From positions 620,001-684,000 of the forward strand of contig NZ_CP038231.1 in NCBI RefSeq assembly GCF_006542395.2: a stretch of DNA of 64,000 nucleotides, read 5' to 3'. The stretch is from Formicincola oecophyllae. Lineage in GTDB: Bacteria; Pseudomonadota; Alphaproteobacteria; Acetobacterales; Acetobacteraceae. The position numbers were made by a program, and so were the translations under genes. The notes beneath the pieces are model-generated. The model was not told the origin of the DNA. It worked only from the letters and a program-made list of their open reading frames with translations, and ran no database searches. How positions within the stretch are numbered: position 1 is the stretch's first letter; every line of letters begins with the position of its first letter. Positions 1-64,000 of this stretch are shown piece by piece.

Positions 1-302
1 TTAAAAATGGCTTTGATCATGGCCATCCTTTTATCCTCAAGAGCTTTGGACAAAGCTTTACGCGCCTCTTCAGACTGAGCGTCACGCGCAGTTTTGTACG
101 GCCCTTGCTTAAGGCGCCATGAATCGGCAGGCAAACCTTCCTGAAGGAGCTGCGCCCGTAGCTGGGCTGCCTGGGGGCCAGTTGGTTCGGCCACAATGTA
201 AAACTGCCCTTTCTCTTTTGAAATGCGGCATTGCAGCTGGACTTGAGGTTTGGTGGGGGGCGCCTCTTTTTTGGTGCGTTTGAACAAGGCAGGCAGTTTC
301 AT
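1..302 (-). CDS. Small hypothetical protein, SPOR-like, clipped by the left edge
   Basis: An open frame starts with ATG at 302 and stays open to the window edge (about 100 codons seen, no stop). An AAGGA ribosome-binding site lies about 8 nt upstream. The product begins MKLPALFKRTKKEAP. It then has a stretch resembling a SPOR (peptidoglycan-binding) repeat: QFYIVAEPTGPQAAQLRAQL, a glycine-containing turn, then GPYKTARDAQ. The tail is rich in Lys, Ala and Glu and looks helical. No signal peptide or membrane segment is visible, so if this is a SPOR domain it is not obviously exported. The gene lies 77 nt downstream of the aldo/keto reductase on the same strand and may share its transcript. The SPOR resemblance is weak and the gene could be of unknown function. 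Confidence 0.6.
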   Translation of the reverse strand, partial: MKLPALFKRTKKEAPPTKPQVQLQCRISKEKGQFYIVAEPTGPQAAQLRAQLLQEGLPADSWRLKQGPYKTARDAQSEEARKALSKALEDKRMAMIKAIF

Positions 303-379
303 CACGTCATCCTTGGTAAGACCGCCCCTTGGTAGGACGGCCAGGGTGGAAGGGCTAACTGTAAGGTCCCGGCAACGCT

Positions 380-1501
380 TCAGGGTGCTGGGTTTTGGTG
401 GCGCTGGTGAATAGCGTTGATGGCCTTCACCACATCAGGCTTCAACGTCACGTTTAAAGCGCCCAGCTCCACCTCCAGCTGGGCCAGGTTGCGCGCCCCC
501 AAGATGGTGGAGCGCACAAATGGTTGGCGCATGACAAAAGCCAGCGCCATTTGAACTACATCCAGCCCAGCTTCCTTAGCCAAGGTCACGTAAGCCTTGA
601 TGGCCTCATCCGTACCTGGCTTCTCATAACGCTGGCCCCTGTTGAAACGGGTGGTGCGCGCCCCCTCTGGCCGGGCACCATCAAGATACTTGCCCGTCAA
701 ATACCCTTGCGCCAAAGGTGAGTAGGCTAACAGCCCCACCCCCTCACGCATGGTGATTTCCGCCAGGCCCATTTCATAAGTGCGGTTGAGAAGGCTGTAA
801 GCGTTCTGAATGGTGGCTGGCGCCAGCGCGCCTTGGTGCTTGGCCACCTGCACGGCCGACATCACGCCCCAAGGGGTTTCATTGGAGAGCCCCCAGGCCT
901 TGATTTTGCCCGCCTGCACCAGTTCTTCTAAGGCGGCGATGGTTTCAGCCAAGGGGACCTCATCAGGCTGGGCCGCAGGAGGTTGGAATGTTGTGCCACC
1001 TGCGCCGAACATCTGCACGGCCCTGTCAGGCCAATGCAGTTGGTAGAGGTCGATGTAATCCGTGCCCAACCGCTTGAGACTGTTTTCAAGCGCGTAAGTG
1101 ATGTTGGCCTTGTCCAGGCGCGCCGTGCCGCTGGCGCGGTGGAAAGAGGCGGGTCTGTACCAATCATTGGTGCTGCGCCCCACGACTTTGCTGGCGATCA
1201 GGATTTCCTCCCGGCCAGCTCCAGTGTTGCGCCCACGCTCCTTCAACCATTGGCCGATGATCTTCTCGCTCAGGCCATAGGTTTCAGCCCTGGGGGGGAT
1301 AGCGTACAGCTCCGCCGTGTCAAACATGGTCACACCATGCTTGAGGGCCGCATCCATTTGGTTGAAGGCGTCTTCAGGGGAGGTTTGCTCCCCAAAGGTC
1401 ATGGTCCCCAATGTCAAGGAGGACAGCTGGGGCAGCTGATGGTTGGGGCTTCCCCCCTTTGTAAGGTCATTGGCCAGGGGGGTGGGGGCGTTCTGGGGCA
1501 T
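380..1501 (-). CDS. tas: Aldo/keto reductase, Tas type
   Basis: NADP-dependent aldo/keto reductase of the Tas subgroup. These are cytoplasmic TIM-barrel enzymes that reduce carbonyl substrates; the natural substrate is not established. Visible hallmarks are the N-terminal GTMTFGEQ strand, the FDTAELY segment with catalytic Asp and Tyr, the SKV lysine strand, DYIDLYQLHWPDR, WGLSNETPWGVM and IQNAYSLLNR. The C-terminal block RQPFVRSTILGA contacts the cofactor. I chose ATG 1501 because GGAGA sits about 9 nt upstream. The frame is open 29 codons further, but that part looks like low-complexity leader. The resulting 373 residues are close to E. coli Tas (about 346). It is transcribed away from the two-component system. 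Confidence 0.9.
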   Translation of the reverse strand: MPQNAPTPLANDLTKGGSPNHQLPQLSSLTLGTMTFGEQTSPEDAFNQMDAALKHGVTMFDTAELYAIPPRAETYGLSEKIIGQWLKERGRNTGAGREEILIASKVVGRSTNDWYRPASFHRASGTARLDKANITYALENSLKRLGTDYIDLYQLHWPDRAVQMFGAGGTTFQPPAAQPDEVPLAETIAALEELVQAGKIKAWGLSNETPWGVMSAVQVAKHQGALAPATIQNAYSLLNRTYEMGLAEITMREGVGLLAYSPLAQGYLTGKYLDGARPEGARTTRFNRGQRYEKPGTDEAIKAYVTLAKEAGLDVVQMALAFVMRQPFVRSTILGARNLAQLEVELGALNVTLKPDVVKAINAIHQRHQNPAP

Positions 1502-1742
1502 GGGCGCTTCTCCACAAAAGGCACAAACATGGGCGGCAGGCAAGCTGGCATGGCATGGCGCTAGCGGCGCTGAAGGTAAGGCAGCCACGTGCCATTACCC
1601 CATGCCCTCCCTGTCATAACATGCTAAACAGGCCTAAACGAACCCTGCAGCCCGCCCCGCCCCTGATGATGGTTGGCGCGCTGCCAGATGCGCGCCACAG
1701 GTGCGCCTGCACCGTGCAGTGCCCCGCAACCCAGGAATCCCC

Positions 1743-2438
1743 ATGCGACTGCTCATTGTTGAAGATGACCCCACCGTCCGTAACTTCATCTTGAAGGGTC
1801 TGCGTGAATCAGGCCACGTTGCCGATGAGGCCGCCAACGGCAAAGATGGCCTGTTCCTGGCGGTATCAGAAGCCTATGACGTTATCATCCTGGACCGTAT
1901 GTTGCCTGGTGGCATTGATGGGCTGAACATCCTTGAGACCTTGCGTGCCCAGGATAACCACACGCCCGTTCTGGTCCTTTCCGCTTTAGCGGACGTGGAT
2001 GAACGTGTGGCAGGCCTCAAGGCGGGTTCAGACGATTATGTAACCAAGCCTTTCGCCTTTTCGGAGTTGCTGGCGCGGGTGGAGGCACTGGGGCGGCGCA
2101 GCAGCCCTGAGAACGCCCCCCGCACCAACATAGAAGTTGGCACCCTTTCACTGGACCTGCTGGCCCGTGAGGTGCGGCGTGATGGCAAACGTATTCTTGT
2201 GCAGCCCCGTGAATTCCGTTTGCTGGAATTCCTGGCCCGTCATGCTGGGCAGGTCGTTACCCGCACCATGCTGCTTGAAAAAGTCTGGGACTACCATTTC
2301 GACCCACAGACCAATGTGATTGACGTTCATGTTTCCCGACTGCGCCAAAAAGTGGACAAGCCTTTTGAACGCCCCCTCATCCACACGGTGCGCAACGCTG
2401 GCTACATTCTACGCTCTGACCTGGACGAAGGGTCCTGA
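1743..2438 (+). CDS. OmpR/PhoB-family response regulator
   Basis: DNA-binding response regulator of 231 residues. Residues 1-115 form a receiver domain with acidic pair E7-D8-D9, phosphoacceptor D51 (VIILDRMLP) and the conserved Lys in YVTKPF (K102). The C-terminal half is a winged helix with PREFRLLEFLARHAGQVVTR and VIDVHVSRLRQKVD, ending in VRNAGYIL, typical of OmpR/PhoB regulators. ATG 1743 starts directly at MRLLIVEDD; an AGGA lies about 6-8 nt before it. The frame is open 14 codons further upstream, but those residues do not fit the domain. The partner kinase starts 14 nt downstream, so the two are co-transcribed. Similarity in style to CusR/CopR/TctD regulators suggests an envelope or metal signal, but that is inference. 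Confidence 0.93.
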   Translation: MRLLIVEDDPTVRNFILKGLRESGHVADEAANGKDGLFLAVSEAYDVIILDRMLPGGIDGLNILETLRAQDNHTPVLVLSALADVDERVAGLKAGSDDYVTKPFAFSELLARVEALGRRSSPENAPRTNIEVGTLSLDLLAREVRRDGKRILVQPREFRLLEFLARHAGQVVTRTMLLEKVWDYHFDPQTNVIDVHVSRLRQKVDKPFERPLIHTVRNAGYILRSDLDEGS

Positions 2439-2452
2439 GCCAGGAAAGGCCC

Positions 2453-4021
2453 ATGCCCCCTGCACAGGCAGGCAAAGCGCCCCACCGCAGCAAGGGGCGC
2501 CTGCGCCCTGTGATGCAGCGCCTCAGCCGGCACCTGCACCAACACTGGCCGGTCCGATCTGTGGGGCTGACCTTCGCCATGGTTTATGGTGGTGTGTTCG
2601 TGGTCTCGGCCATTATGTTCCTGTCTTTCACATGGTGGAACACGGCACGGCTCCTCAACGACCATATTGAACATGCCATCACCCACGATGCCTCAGACCT
2701 GCTGGCACGCTGGGCCACAGCTGGCAGTGGTGGGTTAAGCCATGCCTTGCGCCTGCGCATCGAGCAGGACATCGGCGGCGATGCCATTTACCTGCTCATC
2801 TCACCCCAAGGGCAGGCTGAAGGTGGCAACATAGACCGCTGGCCTGTGCAGGTGGCAGGGACCAAGCGTTTCTATCAATTGAGCCTACGCCATGGCGGCG
2901 GGGAAATGCCTGTGATGGTGCATTCATGGGCTTTGCCAGACGGGCAGCGGCTTTTGGTGGGGCGTGACGTCAAAGCGCTGCCCATGATGCGCAAAGTCAT
3001 GACGCAGGCCTTCCTATGGTGCTTGCTCATGGTCGTTCTTCTGGCGCTGGGCGGGGCACTGATCGTGCAGACTTTGTTCCGGCACATGGTCACTGCTGTG
3101 GCGCGCACCACTGCTGCCATCGCTGAAGGGGACTTGTCACGCCGCATCCCCCTGAACGGCAGTGAAACGGACTTGGTGGCTGTGACCGTCAACCGGATGC
3201 TGACGCGCATCGACAAGCTGATGAGGGGCGTGCGGCAAGTCTCAAACGCCATTGCCCATGATTTGCGCACCCCCATTACCAGGGCGCGCACCCGTTTGGA
3301 GGATGCGGCGCTTCATGCCAAAACCACGCAGGAATTGCACGCCGCTATTGAGGAAGCTGTGGCTGACTGCGACCACATAACAGCTATTTTCGATGCCCTG
3401 CTGCGCATTGCCCAAATTGAGGCTGGGGCGCGCCGCCAAGCTTTCGCGCCAGCCAACCCCACACAGCTTCTGCGGTCATTGGCAGAGCTTTATGAGGCCG
3501 TCACGGAGGATGCGGGCCTGAAATTGCTTCTTTACGTGCCTGAACTACCAGACATCGTGTGCGACCAACACATGGTTAGCCAAGCTGTGGCCAACCTCCT
3601 CGATAATGCCATCAAATTTTCGCCCCCCCATGGCACCATCACCTTGTCAGCACGCCTGGTGCGCCAGCCCCCTGGCCCAACTGGGGTTCACGCGCGCGCT
3701 GATGGCCCGCGCCAAGCGCTTGAAATTACCGTGACGGATGCTGGACCAGGCATGCTTCCTGCAGACATGGCACGGGCCACAGCGCGCTTTTTCAGGGCGG
3801 AAGCAGCGCGCAGCACCCCTGGATCCGGCCTGGGGCTTAGTCTGGTGCACGCCATTGCAGGGCTGCACCATGGTGAAATCAGGCTGGCCAGTGGCCAGCA
3901 TGGCACCATGGACCATCCCCTTGAGAACACCCGCACTGACCCTAGCCCAGCCACGCTGCCTGCCCTGCCAGGACTGCGCGCTACCCTTGTCCTGCCTTTG
4001 CAGGCACCTGGGGATCATTGA
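2453..4021 (+). CDS. Sensor histidine kinase (HAMP, HisKA, HATPase)
   Basis: Inner-membrane sensor kinase of 522 residues paired with the preceding regulator. Order: cytoplasmic basic N-terminus, TM1 about 39-62, a periplasmic sensor loop of about 120 residues, TM2 about 186-208, HAMP 209-262 and the H-box with phosphorylated His269 (IAHDLRTP). The ATPase domain follows: N-box LLDNAIKF (N385), DAGPGM at 429-434 and GSGLGLS at 457-463. The architecture matches CusS/QseC/TctE-type kinases. The start at 2453 has AGGAAAGG just upstream. Oddities are a proline-rich insertion in the ATPase domain (about 404-420) and a second insertion near the C-terminus, both variable in the family. The signal is not visible from sequence. 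The next gene, a Met/His-rich periplasmic protein, makes metal sensing a reasonable guess. Confidence 0.92.
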   Translation: MPPAQAGKAPHRSKGRLRPVMQRLSRHLHQHWPVRSVGLTFAMVYGGVFVVSAIMFLSFTWWNTARLLNDHIEHAITHDASDLLARWATAGSGGLSHALRLRIEQDIGGDAIYLLISPQGQAEGGNIDRWPVQVAGTKRFYQLSLRHGGGEMPVMVHSWALPDGQRLLVGRDVKALPMMRKVMTQAFLWCLLMVVLLALGGALIVQTLFRHMVTAVARTTAAIAEGDLSRRIPLNGSETDLVAVTVNRMLTRIDKLMRGVRQVSNAIAHDLRTPITRARTRLEDAALHAKTTQELHAAIEEAVADCDHITAIFDALLRIAQIEAGARRQAFAPANPTQLLRSLAELYEAVTEDAGLKLLLYVPELPDIVCDQHMVSQAVANLLDNAIKFSPPHGTITLSARLVRQPPGPTGVHARADGPRQALEITVTDAGPGMLPADMARATARFFRAEAARSTPGSGLGLSLVHAIAGLHHGEIRLASGQHGTMDHPLENTRTDPSPATLPALPGLRATLVLPLQAPGDH

Positions 4022-4155
4022 GGGATGACAGGCCCATAAGGAAATCATCACCAATTTTAAAATATCACGGTGTTGCCATAAATAATCATGGTCTTGCCAC
4101 AAAAGGCCAGCATCCATGAACCATGAACAAATTCACGCACGGGAAAATAAAACCC

Positions 4156-5052
4156 ATGGCTTCTTCACACAAAAACGCCCTGTCACCCTCCAGGTTCCTT
4201 GGTCAGGTTCTGGGGGCTGGCACCGCACTGGGGCTTGGCATGGTTCTGGCTGCCAGCTTCACCACCGCTCACGCCCATGAAGGGGGACCTGCTGACCATT
4301 TGCCCCCATCCCCCCCGCCGTGCCCCATGATGATGCACCATATGATGCCGCCACCCGGCACTACGCTGAGCTACACGACCACAGGTCACGCCAAGGCCAT
4401 GCCAACGCGCCTGACCATCAGGCTCACAGCGCAGCAAAGCGCCCCCACACCAGCTGACGCCCAAACAGCCCTGAACAAGCAAATGGAAACAGCCATGCAG
4501 ACTGCTGGCGGCCATAAGGGCATCACAGCGCTGGCAGAAAACTACACCCTTTCGGACCAAACCCCTGACAAATCCCAGACAAGCCGCTGGGTGGCCAACC
4601 AAAGCATGTCCCTGACCGGCAATGATTCACACGCTTTGCTGGGCCTGGCTGAAAAACTGCAGAAGCAGGGGTTGGGCATTGACGACATGAATTGGTCACT
4701 GACAGACAGCGCGCGTGAGAAACTTGAGGACCAGGCGCGTGAGCAGGCCCTGACCAAAGTGCGGCCCACTGCTGAATCAGATGCGCGCATGCTTGGCCTG
4801 CACCTGTTCAAGCTGGAGAGCGTACGTGTTGGTCCAGGCCCCATGCCACCGGTTTTCGCACGCCCCATGATGATGATGGCCGCACGCGCCAATGCAGCCC
4901 CTGCCCCCCAAACCAGCCCTTCAGAGCAAACGGTTGAAGTGACGGTGCGGGTGCGTGCCATCCTGATGGGTGAACACCACCATGGTCCGCATGGGCCAGG
5001 ACCAATGGAGCACCCTGGTGCTGATACAGCTGGGCCAGCCCCAGCGCACTGA
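4156..5052 (+). CDS. Periplasmic SIMPL-domain (DUF541) protein, Met/His-rich
   Basis: Exported protein of 298 residues. A signal peptide is visible (hydrophobic about 16-35, Ala-His-Ala cleavage near 40). The SIMPL core runs about 75-260: an alternating-strand start, the helix TPADAQTALNKQME, the central AENYTLSDQTP and the late helix REKLEDQAREQALTKVRPTA. Around this core lie candidate metal ligands: a Cys-Pro-Met3-His2-Met2 run at 56-64, a Met4 run at about 238-241 and a His-rich tail (EHHHGPHGPGPMEHPG). SIMPL proteins such as YggE are linked to stress, but their biochemistry is poorly known. The start could also be ATG 4123, 11 codons earlier; neither ribosome-binding site is strong, and 4156 gives a cleaner signal peptide. 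It follows the two-component genes after 134 nt, so it probably has its own promoter and may be their target. Confidence 0.8.
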   Translation: MASSHKNALSPSRFLGQVLGAGTALGLGMVLAASFTTAHAHEGGPADHLPPSPPPCPMMMHHMMPPPGTTLSYTTTGHAKAMPTRLTIRLTAQQSAPTPADAQTALNKQMETAMQTAGGHKGITALAENYTLSDQTPDKSQTSRWVANQSMSLTGNDSHALLGLAEKLQKQGLGIDDMNWSLTDSAREKLEDQAREQALTKVRPTAESDARMLGLHLFKLESVRVGPGPMPPVFARPMMMMAARANAAPAPQTSPSEQTVEVTVRVRAILMGEHHHGPHGPGPMEHPGADTAGPAPAH

Positions 5053-5061
5053 CCTATCAAC

Positions 5062-5100
5062 CAGGCGCCCCTGGGCTGTAGGCACAGCTTCAGGGGCCTG
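5062..5100. terminator. Hairpin between convergent genes
   Basis: A long imperfect hairpin just after the SIMPL gene and over the stop codon of the opposing permease gene. CAGG (5062-5065) and CCCCTG (5068-5073) pair with CAGGGG (5091-5096) and CCTG (5097-5100), and an inner stem GCTGT/ACAGC closes on a 4-nt loop. No clear T-run follows on either strand, so it may be a weak or factor-assisted bidirectional terminator. Confidence 0.45.
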
Positions 5101-6175
5101 AGCCAGCCCCGTCTCGGTGCGGGGCAATGGAGGGGGCCTGGTCAGAAACACTTTTCTCCCCATCCGCCATGTTGTTGGCAGTGGGATTTTTACGTTGAAC
5201 CAGCTTGTTTTTTAGGTTCAAGCTTTTTTCAAGCGTTCTACTGAAATTCCATTCACTGGCCATGACCCCCGCCACGATCAACAGAGCGCCCCACACAGCG
5301 CGCCAACCTGTGTGGTCACCAGAAACACGTCCAAACACACCACCCCACACAGGTTCACCTGCGTAAATCACCGCCGCGCGGGAAGGGGTCACGTATTTTT
5401 GCGCCCAGTTCATGGCGAACTGAATGGCGGTGCTGGCTATGGCCAGCCCCATAGCTGGCGCCAGCCATTCATAGGAAAGCCCTGGCCAGTGCTCATGATT
5501 AAGGGGCATGGCGCACAAGGCTGCCACCCCACAGGTGAACAGCTGAACCACTGTGACATTGAACGTGTTGACACCACCCCCCGCCACCATGCCGATAATG
5601 ACGATTTCAAACGCCACAGCCACGGCTGAAAGCAGGGTGAGGACATCACCCGTGCTGAGGTGGACAGCGCCACCACCGACCAAGGCTGCCCCCTGGCCTG
5701 TCAAAACGACCAGCCCAGCAAAAGCCAGCCCCAGCCCTACCCATACAGCAGGACGCGGCGTCTTGCGCATCAACAGCCATTCCACCACCGGCACCAGGGG
5801 CACATAAAGGGCTGTCAAGAAAGCTGATTGACTGGCCGTGATAGTCTCAAGGCCAACAGTCTGGAAATCCTGCCCCAGGCTGCCGGCCAACCCAGCCAAC
5901 ACCCCCCCTAGAAGCTCCAGGCGGTTTGGACGGCGCAGCCTGTTCCAGAATAGGGCCAAAGTCAGCAGGGCCGCCAAGATGAAACGCGCCCCCACAAAGA
6001 ATAAAGGTCCGCCAATTGTTCCGCGCAAACCATCCAAGCCTGCCTGGATGATGGAATAGGTGCCCCCCCACATCATGGTGACAAGCACCAGGGTGATTTC
6101 AGGCCAATACGCCTTGAAACGGTTTTTCAAAACTTTGGAAGGCACTTGATGGGAGGAAGACTTTATGGCGGTCAT
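5090..6175 (-). CDS. EamA/DMT-family permease
   Basis: Integral membrane transporter of the drug/metabolite superfamily, 361 residues with about ten predicted helices and two EamA halves. Typical sequence includes MMWGGTYSIIQAG in helix 1, GLETITASQSAFLTALYVPLVP between helices 3 and 4, and YAGEPVWGGVFG in the second half. The substrate cannot be inferred. The C-terminal 50 residues after the last helix are polar and variable. It is clearly paralogous to the permease at 22239-23315, sharing the same signature segments in the same order. The product ends in the hairpin shared with the SIMPL gene. It lies downstream of the HtrA-type protease on the same strand (69 nt gap). Confidence 0.88.
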   Translation of the reverse strand: MTAIKSSSHQVPSKVLKNRFKAYWPEITLVLVTMMWGGTYSIIQAGLDGLRGTIGGPLFFVGARFILAALLTLALFWNRLRRPNRLELLGGVLAGLAGSLGQDFQTVGLETITASQSAFLTALYVPLVPVVEWLLMRKTPRPAVWVGLGLAFAGLVVLTGQGAALVGGGAVHLSTGDVLTLLSAVAVAFEIVIIGMVAGGGVNTFNVTVVQLFTCGVAALCAMPLNHEHWPGLSYEWLAPAMGLAIASTAIQFAMNWAQKYVTPSRAAVIYAGEPVWGGVFGRVSGDHTGWRAVWGALLIVAGVMASEWNFSRTLEKSLNLKNKLVQRKNPTANNMADGEKSVSDQAPSIAPHRDGAGSGP

Positions 6176-6244
6176 GATGAATTCATAACCCTAATATCCC
6201 CAAGCGGCCAAAACAGTCCCTTTGTCTCCACCTCGACAAGGAAC

Positions 6245-8029
6245 TTAATTGGCGCCGTCAGCCATGCCGTAGCGCATGGGGGGATGGGGCCCCAGCACCA
6301 CTGGGTAGGTGTGGGTGCCATCAGCGCGCTTGACGGTGAAGGTGATACGGTCGCCCGGACGCGCAGTGGCGATGGAGCGGAAAATAGTCCGGGCACTGGT
6401 CACCTTCACCCCGCCAACCGCCAATAGGCGGTCGTTGGTCCGCACGCCCGCTTTCCAGGCAGGGCCGTTCTTCTCCACATCCGCCACCAAAATGGGCGTT
6501 GTGGTCTCATCAAGGATGATGCCAGCCCAACCATGGCGCACATGGCCTGTGCGGACGATTTCATCCACCACCACGGCCACAATGGCTGAAGGGATGCCGA
6601 AACCAATCCCCACGGAACCATCAGAAGGGCTAGCGATGGCGGCGTTCATAGCCACCACTTCCCCACGAAGGTTGAAGGCCGGCCCACCAGAATTGCCAGG
6701 GTTGATGGGGGCATCAATCTGCATGAAGTTGTCCAAGGGGCCAATGCCCAGGTCACGCCCAATGGCAGAAATAATGCCCGCCGTCACTGAAGAGCCGAAG
6801 CCAAAAGGATTGCCGGCTACCAGGATCCAATCACCAATGTCCACATGGTTGCTGTCGCCCCATGGCACGGAAGGCAGCGGTTCTGAACTGTCCACTTTCA
6901 GCACGGCGATGTCCGTCATGGGGTCATCCCCTATGGAATGCGCTTTGAGGATACGCCCATCAGACAACGACACAGTGACAGTGGGTGAATGGCCAATCAC
7001 ATGCAGATTGGTCACCACAATGCCTGACGGGTCGATGATGAAGCCTGACCCAGCGCTGCTGCCGTCATTTTCCCCAGGCACCAAGGCCGCTGGCTGCAGA
7101 AGGCCGTGGGCACCGCGCCGCTTGGCCTTGGGCGGCACATGTTGGGTCGGCCTTTTGCCCACTTTCTTGGCAGGGGTCTTAGCTGGCGGGGTGCGATCAT
7201 GGCTACGCTCATGGGGGTGCGCGGCATGGGGGTGGTTTGCCTTGGGCGCAGGCTTGGTGGGGGCCTTGGGCTTGGCATGTGCTTCACTGCGGGGCTTGGT
7301 GCTCTTGCGCGCATGGTGAGGGGGCGGGGGGGTGGCACGCTTGTGTTTTTCGCGGTGGTGGCTACGCAGCGGGGCTGTGTGAGCGGGGGGAGCTTCCTCA
7401 TCAGCGCTGGCATCATCGTCATTGCTCTCATCACCAGCCTCGTCATCATCAGTAACAGCATCGCCATCACCGACTGAAATATTGACCACCGCCGGAATCA
7501 CCAACCTGACAAGGGGGGAAAATGAGGGGAGGTCGACCAGAATGGGATGTTTGACGTCAGCAGCCAGCAAACGCCCAGCCAAGCTTGGGGCATTCTGCGG
7601 CAGGACCAGGGCTGGCGAAACGGGGATGGGGCGCCTGAAGCGTTCCAGAAGTGGCCTGTGATGTGCTGCCGCCACAGGCTGCCCATCAGGCCCCACAGGC
7701 ACGATCATGGGGCGTGTCAACCACAAATAGGCCCCCAGGATGAGGCCAGCACCCACAAGCCCCCAGAAAGCGGGCAGCACACCATGGGCGATGAAACTGT
7801 GCTGCTCCAGGAAGGTAGGCGTGTAGTCCTCATCCTCCTCCAAGCCATAGGCTGGCTGGGCACCCAATGGTTCACCAGCCCGGAACACCCCCTCTAGCCC
7901 TGCGTGCATGGCGTGGGGGGGCAGGGGGGCACCAGGGACCGGGCCTTGGCCTTCAGCCTGTTGCTTTGGCTGAGGGGGCCTATCCTCCCCAGCAGCCCCT
8001 GGGAAGGTTCTGTCAACGTTGTTAGTCAT
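6245..8029 (-). CDS. Membrane-anchored HtrA/DegP-like serine protease with PDZ domain
   Basis: Envelope serine protease of 594 residues. A single TM segment (about 84-107) follows an acidic cytoplasmic N-terminus and would place the rest in the periplasm. The trypsin-like fold starts with IPAVVNISVG (179-188) and resumes at SAGSGFIID (325-333). Catalytic residues are His343 (TNLHVI), Asp373 (TDIAVLK) and Ser447 (GNSGGP). A PDZ domain follows (about 498-580, with GWAGIILDE and GPAWKAGVRTNDRLLAVGG). Between the first strand and GSGFIID sits about 130 residues of insertion: Asp/Glu-rich (190-213), then Lys/His/Pro-rich (220-308). That is the position of the regulatory LA loop of DegP. The start is ATG 8029, with GGGAGGG upstream; a longer open frame overlaps hrpB and is unlikely. 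Confidence 0.9.
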   Translation of the reverse strand: MTNNVDRTFPGAAGEDRPPQPKQQAEGQGPVPGAPLPPHAMHAGLEGVFRAGEPLGAQPAYGLEEDEDYTPTFLEQHSFIAHGVLPAFWGLVGAGLILGAYLWLTRPMIVPVGPDGQPVAAAHHRPLLERFRRPIPVSPALVLPQNAPSLAGRLLAADVKHPILVDLPSFSPLVRLVIPAVVNISVGDGDAVTDDDEAGDESNDDDASADEEAPPAHTAPLRSHHREKHKRATPPPPHHARKSTKPRSEAHAKPKAPTKPAPKANHPHAAHPHERSHDRTPPAKTPAKKVGKRPTQHVPPKAKRRGAHGLLQPAALVPGENDGSSAGSGFIIDPSGIVVTNLHVIGHSPTVTVSLSDGRILKAHSIGDDPMTDIAVLKVDSSEPLPSVPWGDSNHVDIGDWILVAGNPFGFGSSVTAGIISAIGRDLGIGPLDNFMQIDAPINPGNSGGPAFNLRGEVVAMNAAIASPSDGSVGIGFGIPSAIVAVVVDEIVRTGHVRHGWAGIILDETTTPILVADVEKNGPAWKAGVRTNDRLLAVGGVKVTSARTIFRSIATARPGDRITFTVKRADGTHTYPVVLGPHPPMRYGMADGAN

Positions 8030-8165
8030 TGATACCCTCCCGGTCCCTAGCGGTTGCGAGCAGCCTGCATTTTTGCGGCAAAATACTGGCAACGCTTGAT
8101 TCAAAGCAGGCAGTTTAGCACAGCCCCCAACGCTGCACGCCCCCACCAGGGGGGTGGAACGCCCT

Positions 8166-11030
8166 TCAAAAGGATTTGGAAGGGTTTTCAGGCCACATGT
8201 GCTTGGGGTAACGGCTGCGCATGTCACGGCGCGCATCATGCCATCCCGCCAGCCAGAAACTGGCTAAATCATCTGTTAGTGCTATGGGACGGCCCGCTGG
8301 GGAGAGCAGTTCAGCCTGCACATTTTGGCCACCAATACGTGGCAAAGAGGTCACACCATAGAAATCCTGGGCACGCGCTGAAATCCGCACGCGCCCAGCA
8401 TGGTGAACGGCGGCGTAATCTACAGCCACGCTGCGCCCGTTGAGGGGCAGACGCGCTGGATAGTGTTTGTCCAGCATCTGCCTCCCTTCCCGCCCAAGTA
8501 AAGCTGCCAGAAGGGTAGTCACGTCCCGTTCCGCCAGCGCAGCCAGGCTGGTGGCACCCCCAACCCAAATCAACACGGCCTGGGCAGGGCTGCCTGGCTG
8601 GAGGTTTTCAGGCTGGGTCACATGGCTGGCAGCAAGGGCGAAAAGGTTTTTCAAGGCTGCGTCACTGACGTCAGGCCAAGTAGCATCTAGCTTAGGCGTG
8701 CCCTTTGTGCCCCCTTCCTGAGAAGCCGCGTAAACCATCCTGGCTTGAAAAGCCCGTGCAGCCTCATTCCAGCCCAGACGCCCCAGGTCTTTGGCCACCA
8801 TTTCCAGCAAAGCTGCCATGGTGTCCTCTGCCGTGCAGTCAGCCAGCCCCTCATGCAGAACAAGGGAGCCAAAGCGCTGTTTCACGCGCACCACCACACG
8901 GCCAGAGACGCCATCGAAACTGCGCTGGCGTTCAGTCAATACATGAGGGCGCAGGTTTTCAGGCAGGATCAGGGCGGCGTCCCCAGCGGTTTTGTCGGCT
9001 GGGTTTTTGGTAAGGCTTGCGGGGAGGCGCTTTGGCTGGGCCAGATCTTCCAGGTTTTGCACCGTGGGGCCGAAAGGGGGCTTTGCCGGCTTTGGCTGCC
9101 CCTCCGCACGCGCCAAAGGCGCTGCCATGGTGATGGTGACGCTGCGCCCAGCGTGAAGTGTGGCCACGGCTAGGAAGTTATCGCGCGCTAGCCCATCGCG
9201 CCCTTCCAGATGGGCTGCCCCGCCACCTGCCAAGCGGTAGCGGCCCTCCTGCCCACCACCTGTGCGCTGCGCCAGCCGTTCTGGAAAACCAGCCGCCACC
9301 AACTGACCTGCCAAGCCTGGGCGCTTCATGGCTTGAGCAAGCTTGGCGCGGGCATTGGGGGCGCCCTCTAACCCTAAACGGCCCAGCAAGCGCAGCCAGG
9401 CCTTCTCCAGCAACGGCACCACATGGCGCGGCAACATGTAGCGCGCTGCCACAGCCCCCCCTGCTGGCCCCAGCAACGCCAGGCGTTCCAGCAATGAGGC
9501 GCCTGGATTGGGGGTGCGCTCACGCTGGCGGCGGCGCAGGGGGTCGCCTTCCTCAATCACGGCAGCTAAGGCGCACGCCAACACACGGCCCGCCTCATCA
9601 TCAGCGGCCAACATCATGGCGGCCAGACGCGGATGGGTGCCAAGATCCGCCATGCGCTTGCCCAGCGCCGTAATGCGGTGGGTTGGCGCGCCTTCATCAG
9701 GGTCCGCCCCATCACCCAAAGGTGCTGAAGCCAGCTCCAGCGCGCCAATCTGGACCAAAAGGCTGCGTGCAGCCGCAAGCGCCCCTTCTGGTGGGGGGGT
9801 GATGAAAGGCAATGCACTGCTGGCCGTGCCCATTGTTTCCTCCCAAGAGGCCATCATGAGGGCGAGGGCCGTCAGGTCGGCTTCCAAGATGTCAGGGGGG
9901 GTGTCAGGCACAAGAGCGCGCTGCTGGGCTTCCGGCCACAGGCGCACAGCCAGGCCAGGGCGTTGGCGCCCAGCGCGGCCTGCACGCTGCTGGGCACTGG
10001 CGCGTGATATGCGGCGCGTTTTCAACACAGGCAGCCCTGATGCCTGGTCGCGCTCAGGGGTGCGGCGGAAGCCGCAATCCACCACAGCCTCAACGCCGTC
10101 CACCGTCACGGAACTTTCCGCAATGGTGGTGGCCAGCACAACGCGTTTGCCAGCTTTGCCTTCAGGCCCCAACAAAGCAAGGGCCTGGTCTTCTGGGCGC
10201 TGTTCACCGTAAAGCGGGTAAACAGGCATGTTGGGCAATAAAGCCATGGTGCGCCTGATTTCGCCTACGCCTGGCAGGAACACCAGGATGGAACCTTCCA
10301 CCTTGTCCCACAGCCTTTTGACAGCGCTAGCGGCGGCGTCCTCCATGCGGCCCCCAGCCCCAGGGGCGTTGGCACGGCTGCGCGCGCCACGTCCCAAAGG
10401 GGGTGCACCTGCCACAAGGGCCATTTCAGGACCGTGCTGAACCGTGACGGGATGGCTGCGCCCAGCACTCTCAATCAAAGGGGCAGACTGTTGCGGCGTT
10501 GAGAGGGCCTGGCAGAAAGCCTTGGCGTCCAGCGTGGCGGACATGGCGACAAGGCGCAGTTCCGGCCGCAGAAGGCTGCGGGCCTCCAAACAGAAAGCAA
10601 GAGCGCTGTCAGCATCTGTGCCACGCTCGTGCACCTCATCAAACAGGACGCATCCCACCCCTGGCAGGAAAGGGTCTGCTAGCAGGCGGCGCAGGAACAG
10701 CCCATCCGTTAGGACTTCAATGCGGGTGGCGGCTGAAAGCTTGCGGTCGGTGCGCGTGGCGTAACCCACCAGCTGCCCCACAGGCTGGCCTAACAAGTGC
10801 GCCATATGGGCTGCCGCGCCACGCACGGCCACGCGGCGCGGTTCCACCAGGATGATTTTCCCCCGGCCCAACCACGCTGGCGCTGCCTCAAGCAGGGCAA
10901 GGGGCACGCGTGTGGTTTTTCCTGCGCCAGGTGGGGCTGCCAAAACCGCTGATGGCCCCGCTTCAAGCGCCTTCAACAGGGGGGGAAGTACATCCTCAAC
11001 AGGTACTGAAGGGCGTTTGGGCGATGACAT
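8166..11030 (-). CDS. hrpB: ATP-dependent helicase HrpB
   Basis: DEAH-box-type helicase of about 954 residues, cytoplasmic, of the HrpB family whose cellular role is not well defined. Walker A is AAPPGAGKTT near residue 35, motif II is FDEVHERG, motif III is AMSATLD, and motif VI is SRASAQQRAGRAGR. These are followed by the helicase-associated domain and the long HrpB-specific C-terminal region (KQRFGSL, HYPARLPL, PLNGRSVAVDY). It is longer than E. coli HrpB (about 809) because of linkers. I chose ATG 11030 (MSSPKRPS), which leaves 13 nt after the apt stop; the frame is open upstream but would run into apt. With apt directly upstream on the same strand, the two are probably co-transcribed. 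Confidence 0.92.
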   Translation of the reverse strand: MSSPKRPSVPVEDVLPPLLKALEAGPSAVLAAPPGAGKTTRVPLALLEAAPAWLGRGKIILVEPRRVAVRGAAAHMAHLLGQPVGQLVGYATRTDRKLSAATRIEVLTDGLFLRRLLADPFLPGVGCVLFDEVHERGTDADSALAFCLEARSLLRPELRLVAMSATLDAKAFCQALSTPQQSAPLIESAGRSHPVTVQHGPEMALVAGAPPLGRGARSRANAPGAGGRMEDAAASAVKRLWDKVEGSILVFLPGVGEIRRTMALLPNMPVYPLYGEQRPEDQALALLGPEGKAGKRVVLATTIAESSVTVDGVEAVVDCGFRRTPERDQASGLPVLKTRRISRASAQQRAGRAGRQRPGLAVRLWPEAQQRALVPDTPPDILEADLTALALMMASWEETMGTASSALPFITPPPEGALAAARSLLVQIGALELASAPLGDGADPDEGAPTHRITALGKRMADLGTHPRLAAMMLAADDEAGRVLACALAAVIEEGDPLRRRQRERTPNPGASLLERLALLGPAGGAVAARYMLPRHVVPLLEKAWLRLLGRLGLEGAPNARAKLAQAMKRPGLAGQLVAAGFPERLAQRTGGGQEGRYRLAGGGAAHLEGRDGLARDNFLAVATLHAGRSVTITMAAPLARAEGQPKPAKPPFGPTVQNLEDLAQPKRLPASLTKNPADKTAGDAALILPENLRPHVLTERQRSFDGVSGRVVVRVKQRFGSLVLHEGLADCTAEDTMAALLEMVAKDLGRLGWNEAARAFQARMVYAASQEGGTKGTPKLDATWPDVSDAALKNLFALAASHVTQPENLQPGSPAQAVLIWVGGATSLAALAERDVTTLLAALLGREGRQMLDKHYPARLPLNGRSVAVDYAAVHHAGRVRISARAQDFYGVTSLPRIGGQNVQAELLSPAGRPIALTDDLASFWLAGWHDARRDMRSRYPKHMWPENPSKSF

Positions 11031-11043
11031 GACGGCAGTCAGG

Positions 11044-11592
11044 TCAGGCTTCCTGGTAGGTGACGAGGCTGGTGAGGGGGATGCCCAGTCCCTCGATCCT
11101 GGCGCGTCCACCCAAGCCTTCAAGCTCTATCATCACAACAGCGCCCACCACCTTCGCCCCTGCTTGGCCCAGAAGCTTGATGGAGGCCTCAAGCGTGCCG
11201 CCCGTGGCCAAGAGGTCATCGAGCACCACCACGCGTTGGCCAGGCTTGACAGCGCCTTTTTGCAAGTGGAGGGCATCTGTGCCGTATTCCAAGCCATAGC
11301 TGAGGGAAATGGTCTCCCCCGGCAGCTTGCCTGGTTTGCGCAACATGGTGAACCCTAGTCCCAAGCGCCCTGCCAAAGGCGCCGAAAGCAGGAATCCACG
11401 GCTTTCCACCCCTGCCAACAGCTCTGGCGCGCAGGCCATGGTCGCGCGGGAAAGGCGCTCCAGCGCCACAGCCCAGCCATCGGCATCCCCCAAAAGCGAG
11501 GAGATGTCATAGAAAAGAATGCCGGGTTTGGGGAAATCCGGCACTTCACGAATGTAGCGCTTAAGGTCAATGGGGGCTGGAGGATTGAACAT
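11044..11592 (-). CDS. apt: Adenine phosphoribosyltransferase
   Basis: Cytoplasmic purine-salvage enzyme converting adenine and PRPP to AMP and pyrophosphate. It has 182 residues, a normal length. It begins with the family pattern [22 protein letters not shown] and carries the PRPP-binding motif [13 protein letters not shown]. The flexible-loop region [22 protein letters not shown] is also present. ATG 11592 is preceded by AGGAGC at good spacing; an earlier in-frame ATG (11646) has no such support. hrpB follows after 13 nt and a Bcr/CflA-type exporter lies 87 nt upstream on the same strand. Confidence 0.95.
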
Positions 11593-11679
11593 GGGTGCTC
11601 CTGGTTTGCTCACACCATCCCTAGCCGTTGGCTGGGCTGGCCGCAAACCCTGCCAGCAGGATGAGCCCCAGGCCTCGCC

Positions 11680-13122
11680 TCAAGCTGCGCGTCTGCGCGG
11701 ACTGCAGGCCGCGCAAACCGTCATGGCCACCATGGGCGCCAAAAGCAGCGCCGCCATGGGCAGCGCCGTGCCAATGGGCATGAGGGCGCACAGGGCGCTG
11801 GCCACCATGCCCATCACATACTGCCCTGTGCCCGCCAAAGCCGAAGCCGTCCCAGCGCGCTTGCCCTGCCCCCCCAAGGCCCCCGCTGCTGCATTGGGCA
11901 TGACGCCTCCCATGGGCATCATGGTCAGCAGAAGCGCCACAATGAGGGGCCACAGCCAGTAACCCTTGAGCTGCCCACTAGGCCCAGCATCCAACCAGGA
12001 GGCCACAGCCACACCCAGCAGAACAAGCGCCCCCAGTAAACTGGCCCTGAGCGACCATTTGAGCAGAACCGGGCTTTCAACCTTTCCCACCAACCAGCCG
12101 TTAAGCTGGGAATTGCCAATGATGCAGCAGGCATACAGACCGAACATGCTGCCATAAGCAAAGGGGGAGAGGTGAAACACACGTTCGAACAAGGATGGGG
12201 CCGTGGTGAGGTAGGCAAAGGTCACCCAGCCTTCAATCATCCACACAAGGCCGTCCCAACGAAATGTCGGATCCCGCAGAATGGCGCTGTAGCGGCGCAG
12301 CAATCCACCTTCTTGCAAAGCGTTCTGCGCGCGGCTCTCTGGCGCTAAGGTTTCTGGCAAGAATGCCAGCACAAGCAAAGCGCCCACAACGCCATAGGCG
12401 GCCATGGCCCAGAAAATGCTGCGCCAGCTCACCCAGTTGAGGGCAAGTCCACCTAGGGCTGGAGCCAATATGGGCACCACCCCCTGCACCATCACCAAAC
12501 GCGACATGAAACGTGCAGCTGCGTTGCCTGATGACATGTCGCGCACAACAGCGTTGGGCACCACCAGGGAGGCCGCCGCCATGAGGGCTGCCACAGCGCG
12601 CCAACTACACAACAGCGGCATGGAGGTGGCTAGCGCACACCCAGCGGAGGCCCCGGCATAGCCCAACGTGCCCAGCACAAGCGGCAGCCGGCGCCCGAAG
12701 CGATCTGCAAGAGGTCCCGCGACTAACTGACCTGCCGCAATGCCCACCACCCAGGCCGTCATGGTCAAGCTGCCGCTGCCTGCAGCCGCACCAAGCTCAC
12801 TTTCCATTTCTGGCAAGGCAGGCAGATAAATATCCGTGGAAATGGGGCCGACTGCCGTTAGCGTGCCCAACAGCAGCGGGAACCACACAGGCCAGGGACG
12901 GCTGCCCTCCTCTGGGCCTAGGGGAGCGCCTGCCTCATCCAAGTCACGGAGGATGTCTGCTGGGTCCGGTGCAGCACCCAGGGCATCAGGTGCTGAGGTG
13001 GCAGCCCAGGTCGCAGCGTCCCTAATAGCATCCAGACGTTGGATGTTTTCTTCACGCGCCATGCTGGAGGGCGCGTCAGAGGGAGCCTCAGCGTTGGTGG
13101 CCGGCCCTTTTTCCGCAGTCAT
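11680..13122 (-). CDS. Bcr/CflA-family drug efflux MFS transporter
   Basis: Twelve-helix inner-membrane exporter of 480 residues in the Bcr/CflA subgroup of the major facilitator superfamily. Signature segments are VGPISTDIYLPALPEME in helix 1, the loop 2-3 motif GPLADRFGRRLPL, and VPNAVVRDMSSG with the conserved acidic/arginine pair in helix 4-5. The first 80 residues are a polar, Ala/Glu-rich cytoplasmic extension longer than usual. AGGGGA precedes ATG 13122. Substrates of this group include bicyclomycin and other hydrophilic compounds, but the substrate here is unknown. It is the first gene of a leftward run into apt and hrpB. Confidence 0.88.
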   Translation of the reverse strand: MTAEKGPATNAEAPSDAPSSMAREENIQRLDAIRDAATWAATSAPDALGAAPDPADILRDLDEAGAPLGPEEGSRPWPVWFPLLLGTLTAVGPISTDIYLPALPEMESELGAAAGSGSLTMTAWVVGIAAGQLVAGPLADRFGRRLPLVLGTLGYAGASAGCALATSMPLLCSWRAVAALMAAASLVVPNAVVRDMSSGNAAARFMSRLVMVQGVVPILAPALGGLALNWVSWRSIFWAMAAYGVVGALLVLAFLPETLAPESRAQNALQEGGLLRRYSAILRDPTFRWDGLVWMIEGWVTFAYLTTAPSLFERVFHLSPFAYGSMFGLYACCIIGNSQLNGWLVGKVESPVLLKWSLRASLLGALVLLGVAVASWLDAGPSGQLKGYWLWPLIVALLLTMMPMGGVMPNAAAGALGGQGKRAGTASALAGTGQYVMGMVASALCALMPIGTALPMAALLLAPMVAMTVCAACSPRRRAA

Positions 13123-13481
13123 GATGGTTCCCCTGCCTTAGATGGTGGTCCTTGTAGCCTTTGCTCAGGGCCTATGTCGCAGCCTGTGGCCTGATGTGAG
13201 GGGTTGCGGGCCAATCCCCAGCATTTTTCCAGTAACCAGCCCTGAAAGCAATCTGGCTGCGCTCTGCCTGAGCCGTAGTCCAAAAGGGTGTGAACATGGC
13301 AGAAAGCTCACATTTGCATGGCAGCCATAACGCCACTTGCACGCCTGGCACCCCCTCCCCCCGTGACGTCTGGGGGGCGCTGGCTTATTGTGGCGCCCAG
13401 CTTACCGACTGTCGCGCCACGACACGTTAAGGCGCGGCCACTTGCTTGCCCACTTTTTTCATAAACTAAATGGGGACGGAC
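13123..13481. other. Divergent intergenic region, no gene seen
   Basis: About 360 nt between the leftward Bcr/CflA exporter and the rightward YhhS-like transporter must hold both promoters. GGGCGC (13375-13380) pairs with GCGCCC (13393-13398) around a 12-nt loop. TGTGA near 13290 and TCACA near 13311 form an inverted pair, but their spacing is too wide for a CRP/FNR site. Short open frames here lack ribosome-binding sites and recognisable content. Confidence 0.5.
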
Positions 13482-14852
13482 GTGTCAGAAGAAACCAAAC
13501 CAGTCTCACCGACCAGGACGGTGTTGCCGGTCGTGATGTTCAACCTGCTGGTCTATTTCGTGATCGGCCTGCCAAACGCTGTCATCGGCGCCCTCTTCGT
13601 GGGGGAAACGCTGGGCTATGACACGGCCATGGTAGGTACCACCATCACGCTGCAGTACCTTGGCACGCTCAGCACCCGCCTTGTGGCGGGTCAGCTTGTT
13701 GATAAACACGGCCCCAAGCCCATTCTGAAATGGGGCATGTTCGCTTGCACCATCGCAGGGTTGCTCATGATCCTGGCGGCCCTCATCGCACAGTTCCATG
13801 GCGTGATCGACCCCACCACGCGCGAGCACGTGCTGTTTGGCATCGCCCCTGACGGCCACCACACCCATGGTTTCTGGTGCCAAATCGCGCTGGGTGTCGC
13901 GTGGCTCTCACGCTTGTTCATCGGTTGGGCCGAAAGCTGGACCGCTACTTCCGTCACCACTTGGAACATGCGCCGCGTTGGGCCCAAGCACACTTCCGTG
14001 GCCATTTCCTGGAACGGCGTCACCTCCTACGGCGGCATGACGCTAGGCGCCATGCTGGGCAAGGCGCTGGCCAACATGGCCCTTGGCCACGGCATGGTTG
14101 GGCTGTGCCCGGTTGGCGTGCTTTCCACCCTTCTGGCTGTGGGTGGGCTTACCGCTCTCATCCTTCCTATCCCTGTCTACAAGGCCATTCCGCCCTTGCC
14201 ACGCAAAGGCGCGCCCATGTCCTTCTTCAAGGCGCTGCGCAAGGTCTTCCCCTTCGGCACAGGTCTGGCGGCTGGTTCAGTGGGTTTCGGCACCATCATT
14301 GGCTTCCTGGCGCCTTACCTGGATTCCAACAAATGGTCTTCCGTCTATGGCTGGAGCATGGGAGCGTTCGCCATCATCTTCATCGCTGTGCGAATGATCT
14401 GGTCTGACGAGATCGATCGCCGCGGCGGGATGCCTGTGGCTGTGCTCTCCTTGTTGACGGAAGGGCTGGCGGCCTTGACCTTCCTGGTTTCCGCTTACAT
14501 GAACCTTCACGGCATCGCTGGTGCGCCTTACGTGGTCATCCTGGGTGCCGCCTTGATGGGCGCTGGCTTCTCCCTGCTGTTCCCATCACTGGGCACCATG
14601 GCTGTGAAAACCGCAGGTCCTGAGTACAGCGGCATTCTGCTGGCTGCCTATTCCATCTTCACAGACGCCACCATTTTCGTCACAGGACCAAGCCTGGGTT
14701 CCGTCAAAGACATTTTCGGCCGTCTCCTGGGCAACCAGGAACTGGGTTGGATCTGCCTCTTCGCCCTTGGCGCGTTCATCTGCTTCCTAGGCATTGTGCT
14801 GATGAAGGTGTTCCTGAAACTTTCAGGCAAAGAAAGCGCCCCCGTCATCTAA
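13482..14852 (+). CDS. YhhS/YfcJ-like MFS transporter
   Basis: Major-facilitator permease of about 456 residues. It matches the YhhS/YfcJ group: VVMFNLLVYFVIGLPNAV in helix 1, TLQYLGTLSTRLVAGQLVDKHGPK for helix 2 and loop 2-3, SVAISWNGVTSYGGMTLGA in the middle, and GAGFSLLFPSLGTMAVK in the second half. The substrate is unknown; YhhS is associated with export. An insertion of about 25 residues between helices 3 and 4 (HGVIDPTTREHVLFG) is unusual. I favour GTG 13482, preceded by GGGGA, over ATG 13470, which has no ribosome-binding site. A strong hairpin terminator follows at 14906. Confidence 0.85.
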   Translation: MSEETKPVSPTRTVLPVVMFNLLVYFVIGLPNAVIGALFVGETLGYDTAMVGTTITLQYLGTLSTRLVAGQLVDKHGPKPILKWGMFACTIAGLLMILAALIAQFHGVIDPTTREHVLFGIAPDGHHTHGFWCQIALGVAWLSRLFIGWAESWTATSVTTWNMRRVGPKHTSVAISWNGVTSYGGMTLGAMLGKALANMALGHGMVGLCPVGVLSTLLAVGGLTALILPIPVYKAIPPLPRKGAPMSFFKALRKVFPFGTGLAAGSVGFGTIIGFLAPYLDSNKWSSVYGWSMGAFAIIFIAVRMIWSDEIDRRGGMPVAVLSLLTEGLAALTFLVSAYMNLHGIAGAPYVVILGAALMGAGFSLLFPSLGTMAVKTAGPEYSGILLAAYSIFTDATIFVTGPSLGSVKDIFGRLLGNQELGWICLFALGAFICFLGIVLMKVFLKLSGKESAPVI

Positions 14853-14905
14853 AGCTGGTTGGCGGCGTCTAGCCCCTGGGGCCCTGGCGCTGCAAACCCT
14901 TCATC

Positions 14906-14944
14906 AAAGCTGGCTTCCCGCAAGGGGCCAGCTTTCGTTATTTT
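14906..14944 (+). terminator. Intrinsic terminator with GNRA tetraloop
   Basis: AAAGCTGGC (14906-14914) pairs perfectly with GCCAGCTTT (14927-14935). An inner CCC/GGG closes on a GCAA tetraloop, and CGTTATTTT follows. It sits 54 nt after the YhhS-like gene and 52 nt before the LOG gene start, so the two genes are probably separate transcripts. Confidence 0.85.
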
Positions 14945-14996
14945 GGGTCTGACCAGCCATTGCCCTGGCTGGAGGGCCATGAGAGGAGAACAACCC

Positions 14997-15539
14997 ATGG
15001 ATATCAAAAGCATCGCCGTTTTCTGCGGTTCGCGCCGGGGCAACAACCCAGCCTATGCCGAAGCCGCCCAAGAGCTTGGCACAGCGCTGGGGCAAGCTGG
15101 CCTGACCTTGATCTATGGTGGCGGGAAAATGGGTCTGATGGGCGTTGTGGCCAGCGCTGTCCTGGAGGGGGGCGGCCACGTCAAAGGCGTTATCCCAGAA
15201 TTCCTCACCCATACTGAAGGCATGCATGAGGACGTAACTGACCTAACGGTGACTGAGGACATGCCAAGCCGCAAAGCGGAGCTTTTCACCCTGCCTGACG
15301 CTTATGTTGTTTTGCCAGGCGGCATGGGCACACTTGACGAATTTGCTGAGGTCCTCGTCAACCGGCAGCTGCACCAATGCGCCAAACCCATCTGGCTGTT
15401 GGACACGGCAGGCTGGGCCACCCCTCTCCTCAGCGCTTTCAAGGCCATGACAGAACAAGGCTTCGCTGACGATACAGCCAAACTGTTCACCGTCATGAAA
15501 AGCGTTCCAGCCCTGATGGCAGCCATCAAGGAAGCTTGA
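14997..15539 (+). CDS. LOG-family nucleotide phosphoribohydrolase
   Basis: Cytoplasmic protein of 180 residues in the LOG (Lonely Guy) family, which cleaves nucleoside 5'-monophosphates (in plants, cytokinin riboside monophosphates) to base and ribose phosphate. The Rossmann-type start IKSIAVFCGSRRG is followed by YGGGKMGLMG and the catalytic family motif PGGMGTLDEFAEVL. The start at 14997 has GAGAGGAG about 8 nt upstream; a longer frame from 14859 runs through the preceding terminator and is rejected. It stands alone between two terminators. The bacterial role is not established; some homologues are annotated as TIGR00730 proteins. Confidence 0.9.
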   Translation: MDIKSIAVFCGSRRGNNPAYAEAAQELGTALGQAGLTLIYGGGKMGLMGVVASAVLEGGGHVKGVIPEFLTHTEGMHEDVTDLTVTEDMPSRKAELFTLPDAYVVLPGGMGTLDEFAEVLVNRQLHQCAKPIWLLDTAGWATPLLSAFKAMTEQGFADDTAKLFTVMKSVPALMAAIKEA

Positions 15540-15569
15540 AACCTTCATGGGGCCCCAGGCCTAACAAGA

Positions 15570-15604
15570 AAAGCCCACCTGGGGTTCACCCTAGGTGGGC
15601 TTTC
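15570..15604 (+). terminator. Intrinsic terminator after the LOG gene
   Basis: AAAGCCCACCT (15570-15580) pairs perfectly over 11 bp with AGGTGGGCTTT (15593-15603) around a 12-nt loop, with T residues at the 3' side. It lies 30 nt after the stop codon. Read on the other strand it also has a T-rich flank, so it may serve the leftward aldehyde dehydrogenase gene that ends at 15665. Confidence 0.88.
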
Positions 15605-15664
15605 TCATGGTTCGTCCCTCAACAAACCAGGAAGCGCGCGGCTTGCGCTGAAAAGCGCTTCAAC

Positions 15665-17062
15665 TCAGAAAGGCGCGTTGATGTCGACCACGTCCACCAG
15701 CTTGTGGTTGACGAACTCCTTTAAACCCAACCCGATGAGCTCACGCCCAAAACCAGAGTTCTTGATGCCGCCAAAGGGCAGGTCAGCCCGCACCATGGTG
15801 GGGTGGTTGATGAACATCATGCCCGTGGCCACCTGGGCCGCCACAGCGCGCCCACGCTGCACGTCCTGGGTGAACACGCACCCCCCAAGACCATAAGGGG
15901 AATCATTGGCGATGCGGACGGCGTCAGCTTCATCCTTGGCTTTGAAAAGCTGCGTCACCGGACCGAAGAACTCCCAATGGCGAACCTCATTGTCCTCAAG
16001 CCCCGTCATGAGGAGAGGCGCGAAAAAGGCACCCTTCTCAGGCACATTCACGCCCAGTGATTCCACCTTGGCGCCATGGAGCTTGGCCTCGTCCACCTGA
16101 TCTTTCAGATGGTCGGCAGCGCGTTGGCTCACCATAGGGGCCAGGGTGGTGGCCGGGTTCATGGGGTCGCCAGCCACGAACTTGCTGACATTCTGCTTGT
16201 ACAGCTCCAGGAAGCGGTCATAAACGCTTTCCACCACGATCATGCGCTTAGCGGAAACACACACCTGGCCAGCATTCCAGTGACGGCCGTAAGCGGCCCA
16301 TTGGGCTGCTTTCTCCACATCAGCGTCATCCAGCACGATGAAGGGGTCTGAACCGCCAAGCTCCATGGTGCATTTTTTCAAAGCGGCCCCGGCCATGGCG
16401 CCAATGGCGGCGCCGGCACGCTCGCCCCCTGTCAGGGCAACGCCACAAATCCGGCTGTCGTGAATGACTTCCTCCACATGGTGGCGGCGCAGGAAAATGT
16501 TCTGGAACAAGGCGTCAGGCACGCCTGCTTCCTTCATGATACCCACCCAGGCCTCAGCGCACTGGGGCACATATTGGGCATGTTTGAGGAGAACACCATT
16601 GCCAGCGGCCAGCTGCGGCGCCACAACGCGCGCCACCTGGTAGAAGGGGAAGTTCCAAGGTTCCACAGCAAACACAATGCCCAGAGGCTCAAAGTGCAGT
16701 TCAGCCTTGCCTGTGCTGGCGTCCTTAGTGGGCAGTGGCTCTGGCGCCAGAAGCTTGGCAGTGTTCTGGGCGTAGTAATCGAAAATGTCGGCTGAAAGAG
16801 CAATTTCCGCTTTAGCCTCCCCAATCAGCTTGCCCATTTCAAGCGTGATAAGCGCTGCGTAGCGCTCAGCGTTGGCACGCAGCACCTGGGCCACACGCCC
16901 CATGAGGGCGGCACGCTGTTCCACAGGGGTGGTGCGCCAGCCAAGCCAGGCCTGGTGGCCAGCGGCCAGCATATCCTGAACATCGTGCCCGCTGGCATCG
17001 CGGAAGGTTTTGAGGGTCTCACCCGTGTAGGGGTTGACGGTGGCGTAACCAACTGTAGCCAT
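15665..17062 (-). CDS. Succinate-semialdehyde dehydrogenase, Sad/YneI type
   Basis: NAD(P)-dependent aldehyde dehydrogenase of 465 residues, cytoplasmic, most like E. coli Sad (YneI), which oxidises succinate semialdehyde to succinate. Visible are the cofactor site VEPWNFPFYQV, the Lys in LLKHAQYVPQCAEA, the glycine motif TGGERAGAAIG, general base Glu in MELGGSDPF and catalytic Cys in NAGQVCVSAKR. FFGPVTQLF and FGGIKNSGFGRE follow, both typical. The start MATVGYATVNPYTGE follows the family N-terminus. A LysR gene lies 133 nt upstream on the same strand and may regulate it. Substrate assignment is by resemblance; other short-chain aldehydes are possible. Confidence 0.88.
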   Translation of the reverse strand: MATVGYATVNPYTGETLKTFRDASGHDVQDMLAAGHQAWLGWRTTPVEQRAALMGRVAQVLRANAERYAALITLEMGKLIGEAKAEIALSADIFDYYAQNTAKLLAPEPLPTKDASTGKAELHFEPLGIVFAVEPWNFPFYQVARVVAPQLAAGNGVLLKHAQYVPQCAEAWVGIMKEAGVPDALFQNIFLRRHHVEEVIHDSRICGVALTGGERAGAAIGAMAGAALKKCTMELGGSDPFIVLDDADVEKAAQWAAYGRHWNAGQVCVSAKRMIVVESVYDRFLELYKQNVSKFVAGDPMNPATTLAPMVSQRAADHLKDQVDEAKLHGAKVESLGVNVPEKGAFFAPLLMTGLEDNEVRHWEFFGPVTQLFKAKDEADAVRIANDSPYGLGGCVFTQDVQRGRAVAAQVATGMMFINHPTMVRADLPFGGIKNSGFGRELIGLGLKEFVNHKLVDVVDINAPF

Positions 17063-17195
17063 GATGTGCCTCCAAAACAGAACTAAAATGGTCTTGTATT
17101 AAGCTCACGTTAATTCCAGCTGAACAGTGAGTCAAGCAAAGGATTTCAAATCACATTCCTATTTGAACTGGCCTGTTTTGAACGGGGCGCGCCCT

Positions 17196-18095
17196 TCAAG
17201 CCATGACGCGCAACGCCGCCAGAACAGCCTTGAAAGCGGCCCTGTGATGGCGCCTGCTGGGGTACCAAAGATAAAACCCTTCAAAAGGCGCGCACCATTC
17301 CTCCAGCAAAGCAACCAACTTGCCTGAGCGCAGCCAGGGCTGTGCTAAGCCTTCAAAAACAAAAGCCACCCCAGCGCCCGCTAAAGCTGCCTGCACCAAC
17401 AGGGAGGCGTCATTGGCTTTCACGGGGCCATCTGGCAGCAGCCGGAACAGCTTGCCTGCGCGCTCAAACTCCCATGCGTAAAGCTGGCCGCTGTTAAAAC
17501 GCTGCCCCAAGCAATGATGGGGGTGCAGAGCGGCAGGGGTTTGAGGGCAGCCATGGCGCGCTACCCATGCAGGGCTGGCAACAGGTAGCATACGTTGGGG
17601 GCCACTGATGGCCACCGCCACCATGTCTGGCCCCAAAGCTTCCCCCAAGCGCACACCGGCATCGCAATTTTGTGCTACGATGTCGTCAAAGGCTGAACTG
17701 GCCACAAATTCCACAATCAGCCCCTCATGCTGCGCCAACAGGGGTTGCAACCGCGGCCAAAGCAAGAACTGCGCCACGTCTGGCGCCACGTTGAGGCGCA
17801 CTGTCCCTGCCACTCGCTCCTGCAGCGCATGGGCCTCTGCCAAAGCGCCTTCAATGTGCTGGAAACCCGTTTGAAGGGCTTCCCACAAACCTTCCCCCAC
17901 AGCAGTGGGGCGTACACTGCGTGTGGAACGGTTCAGCAAACGCATCCCAAGGCGTTGTTCCAGCTTACGCATGCGGTGGCTGACAGCGGATGGGCTGATG
18001 CCCAGCTGGCGTGCCGCCCCTGCAAACCCGCCTGCTTTCACAACAGCGTGAAACACGCTCAGGCTTTCCAGGGGCAGGGGATAATCATCACGCAT
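17196..18095 (-). CDS. LysR-family transcriptional regulator
   Basis: Regulator of 299 residues. The N-terminal winged helix-turn-helix is clear: LESLSVFHAVVKAGGFAGAA, then RQLGISPSAVSHRMRKLEQRLG and LLNRSTRSVRPTAVGEGL. The remaining two-thirds form a periplasmic-binding-like effector domain (GTVRLNVAPDVAQFLLWP, DAGVRLGEALGPDM). It is divergent from the NepI-like exporter at 18289 and upstream of the succinate-semialdehyde dehydrogenase on its own strand. LysR proteins commonly control divergent neighbours, and inverted TTTGGCAC/GTGCCAAA elements lie in the shared region. The effector is unknown. Confidence 0.92.
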   Translation of the reverse strand: MRDDYPLPLESLSVFHAVVKAGGFAGAARQLGISPSAVSHRMRKLEQRLGMRLLNRSTRSVRPTAVGEGLWEALQTGFQHIEGALAEAHALQERVAGTVRLNVAPDVAQFLLWPRLQPLLAQHEGLIVEFVASSAFDDIVAQNCDAGVRLGEALGPDMVAVAISGPQRMLPVASPAWVARHGCPQTPAALHPHHCLGQRFNSGQLYAWEFERAGKLFRLLPDGPVKANDASLLVQAALAGAGVAFVFEGLAQPWLRSGKLVALLEEWCAPFEGFYLWYPSRRHHRAAFKAVLAALRVMA

Positions 18096-18112
18096 GGGGC
18101 TTCACACCAATT

Positions 18113-18196
18113 TTTGGCACGGGGGAACCTATAGGAACGCTGGCAGCGCCCCTAGCCTATAAAGGCTTGGAAAACACAAAACGCCAAGGTGCCAAA
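18113..18196. promoter_or_regulatory. Candidate LysR operator region
   Basis: Between lysR-type (18095) and MFS (18289) genes, TTTGGCAC (18113-18120) and GTGCCAAA (18189-18196) form perfect 8-bp inverted arms 68 bp apart. The palindrome CCTATAGG (18128-18135) lies between them. The layout would suit regulator binding over two divergent promoters, but no canonical T-N11-A pair was singled out. Confidence 0.45.
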
Positions 18197-18288
18197 TGCC
18201 CTGGGCGCCATTAATGAAAAGCGCTCACAAACCTCATGAGGGCGCCTGTCCTGGTGCTTTGGGTGAACTGTTCGCTACTCACTTGGGC

Positions 18289-19488
18289 ATGACCCAAACC
18301 ACACCCACCACCCTGCACAAGCCCTCGGCGATCAGGGCTTTGGCGTTTTGCGTTTTTCTGCTGATTACGGCTGAATTCATGCCAGCCAGCTTGCTGACAC
18401 CTTTGGCGCATTCCCTTCACGCTACAGATGCCATGGTGGGGCAGGCCATCTCCATTTCAGGGCTTTTTGCCGTTGTCGCCAGTCTGACGCTCACCATGGT
18501 TTTGCCGCGCCTGGACAGGCGCACCATGCTTCTGGGCTTGACCTTATGCTTGACGCTTTCATTGGCGTTGATGGCCATGGCTGACCATTTCGCCATGCTG
18601 ATGGTTTCACGTGCTTTGCTGGGGATGGTGATTGGTGGCTTTTGGGCTTTGTCGACATCTGTGGTGATACGCTTGGCAGCACCACCACAAGTCCCGGCCG
18701 CCTTGGCCACCTTGTACATGGGCAATGCCGTTGCCGTGGCGTTAGCGCCAGCGGTGGGGAACTGGCTGGGCATGAAGCTGGGCTGGCGCAGCGTGTTCTG
18801 GGCCTTGGTACCTTTGGCAGCCTATGCCCTTTTGTGGCAGGCCAAGGCGTTGCCACCTTTAACCCCCCAAGCCAAACCAGGCTGGGACAGTTTGCGCGCG
18901 TTGCTGGCGAAGCCTGGCTTTATGGTGGGATTGCTAGCGCTCATGGTGGATTTCACAGGTGCTTTCTGTGCCTTCACCTATTTCAGGCCCTTTCTGGAAA
19001 ACGTCACCCATTTGACTGGGCAAGGTTTGTCACTGGCTTTCCTGGCGTTGGGCTGTGCTGCCTTTGTGGGCACAAGCCTGGCGGGGCGTTGGGGGGCACG
19101 CCATCTGCAAGGGCTGTTGTGGCTGGTGCCAGGAGGGCTTGCCATGCTGACCATGGCACTGGCTTTCTGGGGCCAAGCCGTGCCAGCGGTTCTGGTGCTG
19201 CTTTGTGCTTGGGGGGCCTTCAACGCTGCCATGCCGGTTTGCTGGTCTGGCTGGTTGGCGCGTTCTGCACTTGATGACGCTGAGACGGGTGGGGCCCTCA
19301 TGGTGGCGTTGATTCAATTCTCCATCATGGGAGGGGGCATGTTGGGTGGCGTAATTCTCAAACTTGACCAGCCTTCAAGCCCCCTTCTGCTGGGGGGCGC
19401 ATTCCTTTTCCTGGGCGCTGCAATCGCATGGGGGCAAGCAAGCCTAGCGCCCCCAAGCTATAGCGGTGGCGGAGGGTTGGGTGACTAA
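18289..19488 (+). CDS. NepI/AraJ-like MFS exporter
   Basis: Major-facilitator exporter of 399 residues. It resembles E. coli NepI (purine ribonucleoside efflux): TAEFMPASLLTPLAHSL in helix 1, SRALLGMVIGGFWALSTSVVIRL around helix 5, WRSVFWALVPLAAYALLW in helix 6, and the late PVCWSGWLARSALDDAETGG. The start at 18289 gives MTQTTPTTLHKPSA just ahead of the first helix. The frame extends 31 codons upstream into the regulatory region, with no better ribosome-binding site there. It is divergent from a LysR gene, a common arrangement for exporters induced by their substrate. The substrate is unproven. Confidence 0.85.
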   Translation: MTQTTPTTLHKPSAIRALAFCVFLLITAEFMPASLLTPLAHSLHATDAMVGQAISISGLFAVVASLTLTMVLPRLDRRTMLLGLTLCLTLSLALMAMADHFAMLMVSRALLGMVIGGFWALSTSVVIRLAAPPQVPAALATLYMGNAVAVALAPAVGNWLGMKLGWRSVFWALVPLAAYALLWQAKALPPLTPQAKPGWDSLRALLAKPGFMVGLLALMVDFTGAFCAFTYFRPFLENVTHLTGQGLSLAFLALGCAAFVGTSLAGRWGARHLQGLLWLVPGGLAMLTMALAFWGQAVPAVLVLLCAWGAFNAAMPVCWSGWLARSALDDAETGGALMVALIQFSIMGGGMLGGVILKLDQPSSPLLLGGAFLFLGAAIAWGQASLAPPSYSGGGGLGD

Positions 19489-19542
19489 AAGTGCCCACAA
19501 TGGCCTTTCCTCAGCCACACCATCCCTGTTGCCAGGGGGCCG

Positions 19543-20814
19543 TCAGCCGTGGCCCTTGGTCCGCTTGATGGCCGCGCCAGCGCCTGCCAGTTTGCGCTCC
19601 ACCCCTTCGTAACCACGGTCAAGATGGTAGACGCGGCTCAGGATGGTTTCACCTTCCGCCACCAACCCAGCTAAGATGAGGGAGAACGAGGCCCGCAGAT
19701 CCGTTGCCATGACGCTGGCCCCTGAAAGCTTCGGCACCCCCCTGATGATGGCTGAGCGGCCCTGGACATTGATGTTGGCGCCCATGCGGTTGAGTTCAGG
19801 CACATGCATGAAGCGGTTCTCGAAAATGGTCTCTGTCATCATGGAGGCCCCCTCAGCCACAGCAAGCATGGCCATGAACTGGGCCTGCATGTCTGTGGGG
19901 AAACCAGGGTAAGGTTCTGTCATCAGGTCTGTGCCCTGCAGGCGCCCTGCTGCCGGACCGCGCACACGGAAGCCGTTTTCCTCCACATCTACGCGCGCCC
20001 CCGTTGCGCGCAAAGCGTCAATAACGGCCCCCATGTCAGCTGCCTGGCCTTTTTCCAGGAAAACATCACCACCTGTGATGGCAGCCGCGCAGGCGTAAGT
20101 GCCGCATTCAATGCGGTCGGCCATCACAGCGTAGCGGGCCCCATGAAGGGCCTTGACCCCTTCAACCGTGATAGTCCCTGTGCCACCACCTGAAACCTTG
20201 GCCCCCATAGCATTGAGGCAATTGCAGAGGTCAATGATCTCTGGCTCGCGGGCAGCGTTGACGATCTTGGTGGTGCCTTGGGCCAGGGTCGCGGCCATCA
20301 CGAGGTTTTCGGTAGCACCTACGCTGGCGAAGGGCAGGTTGATGACGGCCCCTTTCAAACCACCCTTGGGGGCCTCCGCCTGGATGTAGCCGCCATCAAG
20401 CGTGATGGTGGCCCCCATGGCCTCAAACCCCTTCAGGTGCAGGTCCACAGGGCGCGTGCCAATGGCGCAGCCGCCAGGCAGTGAAACGCGCGCCTTGCCC
20501 ATGCGGGCCAAAAGCGGCCCCAAAACCAGGATAGAGGCACGCATTTTGCGCACAATGTCATAAGGAGCGTCCACGGAGCTGGGCGTGCCTGAGATGGCCA
20601 GCTGGCCCGGCGCGTCCTCCACTACGTTCATGCCCAAGTGGCGCAGAAGCTCTGCCATGGTTTTGATGTCAGCGATCTCTGGCACATTGGAAAGTTCCAG
20701 CGGGCCTTTACCCAGCAGCCCAGCCACCATGAGCTTGAGGCCGGAATTCTTGGCGCCGCTGATGCGGATGGTGCCATCCAGTACAGAGCCACCTTGGATG
20801 ATGAACTGATCCAT
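19543..20814 (-). CDS. murA: UDP-N-acetylglucosamine 1-carboxyvinyltransferase
   Basis: First committed enzyme of peptidoglycan synthesis. It transfers enolpyruvate from PEP to UDP-GlcNAc in the cytoplasm. It has 423 residues, the usual length. The start [10 protein letters not shown] and the active-site loop [13 protein letters not shown] with catalytic Cys116 are present, so the enzyme should be fosfomycin-sensitive in type. The N-terminal AKNS (Lys22, Asn23) and the [13 protein letters not shown] segment are also typical. ATG 20814 has AAGGGAAAG upstream; a longer frame adds 15 unlikely residues. dcd follows... upstream order is murA then, 171 nt before its start on the other side, dcd on the same strand. 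Confidence 0.96.
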
Positions 20815-20985
20815 GACTGCTTTCCCTTGCCTGCGTTGAAGGCCTGTGGTGGTTGCCAACCAGGGCGCGCCCCAGGCTGGCCATGTCTTGATTGCTGTCT
20901 AGGGCAGCATCAAGGCGGCTTCATGGCCTGCCCGTCAACCCAGCTGCCCTTTCCACCTTTGGCGTGGTTTGTTCAAAGCCATGTT

Positions 20986-21537
20986 TTAAAGTCGTGGGGT
21001 CACCACACCGCTCTGGTGCATGTATTTGCCAGCGCGGTCAGCATAGCTCACCTCACAAGGGCTGGCGCCCTTGAAAAACAGGAACTGGCAGATGCCCTCA
21101 TTGGCGTAGATGCGTGCTGGCAAGGGGGTGGTGTTGCTGATCTCTATCGTCACCTGCCCTTCCCATTCAGGCTCCAAAGGGGTGACGTTAACGATGATGC
21201 CGCAACGGGCGTAAGTCGATTTGCCCAGACACACCACCAGGACGTCACGGGGAATGCGGAAACGTTCCACCGTGTGGGCCAGCGCGAAACTGTTAGGGGG
21301 TATGGTGATGTCGCCGCGGCGCGTCACGAAGCTGTGTGGGCTGAAGTGCTTCGGGTCCACGATGGCGCTGTCCACATCCGTAAAAATGCGGAACTCGTCA
21401 GCAACGCGCGCATCATAGCCATAGGAGGACAAGCCGTAGGAAATCACGCCCTCGCGCTTCTGCGCTTCCGTGAAAGGTTCGATCATGCGCTCCGTAAGCG
21501 CCATTTCACGGATCCAGGTGTCAGGCATGATGCTCAT
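20986..21537 (-). CDS. dcd: dCTP deaminase
   Basis: Trimeric cytoplasmic enzyme that deaminates dCTP to dUTP for thymidylate synthesis, 183 residues. Recognisable segments are the start [24 protein letters not shown], the catalytic-site block [24 protein letters not shown] (Arg and Glu of the active site) and the C-terminal [17 protein letters not shown] lies 6 nt upstream of ATG 21537, which favours it over the ATG three codons later. A stand-alone gene between murA and the GNAT gene, with about 150 nt upstream. Confidence 0.95.
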
Positions 21538-21690
21538 GGTCAGTCCTTGTCTTGGCCGGTTCTGAGGCAGTTGGTTCAGGGGTGGGGTGGAACTTATAGC
21601 CCAATGGCACTTGGATGGGCAGCCTGCAGCCTCCCCTCTTTTTCAGGACAACATCACAGGACACCCCCCGTAAGGCATCCCCAGCAACCC

Positions 21691-22242
21691 TCACATAGTC
21701 CCGCCATCCTTCAGGAGGTAGGTGACTGTTTTGGCACCCCCATGAAGGGTACCACGTCCCACAGGCCTGAACCCTAAAGCGGCATGGAAAGCGTCTGAGG
21801 CGGGGTTGGGCGGCTGATGGTTGACCTCGCACACAAGTCGGTTTTGGACTGCAGTCGCCATGGCTTTCCACAAATCGCGGTAAAGCTCCCTGCCCAATCC
21901 CCGCCCCTGTGCGGCATCAGCCACGCAGATGCGATCAAGATAGATGAAACGCCGCCAGCACCAGCGTCGCTTGAACCACCTGAAATTGGGATTGTCGTAT
22001 AAAGCGTCCTGGTCCATGGCCCATGCAAAAGCCAGCAAGGGCCTGCCGGGACCTTGACCCCTGATTTGGCGCGCCCACCAGCTTAGACCCAACAAAGCAC
22101 GGAGCCCCTCCCCATCCAGCCATGACAATTCACGGGCATGATGGTTATTGAGCGTTAAAATCGCTCCTTCATCCGCAAGCTTGATGGGTTGGGGGTGTTC
22201 GCCTGAAAGCGCACTGCCCTGGCTCAGTCCCAGCTGACTCAA
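21691..22242 (-). CDS. GNAT-family acetyltransferase
   Basis: Protein of 183 residues with the GNAT acetyl-CoA fold. The conserved motif A is IYLDRICVADAAQGRGLGRELY, giving the pyrophosphate-binding Q-x-x-G-x-G turn; the later CEVNHQPPNPASDAFHAALGF is typical motif B. No substrate is evident. Its ATG overlaps the stop of the DMT permease by 4 nt (ATGA), a sign of translational coupling. It is the last gene of a three-gene cluster that starts with a 70-residue protein. Confidence 0.85.
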   Translation of the reverse strand: MSQLGLSQGSALSGEHPQPIKLADEGAILTLNNHHARELSWLDGEGLRALLGLSWWARQIRGQGPGRPLLAFAWAMDQDALYDNPNFRWFKRRWCWRRFIYLDRICVADAAQGRGLGRELYRDLWKAMATAVQNRLVCEVNHQPPNPASDAFHAALGFRPVGRGTLHGGAKTVTYLLKDGGTM

Positions 22243-23315
22243 TGGGATTCTCCCTTGCTGCTATTAGGCGCAAGCAAAGGCGCTGCCGCAGCTTGGGCAG
22301 CGCTGCGGTAAGGCCAGCGCCGCATGGCAGCGCCGCGCAGGGTGCGGCGCAGATGGGGCCAGTTCGGGCGCAGTTCTGAAAAGAACACGCCTGTCACGAT
22401 GCACCCTGCCCCCACTATAGTCATGGGCCCCAGCGGTTCCCCCATGAGGCGCCCAATCAGCCCACCCCAGATGGGCTCGGTGGAATAAATCATGGTGGCG
22501 CGCGTGGCGGAAACTGACTTCTGCGCCCAGCTCATCACCAACTGCACCACAGCGCTGAGAAGTCCCATGGCGATGGCGCACCAAACCCAAGGCGCGTGGA
22601 AGGAAGGGAGTTTCTCCCCGCTGAACACCATGGCCACCGCAGCCACTAAGGCCCCAGACAACAGCTGAACGATAGTCAGCCGGCGCGGGTTGGCACCAAG
22701 GGCAAACATACTGATGAGCAGGATCTCAAACGCGAAGGCAATGGTGCCAACCAGCGTGTAGACATCACCTGTGGAAAAGTGCAGGCCGCTTTTCTGCGGA
22801 CCAGCCAGCAGCACCAACCCCGTGAAGGCAAAGGCGATGCCCACCCAGCTCATCAGGCTGGGGGCCTTTTTCTGCACAAGCCATTGCAATAACGGCACCA
22901 AGGGTACGTAAAGCGCCGTCAAAAAAGCGGAACGGCTTGAGGGTATCGTCTCAAGCCCCGTGCTTTGGAGCATATACCCTGCCGCCAGAGCCAGCCCAAT
23001 CAAGCTGCCGTGAATGACCTCACTTTTACGCATGCCGCGAATGCAGCTGACACCTGTCATCAAGAAAACGAAAAAAGCCGCGATCAGGAAACGTACAGCC
23101 ACAAAAAAACAGGGTCCACAGGATTCCATCGCCAGGTGCAACACATAGTAGGTGCCACCCCAGAACATGGTAACCACCGCTAATGCCCCTTCCTGGGGGG
23201 TGGGGATAAGGTGGGCTAGCCTGTTCCAGAGCCCCTTGGAGCGTGTGGTTGGCCCCACAGCTTCAGCGTTGGGTGCTGGGGAGGTGCTCGCAGCCCCTTT
23301 ACCATCCCCCTTCAT
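22239..23315 (-). CDS. EamA/DMT-family permease, second copy
   Basis: Membrane permease of 358 residues with two EamA halves and about ten helices. Signatures are VTMFWGGTYYVLHLA, GLETIPSSRSAFLTALYVPLVPLLQW, FSTGDVYTLVGTIAFAFEIL and IYSTEPIWGGLIGRLMG. These line up with the permease at 5090-6175, so the two are paralogues; here the N-terminus is longer (about 40 polar residues before helix 1). It overlaps the upstream small gene and the downstream GNAT gene by 4 nt each, so the three are one translational unit. The substrate is unknown. Confidence 0.88.
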   Translation of the reverse strand: MKGDGKGAASTSPAPNAEAVGPTTRSKGLWNRLAHLIPTPQEGALAVVTMFWGGTYYVLHLAMESCGPCFFVAVRFLIAAFFVFLMTGVSCIRGMRKSEVIHGSLIGLALAAGYMLQSTGLETIPSSRSAFLTALYVPLVPLLQWLVQKKAPSLMSWVGIAFAFTGLVLLAGPQKSGLHFSTGDVYTLVGTIAFAFEILLISMFALGANPRRLTIVQLLSGALVAAVAMVFSGEKLPSFHAPWVWCAIAMGLLSAVVQLVMSWAQKSVSATRATMIYSTEPIWGGLIGRLMGEPLGPMTIVGAGCIVTGVFFSELRPNWPHLRRTLRGAAMRRWPYRSAAQAAAAPLLAPNSSKGESH

Positions 23316-23524
23316 GAAGGATGGCCAGAAGGAGCGGTTTGGCCGCTTGGCATGGGGGTGGGCTTTTCCAGGGCAGCCTGGGCGCGGGCCTGCGCTTTGC
23401 GGCGTAGCAAATTGGCGCGCAGGGCTTCAGCCTGGCGGCGCGTGCGTTCTGCCTCCCGCTCCAGGGCCTTGGGGGTGCGATGGGGGCGGGCAGGTGGGGC
23501 TGCCTGGGAGGTAGTGTCAGTCAT
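23312..23524 (-). CDS. Small charged hypothetical protein
   Basis: A 70-residue protein not recognised. Pro/Arg-rich start, then a long Ala/Glu/Arg helix (KALEREAERTRRQAEALRAN), then a Pro/Ser tail. No signal peptide or membrane segment is visible; a short cytoplasmic coiled-coil is likely. It is kept because its stop overlaps the ATG of the DMT permease (ATGA) and the permease in turn overlaps the GNAT gene, an arrangement that argues for a real gene. The ribosome-binding site is weak. Similar small basic proteins are widespread and often unannotated. Confidence 0.55.
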   Translation of the reverse strand: MTDTTSQAAPPARPHRTPKALEREAERTRRQAEALRANLLRRKAQARAQAALEKPTPMPSGQTAPSGHPS

Positions 23525-23578
23525 GGGCGGTCATCCAATGGCAAGGGGTTGATCTGATGGCCTTGCCCAAGCTGTTTT

Positions 23579-24973
23579 TCAAGTGATTTTCCATGTGCCG
23601 CCAGCATCAAGGTCATTTTCCAGCGCCTTGACGAAACGTTGGGCCAGATGGGTTCCCAAGAGTTCGTCATACACCGTCAAGGTCTGCATCTGCATGCGTA
23701 CAGTGCTGAAATGCTCCTGGGCATGGTGGCGCGCCAACTGCCCAGCTTCTACCAAAGCGCTGGGGCGCTCCCCCGGTGCGGGTGGGGAAAGGCTCGCCAC
23801 CAAGCCGCCCTCCTCCTGTACCTCTTCCAAAATGAGGCTGATAGCGTCAGCCAAGGCCTTCTCATCGCCAGGGGGCACAAGGAGTCCTGTTTCGCCATTG
23901 AGGATGGTTTCGATGAAGCCACCATGGTTGCTGGCCACAACCATACGCTCCATGAACTGGGCCTCCACCGCCACGCGTCCGAAAGGCTCCGGGCTGAGGC
24001 TTGGCGCCACCACCAAGGTGGAGAGGACATAGGCTGCTGGCATGTCATCACAGGCTCCAACAAAGCGCAGCCTGTCGGTCAAGGTCAGGGTCTTGCCCTG
24101 CTGGGGGGTGCCTTTGCTGAAAAGCTCCTTGTCCAGCTTGCCGGCCATGGCGTAGAGGCGCTTAGCGTAGGCTGGATCCGTCTCAGGCCCAGCCAGAACA
24201 CAGTACCAGGGCTCAGGGTGGCGCCGCACCAGGTCAGCCAAGGCAGCCATGAGGACATGTTGGCCTTTCCAGGGGGTCAGGCGTCCTGGTGCCAAGATGA
24301 CGGGCACGTCAGGTGGCAGTGACCAGGCATCCAGCAAGGCCTGCACCCGGTTGCCCGTCACAAGGACAGGGTCAAAACGCGATCCTGCCCCACGCGGGAT
24401 CAAGCGCAGGCGCTCGGTGGCGTCAGGGTGGGCTTTCTCAATCATGGCCTGCATGTGTTTGGAAACCGTGATGATACGGTCTGCATGAACCAGCCCAGAA
24501 TTGTAGAACCGCTTGAACAATCCGCCATTGGTCGCACGCACCTGGTGCAGCCCATGCCAGGTGGTGACTAAGGGCACCTTCTCCGCTTTGCAGGCCGCGG
24601 CCGCAACCCAACTTGGCCAGCGCGAGCGCGCATGCACAAGCTTCACTTTGTTGCGCCTAATGAGGCGCCGCACCGCCCGCACCGCCCGCCAATAGGCCAA
24701 GGGGGAGGCGCTTTTGCCCAAATCCAACGGAATATGCTCCCCCCCGCCAAGGCGCAGCCTATTCAACAATGGCCCCCCTTTGGAGGCGACAAGGGCGTGG
24801 GCGCCAGCGGTGCTGAGGGCTGACGCCATCTCCACCGCTCCTTCTTGTGCGCCGCCATGGCTGAGGTCAGGCAGGAGCTGCAGCACATTCAAGGGCTCGG
24901 CCAAGGGCTTCAACATGGCTATGGCTGAAGGGGGTGGAGGCGTGGCGCCTGAACGCGGCGATACGGGCTGCAT
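23579..24973 (-). CDS. GT4-type glycosyltransferase
   Basis: Glycosyltransferase of 464 residues with a GT-B fold, probably acting at the cytoplasmic face of the inner membrane on an envelope glycan. The N-terminal domain begins VLQLLPDLSHGGAQEGAVEM, typical of GT4 enzymes. The nucleotide-sugar domain contains APGRLTPWKGQHVLMAAL and the E-x7-E motif in SPEPFGRVAVEAQ. NGETGLLVPPGD is also characteristic. ATG 24973 has GGGAGAAG upstream. It lies 18 nt downstream of the unrecognised envelope-type gene, so the two are likely co-transcribed. The donor and acceptor are unknown. Confidence 0.88.
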   Translation of the reverse strand: MQPVSPRSGATPPPPSAIAMLKPLAEPLNVLQLLPDLSHGGAQEGAVEMASALSTAGAHALVASKGGPLLNRLRLGGGEHIPLDLGKSASPLAYWRAVRAVRRLIRRNKVKLVHARSRWPSWVAAAACKAEKVPLVTTWHGLHQVRATNGGLFKRFYNSGLVHADRIITVSKHMQAMIEKAHPDATERLRLIPRGAGSRFDPVLVTGNRVQALLDAWSLPPDVPVILAPGRLTPWKGQHVLMAALADLVRRHPEPWYCVLAGPETDPAYAKRLYAMAGKLDKELFSKGTPQQGKTLTLTDRLRFVGACDDMPAAYVLSTLVVAPSLSPEPFGRVAVEAQFMERMVVASNHGGFIETILNGETGLLVPPGDEKALADAISLILEEVQEEGGLVASLSPPAPGERPSALVEAGQLARHHAQEHFSTVRMQMQTLTVYDELLGTHLAQRFVKALENDLDAGGTWKIT

Positions 24974-24991
24974 GTTACTTCTCCCTGTCCT

Positions 24992-26227
24992 TCAACCGCC
25001 CACCGGAATGGTGACAATGGCCCCTGTGCCGCGTGTTGTAGCGGCCAGCGCTGTCAGAACCTGCACCATGGTGAACGCTTCCTTGCTTTTGAAATCATCA
25101 TCGCTGATCCAGTACCAGTAGCCCTTGTATTCCACTGCGGCATAGGCATCTGCTGGGGCGCTTGAGCCTGAATGAATGATGACGTCAGGCCGGTTGCCCA
25201 GCTCTATCTGGGCGATCGTGGGCATTGTCTTACCAGATTTCACCGCTTCCGCAGGTACTTCAATGCCATAGGCAAGCTGAGTGAGGATGGCTAGCATGGA
25301 CCGCGTGAGGATGGCGACCTGACCTGGCTTTTCAGGGTAAGGGCCGTAGATCACCTCCGCCACCTGGGCGTCAGGGGAAAGATGGAGGAGGGAACGCACC
25401 TCAGCTTGCGTCTTCTTCAAGGCACTGTCGGTGGTGGGCACCAGCACCATCCAAGCCCGTGATGGGCCATGGCCATTGCCAGCTGCTGGATTGGCTGGCT
25501 TAGCGGTTGGAGCCGCAGGCGGGCTGGTGGTTTCCGAACTGATGCGAATGGTCAAGGCGCCACCGATCTGGAGTTGGCGCAAATCATGCAAAAGCAGGAA
25601 GAAGCGCACATTAGCCCCCCCAAACGGCCCCGCTAGGGGGCTGCGTACATTGGACATGCCGTCAATGGATTGCGCTGTAAGGCGCAGAAGCATGTCCATG
25701 GGCATACTGCCCAGCGACAGGGGAAGCACCATGGCCGGGCTGATGGGGCGGACGATGTTCTCTGCATATTGTTGGCCCGTCAGGGGCTGGTAGGTAATGG
25801 TCGGGCTTTCAGAAAGGGTGGCGCTACCCTGACCGAACAAATAGGTGGCGGCCGCCCCCAGCGGGTAGCCATAAGCACCCCCTGAAACGCTGCGCGATAG
25901 GTTGTAGCCTGAAATGACCTGGGTGGTGTCCAGAAACGTGGGTGGGTCTGCATAACGCAGACGCACGATGTTGAGCAGCATCTCACGTTTGAGCGATTGC
26001 CCAAGCGCCTTGGAGTAACCAAGCTGGTCGCTTTCAAGCCGCCCTGGCCCCAGCCCCAGGCAGCCACCGTTGCCCAAAACCAACGCCAGCCCTATGGCCA
26101 GGCTGCGCCTTGCCAGGGCGTTGGCACCTTTCCACAGCCTTTCCAAGGGCTCAAACCATTTGGGTGCAAGGCGGCACTTAAGCTCCCAGCCCCATTTGCG
26201 CCGTGCATTGCCTAGCCAACTGTCCAA
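24992..26227 (-). CDS. Unrecognised envelope-type protein, possible lipoprotein
   Basis: Hypothetical protein of about 411 residues, not recognised. A hydrophobic segment LARRSLAIGLALVLGNGG followed by Cys (GGC-LG) may be a signal peptide with a non-canonical lipobox. After it come KREMLLNIVRLRYADPPTFLD, a Gly/Ser/Tyr-rich part and a conserved-looking C-terminus YKGYWYWISDDDFKSKEAF. The best start is TTG 26227, with AGGAG 7 nt upstream; the frame is open to GTG 26272, which lacks one. It precedes the GT4 gene by 18 nt, suggesting a shared envelope-glycan role, but that is inference. It is divergent from dnaK. Confidence 0.7.
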   Translation of the reverse strand: MDSWLGNARRKWGWELKCRLAPKWFEPLERLWKGANALARRSLAIGLALVLGNGGCLGLGPGRLESDQLGYSKALGQSLKREMLLNIVRLRYADPPTFLDTTQVISGYNLSRSVSGGAYGYPLGAAATYLFGQGSATLSESPTITYQPLTGQQYAENIVRPISPAMVLPLSLGSMPMDMLLRLTAQSIDGMSNVRSPLAGPFGGANVRFFLLLHDLRQLQIGGALTIRISSETTSPPAAPTAKPANPAAGNGHGPSRAWMVLVPTTDSALKKTQAEVRSLLHLSPDAQVAEVIYGPYPEKPGQVAILTRSMLAILTQLAYGIEVPAEAVKSGKTMPTIAQIELGNRPDVIIHSGSSAPADAYAAVEYKGYWYWISDDDFKSKEAFTMVQVLTALAATTRGTGAIVTIPVGG

Positions 26228-26439
26228 TGCACCGCTCCTCACGCCCTGCCAACAATAAACTCTCCGCGCCACCCAGCAGGCACGCCAGCGTGCAGAATAG
26301 GGAATTTCCCTCCAAGACCCAAAACATCCTTAGAAAGTTCATAAAGTTCATTGGCAAGGCAACTGCCCCTGCCAGCAAACCTCTCACGAAAAGGTTTCAA
26401 AATAGCCTTTCAAAAGCGCGTGAAATCGTATCTTGAGGC

Positions 26440-26467
26440 CTTGAAACCCTTTTGACCCTCCCCAAAT
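26440..26467 (+). promoter_or_regulatory. RpoH (sigma-32) type promoter for dnaK
   Basis: CTTGAA (26440-26445), a 14-nt spacer and CCCCAAAT (26460-26467) match the heat-shock consensus CTTGAA-N13-17-CCCCATNT nearly throughout. The predicted transcript would have a leader of about 110 nt before the dnaK ATG, preceded by AAGGA. No CIRCE repeat (TTAGCACTC...GAGTGCTAA) is present, so sigma-32 control rather than HrcA control is indicated. Confidence 0.8.
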
Positions 26468-26583
26468 CCAGTGCAGGAAGGCCGGTGACGGCCAAAGGCA
26501 CGCCCTGCCAGGGCGCTCTGCCTGAAGCAGGGCGGGCAACCAGGCGTGTCCATCCACCCTTAATTCAAGGATCGACGAAGCAC

Positions 26584-28467
26584 ATGAGCAAAATCATTGG
26601 CATCGACCTCGGCACTACCAACTCTTGCGTTGCGGTGCAGGAAGGCGACAAAACAAAAGTCATTCCCAACGCTGAAGGTCAAGCCACAACCCCTTCCGTT
26701 GTGGGCTTCACCAAAAACGGCATCCTGGTTGGCCAGGCCGCCAAGCGCCAGGCCGTGACTAACCCCCTCAACACCATTTTCTTCGTCAAGCGCCTTGTTG
26801 GCCGCAAGTTCAGCGACCCTGAAGTGCAGGAAGACATGAAGCTGGTGCCCTATAAAATCATCTCAGGCCCCAACGGTGACGCCTGGGTTGAGGTTGAGGG
26901 CAAGGAGTACTCCCCAGCGCAGATTTCCGCCTATGTGCTGAAAAAACTCAAGGAGGATGCTGAAGCCTACCTTGGCCATGAAGTCAAGGAAGCCGTCATC
27001 ACCTGCCCGGCCTACTTCAACGATGCCCAGCGCCAAGCCACCCGTGACGCTGGCAAGATTGCCGGCCTTGACGTCAAGCGCATCATCAACGAGCCGACTT
27101 CCGCCGCCCTGGCCTACGGCCTGGAGAAGCAGAACGCTGGCCACGTCGTGGTCTACGACCTTGGTGGCGGCACCTTTGACGTCTCCATCCTGGATGTGGC
27201 CGATGGCACCATCGAGGTGATGTCCACCAACGGTGACACCTTCCTGGGTGGCGTTGACTTCGACATGGCTGTGGTCAAGTGGCTCATCGAGACCTTCAAG
27301 GAGAAAGAGGGCATCGACCTGAGCGGCGACAAAATGGCCATGCAGCGCCTGATGGAAGCCGCCGAGAAGGCCAAGATCGAGCTCTCTTCCGCCATGGAGA
27401 CCGAGATCAACCTGCCCTTCATCACCGCTGACGCCACAGGTCCTAAACACCTGGTCATCACCCTGACCCGCGCTAAGCTGGACGCCCTGTGCGAGCCACT
27501 TGCCAAGAAGACCCTGGGCCCCTGCAAGAAAGCGCTTGAAGACGCCGACCTGACGGTCAAGGACATCAAGGGCGTGATTTTGGTCGGTGGCCAGACTCGT
27601 ATGCCCCTCATCATTGAGACGGTGAAGGAGTTCTTCGGCAAGAACCCTGAGCGCAACGTTAACCCTGATGAAGTCGTTGCCATTGGTGCCGCCATTCAGG
27701 GTGCCATCCTGAAAGGTGACGTCAAGGACGTCCTGCTGCTGGACGTCACGCCGCTTTCGCTGGGCATTGAGACCCTGGGTGGCGTGATGACGCGCCTCAT
27801 TGACCGCAACACCACCATCCCAACGCAGAAGAGCCAGACCTTCTCCACTGCTGAGGACAACCAGCCTGCCGTGACCATCAAGGTCTACCAGGGCGAGCGT
27901 GAACTGGCTGCCGACAACAAGCTGCTTGGCGAGTTCAACCTCAACGACATTCCGCCCGCGCCGCGTGGCACGCCGCAGATTGAAGTGACCTTTGACGTTG
28001 ACGCCAACGGCATCGTCAATGTTTCTGCCAAAGACAAGAAGACCGGCAAGGAGCAGAAGATCACCATCCAGGCGCAGTCTGGCTTGACGGACGTTGACAT
28101 CGACAAGATGATCAAGGACGCCGAAGCCAACGCTGAGCAGGACAAGAAGCGCCGTGAGCTGATCGAGCAGCGCAACATCGCCGATTCCCTCATCCACCAG
28201 ACCCGCAAGGCCCTGGAGGAAGGTGGCGACAAAGTTGCCGCTGATGTGAAGGCTGAGGCCGAGAAAGCCATTGAGGAAGCCGAGGCCGCCAAGGGCGGTG
28301 AGGACATCGAAGCCATCAAGAAGGCCGCTGGCCTCCTGCAGGCCGCGATGACCAAGGTTGCCCAGGCTGAGGGTCCCAAAGCTGAAGCCGAAGCCAAGGC
28401 TGAGGAAAAAGCGGACGTGGTCGATGCGGAGTTCGAGGAGCTCCCTGACGACGAGCAGAAGAAATAA
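26584..28467 (+). CDS. dnaK: Molecular chaperone DnaK (Hsp70)
   Basis: ATP-driven cytoplasmic chaperone of 627 residues that works with DnaJ and GrpE. The actin-like ATPase domain starts [15 protein letters not shown] and contains [13 protein letters not shown] and [17 protein letters not shown]. The substrate-binding domain has [22 protein letters not shown] and the lid ends in a charged tail, ELPDDEQ. AAGGA precedes ATG 26584; the frame is open 44 codons further, but that is the RpoH leader. dnaJ lies 270 nt downstream, with a strong hairpin between them. GrpE is not nearby. Confidence 0.98.
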
Positions 28468-28525
28468 GTTCTTCGCTTGCTGGTGCTCCCCCTTGTTTGG
28501 TGGGGGCACTAGCCCCTGTGAGGGA

Positions 28526-28571
28526 GGCGCTGCGCCAGCACCCTGAGTGGTTGCTGGCACAGCGCCTTTTT
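28526..28571 (+). terminator. Intrinsic terminator between dnaK and dnaJ
   Basis: GGCGCTG (28526-28532) pairs with CAGCGCC (28560-28566) and GCCAGCA (28534-28540) pairs with TGCTGGC (28552-28558), with one C/A mismatch between the stems and an 11-nt loop. TTTTT follows at 28567. dnaJ therefore probably has its own promoter or depends on read-through, which would lower its level relative to dnaK. Confidence 0.88.
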
Positions 28572-28737
28572 CATGCGCGCGGTTTTATCAAGCGCGCTGA
28601 ATGGCCAATGGCCCCAGGCGCTTTCCAAAATCCATGCGTTGCACATCATCCCCCATGACCCCATCTACAACCCACAGATCAGATCATGATCATCCAGCCC
28701 CCTTCCGTTCACCAGCACAAGGACGAGCCTGAACGCC

Positions 28738-29979
28738 ATGGCAACCCGCATTGATTATTACCAGATTCTTGAAGTTTCCCGGACGGCAAGCGGGGCCGAG
28801 ATCAAGAAGGCCTTCCGGCGCCAGGCCCTGCGCTGGCATCCGGACCGCAACCCCGACAACCCCGAGGCTGAACGCAAGTTCCGTGAAATCAATGAAGCTT
28901 ATGAAGTCCTCAAGGACGATCAGAAACGGGCTGCCTATGACCATTACGGCCCAGAGGCCTTCCAGAATGGCGGTTCCGGTGGCAACCCGTTCGGCGGGGG
29001 TAATCCTTTTGGCGGTGGCAACCCCTTTGGCGGTATGGGTGGCGCCGCTGGATTGGGGGATTTGTTTGAACAGATGTTCGGCGCTGCAGGCGGCATGGGT
29101 GGCGCTGGGCCCAAAGCGCGCCAGCGCGCCACCAAAGGCGCTGATGTTCAAGTTAACGTGAACATCACATTGGAAGAGGCCTTCAGCGGCACCACTAAGA
29201 ACGTTCCCCTCTACCTGCGCCAGGAATGCAGTGTTTGTGAAGGTAGCGGTTCCTCCGTTAAGGGGGAGCGCCGCGAAACCTGCCCCACATGCCGTGGGCG
29301 CGGCGCCGTTCGGGCCCAGCAGGGCTTTTTCATCATGCAGCGCGCTTGCCCTGAATGCCATGGGGCTGGCCATGTGGTGAAGCACCCTTGCACCCATTGC
29401 GATGGCACGGGCGTTGCCGAAGCTGAGAAAACCCTTTCCGTAGACATCCCCCCTGGCGTGGAGAACGGCACCCGCATGCGCTTGGCGGGCCAAGGGGAAG
29501 CGGGCCAGGATGGCCACCCAGCTGGTGACCTTTACATCATTGTCGGTGTGGAGGAAGACGCCCGTTTCCAGCGCCAGGGGCAGGACTTGCACTGCCATGA
29601 GCGCATCGCCATGACGTTGGCTGCCCTGGGGGGGGAGACGGACGTCACGTTGATTGAAGGCACCAAAGGGCGCTTGCAGGTGCCAGCAGGTACTGGCAAT
29701 GGCGCCTTACTGCGCCTGCGCGGCAAAGGCATGCCTGCCCTGAGTGGTGGCGCGCGCGGTGACCTGATTGTTCATGTTCAGGTGGACGTCCCACGTGACC
29801 TCACAGCAAAGCAGCGTGAACTCTTAGAAGCGTTCAGGGAACTGGAAAACCCAGCTGCTGCCGCTGAGGAGGGCGCCGCTTCCCAAAGCGCCACTGAAAG
29901 CGGTGGAGCTGACGCCCCAGCTAAGGAAAAGCCCAGCTTGCTGCAGCGCTGGTTTGGCACCCCTGAAGCTGAGGACTGA
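28738..29979 (+). CDS. dnaJ: Co-chaperone DnaJ (Hsp40)
   Basis: Cytoplasmic co-chaperone that stimulates DnaK ATPase, 413 residues. The J domain carries HPD at 34-36 (RWHPDRNPD). A Gly/Phe linker follows with three NPFGGG-type units, then four zinc-binding CxxCxGxG repeats ([32 protein letters not shown]). The two C-terminal beta domains follow ([16 protein letters not shown] region and FRIQGQD-like segments). About 45 residues at the end are Ala/Glu/Ser-rich with a final LLQRWFG, longer than the usual 375-380-residue form. No RpoH box was found directly upstream. Confidence 0.97.
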
Positions 29980-30043
29980 TTACGCCACCCTTCCCGCCAG
30001 CCCCTTTCATGCCAACCCCTTTACGTGAGTGCAGGAACACGTC

Positions 30044-30877
30044 ATGACCACCACAGCAACCAAACCCGCCCCCCTTCGCCTTGGCATCGCTGGCATTACG
30101 GGGCGCCTTGGCCACCTGATCGCGCAGGAAGCCCTCAAACCCCATTCAGGCTTCACCTTGGCTGGGGGGCTGACGCGCCACCCTGAACAGGCCAAAGGCC
30201 TGGTGCCTGAAGGCACGTTGCTGACCAACAACCCTCATGACCTGGCCCAGTCTTGCGATGTTCTGGTTGATGTCAGCCATCATGCCCAAACCATCCCCCT
30301 GGCAGAGGCCTTGATGGCTGTGCGCCAAGCTGGCCATAAGGTCAGTTGGGTTCTGGGCACCACCGGCCTGGGCGGCCAGGAGCAGGCGGCCCTCCAATCA
30401 GCTGCCCAGGGGCTGCCTGTTTTGGTGGCAGCCAATTTCTCCCCAGCGCTGACAGCGCTCCTCACCTTGGCCAGGCAGCTTGGCGCTACTTTGCCTGCTG
30501 AGGACTATGACGCTGAAATCATGGAAATTCACCACCGCCATAAAAAGGACGCCCCTTCGGGTACAGCTTTGGCTATTGGCCACGCCGTGGCTGAGGGGCG
30601 CGGGGTGGATTTCGAACAGGCCAAGCGAATTGACCAGAACAGCCCGCGCACAGATCACAAAGGGGCCATTGGCTTCGCCTCCATGCGGGGCGGGGCGGTG
30701 GTGGGACTGCATGATTTGCGTTTCCTGGGCGATGATGAGGAAATCACCCTCTCGCACCGTGCGTTGGACAGGCGCGTCTTCGCTCGCGGCGCCCTTCTGG
30801 CAGCACGCTGGCTAGGGGCGCCAGGCCGCGCTTCAGGACTTTACGGCATGGCAGACGCTTTGGGGCTAAAGTGGTGA
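30044..30877 (+). CDS. dapB: 4-hydroxy-tetrahydrodipicolinate reductase
   Basis: Cytoplasmic NAD(P)H-dependent enzyme of the lysine/diaminopimelate pathway, 277 residues. The nucleotide loop is LGIAGITGRLG. The substrate/catalytic region EIMEIHHRHKKDAPSGTAL, with the tandem His and the Lys, is intact, and the C-terminal SHRALDRRVFARGALLAARWL is typical. ATG 30044 has AGGAA upstream; an in-frame ATG five codons earlier is less likely. It lies 64 nt after dnaJ and may be read from the same transcript. asd, an earlier pathway step, lies elsewhere in this window at 38471. Confidence 0.95.
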   Translation: MTTTATKPAPLRLGIAGITGRLGHLIAQEALKPHSGFTLAGGLTRHPEQAKGLVPEGTLLTNNPHDLAQSCDVLVDVSHHAQTIPLAEALMAVRQAGHKVSWVLGTTGLGGQEQAALQSAAQGLPVLVAANFSPALTALLTLARQLGATLPAEDYDAEIMEIHHRHKKDAPSGTALAIGHAVAEGRGVDFEQAKRIDQNSPRTDHKGAIGFASMRGGAVVGLHDLRFLGDDEEITLSHRALDRRVFARGALLAARWLGAPGRASGLYGMADALGLKW

Positions 30878-31415
30878 TCAGCCTCCCCACCAAGTAAAAG
30901 CTTTGTCATGTGCGCCATGCCTATGAGGTGCCTTGAAACTGGCCTCCTTAAACGCGCCTCCAGGTCATGTCCGCCTGGAAGGCACTTTGGCGCCCTTTCA
31001 GGGACAAGGGTGGCCCAACATTCTGGAGAGCAAGGCTAATCTTGAATGCGTTTCACCTATCACGGCGCCAAATCGTGCTTTGGCTTAACCCTTGACCTTG
31101 ATGCGTAATTCCTTCATGCGGAAGGTTCAAACCAACCGCACGGAGCATTTTGGTTTCCATGGCGCCTGCGGGGGCTAACCCCTCCGCACCATTCCAGCGC
31201 AGCTTCTACACGCAGCTGCCCGGCCCAGCCAGCGTTCAGCTGGCGGCCTTGGTCGCCCAACCTGCTTCGCTGCCTGACATCCAGACGGCCCAGCCTGCCC
31301 CGGACTGGCGTGTGTCCGCCTGCCGTTTCCGCCGCCTAGGCTGCCCACCGCAGCAAGGTTGCGGCTGACAAAGGGTTGCGGTCCCCCCATCACTCATTCC
31401 CTGAGAGGTCCCTGA
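30878..31415. other. Long gene-free leader before metK
   Basis: About 540 nt between dapB and metK without a confident gene. A 72-codon open frame (31150-31368) ends 47 nt before metK; it has no clear ribosome-binding site and no recognisable domain. Short inverted elements occur (TTCC...GGAA around 31110-31125; GTTTGG/CCAAAC-like pieces). I looked for SAM-II, SAM-V and SAM/SAH riboswitch signatures by eye and saw none, but structure-based searching could still find one. Confidence 0.5.
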
Positions 31416-32600
31416 GTGCGTAATCACGGCGATTTCCTTTTCACGTCCGAATCCGTTTCGGAAGGCCACCCTGATAAGGTGGCAGACCGCATTTCCGACA
31501 CGGTTCTTGATGCCTACCTTGAAGCTGACCCTGAAGCCCGCGTGGCCTGCGAAACCCTTGTCACCACCAACCGGGTGGTCCTGGCAGGGGAAGTACGCGG
31601 CCCCGACCATGTTGCAGCAACCCTGATTGACCGCGCCCGCGAGGCTATCAAGGACATTGGCTACGACCAGGAGGGGTTCTCCTGGCGCAAGGCCGACATC
31701 GCCAACCACCTCCATGCCCAAAGCGCCGACATTGCCCAAGGCGTTGACAGCGCAGGCGACAAAGACGAGGGCGCTGGCGATCAGGGCATCATGTTTGGTT
31801 ACGCCACACGCGAAACCGACAGCATGATGCCAGCCCCCATCCATTACTCCCATGGCATCCTGGAACGCCTGCATGATTGGCGCCACAATGGTGACGAACG
31901 CGGCCGTGGCCTTCAGCCTGACGCCAAAAGCCAGGTCACGCTGCGCTACGTGGACGGCAAGCCTGTGGGCGCCACCTCTGTTGTGGTTTCCACCCAGCAT
32001 GATGAAGGCATGAGCCAGTCCGCCATTCGTGACATGGTACGCAAAGCCGTCACCGAGACCTTGCCTGAAGGCTGGATGTGCCCTGAGGAAAGCTTCTACG
32101 TGAACCCCACGGGCAATTTCGTTATCGGTGGGCCAGATGGTGATGCCGGCCTCACGGGGCGGAAAATCATTGTGGACACCTATGGCGGCGCAGCCCCCCA
32201 TGGTGGTGGGGCCTTCTCTGGCAAAGACCCCACGAAGGTTGACCGCTCAGCTGCCTATGCCGCCCGCTACCTAGCCAAGAACGTTGTGGCCGCAGGCCTG
32301 GCAGACCGCTGCACTATTCAGCTTTCCTATGCCATTGGCGTCTCCCGCCCGCTGTCCATCTATGTGGACCTTGACGGTACGGGCAAGGACGTGAACGAGG
32401 AGCGCCTGGCTAAGATCCTCAATGAAAGCATGGACCTTTCCCCGCGCGGCATCCGCAAGCACCTGCGCCTGAACCGTCCCATCTATGCCCGCACGGCCGC
32501 TTATGGTCATTTTGGCCGCACCCCTGATAAGGGCCGTGACGACTTCACATGGGAAAACACCGACCTGGCACCGGTGTTGCGTTCAGCCATGGGGCGCTGA
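31416..32600 (+). CDS. metK: S-adenosylmethionine synthase
   Basis: Cytoplasmic enzyme making S-adenosylmethionine from methionine and ATP, 394 residues. [12 protein letters not shown] near the start holds the first ATP/metal ligands, [12 protein letters not shown] is the conserved loop, and [16 protein letters not shown] is the phosphate-binding signature. [14 protein letters not shown] is also typical. The start is GTG 31416 (GTG-CGT-AAT), with GAGAGG upstream; no ATG is available at the right place. A very long leader separates it from dapB. trmB, which uses its product, follows after 128 nt. Confidence 0.97.
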
Positions 32601-32648
32601 AGCTCCCTAAGGTAAAGGTTGCTTACGCCAGCCGGTACCTAAGGGGCT

Positions 32649-32675
32649 GGGTCTTGCCTGGGATGGGCAAGGCCC
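32649..32675 (+). terminator. Hairpin after metK
   Basis: GGGTCTTGCC (32649-32658) pairs with GGCAAGGCCC (32666-32675) over 10 bp, including one G-U, around a 7-nt loop. The 3' side reads TTATGG with no T-run, so termination is likely partial and trmB may be reached by read-through. Confidence 0.55.
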
Positions 32676-32728
32676 TTATGGAGGGGGCGTGATTTACACT
32701 GCCCCACCACCCCCTTCTGGAAGACGCC

Positions 32729-33514
32729 ATGACTGACCTTGCCGCCACCAATCAGGCTCCAGAGCAGACGTCATCCACCATCGCCCAACAGGCGCAAGGC
32801 ACCAAGGCCCAGCCGGAACGCCTTTACGGGCGCCACCGCAGCCACCCCTTACGCGCACGCCAAGCTGTTCTGATGGAACGCGCCCTCCCCCGCATGCGCT
32901 TGGCAGACCCTGCCCACCCATTGGCGGGCATGAAAGGCAGCGCTGGCCAAACACCAAGGGAGCTTTACCTGGAAATCGGTTTTGGGGGTGGGGAACATGC
33001 GCGTGCCCAGGCGGCCCTCCATCCAGACGCTGGCTACATCGCCAGTGAAGTGTTTGAGAATGGCATTTGCTCCTTGCTTTCAGCGCTTGTGCCTGAAGGG
33101 CAAGAGGAAACCAGCCCACCACCCCCCAACCTGCGCCTGTGGCCTGATGACGCACGCGCCCTGCTGGATGAACTGCCTGCCCAGTGCCTTGACCGCGCTT
33201 ACCTTATGTTCCCCGATCCATGGCCCAAGGCGCGCCATGCCAAGCGGCGCTTCATCCATCCAGACAACCTCAAACGCCTAGCTAGGCTCCTCAAGCCAGG
33301 CAGCATGTTCCGCATTGCCAGCGACCACCCCGTCTACCAGCAATGGGTGGATGAGGTGATGGCGCTCCTTGAAAGCCAGGCCCTCTTCACCTTGACCAGC
33401 CGTTCCGAGGGCCCAGAGCGCCCTGAAGGCTGGTCCCCCACCCGTTATGAGGCCAAGGCCCGCGCGGCTGGGCGGCAACCCTTTTATTGGACCTTCATGC
33501 GCGCCAAGGTCTGA
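32729..33514 (+). CDS. trmB: tRNA (guanine-N7-)-methyltransferase
   Basis: SAM-dependent enzyme that forms m7G46 in tRNA variable loops, 261 residues. The SAM-binding start LYLEIGFGGGEHARAQA, the family-specific LMFPDPWPKARHAKRRF and the C-terminal PTRYEAKARAAGR are intact. The first 55 residues are a polar extension of the kind often seen in this group. GGAAGAC precedes the ATG. It lies downstream of metK, a common association in alphaproteobacteria; the usual lnt and HTH neighbours are absent here. Confidence 0.94.
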   Translation: MTDLAATNQAPEQTSSTIAQQAQGTKAQPERLYGRHRSHPLRARQAVLMERALPRMRLADPAHPLAGMKGSAGQTPRELYLEIGFGGGEHARAQAALHPDAGYIASEVFENGICSLLSALVPEGQEETSPPPPNLRLWPDDARALLDELPAQCLDRAYLMFPDPWPKARHAKRRFIHPDNLKRLARLLKPGSMFRIASDHPVYQQWVDEVMALLESQALFTLTSRSEGPERPEGWSPTRYEAKARAAGRQPFYWTFMRAKV

Positions 33515-33604
33515 TTCCTTCCGGAAAATTCATCCCCATGCCATGGGAGGGCGCGCAAGTTAAGCGCAAACTACCTACCAGTCAGGCCTAGAAGGAGAGC
33601 TGCC

Positions 33605-35323
33605 ATGATAGCCCCCACCCCCCAGCCTTCACCACAGCAAGTTCATGCTCCGGCCCTCCGCCCCTTGCCAGAAGGTGTAGAGCGTGAACGTATGCAGTTT
33701 GACGTGGTCGTGGCTGGGGGCGGTCCTGCAGGCCTTGCCGCCGCCATCAGACTGAAGCAACTGCAACCAGGCCTTTCCGTGTGCTTGATTGAAAAAGCTG
33801 CTGAGATTGGGGGGCAAGTGGTCTCTGGCGCTGTTATTGAGACCCGCGCCCTTGATGAGCTTCTGCCTGCTTGGCGCGAACTGGGCGCCCCCCTTGAAAC
33901 GAAGGTCAATGAAGAATCCCTTCTGTTCCTGACTGCCAAGCGGGCCTTTCCCATTCCTGCCCTGCATTGGGCCATGCCGGACATGGACAACCGTGGCAAT
34001 TACATCGTCTCCCTTGGCGATGTGTGCCGTTGGCTGGGTGAGCAGGCTGAAGCGCTGGGGGTGGATGTTTTCCCTGGCTTTGGCGGGGCGCATTTGGTGA
34101 TTGAGCACAATGAAAGCGCCCACCCGCGCGTGGTGGGCGTCACCACAGGGGACATGGGGCGGCAGGCGGATGGCAGCCCTGGGCCCCAGTTTCAGCCTGG
34201 GGTCACCCTTGAAGCCAAGCAGGTCATCCTGGCCGAGGGCGCCCATGGCTCCCTTTCCGAGGAGGCCATGAGTCGCTTTTTCCTGCGCAAAGGCATTGAC
34301 CCCCAAACCTACGGCCTTGGCATCAAGGAACTGTGGGAGGTGCCTGCAGCCCAGCACCGCCCAGGCTTTGTGCAGCACAGCTTTGGCTGGCCGCTTGACA
34401 GCCAAACCTACGGGGGCGCCTTCCTCTACCATTTTGGTCGGAACCTGGTGGCTTACGGTTTCGTGACGGGGCTTGATTACCGCAACCCTTACCTCTCCCC
34501 TTTTGAGGAGATGCAGCGCACTAAGAAACACCCAGCCTTCAGCAAGCACCTCAAAGGCGGCAAACGCCTGGCCTATGGTGCGCGCGCCCTCACGGAAGGG
34601 GGGCTACAGTGCTTGCCCCGCCTTACCTTCCCGGGAGGGGTGTTGGCTGGCGACAGCGCTGGTTTCCTCAATATGCCCAAAATCAAGGGCACGCACACCG
34701 CCATGAAGTCTGGCATGGTCGCAGCTGAAGCCGTGGTGGAGGCCCTGACCCAGAACGCGCCTGAAGCCACAAGCTACCAGCCCAGGCTGGAGCAATCCTG
34801 GCTGTGGGGTGAACTGCACCGCGCCCGCAACATCCGCCCTGCCTTCCACAAATGGGGCCTGTGGGGCGGTGCCCTTTACGCTGGGCTGGATGGCACGCTT
34901 CTGCGTGGCCACACCCCCTGGACACTGCACCACCACCAGCCGGACTGCGACCGGTTGCGCCATGCCGCTGACGCACGCCCCATCACCTATCCCGCGCCAG
35001 ACGGCCTGTTGACATTCGACAAGCTATCCTCCCTGCAGCTGGCCAACATCAACCATGACGAAGGCCAACCAAGTCACCTGGTGATGCGCAACCCAGCCTT
35101 GTGGCGCGAAGTCAACCTCAACCAATACCAGGCGCCTGAAACCCGCTACTGCCCCGCAGCAGTCTATGAGGAGGACAAGGACGCCACCGGCAAGGCGTTC
35201 CTGCGCATCAACGCCTCCAACTGTCTGCAATGCAAAAGCTGCGCCATCAAGGACCCCACGCTCAACATCCATTGGACAGTGCCAGAAGGCGGCTCTGGCC
35301 CGTCCTATCCGCCAGGCATGTGA
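33605..35323 (+). CDS. etfQO: Electron-transfer flavoprotein:ubiquinone oxidoreductase
   Basis: Inner-membrane-associated FAD and [4Fe-4S] enzyme of 572 residues that passes electrons from reduced ETF to ubiquinone. The FAD-binding start is DVVVAGGGPAGLAAAIRLKQ. The second FAD region LAGDSAGFLNMPKIKGTHTAMKSGM is intact. The C-terminal cluster ligands are a Cys after TRY (RYCPAAVYE) and three in NCLQCKSCAIKDP. AAGGAGA precedes ATG 33605. The ETF subunits follow at 35436 and 36203, so the full electron route from ETF to quinone is present, but no acyl-CoA or similar dehydrogenase is next to it. Confidence 0.95.
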   Translation: MIAPTPQPSPQQVHAPALRPLPEGVERERMQFDVVVAGGGPAGLAAAIRLKQLQPGLSVCLIEKAAEIGGQVVSGAVIETRALDELLPAWRELGAPLETKVNEESLLFLTAKRAFPIPALHWAMPDMDNRGNYIVSLGDVCRWLGEQAEALGVDVFPGFGGAHLVIEHNESAHPRVVGVTTGDMGRQADGSPGPQFQPGVTLEAKQVILAEGAHGSLSEEAMSRFFLRKGIDPQTYGLGIKELWEVPAAQHRPGFVQHSFGWPLDSQTYGGAFLYHFGRNLVAYGFVTGLDYRNPYLSPFEEMQRTKKHPAFSKHLKGGKRLAYGARALTEGGLQCLPRLTFPGGVLAGDSAGFLNMPKIKGTHTAMKSGMVAAEAVVEALTQNAPEATSYQPRLEQSWLWGELHRARNIRPAFHKWGLWGGALYAGLDGTLLRGHTPWTLHHHQPDCDRLRHAADARPITYPAPDGLLTFDKLSSLQLANINHDEGQPSHLVMRNPALWREVNLNQYQAPETRYCPAAVYEEDKDATGKAFLRINASNCLQCKSCAIKDPTLNIHWTVPEGGSGPSYPPGM

Positions 35324-35435
35324 ACCAACCTGCCAGGGCGTGCTATAAACCTCCCCCAGGCCCTGTCAGCCTTGCGGAACGCTTGCCACGCAATGGCTGG
35401 CGCCGCCCCACCCAAGCTTCATCAGTGGTGATTTC

Positions 35436-36203
35436 ATGAGCCAACCCATCAAGATACTTGTGCCCGTCAAAAGGGTGGTTGACCACAACATCAAGCCGCG
35501 TGTGGCAGCCGATGGCACCAAGCTGGAGACAGCTGGCCTCAAACACGCCATGAACCCTTTTGATGAAGTGGCCCTGGAAGCGGCACTGCGCCTGAAGGAA
35601 AGCGGCAGCGCCACAGAAGTGGTCGCTGTGACCATGGGACCGCCGAAAGCCGTTGACGTCCTGCGCACGGCTTTGGCCATGGGCGCGACAGACGCCATCC
35701 TGGTTGCCATGCCGGAGGACGCGCCCCCCCCAGAGCCCCTCACCGTAGCTAAAGGCCTGGCTGCCCTGGTCAAGCGTGATGGCATGGGTCTGGTCATCAT
35801 GGGCAAGCAGGCTTCAGATGACGACATGGGCGCCACAGGCCCCCTCCTGGCTGCCAAGCTGGGCTGGCCCCAAGCTACGTTCGCCAGTGCCCTGGGCATT
35901 AAGGATGGCGAAATATGGGTCAAGCGCGAAATCGATGGCGGCACTGAAACCATGGGACTTTCCCTGCCAGCCGTCATCACAGCTGACCTGCGCTTGAACG
36001 AGCCACGCTTTGCAACACTACCCAACATCATGAAAGCCCGCAAAAAACCCATTCAGACCATCCCCATGGCTGATCTGGGCATTGGGGCTGACCGGCGCCT
36101 TGAAACCATCAAGGTCAGTGAGCCCCCAGCACGCCAGGCTGGGCGCCGCTACCACTCCCCCCAGGAACTGGTCCAGGCCCTTAAGGAGGCAAAAGTCATC
36201 TGA
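35436..36203 (+). CDS. etfB: Electron transfer flavoprotein beta subunit
   Basis: Soluble AMP-binding beta subunit of ETF, 255 residues; it accepts electrons from flavoprotein dehydrogenases. Typical segments are IKILVPVKRVVDHNIKPRV, NPFDEVALEAALRLKE (recognition loop), VIMGKQASDDDMGATGPLLA and the late RKKPIQTIPMADLG. The stop overlaps the etfA start by one base (TGATG), so the two are translationally coupled. ETF-QO lies 112 nt upstream. Confidence 0.96.
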   Translation: MSQPIKILVPVKRVVDHNIKPRVAADGTKLETAGLKHAMNPFDEVALEAALRLKESGSATEVVAVTMGPPKAVDVLRTALAMGATDAILVAMPEDAPPPEPLTVAKGLAALVKRDGMGLVIMGKQASDDDMGATGPLLAAKLGWPQATFASALGIKDGEIWVKREIDGGTETMGLSLPAVITADLRLNEPRFATLPNIMKARKKPIQTIPMADLGIGADRRLETIKVSEPPARQAGRRYHSPQELVQALKEAKVI

Positions 36204-37168
36204 TGTCCATTCTCGTTCTGCTTGAAAACGACCACGGCACTGTGCGTCCTTCCAGCCTTTCAGCTTTGGCTGCCGCCCAGAAGCTGGCCGTGGCGGCCGG
36301 CACCCCTGGGGAAGTGGATGCTGTCCTATTTGAGGGGCAGCAAGACAAAGGCCACGCCAAAGCTGCTCCCGCAGCAGCCAAACTTGCTGGCGTGCGCAAC
36401 CTCCATGTGGTGGATGGCCACCCCACAGCTGAGGCCGCAGCCCCCATCCTGGTAGACGTGGCCAAACAGCATGGCGCAAGCCATGTGGTGGCTGCCGCCA
36501 ATGCTGTTGGCAAGAATGTCATTCCACGCGCTGCAGGCCTGGCAGACAGCCAACCTGTAACGGAAGTGGTAGCCATTGAGGGGGCGGACACCTTCACCAG
36601 GCCTGTTTACGCTGGCAGCGCCCTCATGACCGTGCGTTCCAAAAACCCTGTCCACTATCTTACTATTCGGCCAGGCTCCTTTGAAACCTCAGAAGCAGCG
36701 GGCAGTGGCAACGCCACTACCCATCAGCACCAGCCCCCCCACACCCCTCAGGCACGCCTGGAAAGTGTGGACATCACCACATCTGAGCGGCCAGACCTGG
36801 AGGCGGCGCGCGTGGTGGTGGCTGGCGGCAAGGGCTTGAAAGACGCTGAGCGTTTCAAGGCCCTTCTGGCCCCCTTGGCTGATGAACTGAATGCGGCCAT
36901 TGGCGCCTCCCGTGCCGCTGTTGACGCTGACTTCGCCCCTAATGAGATTCAGGTGGGGCAAACTGGCAAAATCGTGGCGCCAGAGCTTTACGTGGCTGTG
37001 GCGATTTCAGGCGCTGTTCAGCATTTGGCTGGCATGAAGGACAGCAAGACCATCGTTGCCATCAACGCTGACCCTGACGCACCCATTTTCCAAGTCGCTG
37101 ATTACGGCATCGTGGGGGACGCTTTTGAAATCGTTCCCGAACTGGTCAAGGCCATCAAAGCAGTTTGA
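36203..37168 (+). CDS. etfA: Electron transfer flavoprotein alpha subunit
   Basis: FAD-binding alpha subunit of ETF, 321 residues. The N-terminal domain starts ILVLLENDHGTVRPSSLSAL. The C-terminal FAD domain includes VVAGGKGLKDAERF, GASRAAVDADFAPNEIQVGQTGKIVAPELY and AISGAVQHLAGMKDSKTIVAIN, all conserved. It begins one base inside the etfB stop. A tRNA gene follows 94 nt later on the same strand. Confidence 0.97.
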   Translation: MSILVLLENDHGTVRPSSLSALAAAQKLAVAAGTPGEVDAVLFEGQQDKGHAKAAPAAAKLAGVRNLHVVDGHPTAEAAAPILVDVAKQHGASHVVAAANAVGKNVIPRAAGLADSQPVTEVVAIEGADTFTRPVYAGSALMTVRSKNPVHYLTIRPGSFETSEAAGSGNATTHQHQPPHTPQARLESVDITTSERPDLEAARVVVAGGKGLKDAERFKALLAPLADELNAAIGASRAAVDADFAPNEIQVGQTGKIVAPELYVAVAISGAVQHLAGMKDSKTIVAINADPDAPIFQVADYGIVGDAFEIVPELVKAIKAV

Positions 37169-37262
37169 GGGCCGCCAGGTTGAGCGGGGGAAAATCAAGG
37201 CAACGGCACTTTTCCCCTTGCTTTGCCAAGGGCTGGCGCGTATCAACGGGCCTGCACCGCGT

Positions 37263-37339
37263 CGGAGCGTAGCTCAGCCTGGTAGAGCACTGTGTTCGGG
37301 ACGCAGGGGCCGGAGGTTCGAATCCTCTCGCTCCGACCA
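37263..37339 (+). tRNA. tRNA-Pro (anticodon CGG)
   Basis: A complete 77-nt cloverleaf. The acceptor stem CGGAGCG pairs with CGCTCCG. The anticodon arm CTGTG-TTCGGGA-CGCAG gives anticodon CGG (reads CCG). The T-loop GGTTCGAATCC is present, and ACCA is encoded at the 3' end. It lies 94 nt after etfA and is followed by a strong terminator. Confidence 0.96.
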
Positions 37340-37356
37340 GCGATGCCATTATTTGC

Positions 37357-37387
37357 AAGCCCTGGCTGAATAAGTCAGGGCTTTTTT
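37357..37387 (+). terminator. Intrinsic terminator after tRNA-Pro
   Basis: AAGCCCTG (37357-37364) pairs perfectly with CAGGGCTT (37376-37383) around an 11-nt loop, with TTTT following at 37384. It lies 18 nt past the tRNA. The A-rich complement means the hairpin may also stop hemH transcription from the opposite side. Confidence 0.88.
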
Positions 37388-37430
37388 ATACGGCAAGACC
37401 ATAGCTGCAGCGGCACCACAGGCCACGCTT

Positions 37431-38474
37431 CTAAGGTTGTAGGGCAGGGTAACCTTGCAAAGCCTGCCGCACCACACTTTCCAAAGTGGCTATGCCCCCT
37501 GGAGATTCATTAAGGCATGGCACCGCCACAAAATCCTCCCCACCCGCAGCCAAGAAGCGCTGCTTAAGGTCACGGCCGATCTCATCAAGGGTTTCTATGC
37601 AATCAGCCATGAAGCCTGGCGTCGTCACCGCAATGCGTTTGATGCCACGCCCTGGCAAAGCTGTGACGACATCAACCGTTGACGGTTGCAACCAGGCATT
37701 GAAGCCAAAACGGGATTGATAAGTCAGCGGAACCTTGTTTTCAGGCCAACCCAAGGCTGCTGCCAGCGCCTTCACCGTGGCGGCGCATTCAAGCGGGTAT
37801 GGATCGCCCTTTTCCACGTAGGAAAGAGGCAAACCGTGAAAAGAGGCCACCAGCAATTGGGGCTGCCAGGCCAAAGTAGCCAGGCTTTCGCGCACACGCC
37901 CTGCCAAGGCTTGAATGTAGGCGGGGTTGGTGGGGAAGGAAGGCAGCGTCATCACCGCTGGCTGGCGGCGTTCCTTCATCAACACCCTAAAAAGGGCGTC
38001 ATTGGCTGTGGCATTGGTGGTGGCTGAATATTGTGGGAACAAGGGCAGCGCAATGATACGCCCGCAACCTTGCGCCACCAGCCTCTCCACTGCCTCTGCA
38101 ATGGAAGGCCGGCCATAACGCATGGCCCAGGCCACTGGCACGTCATCACGGGCCAGGCGCTTGCCCAGGGCCGCTGCTTGGCGGCGCGTAATCACGCGCA
38201 AGGGGGAATCATTCTCCCCCTCATCCCATATGCGCTTGTAAAGCGCGCCACTGCGGAAAGGCCTGCTAAGCAGCACTACCCCTTCCAGAAGGGGCTTCCA
38301 GAGCCATGGCGTCAGCTCCACCACTCGCTGGTCTGAGAGGAACTCGCTGAGGAAAGAGCGCACAGAGCGGTAATCGGTGCCCTCTGGCGTGCCCAAAGCC
38401 ATAAGGAGGACGCCCGTTCGGTCGCCCATGCCCTTCAACCCCTCAGGCAGGGCAAGAGGGGTTCCTATGGTCAT
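37431..38474 (-). CDS. hemH: Ferrochelatase
   Basis: Last enzyme of heme synthesis, inserting Fe2+ into protoporphyrin IX; membrane-associated or cytoplasmic, 347 residues. The start region VLLMALGTPEG, the SDQRVVELTPWLW segment, PLFPQYSATT, catalytic His213 in SFHGLPLSY and Glu294 in DCIETLDEIG are all intact. No C-terminal Cys cluster. The ATG overlaps the asd stop by 4 nt (ATGA), so it is translated from the asd message. Confidence 0.95.
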   Translation of the reverse strand: MTIGTPLALPEGLKGMGDRTGVLLMALGTPEGTDYRSVRSFLSEFLSDQRVVELTPWLWKPLLEGVVLLSRPFRSGALYKRIWDEGENDSPLRVITRRQAAALGKRLARDDVPVAWAMRYGRPSIAEAVERLVAQGCGRIIALPLFPQYSATTNATANDALFRVLMKERRQPAVMTLPSFPTNPAYIQALAGRVRESLATLAWQPQLLVASFHGLPLSYVEKGDPYPLECAATVKALAAALGWPENKVPLTYQSRFGFNAWLQPSTVDVVTALPGRGIKRIAVTTPGFMADCIETLDEIGRDLKQRFLAAGGEDFVAVPCLNESPGGIATLESVVRQALQGYPALQP

Positions 38475-39535
38475 TCAGGCTCAAGGGCGCGTTCACGCGG
38501 CTTCCAAAGCGATGAGCCAGCCCCCAGCAATTGGCGCGCTACCAACTCCTCAGCGATTTGAACGGCATTGAGGGCCGCACCTTTGCGCAGATTGTCTGAC
38601 ACGCACCAGAAAGCCAGCCCGTTCTCAACCGTTGGGTCACGGCGCAGGCGGGAAATATAGGTTGGATCCTCCCCCACGCATTCCAGGGGGGTCACGTAGC
38701 CGCCGTCCTCGTGCTTGTCCTGCACCACTACGCCTGGCGCGTTGCGCAGCGCTTCACGCGCGGCCTCCACGCTGACGGGGCGTGCGCACTCCACGCTGAC
38801 AGCCTCTGAATGGCCGATGAACACAGGTACGCGCACGCACGTGGCCAGGACCTTGATGTCAGGATCGAGGATCTTGCGCGTTTCAACCGCCATTTTCCAT
38901 TCCTCCTTGGTGGAGCCGTCCTCCATGAAGCGGTCAATGTGGGGAATGACGTTGAAGGCGATCTGCTTGGTGAACTGTTCCACCAAAGGGGCGTCATGAA
39001 CGAAACTGCCCTTGGTCTGGTTGAACAGCTCGTCCATGGCGTCTTTGCCAGCGCCTGAAACAGCCTGATAGGTGGAAACCACTACACGCTTAATGCCGTA
39101 AAGGTCGTGCAAAGGCTTGAGCGCAAGGACGAGTTGCGCTGTGGAACAGTTGGGGTTGGCGATGATGCCGCGATGGGCCTTTTCCACCGCAGCGCCGTTG
39201 ACTTCAGGCACTACCAGGGGAATGCCTGGCTCCATGCGGAAGTAAGACGTGTTGTCCACAACCACGCAGCGTGCGGCGGCAGCCTTGGGGGCATAGATTT
39301 TTGAAACGCTCGCCCCTGGGGAGAACAGCCCCAGGTCACAGCCTTTGAAATCGAAAGTCTCCAGATTCTGGACCTTCAGGACCTTCTTGTCCCCAAAGGA
39401 GACCTCACGCCCTGCTGAGCGCGCGCTGGCCAGCGGGATAACTTCAGATGCCGGGAAGTCCCGCTCTGCTAGAATCCGCAACATCTCACGCCCAACGGCA
39501 CCTGTGGCGCCCACAACAGCTACTTTGTATCCCAT
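38471..39535 (-). CDS. asd: Aspartate-semialdehyde dehydrogenase
   Basis: Cytoplasmic NADPH-dependent enzyme making aspartate semialdehyde for lysine, threonine and methionine synthesis, 354 residues. The nucleotide loop VAVVGATGAVGREML, catalytic Cys130 in ANPNCSTAQ, AVSGAGK and RVPVFIGHSEAVSVE with the catalytic His are present. Extra C-terminal residues after AEELVARQL are variable. It overlaps hemH by 4 nt and is divergent in direction from no immediate neighbour: the 270 nt upstream to the oxygenase gene holds no recognised feature. Confidence 0.96.
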   Translation of the reverse strand: MGYKVAVVGATGAVGREMLRILAERDFPASEVIPLASARSAGREVSFGDKKVLKVQNLETFDFKGCDLGLFSPGASVSKIYAPKAAAARCVVVDNTSYFRMEPGIPLVVPEVNGAAVEKAHRGIIANPNCSTAQLVLALKPLHDLYGIKRVVVSTYQAVSGAGKDAMDELFNQTKGSFVHDAPLVEQFTKQIAFNVIPHIDRFMEDGSTKEEWKMAVETRKILDPDIKVLATCVRVPVFIGHSEAVSVECARPVSVEAAREALRNAPGVVVQDKHEDGGYVTPLECVGEDPTYISRLRRDPTVENGLAFWCVSDNLRKGAALNAVQIAEELVARQLLGAGSSLWKPRERALEPE

Positions 39536-39805
39536 GGTACCGAGCCCCGTTTTCTACACTGCTCTGATGCGTGGCGGCCGCCGCCCTGTCTACCTGCCCT
39601 TGCCACACTTTGGAAGTTGCCAGGCAGCACAGGGCAATGTGGCGCAAAAACGCCGCGAATGGCTTGGCGGCTCAAGACATGCGGCCTTTGTGAACAGGTT
39701 ATGAACCATGCCCCACCAACCCAAGCCAAGCAAGGCGCCAAGGACATTTCTTTAAATCCGCCATTCACCCTTCAAAAAGAGTGCCTTCAAAAACCCTGGC
39801 TGGTT

Positions 39806-40483
39806 TCAGCGCTTAAAGCGTTTCCACACAGCTGAGAGATGATGGCGAAAAATTTCGTAACGCGCCTTGATGTCGCCTGTCATATAGTTGAGCTGAATGG
39901 AAAGGCGTGGGCCGACATGGGGCAAATGACCATGCCAGCTGTCTGGGCCATTGGGAAAAACCACCAGCGTACCGCCAGTTGGCAGAATCTCGCGGGCGTA
40001 ATTGTCCATGTCCCCCTCCCCATTGAGGAAGCGCAGGCACCCTTTGGAATCCATGAACTCGCGCTCAGGTGGGTTAAGGTAAAGCAGGATGGTCACCCGC
40101 TTGCAGGGGCTGTCACGGTGAATGCGCCCATCCTGGGGGCGTGTGTGGCCGCGCAAGGTCAGCATGGTGGGGGCCTGGTGCACGTCCAGGCCAAATTTAT
40201 CACCGATGATGGCCTTGAGCTCAGGCCCTTCAAGTACCTGCAGGAAGCGCTCCAACGTTGGGGTCAGCTTAAGGGCGCCTGGAGGGTAGGAGCCGCCCGC
40301 CGGTATAGTTGGCATTTCCCGATTGATCACCAATACCTGCTCGGGGCTCAAGAAATCAGGCACGACCAGGTGGGGAGTGGGCAAGGCCATGATGTGCGCC
40401 TGGCGCACTGCTGCGAAATGGGGGGTAAGGGCGGCTTCACCAGCCCTGCCTGGTGTTGATAGTGCTTGCTGAAAGCTCGTCAT
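39806..40483 (-). CDS. 2OG-Fe(II) oxygenase family protein
   Basis: Dioxygenase-fold protein of 225 residues. The iron site is visible as HxD in GRIHRDSPCKRVTILLYLN and a distal His in DSWHGHLPHVGPRLSIQLNYM, with the 2-oxoglutarate-binding Arg in GPRLSIQL. It resembles prolyl/PKHD-type hydroxylase domains; the substrate is unknown. ATG 40483 is preceded by GGGAGGA, a strong ribosome-binding site. The frame is open another 47 codons, but with poor support. It is divergent from sucA across a 377-nt region. Confidence 0.82.
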   Translation of the reverse strand: MTSFQQALSTPGRAGEAALTPHFAAVRQAHIMALPTPHLVVPDFLSPEQVLVINREMPTIPAGGSYPPGALKLTPTLERFLQVLEGPELKAIIGDKFGLDVHQAPTMLTLRGHTRPQDGRIHRDSPCKRVTILLYLNPPEREFMDSKGCLRFLNGEGDMDNYAREILPTGGTLVVFPNGPDSWHGHLPHVGPRLSIQLNYMTGDIKARYEIFRHHLSAVWKRFKR

Positions 40484-40860
40484 GGCGGTCCTCCCACGCG
40501 GGCAGGACATGGCAATGGCCTGCAAATGGCGCCCATGCTGCCTGAGGCCGCCACGGCCCACAAGAACTGGTAGTGGGGCCAAATCAATTATGAAGGGAAT
40601 TTCACCCCCAGGACTGCTTATCATAGCTCTAATGGGGCGTCCTTAACAAAGGATTGCCCCCAACCCTGACCAAAGTAACGAAGTCCAACTGGCCATTTCA
40701 GCAAAGACGGTCAGCCATGCCTGCCCCAACCCCCCAGGGCATGCTATGATTCCCAAGGATATACCAGCCCAGAAGCGCCTTGGCCGTTGGGCTGGTGCTG
40801 TTGGGTTGGCCTGAACAGGCCTAGCATCCTCTCCACCATTCGACATGAAGCAGAGCCTCC
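40484..40860. promoter_or_regulatory. Divergent regulatory region and structured sucA leader
   Basis: 377 nt between the oxygenase and sucA, no gene recognised. A possible -10 box TATGAT lies at 40745-40750 without a good -35. After it come two perfect hairpins on the sucA side: ACCAGCCCA (40763-40771) with TGGGCTGGT (40788-40796), and GGCCTG (40808-40813) with CAGGCC (40816-40821). Neither is followed by a T-run, so they look like leader structure rather than a terminator. Confidence 0.5.
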
Positions 40861-43674
40861 ATGACTTCCGACCGAACTGACCACCTACTTTTCCCAGCCC
40901 TAGAAGCCCTCGGCGCCAGCAATGGCGCCTGGCTGGAGGAAAAATGGTCGGCATGGCTGGAAAAACCGGAAAGCGTGGCCCCAGAGCTGGCCAGTTTGTT
41001 CAGCACCCTCAACGCGGGCCCAACACCGCTTCTGAACCCTTCCCAGCAGCTTGCCCATGGGGATGATGGGCGCGATGAAGCCCTTGGCGTCCTGCGTGAG
41101 GCTTGGCGCCAGCGGGGCCATTTGCGCGCCACCCTCGACCCGCTTGGCCTGCGCGAACGGCCTGATGTGCCCGGGCTTTTCCCCCCAAGCAACGCCCCAG
41201 CCCACCACCAGGCTGAGGCCCAGCGCCTTGAACAGCTTTACGCGGGCACCCTGGCAGTCGAATACATGCACCTGCAAGACGCACGTGAACGCCAATGGTG
41301 GCAGGACCGTTTTGAGGGCCAGCCCCGGCACACTGGCTCTGCTCCAGGGCTAGACCCTAGGCGTATCCTGGCCCTGCTGACCAAGGCTGAAATCTTTGAG
41401 GCCTTCTGCCAGCAACGCTACACCGGCGCCCGCCGCTTTGGGCTGGAAGGGGGCGAAAGCCTCGTGGTGGCACTGCAGACCTTGGTTGACGAGGCTGGCC
41501 GCGATGGTGTGGACAGCATGTCCTTTGGCATGTCCCACAGGGGGCGTCTTAATGTGATGGTCAATATCCTGCACAAGCCAGCAGAGGCCATTTTCAGCGA
41601 ATTCGCCGGCAAGGCATTCGGTCCTGATGAAATCGATACGGCAGGGGATGTGAAATACCACCTGGGCTGCGCCGCCACTGTGCGCACCCCAGGCGCAGAC
41701 GGCAAAGCGGCCAGCCATGAGATGCGCCTGGCGCTGCTGCCCAACCCTTCCCACCTGGAGGCCGTGGATCCTGTCGTGATGGGGCGTGTGCGCGCTGACC
41801 AGGACCGCACCCATGACGAAGCGCGCAACAAACATCTGGGCGTCCTTGTGCATGGGGACGGCGCCTTTGCTGGCCAGGGGGTGGTTTACGAGACCTTGCA
41901 GCTTTCCCGGCTGCGTGGCTACGGCACGGGGGGCACGGTTCACATCGTCCTCAACAACCAAGTTTCCTTCACCACAGATCCCACAGACCAGCATTCAGGC
42001 GTCTGGAACACGGATGTGGCACGCACTGTGCAGGCCCCCGTGCTGCATGTGAACGGCGCCGCCCCCGAAGCGGTGGCGCGCGCTGCCAGCCTAGCCCACG
42101 AGTGGCGCCAAGCTTTTGGGCGCGACATTGTCATCAACCTGTTCTGCTACCGTTTGCATGGCCACAATGAGACTGACGAGCCAGCCTTCACCCAGCCCCG
42201 CATGGTGGAGGCCATCAATGCCTATCCAGGGGTGCGCGCCCGCTTCGCTGAGGACCTAGAAAAGCGCGGCCTGATTGAACCAGGCCAGGCGGAAGCCTTG
42301 CGCCGTGCTGATGACCAGGCGCTTGAGGAAGCTTTTGCCCAGGCTGACACTTACCAACCAGACGGCACAGATTGGCTTGACGCTTCCCCCCTTGACCCCA
42401 CGCGCCTCCAAGACAGTCCTGAGCGTGTCCAGCCCATGACGGGCGTCCCCTTGGCGCGCCTGCGTGAAGTGGGCCTTGGTAGCACGGAAGTGCCCGCTGG
42501 GTTTGCCCTCCACCCCCGCATTGAACGTCAATTCAAAGCGCGCCGCCAAGCTTTGGAAGCCCCTGAAGGTACTGTGGACTGGGCCACAGCTGAAACACTG
42601 GCCCTGGGCACGATCGCGCTGGATGGCCACAGGGTACGTCTTTCAGGGCAGGATTCAGGCCGCGGCACCTTCAGCCAGCGCCACGCTGTGCTGACAGACC
42701 AGCGCGATGGCCACAAAGTTACCCCACTTGACTTGCTGAGCCGCCGCCAAGGCAAGGTGGAGGTGTGGAATTCCCCCCTTTCTGAATATGGCGTCATGGG
42801 TTTTGAATATGGCTATTCGCTGGGCAACCCTGAAGCCCTTGTGATGTGGGAGGCCCAATTTGGCGATTTCGCCAATGGCGCCCAAGTAATGATTGACCAG
42901 TTCGTGGCCTCTGGGGAGACCAAATGGCTGCGCACATCCAGCCTGACCTTGCTTCTGCCGCATGGCTTGGAAGGGGCTGGGCCTGAGCACTCCTCAGCCA
43001 GGCCTGAGCGATTCCTGGCTTTGTGCGCAGACAACAACATGCGCGTTTGCATGCCTTCAACCCCGGCTAACTACTTTCACCTGCTGCGGCGACAAATCGC
43101 GCGGCGCTGCAAAAAACCCGCTGTTATCTTCACGCCCAAATCACTGCTGCGCCGGCCTGAGGCACGCTCCCTGCTGGCTGAAATGGGGCCGCAGACGCGT
43201 TTTCAACCCATTTTACCCGATCCCCTTTTCCAGGGGGTAGGCCAGCAGGACGCCAGGGGCAAGGTGCGCCGCCTAATTCTGTGCGCTGGCAAAGTCTATT
43301 ACGACCTAGCTGCCCGCAGGGCTGAACTGGGCCTGAACGATGTCGCCCTGGTGCGGTTGGAACAGTTCTACCCCTTCCCCCACCATGCCCTGGTAGCGGA
43401 GTTGGTACGCTTCCCCAAACTTGAAACGGCCCTTTGGTGCCAGGAGGAGCCACGCAACGGCGGGGCGTGGCGTTATGTAGACCGGCGCTATGAGCATTCC
43501 CTCAAAAATGCTGGCCAGCAACTGCGGCCACGCTTAGTGGGGCGTCGCGCCAGTGCCTCCCCCGCCACAGGCCTAGCCAGCCGTCACGCCAGCGAACAGG
43601 CGGCCTTGATTGAACGCGCCTTGACGCGCGACTTCTCCATTCCTCTCACGCCTGATGAAAAGGCCCACCACTGA
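40861..43674 (+). CDS. sucA: 2-oxoglutarate dehydrogenase E1 component
   Basis: Thiamine-diphosphate-dependent decarboxylase of 937 residues, the E1 part of the 2-oxoglutarate dehydrogenase complex. [49 protein letters not shown] and the TPP motif region [19 protein letters not shown] are present. Later segments such as [35 protein letters not shown] and FVASGETKW are typical of the transketolase-like C-terminal half. The length fits E1 and not the longer mycobacterial Kgd type. Unusually no sucB or lpd follows; the stop overlaps the trpB start (TGATG). Confidence 0.95.
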
Positions 43675-45029
43675 TGAACGCCACAAAACCTTTGCCCCCT
43701 TCAGAAGTGCAAGACCCTTTCCCTTCTGGCCCGTTGCCCACAAACCACCCCCATAATCATAATGGTGAAGGGGAGCATGTGTCTTTTTGGGGGGATGTCC
43801 TTGCCCCAGGCAGCCTGCGGGCCGGCCCTGACGCCCAAGGCCATTTTGGCCCTTATGGCGGCCGCTTTGTGGCTGAAACCTTGATGCCGCTGATGCTGGA
43901 TCTGGAACAAGCCTGGCTTGAGGCGCGGCGCGACCCGGCCTTCCATGCGGAACTGCGCCGCCACCTGCGTAACTATGTGGGCAGGCCAAGCCCCCTGTGG
44001 CGTGCGGACCGCTTGACGGAGACCATCCGCCACCAGGCGCCCACTGGCAAAGGGGCCAGCCTTTACCTCAAGCGTGAGGACCTCAACCACACAGGTTCAC
44101 ACAAGCTCAACAACGTCATGGGGCAGATCCTGTTGGCGCGCCGCATGGGCAAGAAACGCATCGTGGCTGAAACAGGTGCTGGCCAGCATGGCGTGGCCAC
44201 CGCCACGGTTTGCGCGCTTTTTGGCATGGCATGCAAAATCTTCATGGGCAAAACTGATGTTGAGCGCCAAAAACCCAACGTATTCAGAATGCATCTCCTG
44301 GGCGCTGAGGTGGAGGCGGTGACCGCTGGCGGCGGCCAATTGAAGGACGCTATGAACGAGGCCATGCGCGACTGGGTGGAACATGTAGATGACACCTATT
44401 TCCTGGTGGGCACCGTAGCGGGCCCCCACCCTTACCCAGCCATGGTGCGTGACTTCCAATCAGTGCTGGGGCATGAGGCGCGCCACCAAATTCAGCAGCA
44501 AACAGGTCGCCTGCCTGACGCCATTGTGGCGGCCATTGGCGGTGGGTCCAATGCCATGGGGCTGTTCCACCCCTTCCTTGATGACCAAACAGTGGCCATT
44601 TACGGTGTGGAGGCAGCAGGGCTGGGGCTTGATTCCGGCCGAACCGCCGCTTCGCTTGAACGCGGTGCGCCAGGGGTGCTTCACGGCAACCGCACTTACC
44701 TTCTACAGGATGATGACGGGCAAATCACTGACACGCACTCCATTAGCGCTGGGTTGGATTACCCAGGCATTGGTCCCGAACATTCATGGCTGCGCGACAA
44801 GGGGCGGGTAAACTACGTTGCCGCCACTGATGATGAAGCCCTTGACGCCTTTCAGAAACTAACCCGCCTTGAAGGCATCATCCCAGCTCTGGAAAGCGCC
44901 CATGGCTTGGCTTACGCCCTCAAACTGGCTGCCACCTTGCCTGAAGGGGCCACCATCATTGTCAACATCTCTGGCCGGGGCGACAAGGACGTGCCCACAG
45001 TTGCCGCACGCCTTGGCGTGAAGCTTTGA
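43674..45029 (+). CDS. trpB: Tryptophan synthase beta subunit
   Basis: PLP enzyme that joins indole and serine, in complex with TrpA, 451 residues as written. The PLP Lys is in [10 protein letters not shown] (K144), the Glu and Gly-rich phosphate loop in [10 protein letters not shown], and [13 protein letters not shown] and [12 protein letters not shown] are intact. The family length is about 400; the first 50 residues are a Pro/His-rich extension. A GTG at 43779 with AAGGGGAG just upstream would give 416 residues and could be the true start. ATG 43674 overlaps the sucA stop by one base. trpA follows. Confidence 0.95.
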
Positions 45030-45040
45030 AGGCTGCCATC

Positions 45041-45904
45041 ATGAACGCTCATTCCCCAAGCACAGCACACCGCCCCACCCGCCTTGCCAAGCGCTTCGCC
45101 CAATTGCGGGCTGAGGGGCGCGGGGCCCTCATCCCTTATGTGGAAGCTTTTGATCCAGACCGCGCCACCTCGCTGGCCTTGATGAAGGCTATGCCTGAAG
45201 CTGGCGCTGACATCATTGAGGTCGGCGTGCCCTTTTCAGACCCCGCCGCTGACGGCCCCACCATCCAGGCTGCCGCCAAGCGTGCCTTGAAAGCCGGCGC
45301 CACACTGGCAGGGGTGCTGGCCATGGTGCGTGATTTCCGCCAGCACGACCAGGAGACGCCCGTGGTCATGATGGGTTACCTCAACCCCGTTGACCGCTAT
45401 GGGGTGGAGCGTTTCTGCCAGGAAGCAGCCCAAGCTGGCGTTGATGGCCTGCTGCTGGTTGACCTGCCCCCTGAGGAAGCGCCCTTCGTGCTGCCCCATG
45501 CCCGTGCCCATGGCCTTGACTTAATTCGCCTGGCCACGCCAACCACAACACCAGAACGGCTTGAAACCATCCTCCAAGGGGCATCAGGGTTCTTGTACTA
45601 TGTCAGCATCAAGGGTGTGACAGGCACTACAGCCGCCAGCGCTGACGACCTTGCGCAGGCCATGAGGCGCATCCGCCAAAACGCGCCCTTGCCTGTGGTG
45701 ACGGGGTTTGGCATCGCCACCCCAGAACAAGCAGCCACGGCTGCTACCCTCAGCGATGGCGCAGTCACGGCTTCAGCCCTTATTAAGGCCATGGCCGCAA
45801 CACTTGACGAGCGCGGCAACGCCACAGCCGCCACGGTGGAGGCAGCCTTGGCGCCAGTGCGTGCCATGGCGCAGGCTGTGCGCGCGACCACAAACAAAGC
45901 CTGA
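45041..45904 (+). CDS. trpA: Tryptophan synthase alpha subunit
   Basis: TIM-barrel enzyme that cleaves indole-3-glycerol phosphate to indole, 287 residues. Catalytic Glu60 lies in DIIEVGVPFSDP and Asp71 in AADGPTIQ; DGLLLVDLPPEE and YVSIKGVTGT, the phosphate-binding part, are also typical. ATG 45041 has GAAGG upstream; an overlapping TTG (45026) is less likely. trpB ends 11 nt before. A terminator follows, and the HdeD-like gene beyond is on the other strand. Confidence 0.95.
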   Translation: MNAHSPSTAHRPTRLAKRFAQLRAEGRGALIPYVEAFDPDRATSLALMKAMPEAGADIIEVGVPFSDPAADGPTIQAAAKRALKAGATLAGVLAMVRDFRQHDQETPVVMMGYLNPVDRYGVERFCQEAAQAGVDGLLLVDLPPEEAPFVLPHARAHGLDLIRLATPTTTPERLETILQGASGFLYYVSIKGVTGTTAASADDLAQAMRRIRQNAPLPVVTGFGIATPEQAATAATLSDGAVTASALIKAMAATLDERGNATAATVEAALAPVRAMAQAVRATTNKA

Positions 45905-45951
45905 AGCACCCGTTGCAAGTTACAAGCAAGTTACAAAAAAGGAGCTATAAA

Positions 45952-45990
45952 AAGGCCCCACTCTACTTTGCGGTAGAGGGGGCCTTGCTT
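45952..45990 (+). terminator. Hairpin after trpA
   Basis: AAGGCCCC and CTCTAC (45952-45966) pair with GTAGAG and GGGGCCTT (45973-45986) with one A/G mismatch and a short loop. TGCTTAAAC follows, a weak T-run. It lies about 48 nt after trpA. A direct repeat CAAGTTACAA precedes it. Confidence 0.7.
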
Positions 45991-46073
45991 AAACACGCCT
46001 TAAGCACTTGATGGGAGTGCGCCGTGGCTTAAAGCCAGCCAGGGCACAGCCCACCAACCAGTGTTAAGCTGCG

Positions 46074-46772
46074 TCAGGAAGCGTTGGGCTTGCCTGGCGC
46101 GGCGTTGGGGGTTGGGGCTTTAGGCGCGGCGGCAGAAGTGTTGTGCGTCTGCGCATAGGCCTGGAACTGTTCCATGGTGGTGCGCAGGTTCAAGCCCAGG
46201 AAAATGGCCGAAATGCCGCTGAACAGCAGTTCAACTGAAATCAACGTGCCGATGAAAATCAGGCTAGCTGTTGGCATCCACGCCCACAGCACTACACCCA
46301 AGGCCAAAGTGATGAGGCCGCTGACCAGCCCCCACCACCAACCTGGGATGCCACGCACGCTGAAAGCGTACCAAAAGCGCATCAAACCGCCGAAAATCAA
46401 CAAGGCTGCGATGAAGGCCGTCACCACGTCAGCGCCCAGGACGGGGTGCCAGCACATCAGCCCGCCTGCAATGGCGATCAACGCGCCTGTGAGCACATTA
46501 AGCCAACGCGGCATGCCACGCCCACCATGGCCAAAGCCTTGGACGAGTTGGACGGCACCGCCCACAAGCATGAACGCGCCCAGAATCATGACGCTGCCCA
46601 TCGTCAGCCAAAAAGAGGTGACCCAGGCCAGAATGCCCAGCACCACCATCAACGCGCCAGAGGCAATGAACCAGCTCGGCTTGATGTACTGCGGCGGAAA
46701 GATGTCAACAATGGATTCAAACTGGGCAGGGAACTGCGGGGGTAGTTTCTTGTTCTCTGTCGTATCTGTCAT
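46074..46772 (-). CDS. HdeD-family membrane protein (DUF308)
   Basis: Inner-membrane protein of 232 residues with about six TM helices, of the HdeD/DUF308 type linked to acid stress in E. coli. Repeated pairs such as SWFIASGALMVVLGILAWV, GSVMILGAFMLVGGAVQLVQGF and WWWGLVSGLITLALGVVLW are typical. The C-terminus is a polar Pro/Ala/Asn tail. ATG 46772 has GGAG upstream; a longer frame adds eight unlikely residues. It is on the minus strand between trpA and accD, interrupting a common gene order. Confidence 0.85.
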   Translation of the reverse strand: MTDTTENKKLPPQFPAQFESIVDIFPPQYIKPSWFIASGALMVVLGILAWVTSFWLTMGSVMILGAFMLVGGAVQLVQGFGHGGRGMPRWLNVLTGALIAIAGGLMCWHPVLGADVVTAFIAALLIFGGLMRFWYAFSVRGIPGWWWGLVSGLITLALGVVLWAWMPTASLIFIGTLISVELLFSGISAIFLGLNLRTTMEQFQAYAQTHNTSAAAPKAPTPNAAPGKPNAS

Positions 46773-47269
46773 GATGGCTCCGCTGCGGCCATGCACTGTG
46801 CGCTGGCCAATTGTTGCAGCCCCTCTGGGGCAGTGCGGGCACGCACAGGCACTTACAGCCGTAAGGGTGAAGGGGCCGGGAAATGGCCATGCCTGGCAGG
46901 TGCCTGGTAATGAACCTGCGCAGCGCTTGCGCGCCTGCTTGGCTACCAGTCAACCCACCAAGGGACTTCAACCATAGTCACTTGTTTCAGAACTGCAAAG
47001 AGTTTTAGTGCCTATCGACAACCCACCAGCAGTGGTCCTTCAGGCCCATGCTGGGCTGCTGTTGTCTGCTCCAGGCTGGGCCAGTGTAGTCTGGAAGCTG
47101 GCCATGGGCAGGCAAGGGCGCTAAAACCGTCTCCCTTCAAGTCATGTTTCCAGGCCGGCGCTGCTTTGAACCAACAAGCAGGAAGGCACCCTGTGCACGC
47201 CACCTTAACCTCTATAATGCCATGCCTTCATGGCCTTATGCCGCCACGCAGCAGAACAGGAGTTATCTC
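46773..47269. other. Divergent region upstream of accD
   Basis: About 500 nt, no confident gene. A -10-like TATAAT lies at 47213-47218, 52 nt before the accD ATG, but no good -35 is at the right distance. The part about 46995-47115 holds several inverted pairs: GACAA (near 47019) with TTGTC (near 47067), GCCCA-TGC-TGGGC inside it, and GGCCAG with CTGGCC around 47085-47110. It may encode a structured RNA; I could not match it to 6S or SRP RNA. Confidence 0.45.
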
Positions 47270-48214
47270 ATGAGCTGGCTAACCAAATATGTTCGTCCCA
47301 AGCTGCGCGGCCTGCTGCAGCGAGAGGTGCCTGAAAACCTGTGGACCAACTGTGATTCCTGTTCACAGATGATGCTGGTCCGTGATTTTGAGCGCAACCT
47401 CAAGGTTTGCCCCCATTGTGGCCACCATGGGCGCGCCCTTGCCATGGAAAGGCTGAAATGGACCTTCGACAATGGCCCGTTTGATGTGGCAGCGCTGCCA
47501 GAAATGCCCCATGACCCGCTAACCTTCCGTGATTCAAAGAAATACCCTGACCGCCTCAAAGCCGCACGCGCCAAAAGCGGCCTTGAAGAGGCCCTGACGG
47601 TGGCCACAGGGACCATCGGCGGCCAGGAGGCCGTGGTAGCGGTGATGGCGTTTGAGTTCATGGCGGGCACCATGGGGGCAGCGCTGGGGGAAGGCTTCCT
47701 GGCTGCCTGCCGCCTTGCCATCACCAAAAAGGCGCCCTTGGTCTTGTTCAGCGCTTCTGGTGGGGCGCGCATGCAGGAAGGGGTGGTGAGCTTGATGCAA
47801 ATGCCCCGCACCACCATTGGGGTGCAGATGCTGCGTGAGGCGGGCGTGCCTTACATCGTTGTGTTGACCAACCCCACCACAGGGGGTGTTTCGGCTTCTT
47901 TCGCCATGCTGGGCGATATCCACATCGCCGAGCCCAATGCCCTGATTGCTTTTGCCGGGCCGCGCGTCATCAAAGACACCGTGCGCGAAGAACTGCCAGA
48001 AGGCTTCCAGCGCAGTGAATACCTGCTTGAACATGGCATGGTGGACACCATCGCTTCCCGCGCCCAACTGCCAGGACTGCTGGCCAAGCTTATTGGGATG
48101 CTCAGCCCTGCGTCTGAGGCAACACCAACTGCGCAGCGCCATGACATCAACGACAACGCCACAAAATCACCTAAAGGTAAGCAAACACGGGTGGAGCGGA
48201 AAAAACGCGCATGA
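47270..48214 (+). CDS. accD: Acetyl-CoA carboxylase carboxyltransferase beta subunit
   Basis: Zinc-containing beta subunit of the carboxyltransferase that makes malonyl-CoA for fatty acids, 314 residues. The Zn ribbon is CDSC...CPHC near the N-terminus. The crotonase-like core has FSASGGARMQEGVVSLMQM, LTNPTTGGVSASFAMLGD and EPNALIAFAGPRVI. CAGGAG precedes ATG 47270; the frame is open 42 codons upstream but with no support. The stop overlaps folC by 4 nt (ATGA). Confidence 0.96.
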   Translation: MSWLTKYVRPKLRGLLQREVPENLWTNCDSCSQMMLVRDFERNLKVCPHCGHHGRALAMERLKWTFDNGPFDVAALPEMPHDPLTFRDSKKYPDRLKAARAKSGLEEALTVATGTIGGQEAVVAVMAFEFMAGTMGAALGEGFLAACRLAITKKAPLVLFSASGGARMQEGVVSLMQMPRTTIGVQMLREAGVPYIVVLTNPTTGGVSASFAMLGDIHIAEPNALIAFAGPRVIKDTVREELPEGFQRSEYLLEHGMVDTIASRAQLPGLLAKLIGMLSPASEATPTAQRHDINDNATKSPKGKQTRVERKKRA

Positions 48215-49617
48215 AGGCGCCCCACCAGCCGCCTGCCTCCGAACCGGGGTGCTCCCCCTTGGCAACCCAGCTTCTTGAACGCGCAGGGCGTTCCCACCAC
48301 CAGGTGATCGACCTGGGCTTGGAGAGGCTGAAAAGCCTTTTGGCACGACTGGGCCACCCTGAACGTGCCATGCCGCCGGCCATCCATGTTGCTGGCACCA
48401 ATGGCAAAGGCAGCACCACAGCGTTCATGCGCGCCATGGTGGAGGGTTCTGGCCTGCGTTGCCATGTCATGACCAGCCCCCATTTGCTGCGCCTGACGGA
48501 GCGTTTTGTGGTGGGCAACCATGAAGTGGGCGAGAAGGAGCTGGACGCTACGCTGACAGAAATCATGGAGGCCAGCAAAGGTTCCCCCGTGACCCCGTTT
48601 GAATTGCTGACGGCTGCGGGCTTTATGCTTTTCGCCCGTCACCCAGCTGATCTGTGCCTGGTAGAAGTGGGGCTGGGGGGACGGCTGGACGCCACCAACC
48701 TCCTCAGGGATGTTCGTGCCAGCGTCATCACGCCTATCAGCCTGGACCACCAGGACTTTCTGGGGAACAGCGTTGCGCAGATCGCTGCTGAGAAGGCCGG
48801 CATCATTAGGAAGGGCGTGCCTGTTGTTAGCGCTGCCCAAAGCCCGGCTGCAGCACAGGCCATCGCCCAGGCTGCGCGCCAGGCGGGGACCAGCCTTTGG
48901 CGCGAAGGGGTGGATTTCAAAGCCATCCTGCAGGCAGGGCACATGTTGTACCAAGACCGCCTGGCTTTGCCAGCAGTCATCCCCACCGCTGGACAAGCTG
49001 AATGGTTCAAGCTTTCACTGCCCCAGCCAGCGCTGCAGGGAACGCACCAAGTGCAGAACGCCACTGTGGCCGTAGCAGCGTTGCGCGCAGCAGGGGTCAG
49101 GGTGACGCCCCAAGGCTGGAGGGGGCTTGGCAAAGCCCAATGGCCTGCGCGTGGCCAAATCCTGAAGGGCAGCCTTGCGCACATCCTGCCTGAAGGCTGG
49201 CGCTTGATGGTTGATGGGGCTCACAATGAAGGTGGTGCGCAAGCCTTAGCCGCCCTCCTGCGGCAGGAAGGGCAGCCTGGCATGGCTGTGCACTTGGTGT
49301 GCGGGCTGAAAAACACTAAGGATGCCAGCGGTTATTTCAAGCCCTTGCTGCCTTTGGCCAACACCCTGCAGGCTGTGGCAGAACCTGGGCAGCACCAAGC
49401 CCAAGCGCCAGAAGCCATTGTGGACGCCGCCCAAAAGGCCTGGGCCAGCATGGCGGGCACGGCAGCGCCGCCCACTATCAGCCAGGCGCCCACTATACGC
49501 CAAGCGCTGAAGAACATCCGCGCGCAGGCCCAATCTGGCCAACCTGGGCTAGTGGTGTTGTGTGGAAGCCTTTACCTGGCTGCCATCGCCCTGCGCTTGG
49601 ACGCCCAGCCTGCCTGA
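48211..49617 (+). CDS. folC: Folylpolyglutamate synthase / dihydrofolate synthase
   Basis: Cytoplasmic Mur-ligase-fold enzyme that glutamylates folates, 468 residues. The P-loop is VAGTNGKGSTTAFM, followed by TSPHLLRLTERF, VGLGGRLDATN and ISLDHQDFLGN. The second half has VDGAHNEGGAQALA. The start overlaps the accD stop (ATGA), so the two are coupled, as in many alphaproteobacteria. The last 80 residues contain a Pro/Ala/Gln-rich insert that is not conserved. Confidence 0.95.
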   Translation: MKAPHQPPASEPGCSPLATQLLERAGRSHHQVIDLGLERLKSLLARLGHPERAMPPAIHVAGTNGKGSTTAFMRAMVEGSGLRCHVMTSPHLLRLTERFVVGNHEVGEKELDATLTEIMEASKGSPVTPFELLTAAGFMLFARHPADLCLVEVGLGGRLDATNLLRDVRASVITPISLDHQDFLGNSVAQIAAEKAGIIRKGVPVVSAAQSPAAAQAIAQAARQAGTSLWREGVDFKAILQAGHMLYQDRLALPAVIPTAGQAEWFKLSLPQPALQGTHQVQNATVAVAALRAAGVRVTPQGWRGLGKAQWPARGQILKGSLAHILPEGWRLMVDGAHNEGGAQALAALLRQEGQPGMAVHLVCGLKNTKDASGYFKPLLPLANTLQAVAEPGQHQAQAPEAIVDAAQKAWASMAGTAAPPTISQAPTIRQALKNIRAQAQSGQPGLVVLCGSLYLAAIALRLDAQPA

Positions 49618-49836
49618 CCAAGTGACCTGATCCTGACGAGAGGATTGGGACTTGCAAGGGCCTGTGTTGTGGGCCGCCGCAATGGAATCAGCGCCTAGGC
49701 GGCACGCCACCATGGCTTTGCGTTTGGGTACATTCCCCTTTAACCAAGGGCGCTTTGCACCCTCCTCCACGATCTCCATTTAATTTACGTTGATGTGCGC
49801 CTTCCTTCCGACCCTGCCTGCAGAAGTGCCCCTTAC

Positions 49837-51375
49837 ATGTCTGAGCCAACCATCCCCACCACCACTGACCAGGCCACAGCCCACGCTGAAGAAGCCCCAG
49901 GGCAGGCACTCCTGCTGCGCAGCCCGCCAGCCAACCTGGATGCGGAAAAAGCGCTTCTGGGTGCTATCCTGACCAACAACCGCGCTTATGAGCATGTGGC
50001 TGACTTCCTGGAGCCGCACCATTTCGCTGACATCACCCACCAGCAGCTTTTCCAAATCATTGGCGGGCGCATCGCCAAAAGCGGCCTGGCCAACGCCATC
50101 ACCCTCAAAGGGGAGTTGGAACACAGCAACGTGCTGGAGAATGTCGGTGGGCTGGATTACCTCAAGACTTTGATGAAATCCATGGTAGGCATCATCAACG
50201 CCCGCGAGTACGGCATCGTCATCCATGATTGCTGGGTTCGCCGGCAGCTGATTGAAATTGGCGAGACAGTCGTCAATGACGCTTACAGTTCCGACAGCGA
50301 CTTCAACGGGTCCAACCAGATTGAGACCGCTGAGCAAAAGCTATTCGACCTGGCCTCTGACCGCAACCAACAAGCCAGCGGCTTCACCTCCTTTGAGAAC
50401 GCCCTTGCCGATGCTCTGGAAGTGGCTGAACTGGCTTTCAAGCGCACAAGCGACATTGTGGGCCTGTCCTCAGGGTTGCGCGATTTCGACCTCAAAACTG
50501 GCGGCCTTCACCCTTCAGACCTTCTCATCCTGGCGGGGCGCCCTGCCATGGGCAAAACAGCCTTAGCCACCAAAATCGCCTTTTCTGCAGCCCAATCGCT
50601 GATGCGGGAAGCGGAGGAGGAATCAGAACGCCAAGGCAGGCGCATCAACCCCAAGGGCATGGTGGCGATCTTCTCGCTGGAAATGTCCGCCTCCCAATTG
50701 GCCACCCGCATCCTCTCCGAGCAGTCAGAGGTCTCTGGGGAGCGCATCAGGCGTGGTGATGTTGGCACGCGTGAATTTGACCGTTTCATCAGGGTCTCGC
50801 GGGAGCTGCAGCGCTTGCCTCTTTACATTGACGACACGCCGGCCATCACCATGGCGGCCATGCGCACGCGCTGCCGCCGCCTAAAGCGCACCAAGGGCCT
50901 GGCATTGGTGGTTGTGGACTATCTGCAGCTCATGAAGGCTGGCAGCGGGCGCAGCGACAACCGCGTTCTGGAAATCTCCATGATCACCCAGGGCCTCAAA
51001 GCGCTGGCCAAGGAGATGGAAGTGCCCGTCATCGCCCTTTCCCAGCTTTCCCGCCAGGTTGAATCACGCGAAGACAAACGCCCCATGCTTTCCGACCTGC
51101 GCGAGTCAGGTTCCATTGAGCAAGACGCTGACGCTGTGATGTTCGTCTACCGCGATGAATATTACCTCCAGCAGCGCCAACCCAAAGAGAACAATTTCGA
51201 AGACAACGGCAAATACATTGATGCTCTGCAGGAGTGGCAGCGCAAAATGGAACTTGTCCACAACCAGGCCGACCTCATCCTGGAAAAGCAGCGCCATGGC
51301 CCCACAGGCACCATCAAGCTCAAGTTCGAGGGCGAGTTCACCCGCTTTAGCGATTATGACGGCCCTGACGAATGA
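49837..51375 (+). CDS. dnaB: Replicative DNA helicase DnaB
   Basis: Hexameric replication-fork helicase of 512 residues. The N-terminal domain starts about residue 30 (PPANLDAEKALLGAILTNN). The RecA-like domain has Walker A in LAGRPAMGKTALAT, EMSASQLATR, the Walker B LALVVVDYLQLM and the SQLSRQVESREDKRPMLSDLRESG block with the arginine finger. I prefer ATG 49837; GTG 49795 is in frame but has no ribosome-binding site. A polar extension of about 25 residues precedes the domain. No intein is present. Confidence 0.96.
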   Translation: MSEPTIPTTTDQATAHAEEAPGQALLLRSPPANLDAEKALLGAILTNNRAYEHVADFLEPHHFADITHQQLFQIIGGRIAKSGLANAITLKGELEHSNVLENVGGLDYLKTLMKSMVGIINAREYGIVIHDCWVRRQLIEIGETVVNDAYSSDSDFNGSNQIETAEQKLFDLASDRNQQASGFTSFENALADALEVAELAFKRTSDIVGLSSGLRDFDLKTGGLHPSDLLILAGRPAMGKTALATKIAFSAAQSLMREAEEESERQGRRINPKGMVAIFSLEMSASQLATRILSEQSEVSGERIRRGDVGTREFDRFIRVSRELQRLPLYIDDTPAITMAAMRTRCRRLKRTKGLALVVVDYLQLMKAGSGRSDNRVLEISMITQGLKALAKEMEVPVIALSQLSRQVESREDKRPMLSDLRESGSIEQDADAVMFVYRDEYYLQQRQPKENNFEDNGKYIDALQEWQRKMELVHNQADLILEKQRHGPTGTIKLKFEGEFTRFSDYDGPDE

Positions 51376-51386
51376 TGTTGGGGGCG

Positions 51387-51418
51387 CCCCAGCTCAAGCT
51401 CAAGCGCGCTGGGGCCTT
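51387..51418. terminator. Hairpin between dnaB and the Sel1-repeat gene
   Basis: CCCCAGC (51387-51393) pairs perfectly with GCTGGGG (51408-51414) around 14 nt, and CCTTCT follows on the plus side. It lies in the 45-nt gap between two convergent stops and probably ends transcription from the dnaB side. Confidence 0.55.
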
Positions 51419-51419
51419 C

Positions 51420-52379
51420 TCATTCGCTTTCCCTCTCCAACCCCTTTCCTGAAGGATAGTTGTCATTGGCGCTGTGGCGCATGCTGCGTAGCTGGCGGAG
51501 CTTGTTTTGGGCAGGCACGTGACCTTGCGCCGCTGCCGCTTTCAACCAGTGAATTGCCTCCAGCAAAGCGGCGGTGGGGGCCGTTTCTGGCAGGGGCGCC
51601 ACCCCAGCCACTGTGCGTTCAAAAGCGCATGGCCTAAATGGTTGGGCTGGCAGCAATAAAAGGCCCAGATGGTATTGGGCGCGTCCCTCCTCTTGCTGGG
51701 CGGCTTTTTCAAGCCAGAAGCGCGCCTTGGCCTTGTCGGCCTCCACCAAATGGCCTGTCAGGTAATCATGGCCCAGGTAGAACTGCCCGTCACGCTGGCC
51801 CAGGGCTGCAGCGCGGCGGAAATAATCTGCCGCTTTCTGGGGGTCGCGGGGCGCACCTTCACCCTGCATGTGCATCTCCCCCAGGCGCCACAAGGCATCA
51901 GGCTCCTCCTGGGCTGCGGCTTTGCTGTACCAATGGTGGGCCTTGGCCAAATCCTGCGGCACCGTGTCGCTGTATTGATAAATGTAGCCTAAATTGTACT
52001 CACCCTGGGGGTCACCTTGCAGGGCGGCCTTCTCGTACCAGAAAGCCGCCTTGGCATCATCTTGCGGCACCCCTTGCCCAAGGGCATGGATCACCCCCAG
52101 GTTGCACTGGGCTGCGGCATCCCCTTGCAGGGCCGCCTGCTCGTACCAATGGCGCGCCTGGCTGTCGTTTTGCGGCACGCCAATGCCGTGGTCATGCCAC
52201 ACACCAAGCTGGTACTGGGCCTGGGCATAGCCTTTGGCAGCCGCTTTGGCCATGAGGGTTGCTGCCGTAGCCAGGTCAGGTTCACCAAAACGCCCTTCCA
52301 CATGGTCCATGGCCTGGTTGTAATCATCTTGGGCATCTGTGGTGGGCACGGGCAAAGGCTTTCCAACGTGAGGTGGCAT
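51420..52379 (-). CDS. Sel1-repeat (TPR-like) protein
   Basis: Protein of 319 residues made of about six or seven Sel1 repeats of roughly 36 residues, each like YAQAQYQLGVWHDHGIGV or AQCNLGVIHALGQGVPQD followed by A-x-x-WYEKAALQGD. The later repeats diverge. No signal peptide or membrane segment is visible, so a cytoplasmic scaffold or partner-binding role is the likely type of function. Sel1 proteins often occur in signalling or secretion contexts, but nothing here identifies the partner. It ends 45 nt from dnaB on the opposite strand. Confidence 0.88.
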   Translation of the reverse strand: MPPHVGKPLPVPTTDAQDDYNQAMDHVEGRFGEPDLATAATLMAKAAAKGYAQAQYQLGVWHDHGIGVPQNDSQARHWYEQAALQGDAAAQCNLGVIHALGQGVPQDDAKAAFWYEKAALQGDPQGEYNLGYIYQYSDTVPQDLAKAHHWYSKAAAQEEPDALWRLGEMHMQGEGAPRDPQKAADYFRRAAALGQRDGQFYLGHDYLTGHLVEADKAKARFWLEKAAQQEEGRAQYHLGLLLLPAQPFRPCAFERTVAGVAPLPETAPTAALLEAIHWLKAAAAQGHVPAQNKLRQLRSMRHSANDNYPSGKGLERESE

Positions 52380-52532
52380 ACCTGACCATGCTAAGACTGC
52401 ATTTCAGCAATTTCACCCCCTACTTGCCCAAAAGCGTGGTGCAGGACCTGTTAAGGCCAGCGCGACTGTTCAAGCGTCCATGGTCAGCACTGGCCACAGC
52501 GCCAGTAGGCGACCACGGTGGGAAAGTTGGTT

Positions 52533-54782
52533 TCACAACCGCACGGAGATCCCCCCCAGGATGGTGCGGCGCAAGCCATACTGCGGCGCGCCGACACCGA
52601 TACCTGAACCGTCACGCAGCCTGTAGGTCTTGTCAAAAAGGTTGATCACATCCAGCCTGAACTGAACTTTGCGTTCCCCCAGCCCTTGGCCGATGTCGGC
52701 TTTGCTGAATAGGACATCCTGCACCAACCCCAGATTGAAAGTGGCGTACTGGGGCACGTGGCCGCCATTGGGAATGGCGCCCCAGTCCCGCCGCAGGCCA
52801 GAGCCATAAACCATAGTGGCTGAAAGCTGGAACGGATGGGTGCTTTGGCGCATGAAGCGGTAAGACCCCCCAGCAGAAGCCGTCCAGCGTTGTTCATGGT
52901 CCAGGTGCACCCAATGGTGCTTGATGTAGGCCAGGTCATCGGGCGCGAAGCTCCATTGGCTGGAGTCGATGTCCTTACCCATGGCGTGGTTCCAGCCCAT
53001 GTTGCCGTAAAGGTTCAGCCCTGGCAGTGCTGGCGGGGTGAAATTGGTTGAAAGTTCCGCACCATAGCTGAAGCCCTTGCGGTAGTTGAAGGCCGTCAGA
53101 ATGATGGGAGCGCCAAACTGGCCGTCATCAAGCATGTTGTGGGCGCGCTTGAAGTAGCCATCCACCGTCATGGTCCAGCCCTTGGTCAAGGTCTGCGTCC
53201 AACCACCATCCACGTAATGGCTGCGTTCCGCCTTCACAGGGCTATTGCCCTGGCCAGGCATGGCGCCTGAGGTGTGGTTGAAGGCGGCCGGGTTGCCTGG
53301 TGTCACTTCCTCCAGCACGGGTGGGGTGAAGTAGCGCGCATAGGACAAGTGCATGTGCCCCCCCTTCCACGGGCGCCACACCAAGGCAAAGCGCGGGCTG
53401 AACTGGGTGGCGTAGGCGTATTCGTCCACACCATCAAAGCGGAAGCCGTAAGTCAGTGTTACGCGTTGGTTGGCGCGCCATTCATCCTGGCCGTAAAACC
53501 CACCGTAAGCACCTGTTTTGCCAGCCTCCTGCCTGATGGTGACAGGGGTGCGACCAAAGGCGCCCCCCATTTCAGGGAAAACCTGGGAATTTGTTTTCGT
53601 CATTCCCCGTTCCCCATAGGCCTGGAAACCCAGCCGCACCGTGTGGCCTGGAGCAGCGTGCCATGTGGTGTCATTCTGCATCCCAGCGCTGAACACGGCA
53701 CGCCTGGCTTGCTGCGCCACGCCGTTGTAAATCAAGTCACCTACCCAATCAGGCGAATAGTTCAGGCTGCTATAGCGCACCACAGCTGAGGTGGTGGCCT
53801 GCACGTCCTCCCGGCTTTCCTTCCAGCTGACCATGCCGAAATCACCTAGTTCAGCCTGGTGTTCGCGCAGGGCCATGCTGGCGGGGGCACTGGCTGCATG
53901 GCCTTGCCAAGCGGGGGTTTCAAATTGGTGCTGCTGTGAGGGGTTATTGGGCAGCTGAAACCAGCTGTTGGCCACGCCACCTGTGAAGGAGAATTCCGTT
54001 TGAGGGCGCAAGTGGTAAGCCAGCCGCCCCAACACATGGTACTGGTTGGTGAGGTCGTGAACAGCATTGAAGCTAGGGGTAGGATTTTCGATGCCCACCC
54101 TGTTGTGCACGGCATCAGCCGTCAGGAACAGGTCCCATTTGCCAGCTTTCTGCCCCATCACGGCCGCAGGCTGCAGGTAATCGCGTGCACCACCATAAAG
54201 GCTGACGCCATAGCCAGGGTCCTTGGCACCTGTGCGGGTGTCAATTTCAATCACGCCAGCTTGCCTGAAGCCATATTGGGCAGGCAGGGCGCCATCTGTC
54301 AGGCTCAGGCTGTGGGCGAAACGGGTCGTCAACGCCTGGCTGAACATGCTGACACCATCTGGCAACGCCACACCATTGATGCGGTACTGCACATTGCCAT
54401 GGTCGCCACGAATGTGCAGTTGCCCGAAACTGTCCTGCACCACACCTGGCGCCTGAAGCAACACGGTGCTGACGCTGGCATTGGCCCCGCCAGGGATGGC
54501 TGCTAACGCGGTGGGGGAGAAAAACGTTTTGGTGGCGCCGTCCATCTGCACTGGTTGGCGGGCCTGCAAACGCCCCGTCTTGATGATGATGTGCTCTGCC
54601 CGTGCCGCTTCCTTGGGGGCAGATTTCGCTTTGGCATCATGGAAATGGTTCTGGCCTGAGGGCAAGGGGTTTTCCCCACGCTGAACCACCCCTTGGGCGC
54701 TGGCTTGGGCTGGGGTGTGGCAAAGGCAACCTACCAAACACCCTGTCGCCGTGCCCACCACCAGGCGCCGCACCCTGGCCAT
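52533..54782 (-). CDS. TonB-dependent outer-membrane receptor
   Basis: Outer-membrane active-transport receptor of 749 residues. A signal peptide MARVRRLVVGTATGCLVG... with AQA cleavage precedes a plug domain (about 75-190: TVLLQAPGVVQDSFGQLHIRGDHGNVQYRINGVALPDGV, then GVIEIDTRTG). A beta barrel follows, ending in a final strand GGISVRL. The substrate is unknown. No energy-coupling genes are adjacent. ATG 54782 gives a clean signal peptide; the frame is open to ATG 54908 as an alternative. An AT-rich palindrome lies upstream at 54945, facing a secreted-protein gene. Confidence 0.9.
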   Translation of the reverse strand: MARVRRLVVGTATGCLVGCLCHTPAQASAQGVVQRGENPLPSGQNHFHDAKAKSAPKEAARAEHIIIKTGRLQARQPVQMDGATKTFFSPTALAAIPGGANASVSTVLLQAPGVVQDSFGQLHIRGDHGNVQYRINGVALPDGVSMFSQALTTRFAHSLSLTDGALPAQYGFRQAGVIEIDTRTGAKDPGYGVSLYGGARDYLQPAAVMGQKAGKWDLFLTADAVHNRVGIENPTPSFNAVHDLTNQYHVLGRLAYHLRPQTEFSFTGGVANSWFQLPNNPSQQHQFETPAWQGHAASAPASMALREHQAELGDFGMVSWKESREDVQATTSAVVRYSSLNYSPDWVGDLIYNGVAQQARRAVFSAGMQNDTTWHAAPGHTVRLGFQAYGERGMTKTNSQVFPEMGGAFGRTPVTIRQEAGKTGAYGGFYGQDEWRANQRVTLTYGFRFDGVDEYAYATQFSPRFALVWRPWKGGHMHLSYARYFTPPVLEEVTPGNPAAFNHTSGAMPGQGNSPVKAERSHYVDGGWTQTLTKGWTMTVDGYFKRAHNMLDDGQFGAPIILTAFNYRKGFSYGAELSTNFTPPALPGLNLYGNMGWNHAMGKDIDSSQWSFAPDDLAYIKHHWVHLDHEQRWTASAGGSYRFMRQSTHPFQLSATMVYGSGLRRDWGAIPNGGHVPQYATFNLGLVQDVLFSKADIGQGLGERKVQFRLDVINLFDKTYRLRDGSGIGVGAPQYGLRRTILGGISVRL

Positions 54783-54944
54783 GCCCTCTTGGCAAGCCGC
54801 TTTGCCTGAGATGCGCCTGCAGCTGCTTTTCCCCAAGTCATGATGGGCCCCAAACCGTGTTGAACAGACATGGCTGGATAAGTGATGGAGATATGGGGGG
54901 CGTTTCATGGTCTGTTCTCATGCCAGCGGGCCACAGGTTTCGTT

Positions 54945-54961
54945 ACGTTATAATATAACGT
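54945..54961. promoter_or_regulatory. AT-rich palindromic operator candidate
   Basis: ACGTTATA-A-TATAACGT, a perfect 17-bp palindrome around one central base, flanked by GTT/TAC-type repeats. It contains TATAAT. In an otherwise GC-rich stretch it stands out. It lies between the leftward TonB receptor and the rightward secreted protein, so it probably belongs to one or both promoters. The regulator is not seen in the window. Confidence 0.6.
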
Positions 54962-55150
54962 TACAAAATTGAACAGATACGCTGCCAACACCACCTTCAA
55001 ACAGCTGCGAAGGCCCTAAATCCCTGAAAAAACACCACTCTTTCCTGACCTTGCTTCCCAGGGCCAGTATGGCCTGGTTTTATGGTCACGCTTCCGCGTT
55101 GCCCTGGCCTTTTCCTGGCTTGAAGGAACGCCTTTGCTGGAGGAACCACC

Positions 55151-56032
55151 ATGCTTGCCCAGCCCAGACCCGCACTGCCTCTCTCTGGGAGACGTTTTGC
55201 CCTGTCCACAGGGCTGAGAATGGCAGCCCTGCTAGGCTTGGCGTTTTTACCCCGCGCAGCACAGGCTGTAGATGGTGGGGGACCCTCAGTCACACCTGCT
55301 GAATCCCCAGTCACCATGCGCGCTGAGGTTTGGCGGGCCATTCTGCCCACCGCGCAGGCCCGGACACACCTGCACAACGTCCTGGCACGCCAGGACGGCC
55401 AGCCTGTGCAGCTTCTAGAACTGAAAAAGGCTTTTCACTTGATGGAATGGGGGCAAGCCTCCGCGCCAGCTACCAATGACACCTTGGCCAACATCCAACA
55501 TCACACCCCCTGGCCACCCAATATCCTTTTCCTGCAAGGCATGGGGGGGACGCTTGGCGACCCTCTACGCAGCTACGCCACGTACCAGAATGTCGCCAAC
55601 ACCCCCATGAACCAACGCATGACGGCCTATGACCTCATCGTTCGCCCTGGAGCACGCCATGGCAGTGCCCCCCTGCCTGCCTGCCCAGCGCCAGGGCGCC
55701 TGTTCACTGTCAGCGGCGATTACCGTTCCCTGATTGATTCAGACGCCGCTACAGCCATGCGCATCGTGGACAGCGTTGCCCACACAGACCGTGCCCATTC
55801 AGTGCATGTGGCCCAAGGCGGCATTGCACTTGATGAGCCCTCCAGCCAGAACACGCTTTGCGTGGCACCTGGCCAGACCAAATGGTTTATCGCCACACCA
55901 GACACGCGGCGCAGTGCCCGTGCCCTCAGCCATCCCGTTACGTCAGCCACACGCGGCGATGTCATGGTGGTGGCACTGCACTTTTTGCTGCCTCCTGGAA
56001 CGCCCCCTACCGCTGGCACACCTAACCAGTAA
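55151..56032 (+). CDS. Secreted hypothetical protein
   Basis: Unrecognised exported protein of 293 residues. A signal peptide is visible (hydrophobic MAALLGLAFLPRAAQA, cleavage before VDGG) with GRRFALS ahead of it, loosely like a twin-arginine motif. The mature part is mixed Pro/Ala/His with a few recognisable short blocks (FLQGMGGTLGDP, TAYDLIVRPGARHG) but no domain I can name; two Cys (PACPAPG and TLCVAPG) could form a disulfide. GGAGGA precedes ATG 55151. Divergent from the TonB receptor across the palindrome, and convergent with the next gene (11-nt overlap). Confidence 0.65.
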   Translation: MLAQPRPALPLSGRRFALSTGLRMAALLGLAFLPRAAQAVDGGGPSVTPAESPVTMRAEVWRAILPTAQARTHLHNVLARQDGQPVQLLELKKAFHLMEWGQASAPATNDTLANIQHHTPWPPNILFLQGMGGTLGDPLRSYATYQNVANTPMNQRMTAYDLIVRPGARHGSAPLPACPAPGRLFTVSGDYRSLIDSDAATAMRIVDSVAHTDRAHSVHVAQGGIALDEPSSQNTLCVAPGQTKWFIATPDTRRSARALSHPVTSATRGDVMVVALHFLLPPGTPPTAGTPNQ

Positions 56033-56633
56033 AGGGTTCCTTAACGTAAAGTGCTACTATGCAGCCCCCTGTGCCGAAATACTCCACCAACCGCAATGCA
56101 GGGGGGACAGGTGGGGCGATTGGTGGCGCCTTCGCAGGCCACGTCATCAGCAACCGCCCCCCTGGCGCCAGCTCCCCGGCGCGCTTGGTGAGGAAAAACT
56201 CCGCGCGCGCTGCCTCAGCCACGCTCAGCGCTACCCAACCCAGATGCACGCTGTCCTTTTGCCACAGCTCCTCTTCAGCGGAACCCACCAACTGGCCCCC
56301 CATCAAACGGCCACGCGCCCCTTGGGCATGGTTTGCAAGGATGGCCACGGTTTCAAGCAGAGCTTGACACCATGCCCCACCACCACGCCTGCCGAGCAAA
56401 ACCAATGGCCTGTCTGGAGCAAGCCCCTTCAGCAAAACGTCCAGCAAGGGTTGCAATCCTTCCAGGTCCAGGGAATGGGACAAGGCGCTGTAATCGGCCA
56501 GCACAACCGGCGCCCCTGGCCACGCACCCTCCAGCAGGCTTTGCTTAAGCATGGCCTGGGCTGTTGCCGCCAAAGCCCCAGCCAGTTGCGCATGGTCTAT
56601 CAAAAACGGAAATCCAGCGTTGAATAAAGCCAA
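56022..56633 (-). CDS. Hypothetical protein between two envelope genes
   Basis: A 203-codon frame encoding a mixed, mostly globular product (PVVLADYSALSHSLDLEG, RPLVLLGRRGGGAWCQAL, ELAPGGRLLMTWPAKAPP). The last block resembles a nucleotide-binding strand-turn, and LAPGGRLLMTWP is reminiscent of a class I methyltransferase late strand, but the SAM motif is not evident. It overlaps the porin gene by 34 nt at its start and the secreted-protein gene by 11 nt at its end. A shorter start is possible (for instance 56552). No ribosome-binding site is strong, so the gene is uncertain. Confidence 0.5.
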   Translation of the reverse strand: MALFNAGFPFLIDHAQLAGALAATAQAMLKQSLLEGAWPGAPVVLADYSALSHSLDLEGLQPLLDVLLKGLAPDRPLVLLGRRGGGAWCQALLETVAILANHAQGARGRLMGGQLVGSAEEELWQKDSVHLGWVALSVAEAARAEFFLTKRAGELAPGGRLLMTWPAKAPPIAPPVPPALRLVEYFGTGGCIVALYVKEPFTG

Positions 56634-58810
56634 GCGTCATCATGAAAACCGGCGCGCCGCATGCCTTTGCTCATGCGGACGTCACCACCAAATATCAGAA
56701 ACTTAACATGCTGGCCCAGCTGGATGTCAGCCTCCAGCTGGGGGTCAAAGCCAATGTAGCGCCCTGCCTTGTGTAGCAAAATGGGATCGGCTGGCAGGGC
56801 GTAAGGCCCAAACGCACTCACCAAGCCGCCGCTCTTGTGCTGGCGCCACATGAAGGGCAGGCGGGCGCGCAGCGATATCCAGGAGGTTGGCACCGTGCTC
56901 AACAAAGGGGCGAGGTAATACATGTTGGAGCGGCCGAAATTGCCGCCTGCGTCAATCAATGTACCAGAGGGAGAAAAGGGCGCCTCAAAATCAGTCACCG
57001 CGCCATTGCGGCGCTGGCGCCCACCTGAATAGAGCTCAGCGGCACCACCGACAAAGCTGTGCCAAGGGGCCCAGGCTGGGCGCCAATCAGCCATGATGCG
57101 CGCGCCGTAAGCATGGACGGGGCGCCGCTGGCCGTTCTCCCCCTTGTAGGAGCCACGCTGCATCACAGCACCCATGTCCAGTTCCCACTCCTTGGCGGAG
57201 GTGTACCAGCGCAGGGCCAGGTTCTGGCGCATCTGCTCCCCGGCGCCGCTGCCCTGAGCCTTGGCCCAGGTGCCGTCATAATGGAAGCCCAACCAGTATA
57301 AATACAGGAAAGAGCGTATGTTTTGGGTCTTGGGCAACATGCGCGGCAATGCCCAGCCACCCGTAATGCCGTAAAGGTCGAGCTTGGGGTCAAAGGCGCC
57401 CCCAAAAACATGGTTGCGGCTGTTGGGGTTGAGCTTCGTTTTGATGAAGTCGTAAAAATCCAGCCTAAAACTGTTCCACATCATGTAATAGCGCCCACCA
57501 TTCCATGATTGCGGAATGCCAGGATAGACACCTTCGTAAAGCAGCCAGGACGGCGCATCCAAAAACTGCTGCCGCCCTAGCATCAGGCCTGTTTTGGCGC
57601 CAAGCATGTTCCATTTTATTTCAGCAAACAGCTGCTGCACATCCAGCGTTTGGCGGTACGCCGCGCTGTAGCCGTAATAATTCCAACCACCGGCGTCAGC
57701 GTTGGAGAGCTGCCCAAACACCCTGAAATGTGGCCCAAAATGGAAGTCCGCCCCCAACAGGTTGCGCACATAAAACTGCCCTGCCCCCTGGTGGCCCACA
57801 TGGCCCAGTAAGGGTTGGCTTTGGTACCAGTTGTTCAGGCGCGACTCACCTGAAAATGTCACCCAGCTGTTGCATTGCCCCCCCAAGCCAAGGTCAACAT
57901 ATTTCAAAGGGTCGAGAAGGTCCTTGCGATTTTTGGGGTTGCACAGGCGCGACCAGTCCTCAGCCCAAGGGGAAACGCCATAAGTACCCACAGGGCCAAA
58001 ACCCGCGAACTCCCCATCGCCGAAATTGAACGCTCCCCAATTGCCTTGGTGGCGGTTGGGGGAACGCCTGTTCTGTTCCTCCGTCACCTGCATGGGCTGC
58101 CCAGACATGCCCGTCAGCGGGTAAAGCTCCACCTCAGCTGGCCGTTCCGAAGGGGGCAGTTCCGGCATCACGGGGGGCATGGCTGAGCGCTTGTGGGGAT
58201 GGACGAACATCACCTCCGTTTCGTCCTTGGCAGGCTGGGCCGCCGCTGCCTGCGCTTTCAGGCGCTCCGCCTTGGCGGCTGCCTCCTCCTCAGCGATTTC
58301 GCGCTTTTCCATGGCGCGGTCGCGGGCGATGTCGGCTTCGGCCTCCTCTTGCTCCTCCTCTTCCTCAACTTCCGCCACGCCGTGCTCGGCATTGTGGGGG
58401 CGCGCTGCGGTCGCGGGCATGTTCTCAGGCAAAGCCCCCACCCCCCAATGGGCATCCGGCAAAGGCTTTTCACCACCAGGGCCACCTAAAAGGGGGACAG
58501 GACCCTTGTGGCCATCAACATCATGGCCACTCAAGCGCAGCACATCTGGGCCCACATGGCTGCCAACGGCATGGGGGGTTTTGATGTCATGCCTGACCGC
58601 ACTCCAAAGGGGGGAGGCGTCTGGCGTTTTATCAGCGCTGACACGGGGTGCAGCTGGGTAACCACTAAGCACGCTGCCAACAGCTGCGGACTGGGCCAGC
58701 GCTGGGGGGACGCAGGCCAGGCCCAGCAACGCCACGCCCACATAAGGCAGAACGCAGAGGCAGGGCCGCAAAGCCGCCTTCAGCCCTTTGCCGCACCCGC
58801 ACTTTTTCAT
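56600..58810 (-). CDS. Alginate-export-type outer-membrane porin with Glu-rich segment
   Basis: Outer-membrane protein of 736 residues. A signal peptide (hydrophobic about 18-38, ALAQ-S) is followed by a proline-rich part, then an unusual acidic coiled-coil-like segment at about 147-190 (runs of Glu with Ala/Arg/Lys). The barrel begins about 285 and matches the alginate-export (AlgE-like) pattern: VTFSGESRLNNWY, QFYVRNLLGADFHFGPHFRVFGQLSNA, LFAEIKW and GRQQFLDAPSWLLYEG. It ends in Phe (YSTLDFRF), typical of outer-membrane insertion. ATG 58810 is preferred over 58828. The transported polymer or solute is unknown. Confidence 0.85.
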   Translation of the reverse strand: MKKCGCGKGLKAALRPCLCVLPYVGVALLGLACVPPALAQSAAVGSVLSGYPAAPRVSADKTPDASPLWSAVRHDIKTPHAVGSHVGPDVLRLSGHDVDGHKGPVPLLGGPGGEKPLPDAHWGVGALPENMPATAARPHNAEHGVAEVEEEEEQEEAEADIARDRAMEKREIAEEEAAAKAERLKAQAAAAQPAKDETEVMFVHPHKRSAMPPVMPELPPSERPAEVELYPLTGMSGQPMQVTEEQNRRSPNRHQGNWGAFNFGDGEFAGFGPVGTYGVSPWAEDWSRLCNPKNRKDLLDPLKYVDLGLGGQCNSWVTFSGESRLNNWYQSQPLLGHVGHQGAGQFYVRNLLGADFHFGPHFRVFGQLSNADAGGWNYYGYSAAYRQTLDVQQLFAEIKWNMLGAKTGLMLGRQQFLDAPSWLLYEGVYPGIPQSWNGGRYYMMWNSFRLDFYDFIKTKLNPNSRNHVFGGAFDPKLDLYGITGGWALPRMLPKTQNIRSFLYLYWLGFHYDGTWAKAQGSGAGEQMRQNLALRWYTSAKEWELDMGAVMQRGSYKGENGQRRPVHAYGARIMADWRPAWAPWHSFVGGAAELYSGGRQRRNGAVTDFEAPFSPSGTLIDAGGNFGRSNMYYLAPLLSTVPTSWISLRARLPFMWRQHKSGGLVSAFGPYALPADPILLHKAGRYIGFDPQLEADIQLGQHVKFLIFGGDVRMSKGMRRAGFHDDAWLYSTLDFRF

Positions 58811-59158
58811 AGCGCCCCAACCTTGCATTCAGCCAAGGAGACCCCGTTCAACTGCTTGTGCTTGCCCAGTTTCAGAGCCCCCCCGCTGCCAGCCATGTAT
58901 CACAGTGTTTCATTCGGGTTTCCCCACCCCATAAACCGGTGGTGGGCGCTTTAGGCTGGGGGCGTTTTGAACAGCCCCAAGACCAATTGGTCACCTCTTT
59001 GTCCAGGCATGGACGAAAGCGCCCGCCCCCTCAAGCCCATCCCAGGTCTGTCAGCATTTTTTCACGTTAAAACCTTTTTCATGGCTTGCCATGCGCCATA
59101 GGGTGACAAAGCCAGAACAAGTTTGGCTGAAAAAGCTTTGCAAAAAGGAAGACATTAA
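58811..59158. other. Divergent region between porin and hydrolase genes
   Basis: About 350 nt between the leftward porin gene and the rightward hydrolase gene. No gene seen. CCCCACC (near 58923) can pair with GGTGGTGGG (near 58940). TTGCAA at 59138-59143 could be a -35 element for the hydrolase, close to its operator. Porin promoter not identified. Confidence 0.5.
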
Positions 59159-59183
59159 TTAAATGAGTTAGAACTCACTTTAA
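59159..59183. promoter_or_regulatory. TetR-type operator upstream of the hydrolase
   Basis: TGAGTT-AG-AACTCA (59164-59177) is a perfect 14-bp palindrome, flanked by TTAAA (59159-59163) and TTTAA (59179-59183) so the symmetry extends to 25 bp with one extra base. It ends 13 nt before ATG 59197, where bound protein would block transcription. A TetR gene lies downstream of the hydrolase. Confidence 0.7.
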
Positions 59184-59196
59184 GTGATGTCCCTTT

Positions 59197-60264
59197 ATGA
59201 AAGTTCCCTTCATGACCTCTTCCACTCCCCAAGCCAGCTTCAATCCTCCCCCAACCACCAACACTGATCCACTGCCAGCTGGCGTCACGCGCAAAGCGGT
59301 CACCTACCCCAATTTCAACGGCTTGATGACCGCAGCAAACCTTTACCTGCCGCCCAACTTTGAGGAGATGGGCTCTTACCCGGCCCTGGTCATCGGTGGC
59401 CCCATGGGCGCCTGCAAGGAACAGTCTGGGGGCCTTTACGCTGCCAAGCTGGCGGCAGGCTACGTCACCCTCACTTGGGACCCGCTTTTCCAAGGCCTAA
59501 GCCAAGGTGAACCCCGCCACCAGGAAATCCCGTTCTTCCGCGTGGCTGACTTCACCTATGCCATCGACTACCTGGAAATGCTGCCTTACGTAGCCGCCGA
59601 CCGCCTGGGCGCACTGGGCATTTGCGCCAGCGGTGGCTACGTGGCCAACGCTGCCTTAACGGAACGCCGCATCAAGGCCGTGGGCACGGTTTCAGGCGCC
59701 AACCTTGGCCGCGTTCTGCGCGAAGGCAATTTGACGCCAAGCTGGGCCCTGACGATGTTGGACAAGATCGCTGTCGACAACACAGCCATAGCCCAGAACG
59801 GCGGCCAACCCCGCGCCCAAGACATCGTCCCCATCGTCCCCCCCTCCGTTGAGGCAGCCAAGGAGCAGGGCATGGGAGACATCGACTGGGTTCAGGCCAG
59901 CGCCTATTACCGCCAGCCACCCCACATGGCTGCTGGCTCCCCCAACAAGCTCCTGCTGATCTCGACGCGCTCCGCCTATGGCTGGGACGCCTTCCACCTG
60001 GCGGATCATTTGCTGACCCAGCCCCTGCACATCATCGTTGGGGGCGTGCCCGGCCTCATCGGTTCTTACCGTGATGGCTTCACCTTGCTTGACAAGGCCG
60101 CCAGCAAAGAACGCGCCATCACGGTCATGCCAGGGGTCACCCATGTGGATCTGTACTGGAAGGAGCCTTGCATCAGTGACGCAGTCAAGGAACTGGCCAG
60201 CTTCTTCAACCAGCACCTTTCCCTGGGGGCCTCCTTGGTGGAAACAGTGGAGAAGTTGTTCTGA
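59197..60264 (+). CDS. Alpha/beta hydrolase, YcjY-like
   Basis: Cytoplasmic alpha/beta hydrolase of 355 residues. The nucleophile elbow is GALGICASGGYVANAAL (Ser in ASGG), like the YcjY/dienelactone-hydrolase type. Upstream are YPALVIGGPMGACKEQSGGLYA and the oxyanion-region strands; downstream is the likely catalytic acid and the His in VTHVDLYWK. The substrate is unknown. The first ATG has no ribosome-binding site; ATG 59212 is a plausible alternative. A TetR gene follows 111 nt later, and a palindrome sits just upstream, so the hydrolase is probably repressed by it. Confidence 0.85.
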   Translation: MKVPFMTSSTPQASFNPPPTTNTDPLPAGVTRKAVTYPNFNGLMTAANLYLPPNFEEMGSYPALVIGGPMGACKEQSGGLYAAKLAAGYVTLTWDPLFQGLSQGEPRHQEIPFFRVADFTYAIDYLEMLPYVAADRLGALGICASGGYVANAALTERRIKAVGTVSGANLGRVLREGNLTPSWALTMLDKIAVDNTAIAQNGGQPRAQDIVPIVPPSVEAAKEQGMGDIDWVQASAYYRQPPHMAAGSPNKLLLISTRSAYGWDAFHLADHLLTQPLHIIVGGVPGLIGSYRDGFTLLDKAASKERAITVMPGVTHVDLYWKEPCISDAVKELASFFNQHLSLGASLVETVEKLF

Positions 60265-60276
60265 ACCCTTCAACAA

Positions 60277-60309
60277 GCCCAAACCCCGCGCTACGCTGGC
60301 GGTTTGGGC
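60277..60309 (+). terminator. Hairpin after the hydrolase
   Basis: GCCCAAACC (60277-60285) pairs perfectly with GGTTTGGGC (60301-60309) around 15 nt. CCTTGG follows, so the T-run is weak and read-through to the TetR gene is possible. Confidence 0.55.
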
Positions 60310-60375
60310 CTTGGTGGCCAATTGGCTATAAGGCTTTCTGGTTCAAAGCGAAGGCAAAAAGGCAGGGAACAAGCC

Positions 60376-60939
60376 ATGGCGCGCCCACGCGACCCCCAGA
60401 AAGCCACCACCATCCTGACCCAGGCCGTGGAAGTAGTGGCCCAACAGGGCGTCACCGCATCCACCAGCACCATCGCCCGCAAAGCAGGCGTGGCTGAAGG
60501 CACGCTGTTTCGTTACTTCCCCACCAAGGACGACTTGCTGAACGCGCTCTACGTACATTTAGCAGGGGAGGCACGCGCCCACATCACCAGCCGCCCAGGC
60601 CAGGGGGCGCGCCAGAACCTGCGCCAAGCCTGGGATGACTACATAGCCTGGGGGTTGGGCAACCTTCATGCCTCCAGCGCCATGCGGCAGATCGCCGCCT
60701 CCAATCGCTTGACCGACAGCACACGCCAAACGGTGGACAACCTTTTCCCGGAATTCATCACCCTGGGCGCAACCAGGGAAGGCCAGAAGCCCAGCGCTGA
60801 TGAAGCCGCCTTTTTCGATGCTGCCTTCATGGCCCTGGCTGACATCGTGATAAGCCACCAGCACGCCAACCCTGGCAACACCACATGGCGCGATAAGGCC
60901 TTCACCATGCTTCTGGCCGTGCTACCCGGCCCAGCCTGA
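60376..60939 (+). CDS. TetR-family transcriptional regulator
   Basis: Regulator of 187 residues. The N-terminal HTH is typical: ATTILTQAVEVVAQQGVTASTS, then TIARKAGVAEGTLFRYFPTKDDLLNALY. The C-terminal ligand domain is all-helical, and its ligand is unknown. ATG 60376 has AGGGAAC upstream; the frame is open 24 codons further but over the hairpin. It lies after the hydrolase gene on the same strand, and the palindrome at 59159 is its likely binding site. Confidence 0.92.
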   Translation: MARPRDPQKATTILTQAVEVVAQQGVTASTSTIARKAGVAEGTLFRYFPTKDDLLNALYVHLAGEARAHITSRPGQGARQNLRQAWDDYIAWGLGNLHASSAMRQIAASNRLTDSTRQTVDNLFPEFITLGATREGQKPSADEAAFFDAAFMALADIVISHQHANPGNTTWRDKAFTMLLAVLPGPA

Positions 60940-60957
60940 AGCGTTGCGGAGGTGGCC

Positions 60958-61662
60958 TCAGCCCCCTTCTCCGCTTTCCGTTGCCACGCACGCACGCAAA
61001 AACGCTGCCACAGCGCGGGCACGGTGGCTGAAGGCGTTCTTCCCCTCAGCGGGCATCTCGGCAAAGGTCAGGCCCGCGGCATTGCTGGCCCCCCTGGCGG
61101 GTTCATGCAAAGGGATAAACATGGGATCATAACCATGGCCACCGTCACCGCGCGGCGGCCAGCACAGGCGCCCAGGGCAAGCACCCTCCACATGGCGCAC
61201 CGTGCCGTCAGGCCAGGCCAGGCACAGGGCGACCTTGAAGGTGGCGCGGTCATCAGGCTTGGCGCCAGCAGCCACTTTCGCGGCCATTTCATCATGAACG
61301 CGCGCCATGGCTCGCGTGGCGTCACGTTCAGGGCCGCACCAACGGGCTGAATAAATGCCAGGCGCACCATCAAGGGCCTCAACGCACAGCCCTGAATCGT
61401 CAGCCAGCGCTGGCAGGCCAGAGGCCTTGGCGGCCGCCAGGGCCTTGATGGCCGCATTCTGGGCGAAGGTGGCGCCGGTCTCCTCAGGCTCTGGCAGGTT
61501 CAGCGCAGCTGCGGAGCGCAGCTTAATGCCAGCAGGCGCCAACAAAGCCTGGAACTCCCCAAGCTTGCCCTTATTGTGAGTGGCCATCACCACTTCAGCG
61601 CCAAAGGGCAGGCGCCTTGCGGGCTGGTTGGCGCTGGCGTGCTTCACGGTCCCGGTGCTCAT
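60958..61662 (-). CDS. rdgB: XTP/dITP diphosphatase (RdgB/Ham1)
   Basis: Cytoplasmic house-cleaning enzyme that hydrolyses dITP/XTP to monophosphates, 234 residues. The start block [18 protein letters not shown] holds the conserved Asn/Lys/Glu, and [24 protein letters not shown] and [10 protein letters not shown] are intact. The last part [12 protein letters not shown] is typical. ATG 61662 overlaps the rph stop by 4 nt (ATGA). The first 30 residues are a polar extension. Confidence 0.95.
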
Positions 61663-62441
61663 AAAATGTGCCCCATATCCGTGCACTGCCCATCCTTGCC
61701 TGCCGCCACAGCCTGGCGCTGGGCCTCAAAAAGTTTCGCCATGCCGGAACGCGCTAAGGCCTTAAGATCGCTGAACTGCTCCTCGCTAAAGGGCGCGCCC
61801 TCCGCCGTGGCCTGGATCTCCACAATGCCGCCATCGGCGGTCAGGATGAAGTTACAGTCCGCCTCAGCTGCGCTGTCCTCCTGGTAGTCCAGGTCCAGAA
61901 TAGCCGTGGCTTGCGCTCCCTCGCCCAGCAACCCACAGGAGATGGCCGCGACCTGGCCGCGCAACGCATCCTGGCGCCCCACCTTGGCCAGCGCCAGCGC
62001 CAAGGCCACCCACGCCCCCGTGATAGAGGCGCAACGCGTGCCGCCATCAGCGTTTAGAACGTCACAATCCACCGTGACGGAGCATTCGCCAAGCGCCTTC
62101 AAATCAACCACTGCGCGCAGGGAACGCCCAATCAAGCGCTGGATTTCCTGTGTGCGGCCAGACTGCTTGCCCCGTGCGGCCTCACGCCGGCCACGGGTGT
62201 GGGTGGCACGCGGCAACATGCCGTACTCGGCCGTCACCCAGCCCTGGCCCTGTCCGCGCAGCCAGCCTGGCACGCTCTCCTCCAGCGAGGCCACGCACAG
62301 GACCTGCGTGCCCCCCACTGTGATGAGCGCTGACCCTTCAGCATGGTGCGCCACGCCTGTTTTGATGGCCACAGGGCGCTGCGCGTTGGCGGCACGGCCT
62401 GAAGGGCGCTGGAAGGCAGGGGCGGAAGCGTTCTGGATCAT
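61659..62441 (-). CDS. rph: Ribonuclease PH
   Basis: Phosphorolytic 3'-5' exoribonuclease that trims tRNA 3' ends, 260 residues. [22 protein letters not shown], the Arg-rich [49 protein letters not shown] and [12 protein letters not shown] are all conserved. The first 20 residues are a Pro/Ala extension. rdgB follows with a 4-nt overlap. It is divergent from the penicillin-binding protein across about 290 nt. Confidence 0.97.
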
Positions 62442-62731
62442 GGTTCGTCCTCAGTCATCGTGGTAGCGCCTGGGCGCGCCCTACATGGGCACTATGGCAC
62501 AGCCCACCCTAACATTTGTTTCAGCTTTTACACTGCCCTTACCCTGTTCCCCCTAAGGCTTCGCTTATTTTAGCCCTTGCCAAGCCGCATTGCGCCGGGC
62601 AGGTGGGCAATGGTATTCTTACAGCCCTTGCGCAGGTGGGGGCTGCCTTGGTGGCTGTGCCCCTGAGTTGCCGTGGCCGCGCCAAGGGGCGTGTCCCACA
62701 CTAATGTTTCCACAGTCAGACGGGCCCAGGA

Positions 62732-64000
62732 ATGTCAGCACCAGCACCACGCAGGCCAGACCACCCCCCCGGCACCAGCCCGCGCGCCCGCCGCGTGCGC
62801 CTAGCGCTGGCCACCGTGCTGAGCCTGGGCGTGCTGGGGACGGGCGCCGCCGCTTTGGCTGGCTGGGTGGGTTATGAGGGTCTGGAGGCCACACTGCCTG
62901 ACGTCACCACCCTGCAGCATTACCACCCCCCCACCGTCAGCCGGGTTTACGCCAACAATGACGTGCTCATGGCGGAACTGGCCAAGGAACGGCGCATCTA
63001 CGTGCCCATAGCGGCCATCCCGCCCCTGGTGCGCAACGCATTCATCGCGGCTGAGGATCAGCATTTCTACACCCACCATGGCATCGACCCCGTGGCCATC
63101 ATGCGCGCTGGCCTGACGGACCTCGCTAACCGCCACGGCAAGCGCCCGCTTGGCGCCTCCACCATCACGCAGCAAGTGGCCAAGGGGATGCTGCTCAACG
63201 ACAACTCTCTAAGCTTGGCGCGCAAAGCCAAGGAGGCCCTGCTGGCGCTGCGCATTGAGCAGGCGCTGCCCAAGAACCGCATCTTGGAGATCTACCTGGA
63301 CGGCATCTACTTGGGCAACGGCACCTACGGTGTCCAGGCGGCGGCGCTGGGCTACTTCAACAAGCCCCTGGACCAGCTGGACGTGGCTGAGGCCGCCATG
63401 CTGGCCGCCATGCCCAAATCGCCAGCGCACTACAACCCCTTCTACCACCCTGAAGCCGCCAAGGAGCGCCGCGACTGGGTGATTGACCGCATGGAGGAGA
63501 CGGGCGCTATTACCCCAGCGCAGGCGGAAGCCGCCAAGGCGGAGCCACTGCCCACCACCGGCCATGGCGCCCGCAGGGGCCCGCTGCCTGATTCAGAGTG
63601 GTTCTCCGAGGATGTCCGCCGCGACTTGATTGAGCATTTCGGTGCAGCCAACGCCCTGCAAGGGGGCCTGGACGTCCACACCAGCATGGAGCCGGCCCTG
63701 CAGCACATTGTCACGCGCGCCCTGCGCCAAGGCCTTGTGCAGTATGACCGCAGCAACAATGCCTGGCGCGGCAGTCTGGGGCAGCTAGACAACGCTGAGG
63801 CCTGGCCGGAAATGCTGGCCGACAAGCGCTACGCCGCCGCCCACACGCCTGTCACCATGCCTGATGAATGGCGCCTGGCCGCCGTCATCACCAGCCCTGC
63901 CGGCCCCCACCGCCCCGCCCGCGTGGGCTGGCTGGAGGATGGCGCCCCCCGCACAGGGCTGCTGCGCCCTGGCGATGCCCACTGGGCGCGCTTCCATCCC
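62732..64000 (+). CDS. Penicillin-binding protein 1A, clipped by the right edge
   Basis: Class A penicillin-binding protein: bifunctional peptidoglycan glycosyltransferase/transpeptidase anchored in the inner membrane. Only the first 423 codons are in the window. A basic cytoplasmic start, TM about 24-46, then the glycosyltransferase domain with catalytic Glu in AAEDQHFYTHHGID, GASTITQQVAKGML, ARKAKEALLALRIEQ and NRILEIYLDGIYLGNGTYG. The linker and start of the transpeptidase domain follow. The only start between an in-frame stop (62702-62704) and the domain is ATG 62732; its ribosome-binding site (AGGA) is very close. The transpeptidase Ser lies beyond the edge. Confidence 0.92.
   Translation, partial: MSAPAPRRPDHPPGTSPRARRVRLALATVLSLGVLGTGAAALAGWVGYEGLEATLPDVTTLQHYHPPTVSRVYANNDVLMAELAKERRIYVPIAAIPPLVRNAFIAAEDQHFYTHHGIDPVAIMRAGLTDLANRHGKRPLGASTITQQVAKGMLLNDNSLSLARKAKEALLALRIEQALPKNRILEIYLDGIYLGNGTYGVQAAALGYFNKPLDQLDVAEAAMLAAMPKSPAHYNPFYHPEAAKERRDWVIDRMEETGAITPAQAEAAKAEPLPTTGHGARRGPLPDSEWFSEDVRRDLIEHFGAANALQGGLDVHTSMEPALQHIVTRALRQGLVQYDRSNNAWRGSLGQLDNAEAWPEMLADKRYAAAHTPVTMPDEWRLAAVITSPAGPHRPARVGWLEDGAPRTGLLRPGDAHWARFHP

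Follow-up and report, generated by a model that had tools for sequence, protein, structure and literature searches.

A predicted disordered, charged insertion at the LA-loop position of a single-PDZ HtrA-type protease in Formicincola oecophyllae and its relatives

Introduction

HtrA/Deg proteases combine a trypsin-like catalytic triad with at least one C-terminal PDZ domain and a regulatory LA loop between strands beta1 and beta2 of the protease fold. DegP and DegQ carry a pair of PDZ domains and lack a membrane helix. AlgW of Pseudomonas aeruginosa (PDB 7co2, 7co3, 7co5 and 7co7) is membrane-anchored and has a single PDZ domain, and DegS of E. coli (3gdv and 6ew9) likewise consists of a transmembrane segment, a protease domain and one PDZ domain. 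The LA loop regulates activity in DegP, DegQ and MucD, and the LA loops of DegP touch loops L1 and L2 of the opposing trimer (PMC11642142, excerpt). In AlgW, whose LA loop is of ordinary length and can be ordered, activity was lost once LA residues 76–97 were removed, and mutations in the hinge increased Vmax; the DegS loop is shorter than that of AlgW (PMC8545111, excerpt). Since LA loops are seldom resolved, few regulatory parts of HtrA proteases are less visible.

Here we describe an HtrA-type protease encoded in a 64,000-nucleotide stretch of the F. oecophyllae genome (the window; contig NZ_CP038231.1, positions 620,001–684,000), for which an earlier note, made from the sequence, had proposed a long charged insertion in place of the LA loop. 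In an acetic acid bacterium, degP mutations are the subject of PMC9135448 (excerpt); our search of the open-licence literature found no paper that describes a loop of this kind in an HtrA protease or that deals with this protein in acetic acid bacteria. The enzyme itself is ordinary and the system is not of a new kind; the loop is a variant, restricted to one lineage, of a regulatory element already known.

Results

The gene is a single open reading frame of 594 amino acids on the minus strand (window positions 6245–8029, including the stop codon), which starts with the ATG at 8029 and stops at 6245–6247; all further features given for it lie on the same strand. A GGGAGGG motif, judged by eye to resemble a ribosome-binding site, lies 5 nt upstream of the ATG (8035–8041). 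Two open frames on the opposite strand (6309–7319 and 7106–7477) were interpreted as shadow frames due to the GC-rich coding strand. Elsewhere in the window, a SIMPL/DUF541 protein (4123–5052) has a Met/His/Pro-rich patch near its N terminus and is adjoined by a two-component system (1701–4021).

Three defining features of HtrA/Deg proteases are present in the protein. Pfam placed Trypsin_2 at residues 327–461 (107.7 bits; cut-off 27.6) and its only PDZ domain, PDZ_2, at residues 503–577 (6299–6523; 46.4 bits; cut-off 27). The rest of the trypsin-like protease domain, beyond beta1 and the insertion and delimited from Pfam, alignment and model, spans residues 324–494 (6548–7060) and contains an intact catalytic triad, H343, D373 and S447, which was invariant across 36 aligned proteins. 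A membrane anchor, as the earlier note had claimed, is likewise predicted: AlphaFold2 modelled a transmembrane helix at residues 77–104 (7718–7801), and the hydropathy windows starting at residues 79–84 were among the highest. The helix is preceded by a 76-residue tail (residues 1–76; 7802–8029) that is Pro-rich, acidic and predicted to be disordered. This tail appears far longer than in the aligned relatives, which seem to have few residues ahead of the helix, an approximate comparison because the start codons of the relatives were chosen by script. The protein scored under the cut-offs of both the DegP/Do model TIGR02037 (288.7 against 416.2 bits) and the DegS equivalog model TIGR02038 (187.6 against 422.95 bits), as it did for all the matching NCBIfam models, including those for DegP, DegS and DegQ. 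We therefore refer to it as an HtrA-type protease without a named subtype; its predicted N-terminal membrane helix and single PDZ domain constitute a DegS/AlgW-type layout. The genome encodes three HtrA proteins.

We located the insertion by prediction and by comparison with known structures. In the AlphaFold2 model, built with 36 alignment rows, a strand at residues 181–187 (7469–7489) is followed by coil up to residue 323, nearly all of it with pLDDT below 50, and then by a strand at residues 324–333. The first strand corresponds to beta1 in the structure alignment and is supported by PAVVNI, which is conserved in the alignment of relatives. With phmmer, the two sides of the LA loop in DegP/DegQ-type chains were matched weakly by residues 166–186 and strongly by residues 321–580; the protease domains of DegP, DegQ and MucD are about 35–40% identical to that of the window protein, but these enzymes have no comparably long charged LA loop. 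Structure alignment by VIA-align 2 matched residues 168–585 of the model to residues 53–377 of the AlgW chain 7co5 (Z 28.1; 291 residues; rmsd 4.7; 35% identity) and residues 165–585 to residues 42–354 of DegS 3gdv (Z 27.7; 285 residues; rmsd 4.3). Because the model aligns to both enzymes on both sides of the gap, the gap falls between beta1 and beta2. Taken together, these three lines of evidence place the insertion (residues 188–323; 7061–7468), which is predicted to be disordered, inside the protease fold and at the LA-loop position, as had been claimed, rather than outside the fold, and we regard this anatomy as practically certain.

Counted from PAVVNI to GSGF, the loop is 142 amino acids long; the predicted coil at residues 188–323 comprises 136. 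It contains 20 Asp/Glu, 24 Lys/Arg, 14 His and 22 Pro residues, with an acidic block at residues 188–212 (7394–7468), recognized from the sequence and its charge order, and a block rich in Lys, Arg, His and Pro at residues 217–308 (7106–7381), recognized from composition. An assembly or frame artefact was ruled out: the 594 codons are open, the synonymous codons of the insertion are mixed, no tandem repeats were found within it, and related long loops occur in other genomes.

Matches to the protein were obtained in 149 of the 150 genomes of the family, many of them belonging to other HtrA types. Loops were read in the fetched loci among these 149 genomes and counted in 60 of 61 such loci, which are of the single-PDZ type or close to it; L094 was left out since the pattern missed its start, and its loop has the motif RGTPFE. 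For the alignments A1 and A2, a stricter pattern skipped 14 of the 61 loci, and rows were hand-chosen from the remaining 47, giving 36 rows. A quick IQ-TREE tree of 63 rows (the 60 loci and the window protein, with two paralogues serving as outgroup), computed from 268 columns of post-loop residues and thus excluding the loop itself, placed the window protein in one clade with 16 proteins of five other genera, which makes 17 members and six genera in all (SH-aLRT 98). Two of the other 44 loci, L031 and L035, resemble two-PDZ proteins and are placed by the tree outside its main group of orthologues.

The loops of this clade differ from those of the other loci in length and in sequence. In the clade, the window protein has the longest copy seen (142 amino acids), followed by G104 (133); G096 and G135 have 74 and 76, eleven species of one genus have 53–87, and two species of another genus have 43 and 49. 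By contrast, the 44 other loops are 31–44 amino acids long (median 40), and 34 of them contain the motif [RK][GD]TP[LFY][EDG], which none of the 17 clade loops does. Apart from the loop, the single-PDZ orthologues of the family with a loop of 31–44 residues resemble the window protein in having the same protease and PDZ domains, with about 44–63% identity. L079 and L080, which adjoin the clade in the tree, both carry the motif in a 40-residue loop; the simplest history is therefore that the loop was replaced once, at the base of the clade, and then grew. L016, an orthologue with a 40-residue loop that we modelled with the same rows, has a predicted helix (residues 113–126; mean pLDDT 82 and 68 in its two blocks of ten) between beta1 (89–97) and beta2 (127–139), where the window protein has low-confidence coil. 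The models thus suggest the loss of an ordered LA element and the gain of a disordered one. These comparisons and predictions bear out the proposal that acidic and then Lys/His/Pro-rich blocks replace the usual LA element, and the replacement very probably took place in this one clade. Close relatives thus do have comparable charged loops, which speaks against a sequence quirk of a single genome; what is conserved is the charged loop and not a fixed length, as both length (43–142 amino acids) and sequence drift.

The gene neighbourhood supports the orthology of the compared proteins. Upstream of the window gene lies a gene for an hrpB-type helicase (8166–11123, minus strand), a conserved neighbour that we place outside the mechanism. 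hrpB was found inside the 1.5 kb flank at 33 of the 61 loci, at loci of both loop kinds (including L076, L077 and L042–L045), and in G065 it directly adjoins htrA. Nine positions distinguish the ten clade rows of A1 from its 26 others and gave no clear mechanistic lead. A contig scan yielded nine further alphaproteobacterial HtrA loci (L004–L012), which are not close orthologues; the eight readable loops among them are 54–64 amino acids long. Of two genomes from one genus, G096 yielded a close orthologue (E 8e-118) but G168 a best match of only 1.7e-68, so that single-PDZ htrA may have been lost or missed in G168.

We then compared the charge pattern across the clade. In the window loop, acidic residues precede basic ones beyond what shuffled copies give (p 0.0006). 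The first 40% of the loop is net negative in 16 of the 17 clade loops, the rest is net positive in 15, and both hold for 14, although only four show the charge order singly at p < 0.05. The loops of L014 and L071 are acid-only, and that of L077 has no acidic start. With pKa values that we set ourselves, the calculated net charge of the window loop is +7.4 at pH 7 and +28.6 at pH 4, compared with means of +1.9 and +5.6 for the 44 other loops. The two acid-only loops go from −12.7 to about −4 over the same range; as their charge stays negative, they could not be cationic tethers. Thus, with these two loops and L077 in the clade, no one charge switch suits all its members.

Discussion

We propose, with a probability of about 0.4 for the explanation as a whole, that the window protein is an inner-membrane-anchored, single-PDZ periplasmic HtrA protease, DegS/AlgW-like in layout, whose insertion acts as a flexible regulatory arm. 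By analogy with its family, the enzyme is probably active as a trimer in protein quality control of the envelope. In one branch, a short LA loop with a predicted helix was swapped for a long charged arm predicted to be disordered, and loss of the ordered element would remove or loosen the usual contacts with the active-site loops. The charged arm could weakly keep the enzyme close to unfolded clients or to anionic surfaces of the envelope, and acidification might open acid–base self-pairing of the arm and so raise binding. From the LA contacts of DegP and the AlgW loop data we infer that a flexible arm would alter, and probably loosen, gating while adding weak charge-based binding. Loss of the ordered element need not loosen the enzyme, however, since deletion of the AlgW loop killed activity (PMC8545111, excerpt). 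Looser gating, tethering and a pH response are put forward as hypotheses only. We consider the odds even that the arm is functional and not mainly the product of neutral growth. A pH response would follow from composition, since the arm, with its 20 acidic residues and 14 His, has a calculated net charge of about +7 at pH 7 that grows to about +29 when the pH drops to 4, a rise by which acidification could open the self-pairing and raise binding; we nevertheless think it unlikely. Of the roles that the earlier note suggested for the basic part, binding of peptidoglycan or LPS and action as a sensing tether may be considered; nucleic acid is an unlikely ligand for a periplasmic domain.

The serious rival, which the earlier note had not considered, is that the long arm arose by nearly neutral, low-complexity expansion after the ordered LA element was lost, driven by the readiness with which this genome acquires GC-rich, Ala/Pro/Lys/His-rich sequence, and that the protease works as before. 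We hold this to be quite possible, though at less than even odds, because the loop evolves fast and the genome gains low-complexity insertions. Comparison of 384 kb of this genome with 400 kb of the sister genome G065 gave 133 reciprocal best pairs (the control frames were taken from stop to stop, and some may be shadow frames); internal insertions of at least 30 amino acids were found in five of the 133 in this genome and in none of the 133 in the sister genome, and GC content is 0.595 here against 0.528 there. By largest single gap, htrA only shares second place, because its insertion was partly aligned to the loop of the sister protein. The LA loop of the DegQ-like paralogue is also long in this genome (101 amino acids) and in G104 (109) compared with the sister genus (59), and the drift in length across the clade points the same way. 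In ten of the 11 sister-genus orthologues (L051 was left out), pN/pS was 0.44 for the loop and 0.04 for protease plus PDZ, rough ratios given that pS is near saturation; relative to synonymous change, the loop thus changes at roughly ten times the rate of the protease. Even so, and with the same reservation about saturation, the loop value is still below 1, and all ten orthologues keep the loop end PADD(E/D)LTGA, which together suggest weak constraint, mainly on charge and on the last residues. Two further observations argue against purely neutral growth: the charge order recurs in 14 of the 17 clade loops, and the htrA loop contains the 100-residue stretch richest in Lys, Arg, His and Pro (0.59; next 0.42) among this genome's members of the 133 pairs.

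A more far-reaching reading, which we judge improbable, is that in this branch of the family the LA loop became a polyampholyte pH switch, in which the two blocks would pair at neutral pH and acid would render the loop strongly cationic, freeing the active site and docking the enzyme on the anionic envelope.

It is doubtful, too, that the loop is a site of self-cleavage or processing, at which a cut would separate the anchor and beta1 from the rest and so release or inactivate the enzyme. Self-cleavage at two sites inside the long LA loop is reported for DegP, and release from the membrane by autoprocessing for a Brevibacillus HtrA (PMC5359297, excerpt), and a predicted disordered stretch of 136 residues would be exposed. 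Such a cut would, however, leave beta1 behind. HtrA proteases prefer a small hydrophobic residue at P1, and the Pro/Lys/His-rich stretch is no obvious substrate for them.

We give similarly little weight to the idea that the protein is a DegS-type sensor that triggers regulated intramembrane proteolysis of an anti-sigma factor, with the loop as an added signal input. AlgW and DegS are among its best structural neighbours and share its membrane helix and single PDZ domain, and the genome also has a site-2 protease of the RseP type (TIGR00054, summed score 244.4 bits against a cut-off of 147.55), but proteases of this type are near universal, as all 14 control genomes match. An RseA_N-type substrate (PF03872), which AlgW has, was not found in this one genome, making a DegS-like anti-sigma role less likely despite the RseP-type protease; of the 14 control genomes, only E. 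coli matches RseA_N. A divergent substrate is possible. The score under the DegS equivalog cut-off also argues against this role. Finally, that the arm binds zinc or copper and the metal gates the protease is very improbable: the window loop has 14 His and H. pylori HtrA is inhibited by Zn and Cu, but the His count varies from 1 to 14 across the clade, we saw no conserved metal motif, and the excerpted report on the H. pylori enzyme describes no His-rich motif in its allosteric region (PMC7324608).

Whether the flexible regulatory arm or neutral growth is the better account, the family offers a natural series on one enzyme, from the 40-residue motif loop through acidic loops of 43–49 residues and charged loops of 53–87 to those of 133–142. 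This series is a ready-made test of what an LA loop requires and is of moderate interest for LA-loop function. If the long loop is functional, disordered charge can stand in for an ordered allosteric element; if it is not, little of the LA loop is needed.

Other long or expanded proteins were noted in the course of the comparison. In the DegQ-like paralogue of this genome (L003; G000:C1 about 1706914–1710666) and of G104 (L133), the expansion lies ahead of a retained PLDKF element. The hrpB-type helicase next to htrA has its own 45-residue Pro/Lys-containing insertion relative to the G065 copy. Beyond the window, at G000:C1 about 555831–577082 (L119–L120), one open frame of about 7,080 codons is partly 26% identical to an open frame of the sister genome and probably encodes a giant surface or secreted protein.

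Follow-up and report, generated by a model that had tools for sequence, protein, structure and literature searches.

The window, a 64-kb stretch of DNA spanning G000:C1:620001-684000 and analysed as a whole, carries near one end a gene for an alpha/beta hydrolase (59197..60264, plus strand), a gene for a 187-aa TetR-family repressor (60376..60939, plus strand) and, ahead of the hydrolase gene, a short inverted repeat (59164..59177, no strand assigned). The sequence-only reading of this DNA had stated that a TetR regulator follows the hydrolase, and this holds: both genes lie on the plus strand with 111 nt between 60264 and 60376. Besides the hydrolase gene, the TetR gene has genes for an Alginate_exp and a Ham1 protein as neighbours. 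The Alginate_exp match belongs to a 742-aa protein encoded divergently from the hydrolase (56600-58828), whose N-terminal third includes a long stretch of acidic, low-complexity sequence.

The hydrolase matched no Pfam family at an E-value of 0.001, and its type was assigned from PDB sequences. It matched YcjY (5xb6, E 1.8e-54) and PA2218 (2hdw, E 1e-38), with homology extending over about 300 residues, and by these alignments it is YcjY-like. The cysteine and histidine of both proteins are aligned with Cys143 and His316 of the window protein; the cysteine motifs read GICASGG in the window, GICAGAG in YcjY and GICGWGG in PA2218, and His316 is common to the alignment. We take the putative nucleophile to be Cys143, as in dienelactone hydrolase. 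Identity with the AHL lactonase UilS was considered and rejected, as the match was partial and weak (37 bits against a curated cut-off of 400). As a guess, the substrate could be chemically related to the regulator's ligand, as an ester or a lactone.

The regulator was matched by TetR_N (51 bits) and by RamR chains (E ~1e-33). Its 15 best PDB sequences had E-values from 2e-33 to 9.8e-30, and the next one had 7e-12. Those 15 carry the names RamR, engineered RamR or "putative regulatory protein", or codes (NOS4, ROTU4, GLAU4, PAP4, QUI1, CAT2); we assume that the code-named chains and the "putative regulatory protein" are RamR or its variants. In the alignment, the recognition region GVAEGTLFRYF agreed at every residue with the Klebsiella TetR encoded beside romA-ramA. 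These similarities place the window protein in the RamR type. Three TetR_N matches were found in the genome; the window TetR, used as a query against it, matched only itself at E 0.001. This gives an anonymous TetR a place among repressors whose structures and box are known, which opens its target promoter to immediate testing.

Direct reading of TGAGTTAGAACTCA at 59164-59177 gave two 6-bp arms around a 2-bp AG spacer (TGAGTT-AG-AACTCA, or TGAGT-TAGA-ACTCA when written as a RamR-type box), with 12 of 14 positions symmetric; with the flanks included and AG excluded, 9 of 11 base pairs were symmetric over 59159-59182. The repeat had been described as a perfect 14-bp palindrome. The inverted repeat is there, but it is not perfect, because the 6-bp arms flank the AG spacer. 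It had also been placed 13 nt before the hydrolase start, a distance that fits no in-frame start: we measured 19 nt from the end of the repeat to the ATG at 59197, where the longest hydrolase frame begins, and 34 nt to the next in-frame ATG (59212). When the window was scanned with up to two mismatches, 59164-59177 was the sole matching place (two hits, one per strand), and 100 shuffles of the window gave a mean of 0.15 hits, with three shuffles reaching two. Looking for the palindrome elsewhere in the genome had been proposed as a check; TGAGTT-N2-AACTCA turned out to be a single copy in the 1.96-Mb, 3-contig genome, with 0.044 copies expected per genome under a dinucleotide model built on part of it. 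A second inverted repeat, TCACTT-T-AAGTGA (59175..59187, no strand assigned), was read directly and overlaps the first; it could be a second half-site or a chance occurrence. A second ACTCA repeat is frequent in relatives (ACTCACTCA), and the window has a partial version of it (ACTCACTTT). We rejected the CCAATTGG palindromes at 58983 and 60318 as alternative operators, since the window holds three against 3.1 expected.

The same box was then compared with the DNA upstream of other RamR-type genes. The genomes sampled for further TetR relatives numbered 299 from the order, 289 from the class and 398 from the phylum, and TetR matches were found in at least 8, 6 and 18 of them, respectively, own genome included, at the E-value limits set; plasmids contributed 12 of 61 records with a TetR match. 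The 34 RamR-type loci, 10 of which are enteric ramR loci and thus closely related, gave 31 distinct upstream regions of 250 nt. TGAGT-N4-ACTCA was present exactly in 17 of the 31 regions (0.0 in the resampled control), with at most one mismatch in 25 (0.19) and with at most two in 28 (2.4). Six distant TetR loci were kept outside this count; L123 and L124 had the box with one mismatch, and the other four had it with three or four. No good box was found before the TetR gene in L101, L102, L103, L107 and L125, and in L072 a box with two mismatches lay at the expected place. A matrix built on relatives only scored the window site at about 21, and 8 Mb of simulated sequence contained no site scoring 19 or more. 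This score falls within the training range of the 15-site matrix (18.6-33.0), which omits L072 for its two mismatches, and under every training site of the 14-site matrix (23.3-33.8), which omits L068, L072 and near-duplicates.

The relatives' boxes lie before the TetR gene or between it and romA/ramA, and none of the loci fetched had a box before a hydrolase gene that precedes TetR. In L102, a TGAGT-N8-ACTCA repeat lies some 590 nt downstream of the TetR start. Such a wider-spaced box (TGAGT-N8-ACTCA or close), some 585-597 nt downstream of the TetR start and before the next gene, was also observed in L069, L070, L071, L075, L110, L113 and L122; judging from these positions, the TetR gene may have RamR-type boxes on both sides.

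Adjacent to the window box is an AT-rich, -10-like region, TAATTAAAT (59156..59164, plus strand), containing the hexamer TTAAAT at 59159-59164, which shares its last T with the start of the box. The hexamer matches TATAAT at four of six positions, a level reached at 12% of background positions, and a strict sigma-70 promoter scan gave no promoter at the window box. In the relatives, a TATAAT-like hexamer (5-6/6) ended at the first T of the box or at most 2 nt before it at 22 of 24 distinct sites, and a hexamer of at least 4/6 was present at 23 of 24; in the same upstream regions, 5/6 matches occurred at 2% of positions and 4/6 matches at 12%. This count left out L068, whose best match was out of register, the boxless L101-L103, L107 and L125, and L097-L099, which repeat L066 and L068. 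The hexamer faces romA/ramA in the enteric loci and TetR elsewhere. The window hexamer is in the same register as those of the relatives, but weak. Since it is weak and the strict scan was negative, the hydrolase promoter is proposed from this comparison.

The sequence-only reading had called the repeat a clear operator, and the occurrence of the same box at the same promoter position before RamR-type TetR genes in other genera supports this. On these comparisons, 59164-59177 is probably an operator, with the TetR as its likely binder. The results also indicate that, within Proteobacteria, the RamR box has a wider distribution than the ramA system of enterics. A literature search, covering few subscription papers, returned no earlier report on RamR in acetic acid bacteria and none linking a RamR homolog, Burkholderia, a short-chain dehydrogenase and TetR.

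The genes beside RamR-type TetR genes include romA-ramA in enterics, SDR/oxidoreductase genes in several loci and a hydrolase gene in Cupriavidus, so a RamR-type TetR beside some small enzyme is a recurring arrangement. The loci of Acetobacter, Rhizobium, Phyllobacterium, Azospirillum, Burkholderia and Cupriavidus resemble the window in having this TetR type and its box beside a small enzyme gene; in those loci, however, TetR comes first and the box precedes it, whereas the enzyme gene comes first in the window. In Cupriavidus, a box with one mismatch precedes a TetR-then-hydrolase pair, and the hydrolase is 37% identical to that of the window over 150 aa. The order of YcjY-like hydrolase first and TetR second was not seen in the other loci fetched. 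Two hydrolase relatives came from a search of genome contigs; a tblastn search with the TetR (E 1e-5) gave no match at either locus. The closest TetR relative, in genome G069 (locus L101), was 52% identical, 50% over 161 aa or 44% at full length, depending on the alignment used. It is followed after 48 nt by a hydrolase gene (L127:4906-6732 for the pair) whose product has no significant similarity to that of the window. Its recognition helix, VSAGTIFVYF, is unlike that of the window TetR, and its upstream region has no box (best site, three mismatches). The box thus does not follow every relative. Conservation of the palindrome above homologous hydrolase-TetR pairs, which had been put forward as decisive for the operator, did not emerge, as the loci fetched contained no second such pair and the G069 pair is boxless. 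In one of the loci (L072:1929-2363), a gene annotated as encoding a VOC family protein appears in a plasmid resistance table as VIM beta-lactamase, which is likely a mislabel.

From the combined comparisons, we consider it quite likely that the hydrolase and TetR genes form a RamR-type autoregulated operon, repressed at TGAGT-N4-ACTCA and released by a ligand. The two genes, the RamR-type class, the common recognition helix, the common box and its common position can be seen in the sequences compared, and the promoter, binding, repression, cotranscription and ligand release are predicted. In this model, a TetR dimer, or two dimers, would bind the box, which overlaps the end of the -10 element and the probable transcription start of the presumed hydrolase promoter. 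The bound repressor would block transcription of both genes. A ligand entering the C-terminal pocket would release it, and hydrolase and repressor would be made as long as the ligand lasted. The 111-nt gap between the two genes contained no box (best site, five mismatches) and no terminator-like or promoter-like site. A detoxification or catabolic role of this unit, as suggested earlier, is possible.

The genome contains exactly two copies of the core TGAGT-N4-ACTCA, against about 0.65 expected under a dinucleotide model. The second, TGAGTCAAAACTCA (G000:C1:868914-868927; L126:8415-8428), lies 131 nt before an acrA-acrB-nodT operon encoding an RND pump. The RamR-type TetR may therefore have two targets and also control the pump directly through this site, replacing a lost local TetR; we hold this as a tentative possibility, rather short of probable, which adds to the autoregulated operon and does not exclude it. 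Both exact core boxes are noncoding and upstream of genes, and spacers of 2 to 10 nt gave just three further sites in the genome, all with N3 (one of them within a tRNA-Ala gene, the other two inside reading frames). However, about 0.65 core boxes per genome are expected by chance, and sites of equivalent matrix strength at about 0.5 per genome. The pump site scored 17, under all training sites, and a third site, overlapping a start codon elsewhere in the genome, scored slightly higher (17.7-18.2). The looser pattern GTGAGT-N4-ACTCA with up to two mismatches occurred 157 times against 180 for its reversed control and was thus not enriched; only the exact core counts were used. The extended pattern AATGAGT-N4-ACTCAC was seen twice against 0.017 expected, but the extension was picked after the sites had been seen. 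By itself, the pump site is not beyond chance.

The third site just mentioned (G000:C1:60836; L089; CATGAGTGATAACACATTTA), where the gene with the overlapped start codon is SDR-like, was taken as a probable chance occurrence. SDR genes also neighbour several RamR-type genes elsewhere.

The pump was also compared with those of related genomes. An acrA match at E 1e-60 was found in 66 of 200 genomes of the family, own genome included, and the best 29 loci besides our own were examined. A divergent TetR gene adjoins acrA in 24 of these 29 (counted by distinct locus, with a TetR profile iterated four times on its own hits; the hits counted had E 5e-27 or better). The dyad GGAAAC-N6-GTTTCC lies upstream of acrA in 23 of the 24 TetR-bearing loci with at most two mismatches, in 21 with at most one and in 14 exactly. 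These 23 are L132-L160 except L145, L147, L148, L154, L156 and L157; L148 bears a TetR and misses the dyad (five mismatches). The five pump loci without TetR had the dyad at two mismatches in one case and at four or five in the other four. Given this association, GGAAAC-N6-GTTTCC is probably the operator of the pump's divergent TetR. Around our own pump, TetR was absent from the 19.9 kb examined, and the best dyad had four mismatches. When the three TetRs of the genome were compared with four of the 24 pump TetRs, no alignment longer than 30 aa exceeded 35% identity; the longer alignments gave about 30-35%, against 41-52% among the four. Replacement of the regulator is plausible because our own pump lacks both the divergent TetR and the dyad and because the TetRs of the genome are so distant from the pump TetRs. 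Set against this, no relative's pump had an exact box within 600 nt (0 of 29; two had a site with one mismatch), and five of the 29 likewise have no TetR within 1.5 kb, yet no such box. We therefore regard as somewhat unlikely the full rewiring, in which the pump of this small acetic-acid-bacterium genome would have lost its dedicated divergent TetR and the GGAAAC-N6-GTTTCC operator and a RamR-type repressor with TGAGT-N4-ACTCA would have taken over. If it were true, one ligand-sensing repressor would switch the hydrolase and an efflux pump directly, without the enteric RamA activator. If the pump site is real, it would be a natural case of a pump changing both repressor and operator, checkable via two short dyads, and the earlier description of the locus as a compact unit may be too narrow.

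The repeat might also be the site of another regulator, with the adjacent TetR acting elsewhere. The boxless locus of the nearest TetR relative and the position of the TetR gene downstream of the hydrolase, 111 nt off, would agree with this, but the box agrees with that of RamR-type genes both in sequence and in its place at the promoter, and among the three TetR_N matches of the genome the window TetR was matched only by itself, which makes this explanation improbable. That the repeat is a nonfunctional dyad arisen by chance, as the negative promoter scan and the weak -10-like hexamer might suggest, is very improbable for a sequence expected 0.044 times per genome yet sitting in the promoter region that a RamR-type regulator would predict.

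The autoregulated operon has its closest known counterpart in the RamR system. The window TetR shares with RamR of Salmonella and Klebsiella the TetR class, the recognition helix and the TGAGT-N4-ACTCA box (the box in Klebsiella and other enteric loci), and it is 42% identical to Klebsiella RamR over 166 aa. According to PMC6336783, Salmonella RamR is a repressor of ramA as well as of ramR, and its affinity for DNA falls when it binds bile acids, berberine, ethidium or other ligands; Klebsiella RamR is described as shifting the palindrome-bearing region (PMC3117140). By analogy, this published work shows the same logic as that proposed for the window operon. A survey of TetR-family genes describes RamR as genus-specific when Escherichia is compared with Salmonella (PMC6790063), in line with a patchy distribution. 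The multidrug and bile acid pocket of RamR is given as Tyr59, Thr85, Ser137, Asp152 and Phe155 (PMC6336783). In the alignment, Tyr59, Asp152 and Phe155 correspond to Tyr59, Asp148 and Phe151 of the window TetR, whereas Thr85 and Ser137 are replaced by Leu and Arg; the Klebsiella protein has Ala at position 85 in the same alignment. Because the first three residues are kept while positions 85 and 137 differ, we would guess that the ligand may be aromatic. The gene context also differs from that of the ortholog locus, ramR-romA-ramA: romA and ramA, which are divergent neighbours of ramR in enterics, are not adjacent to the window TetR gene, and a YcjY-like hydrolase gene in the same direction is found instead.
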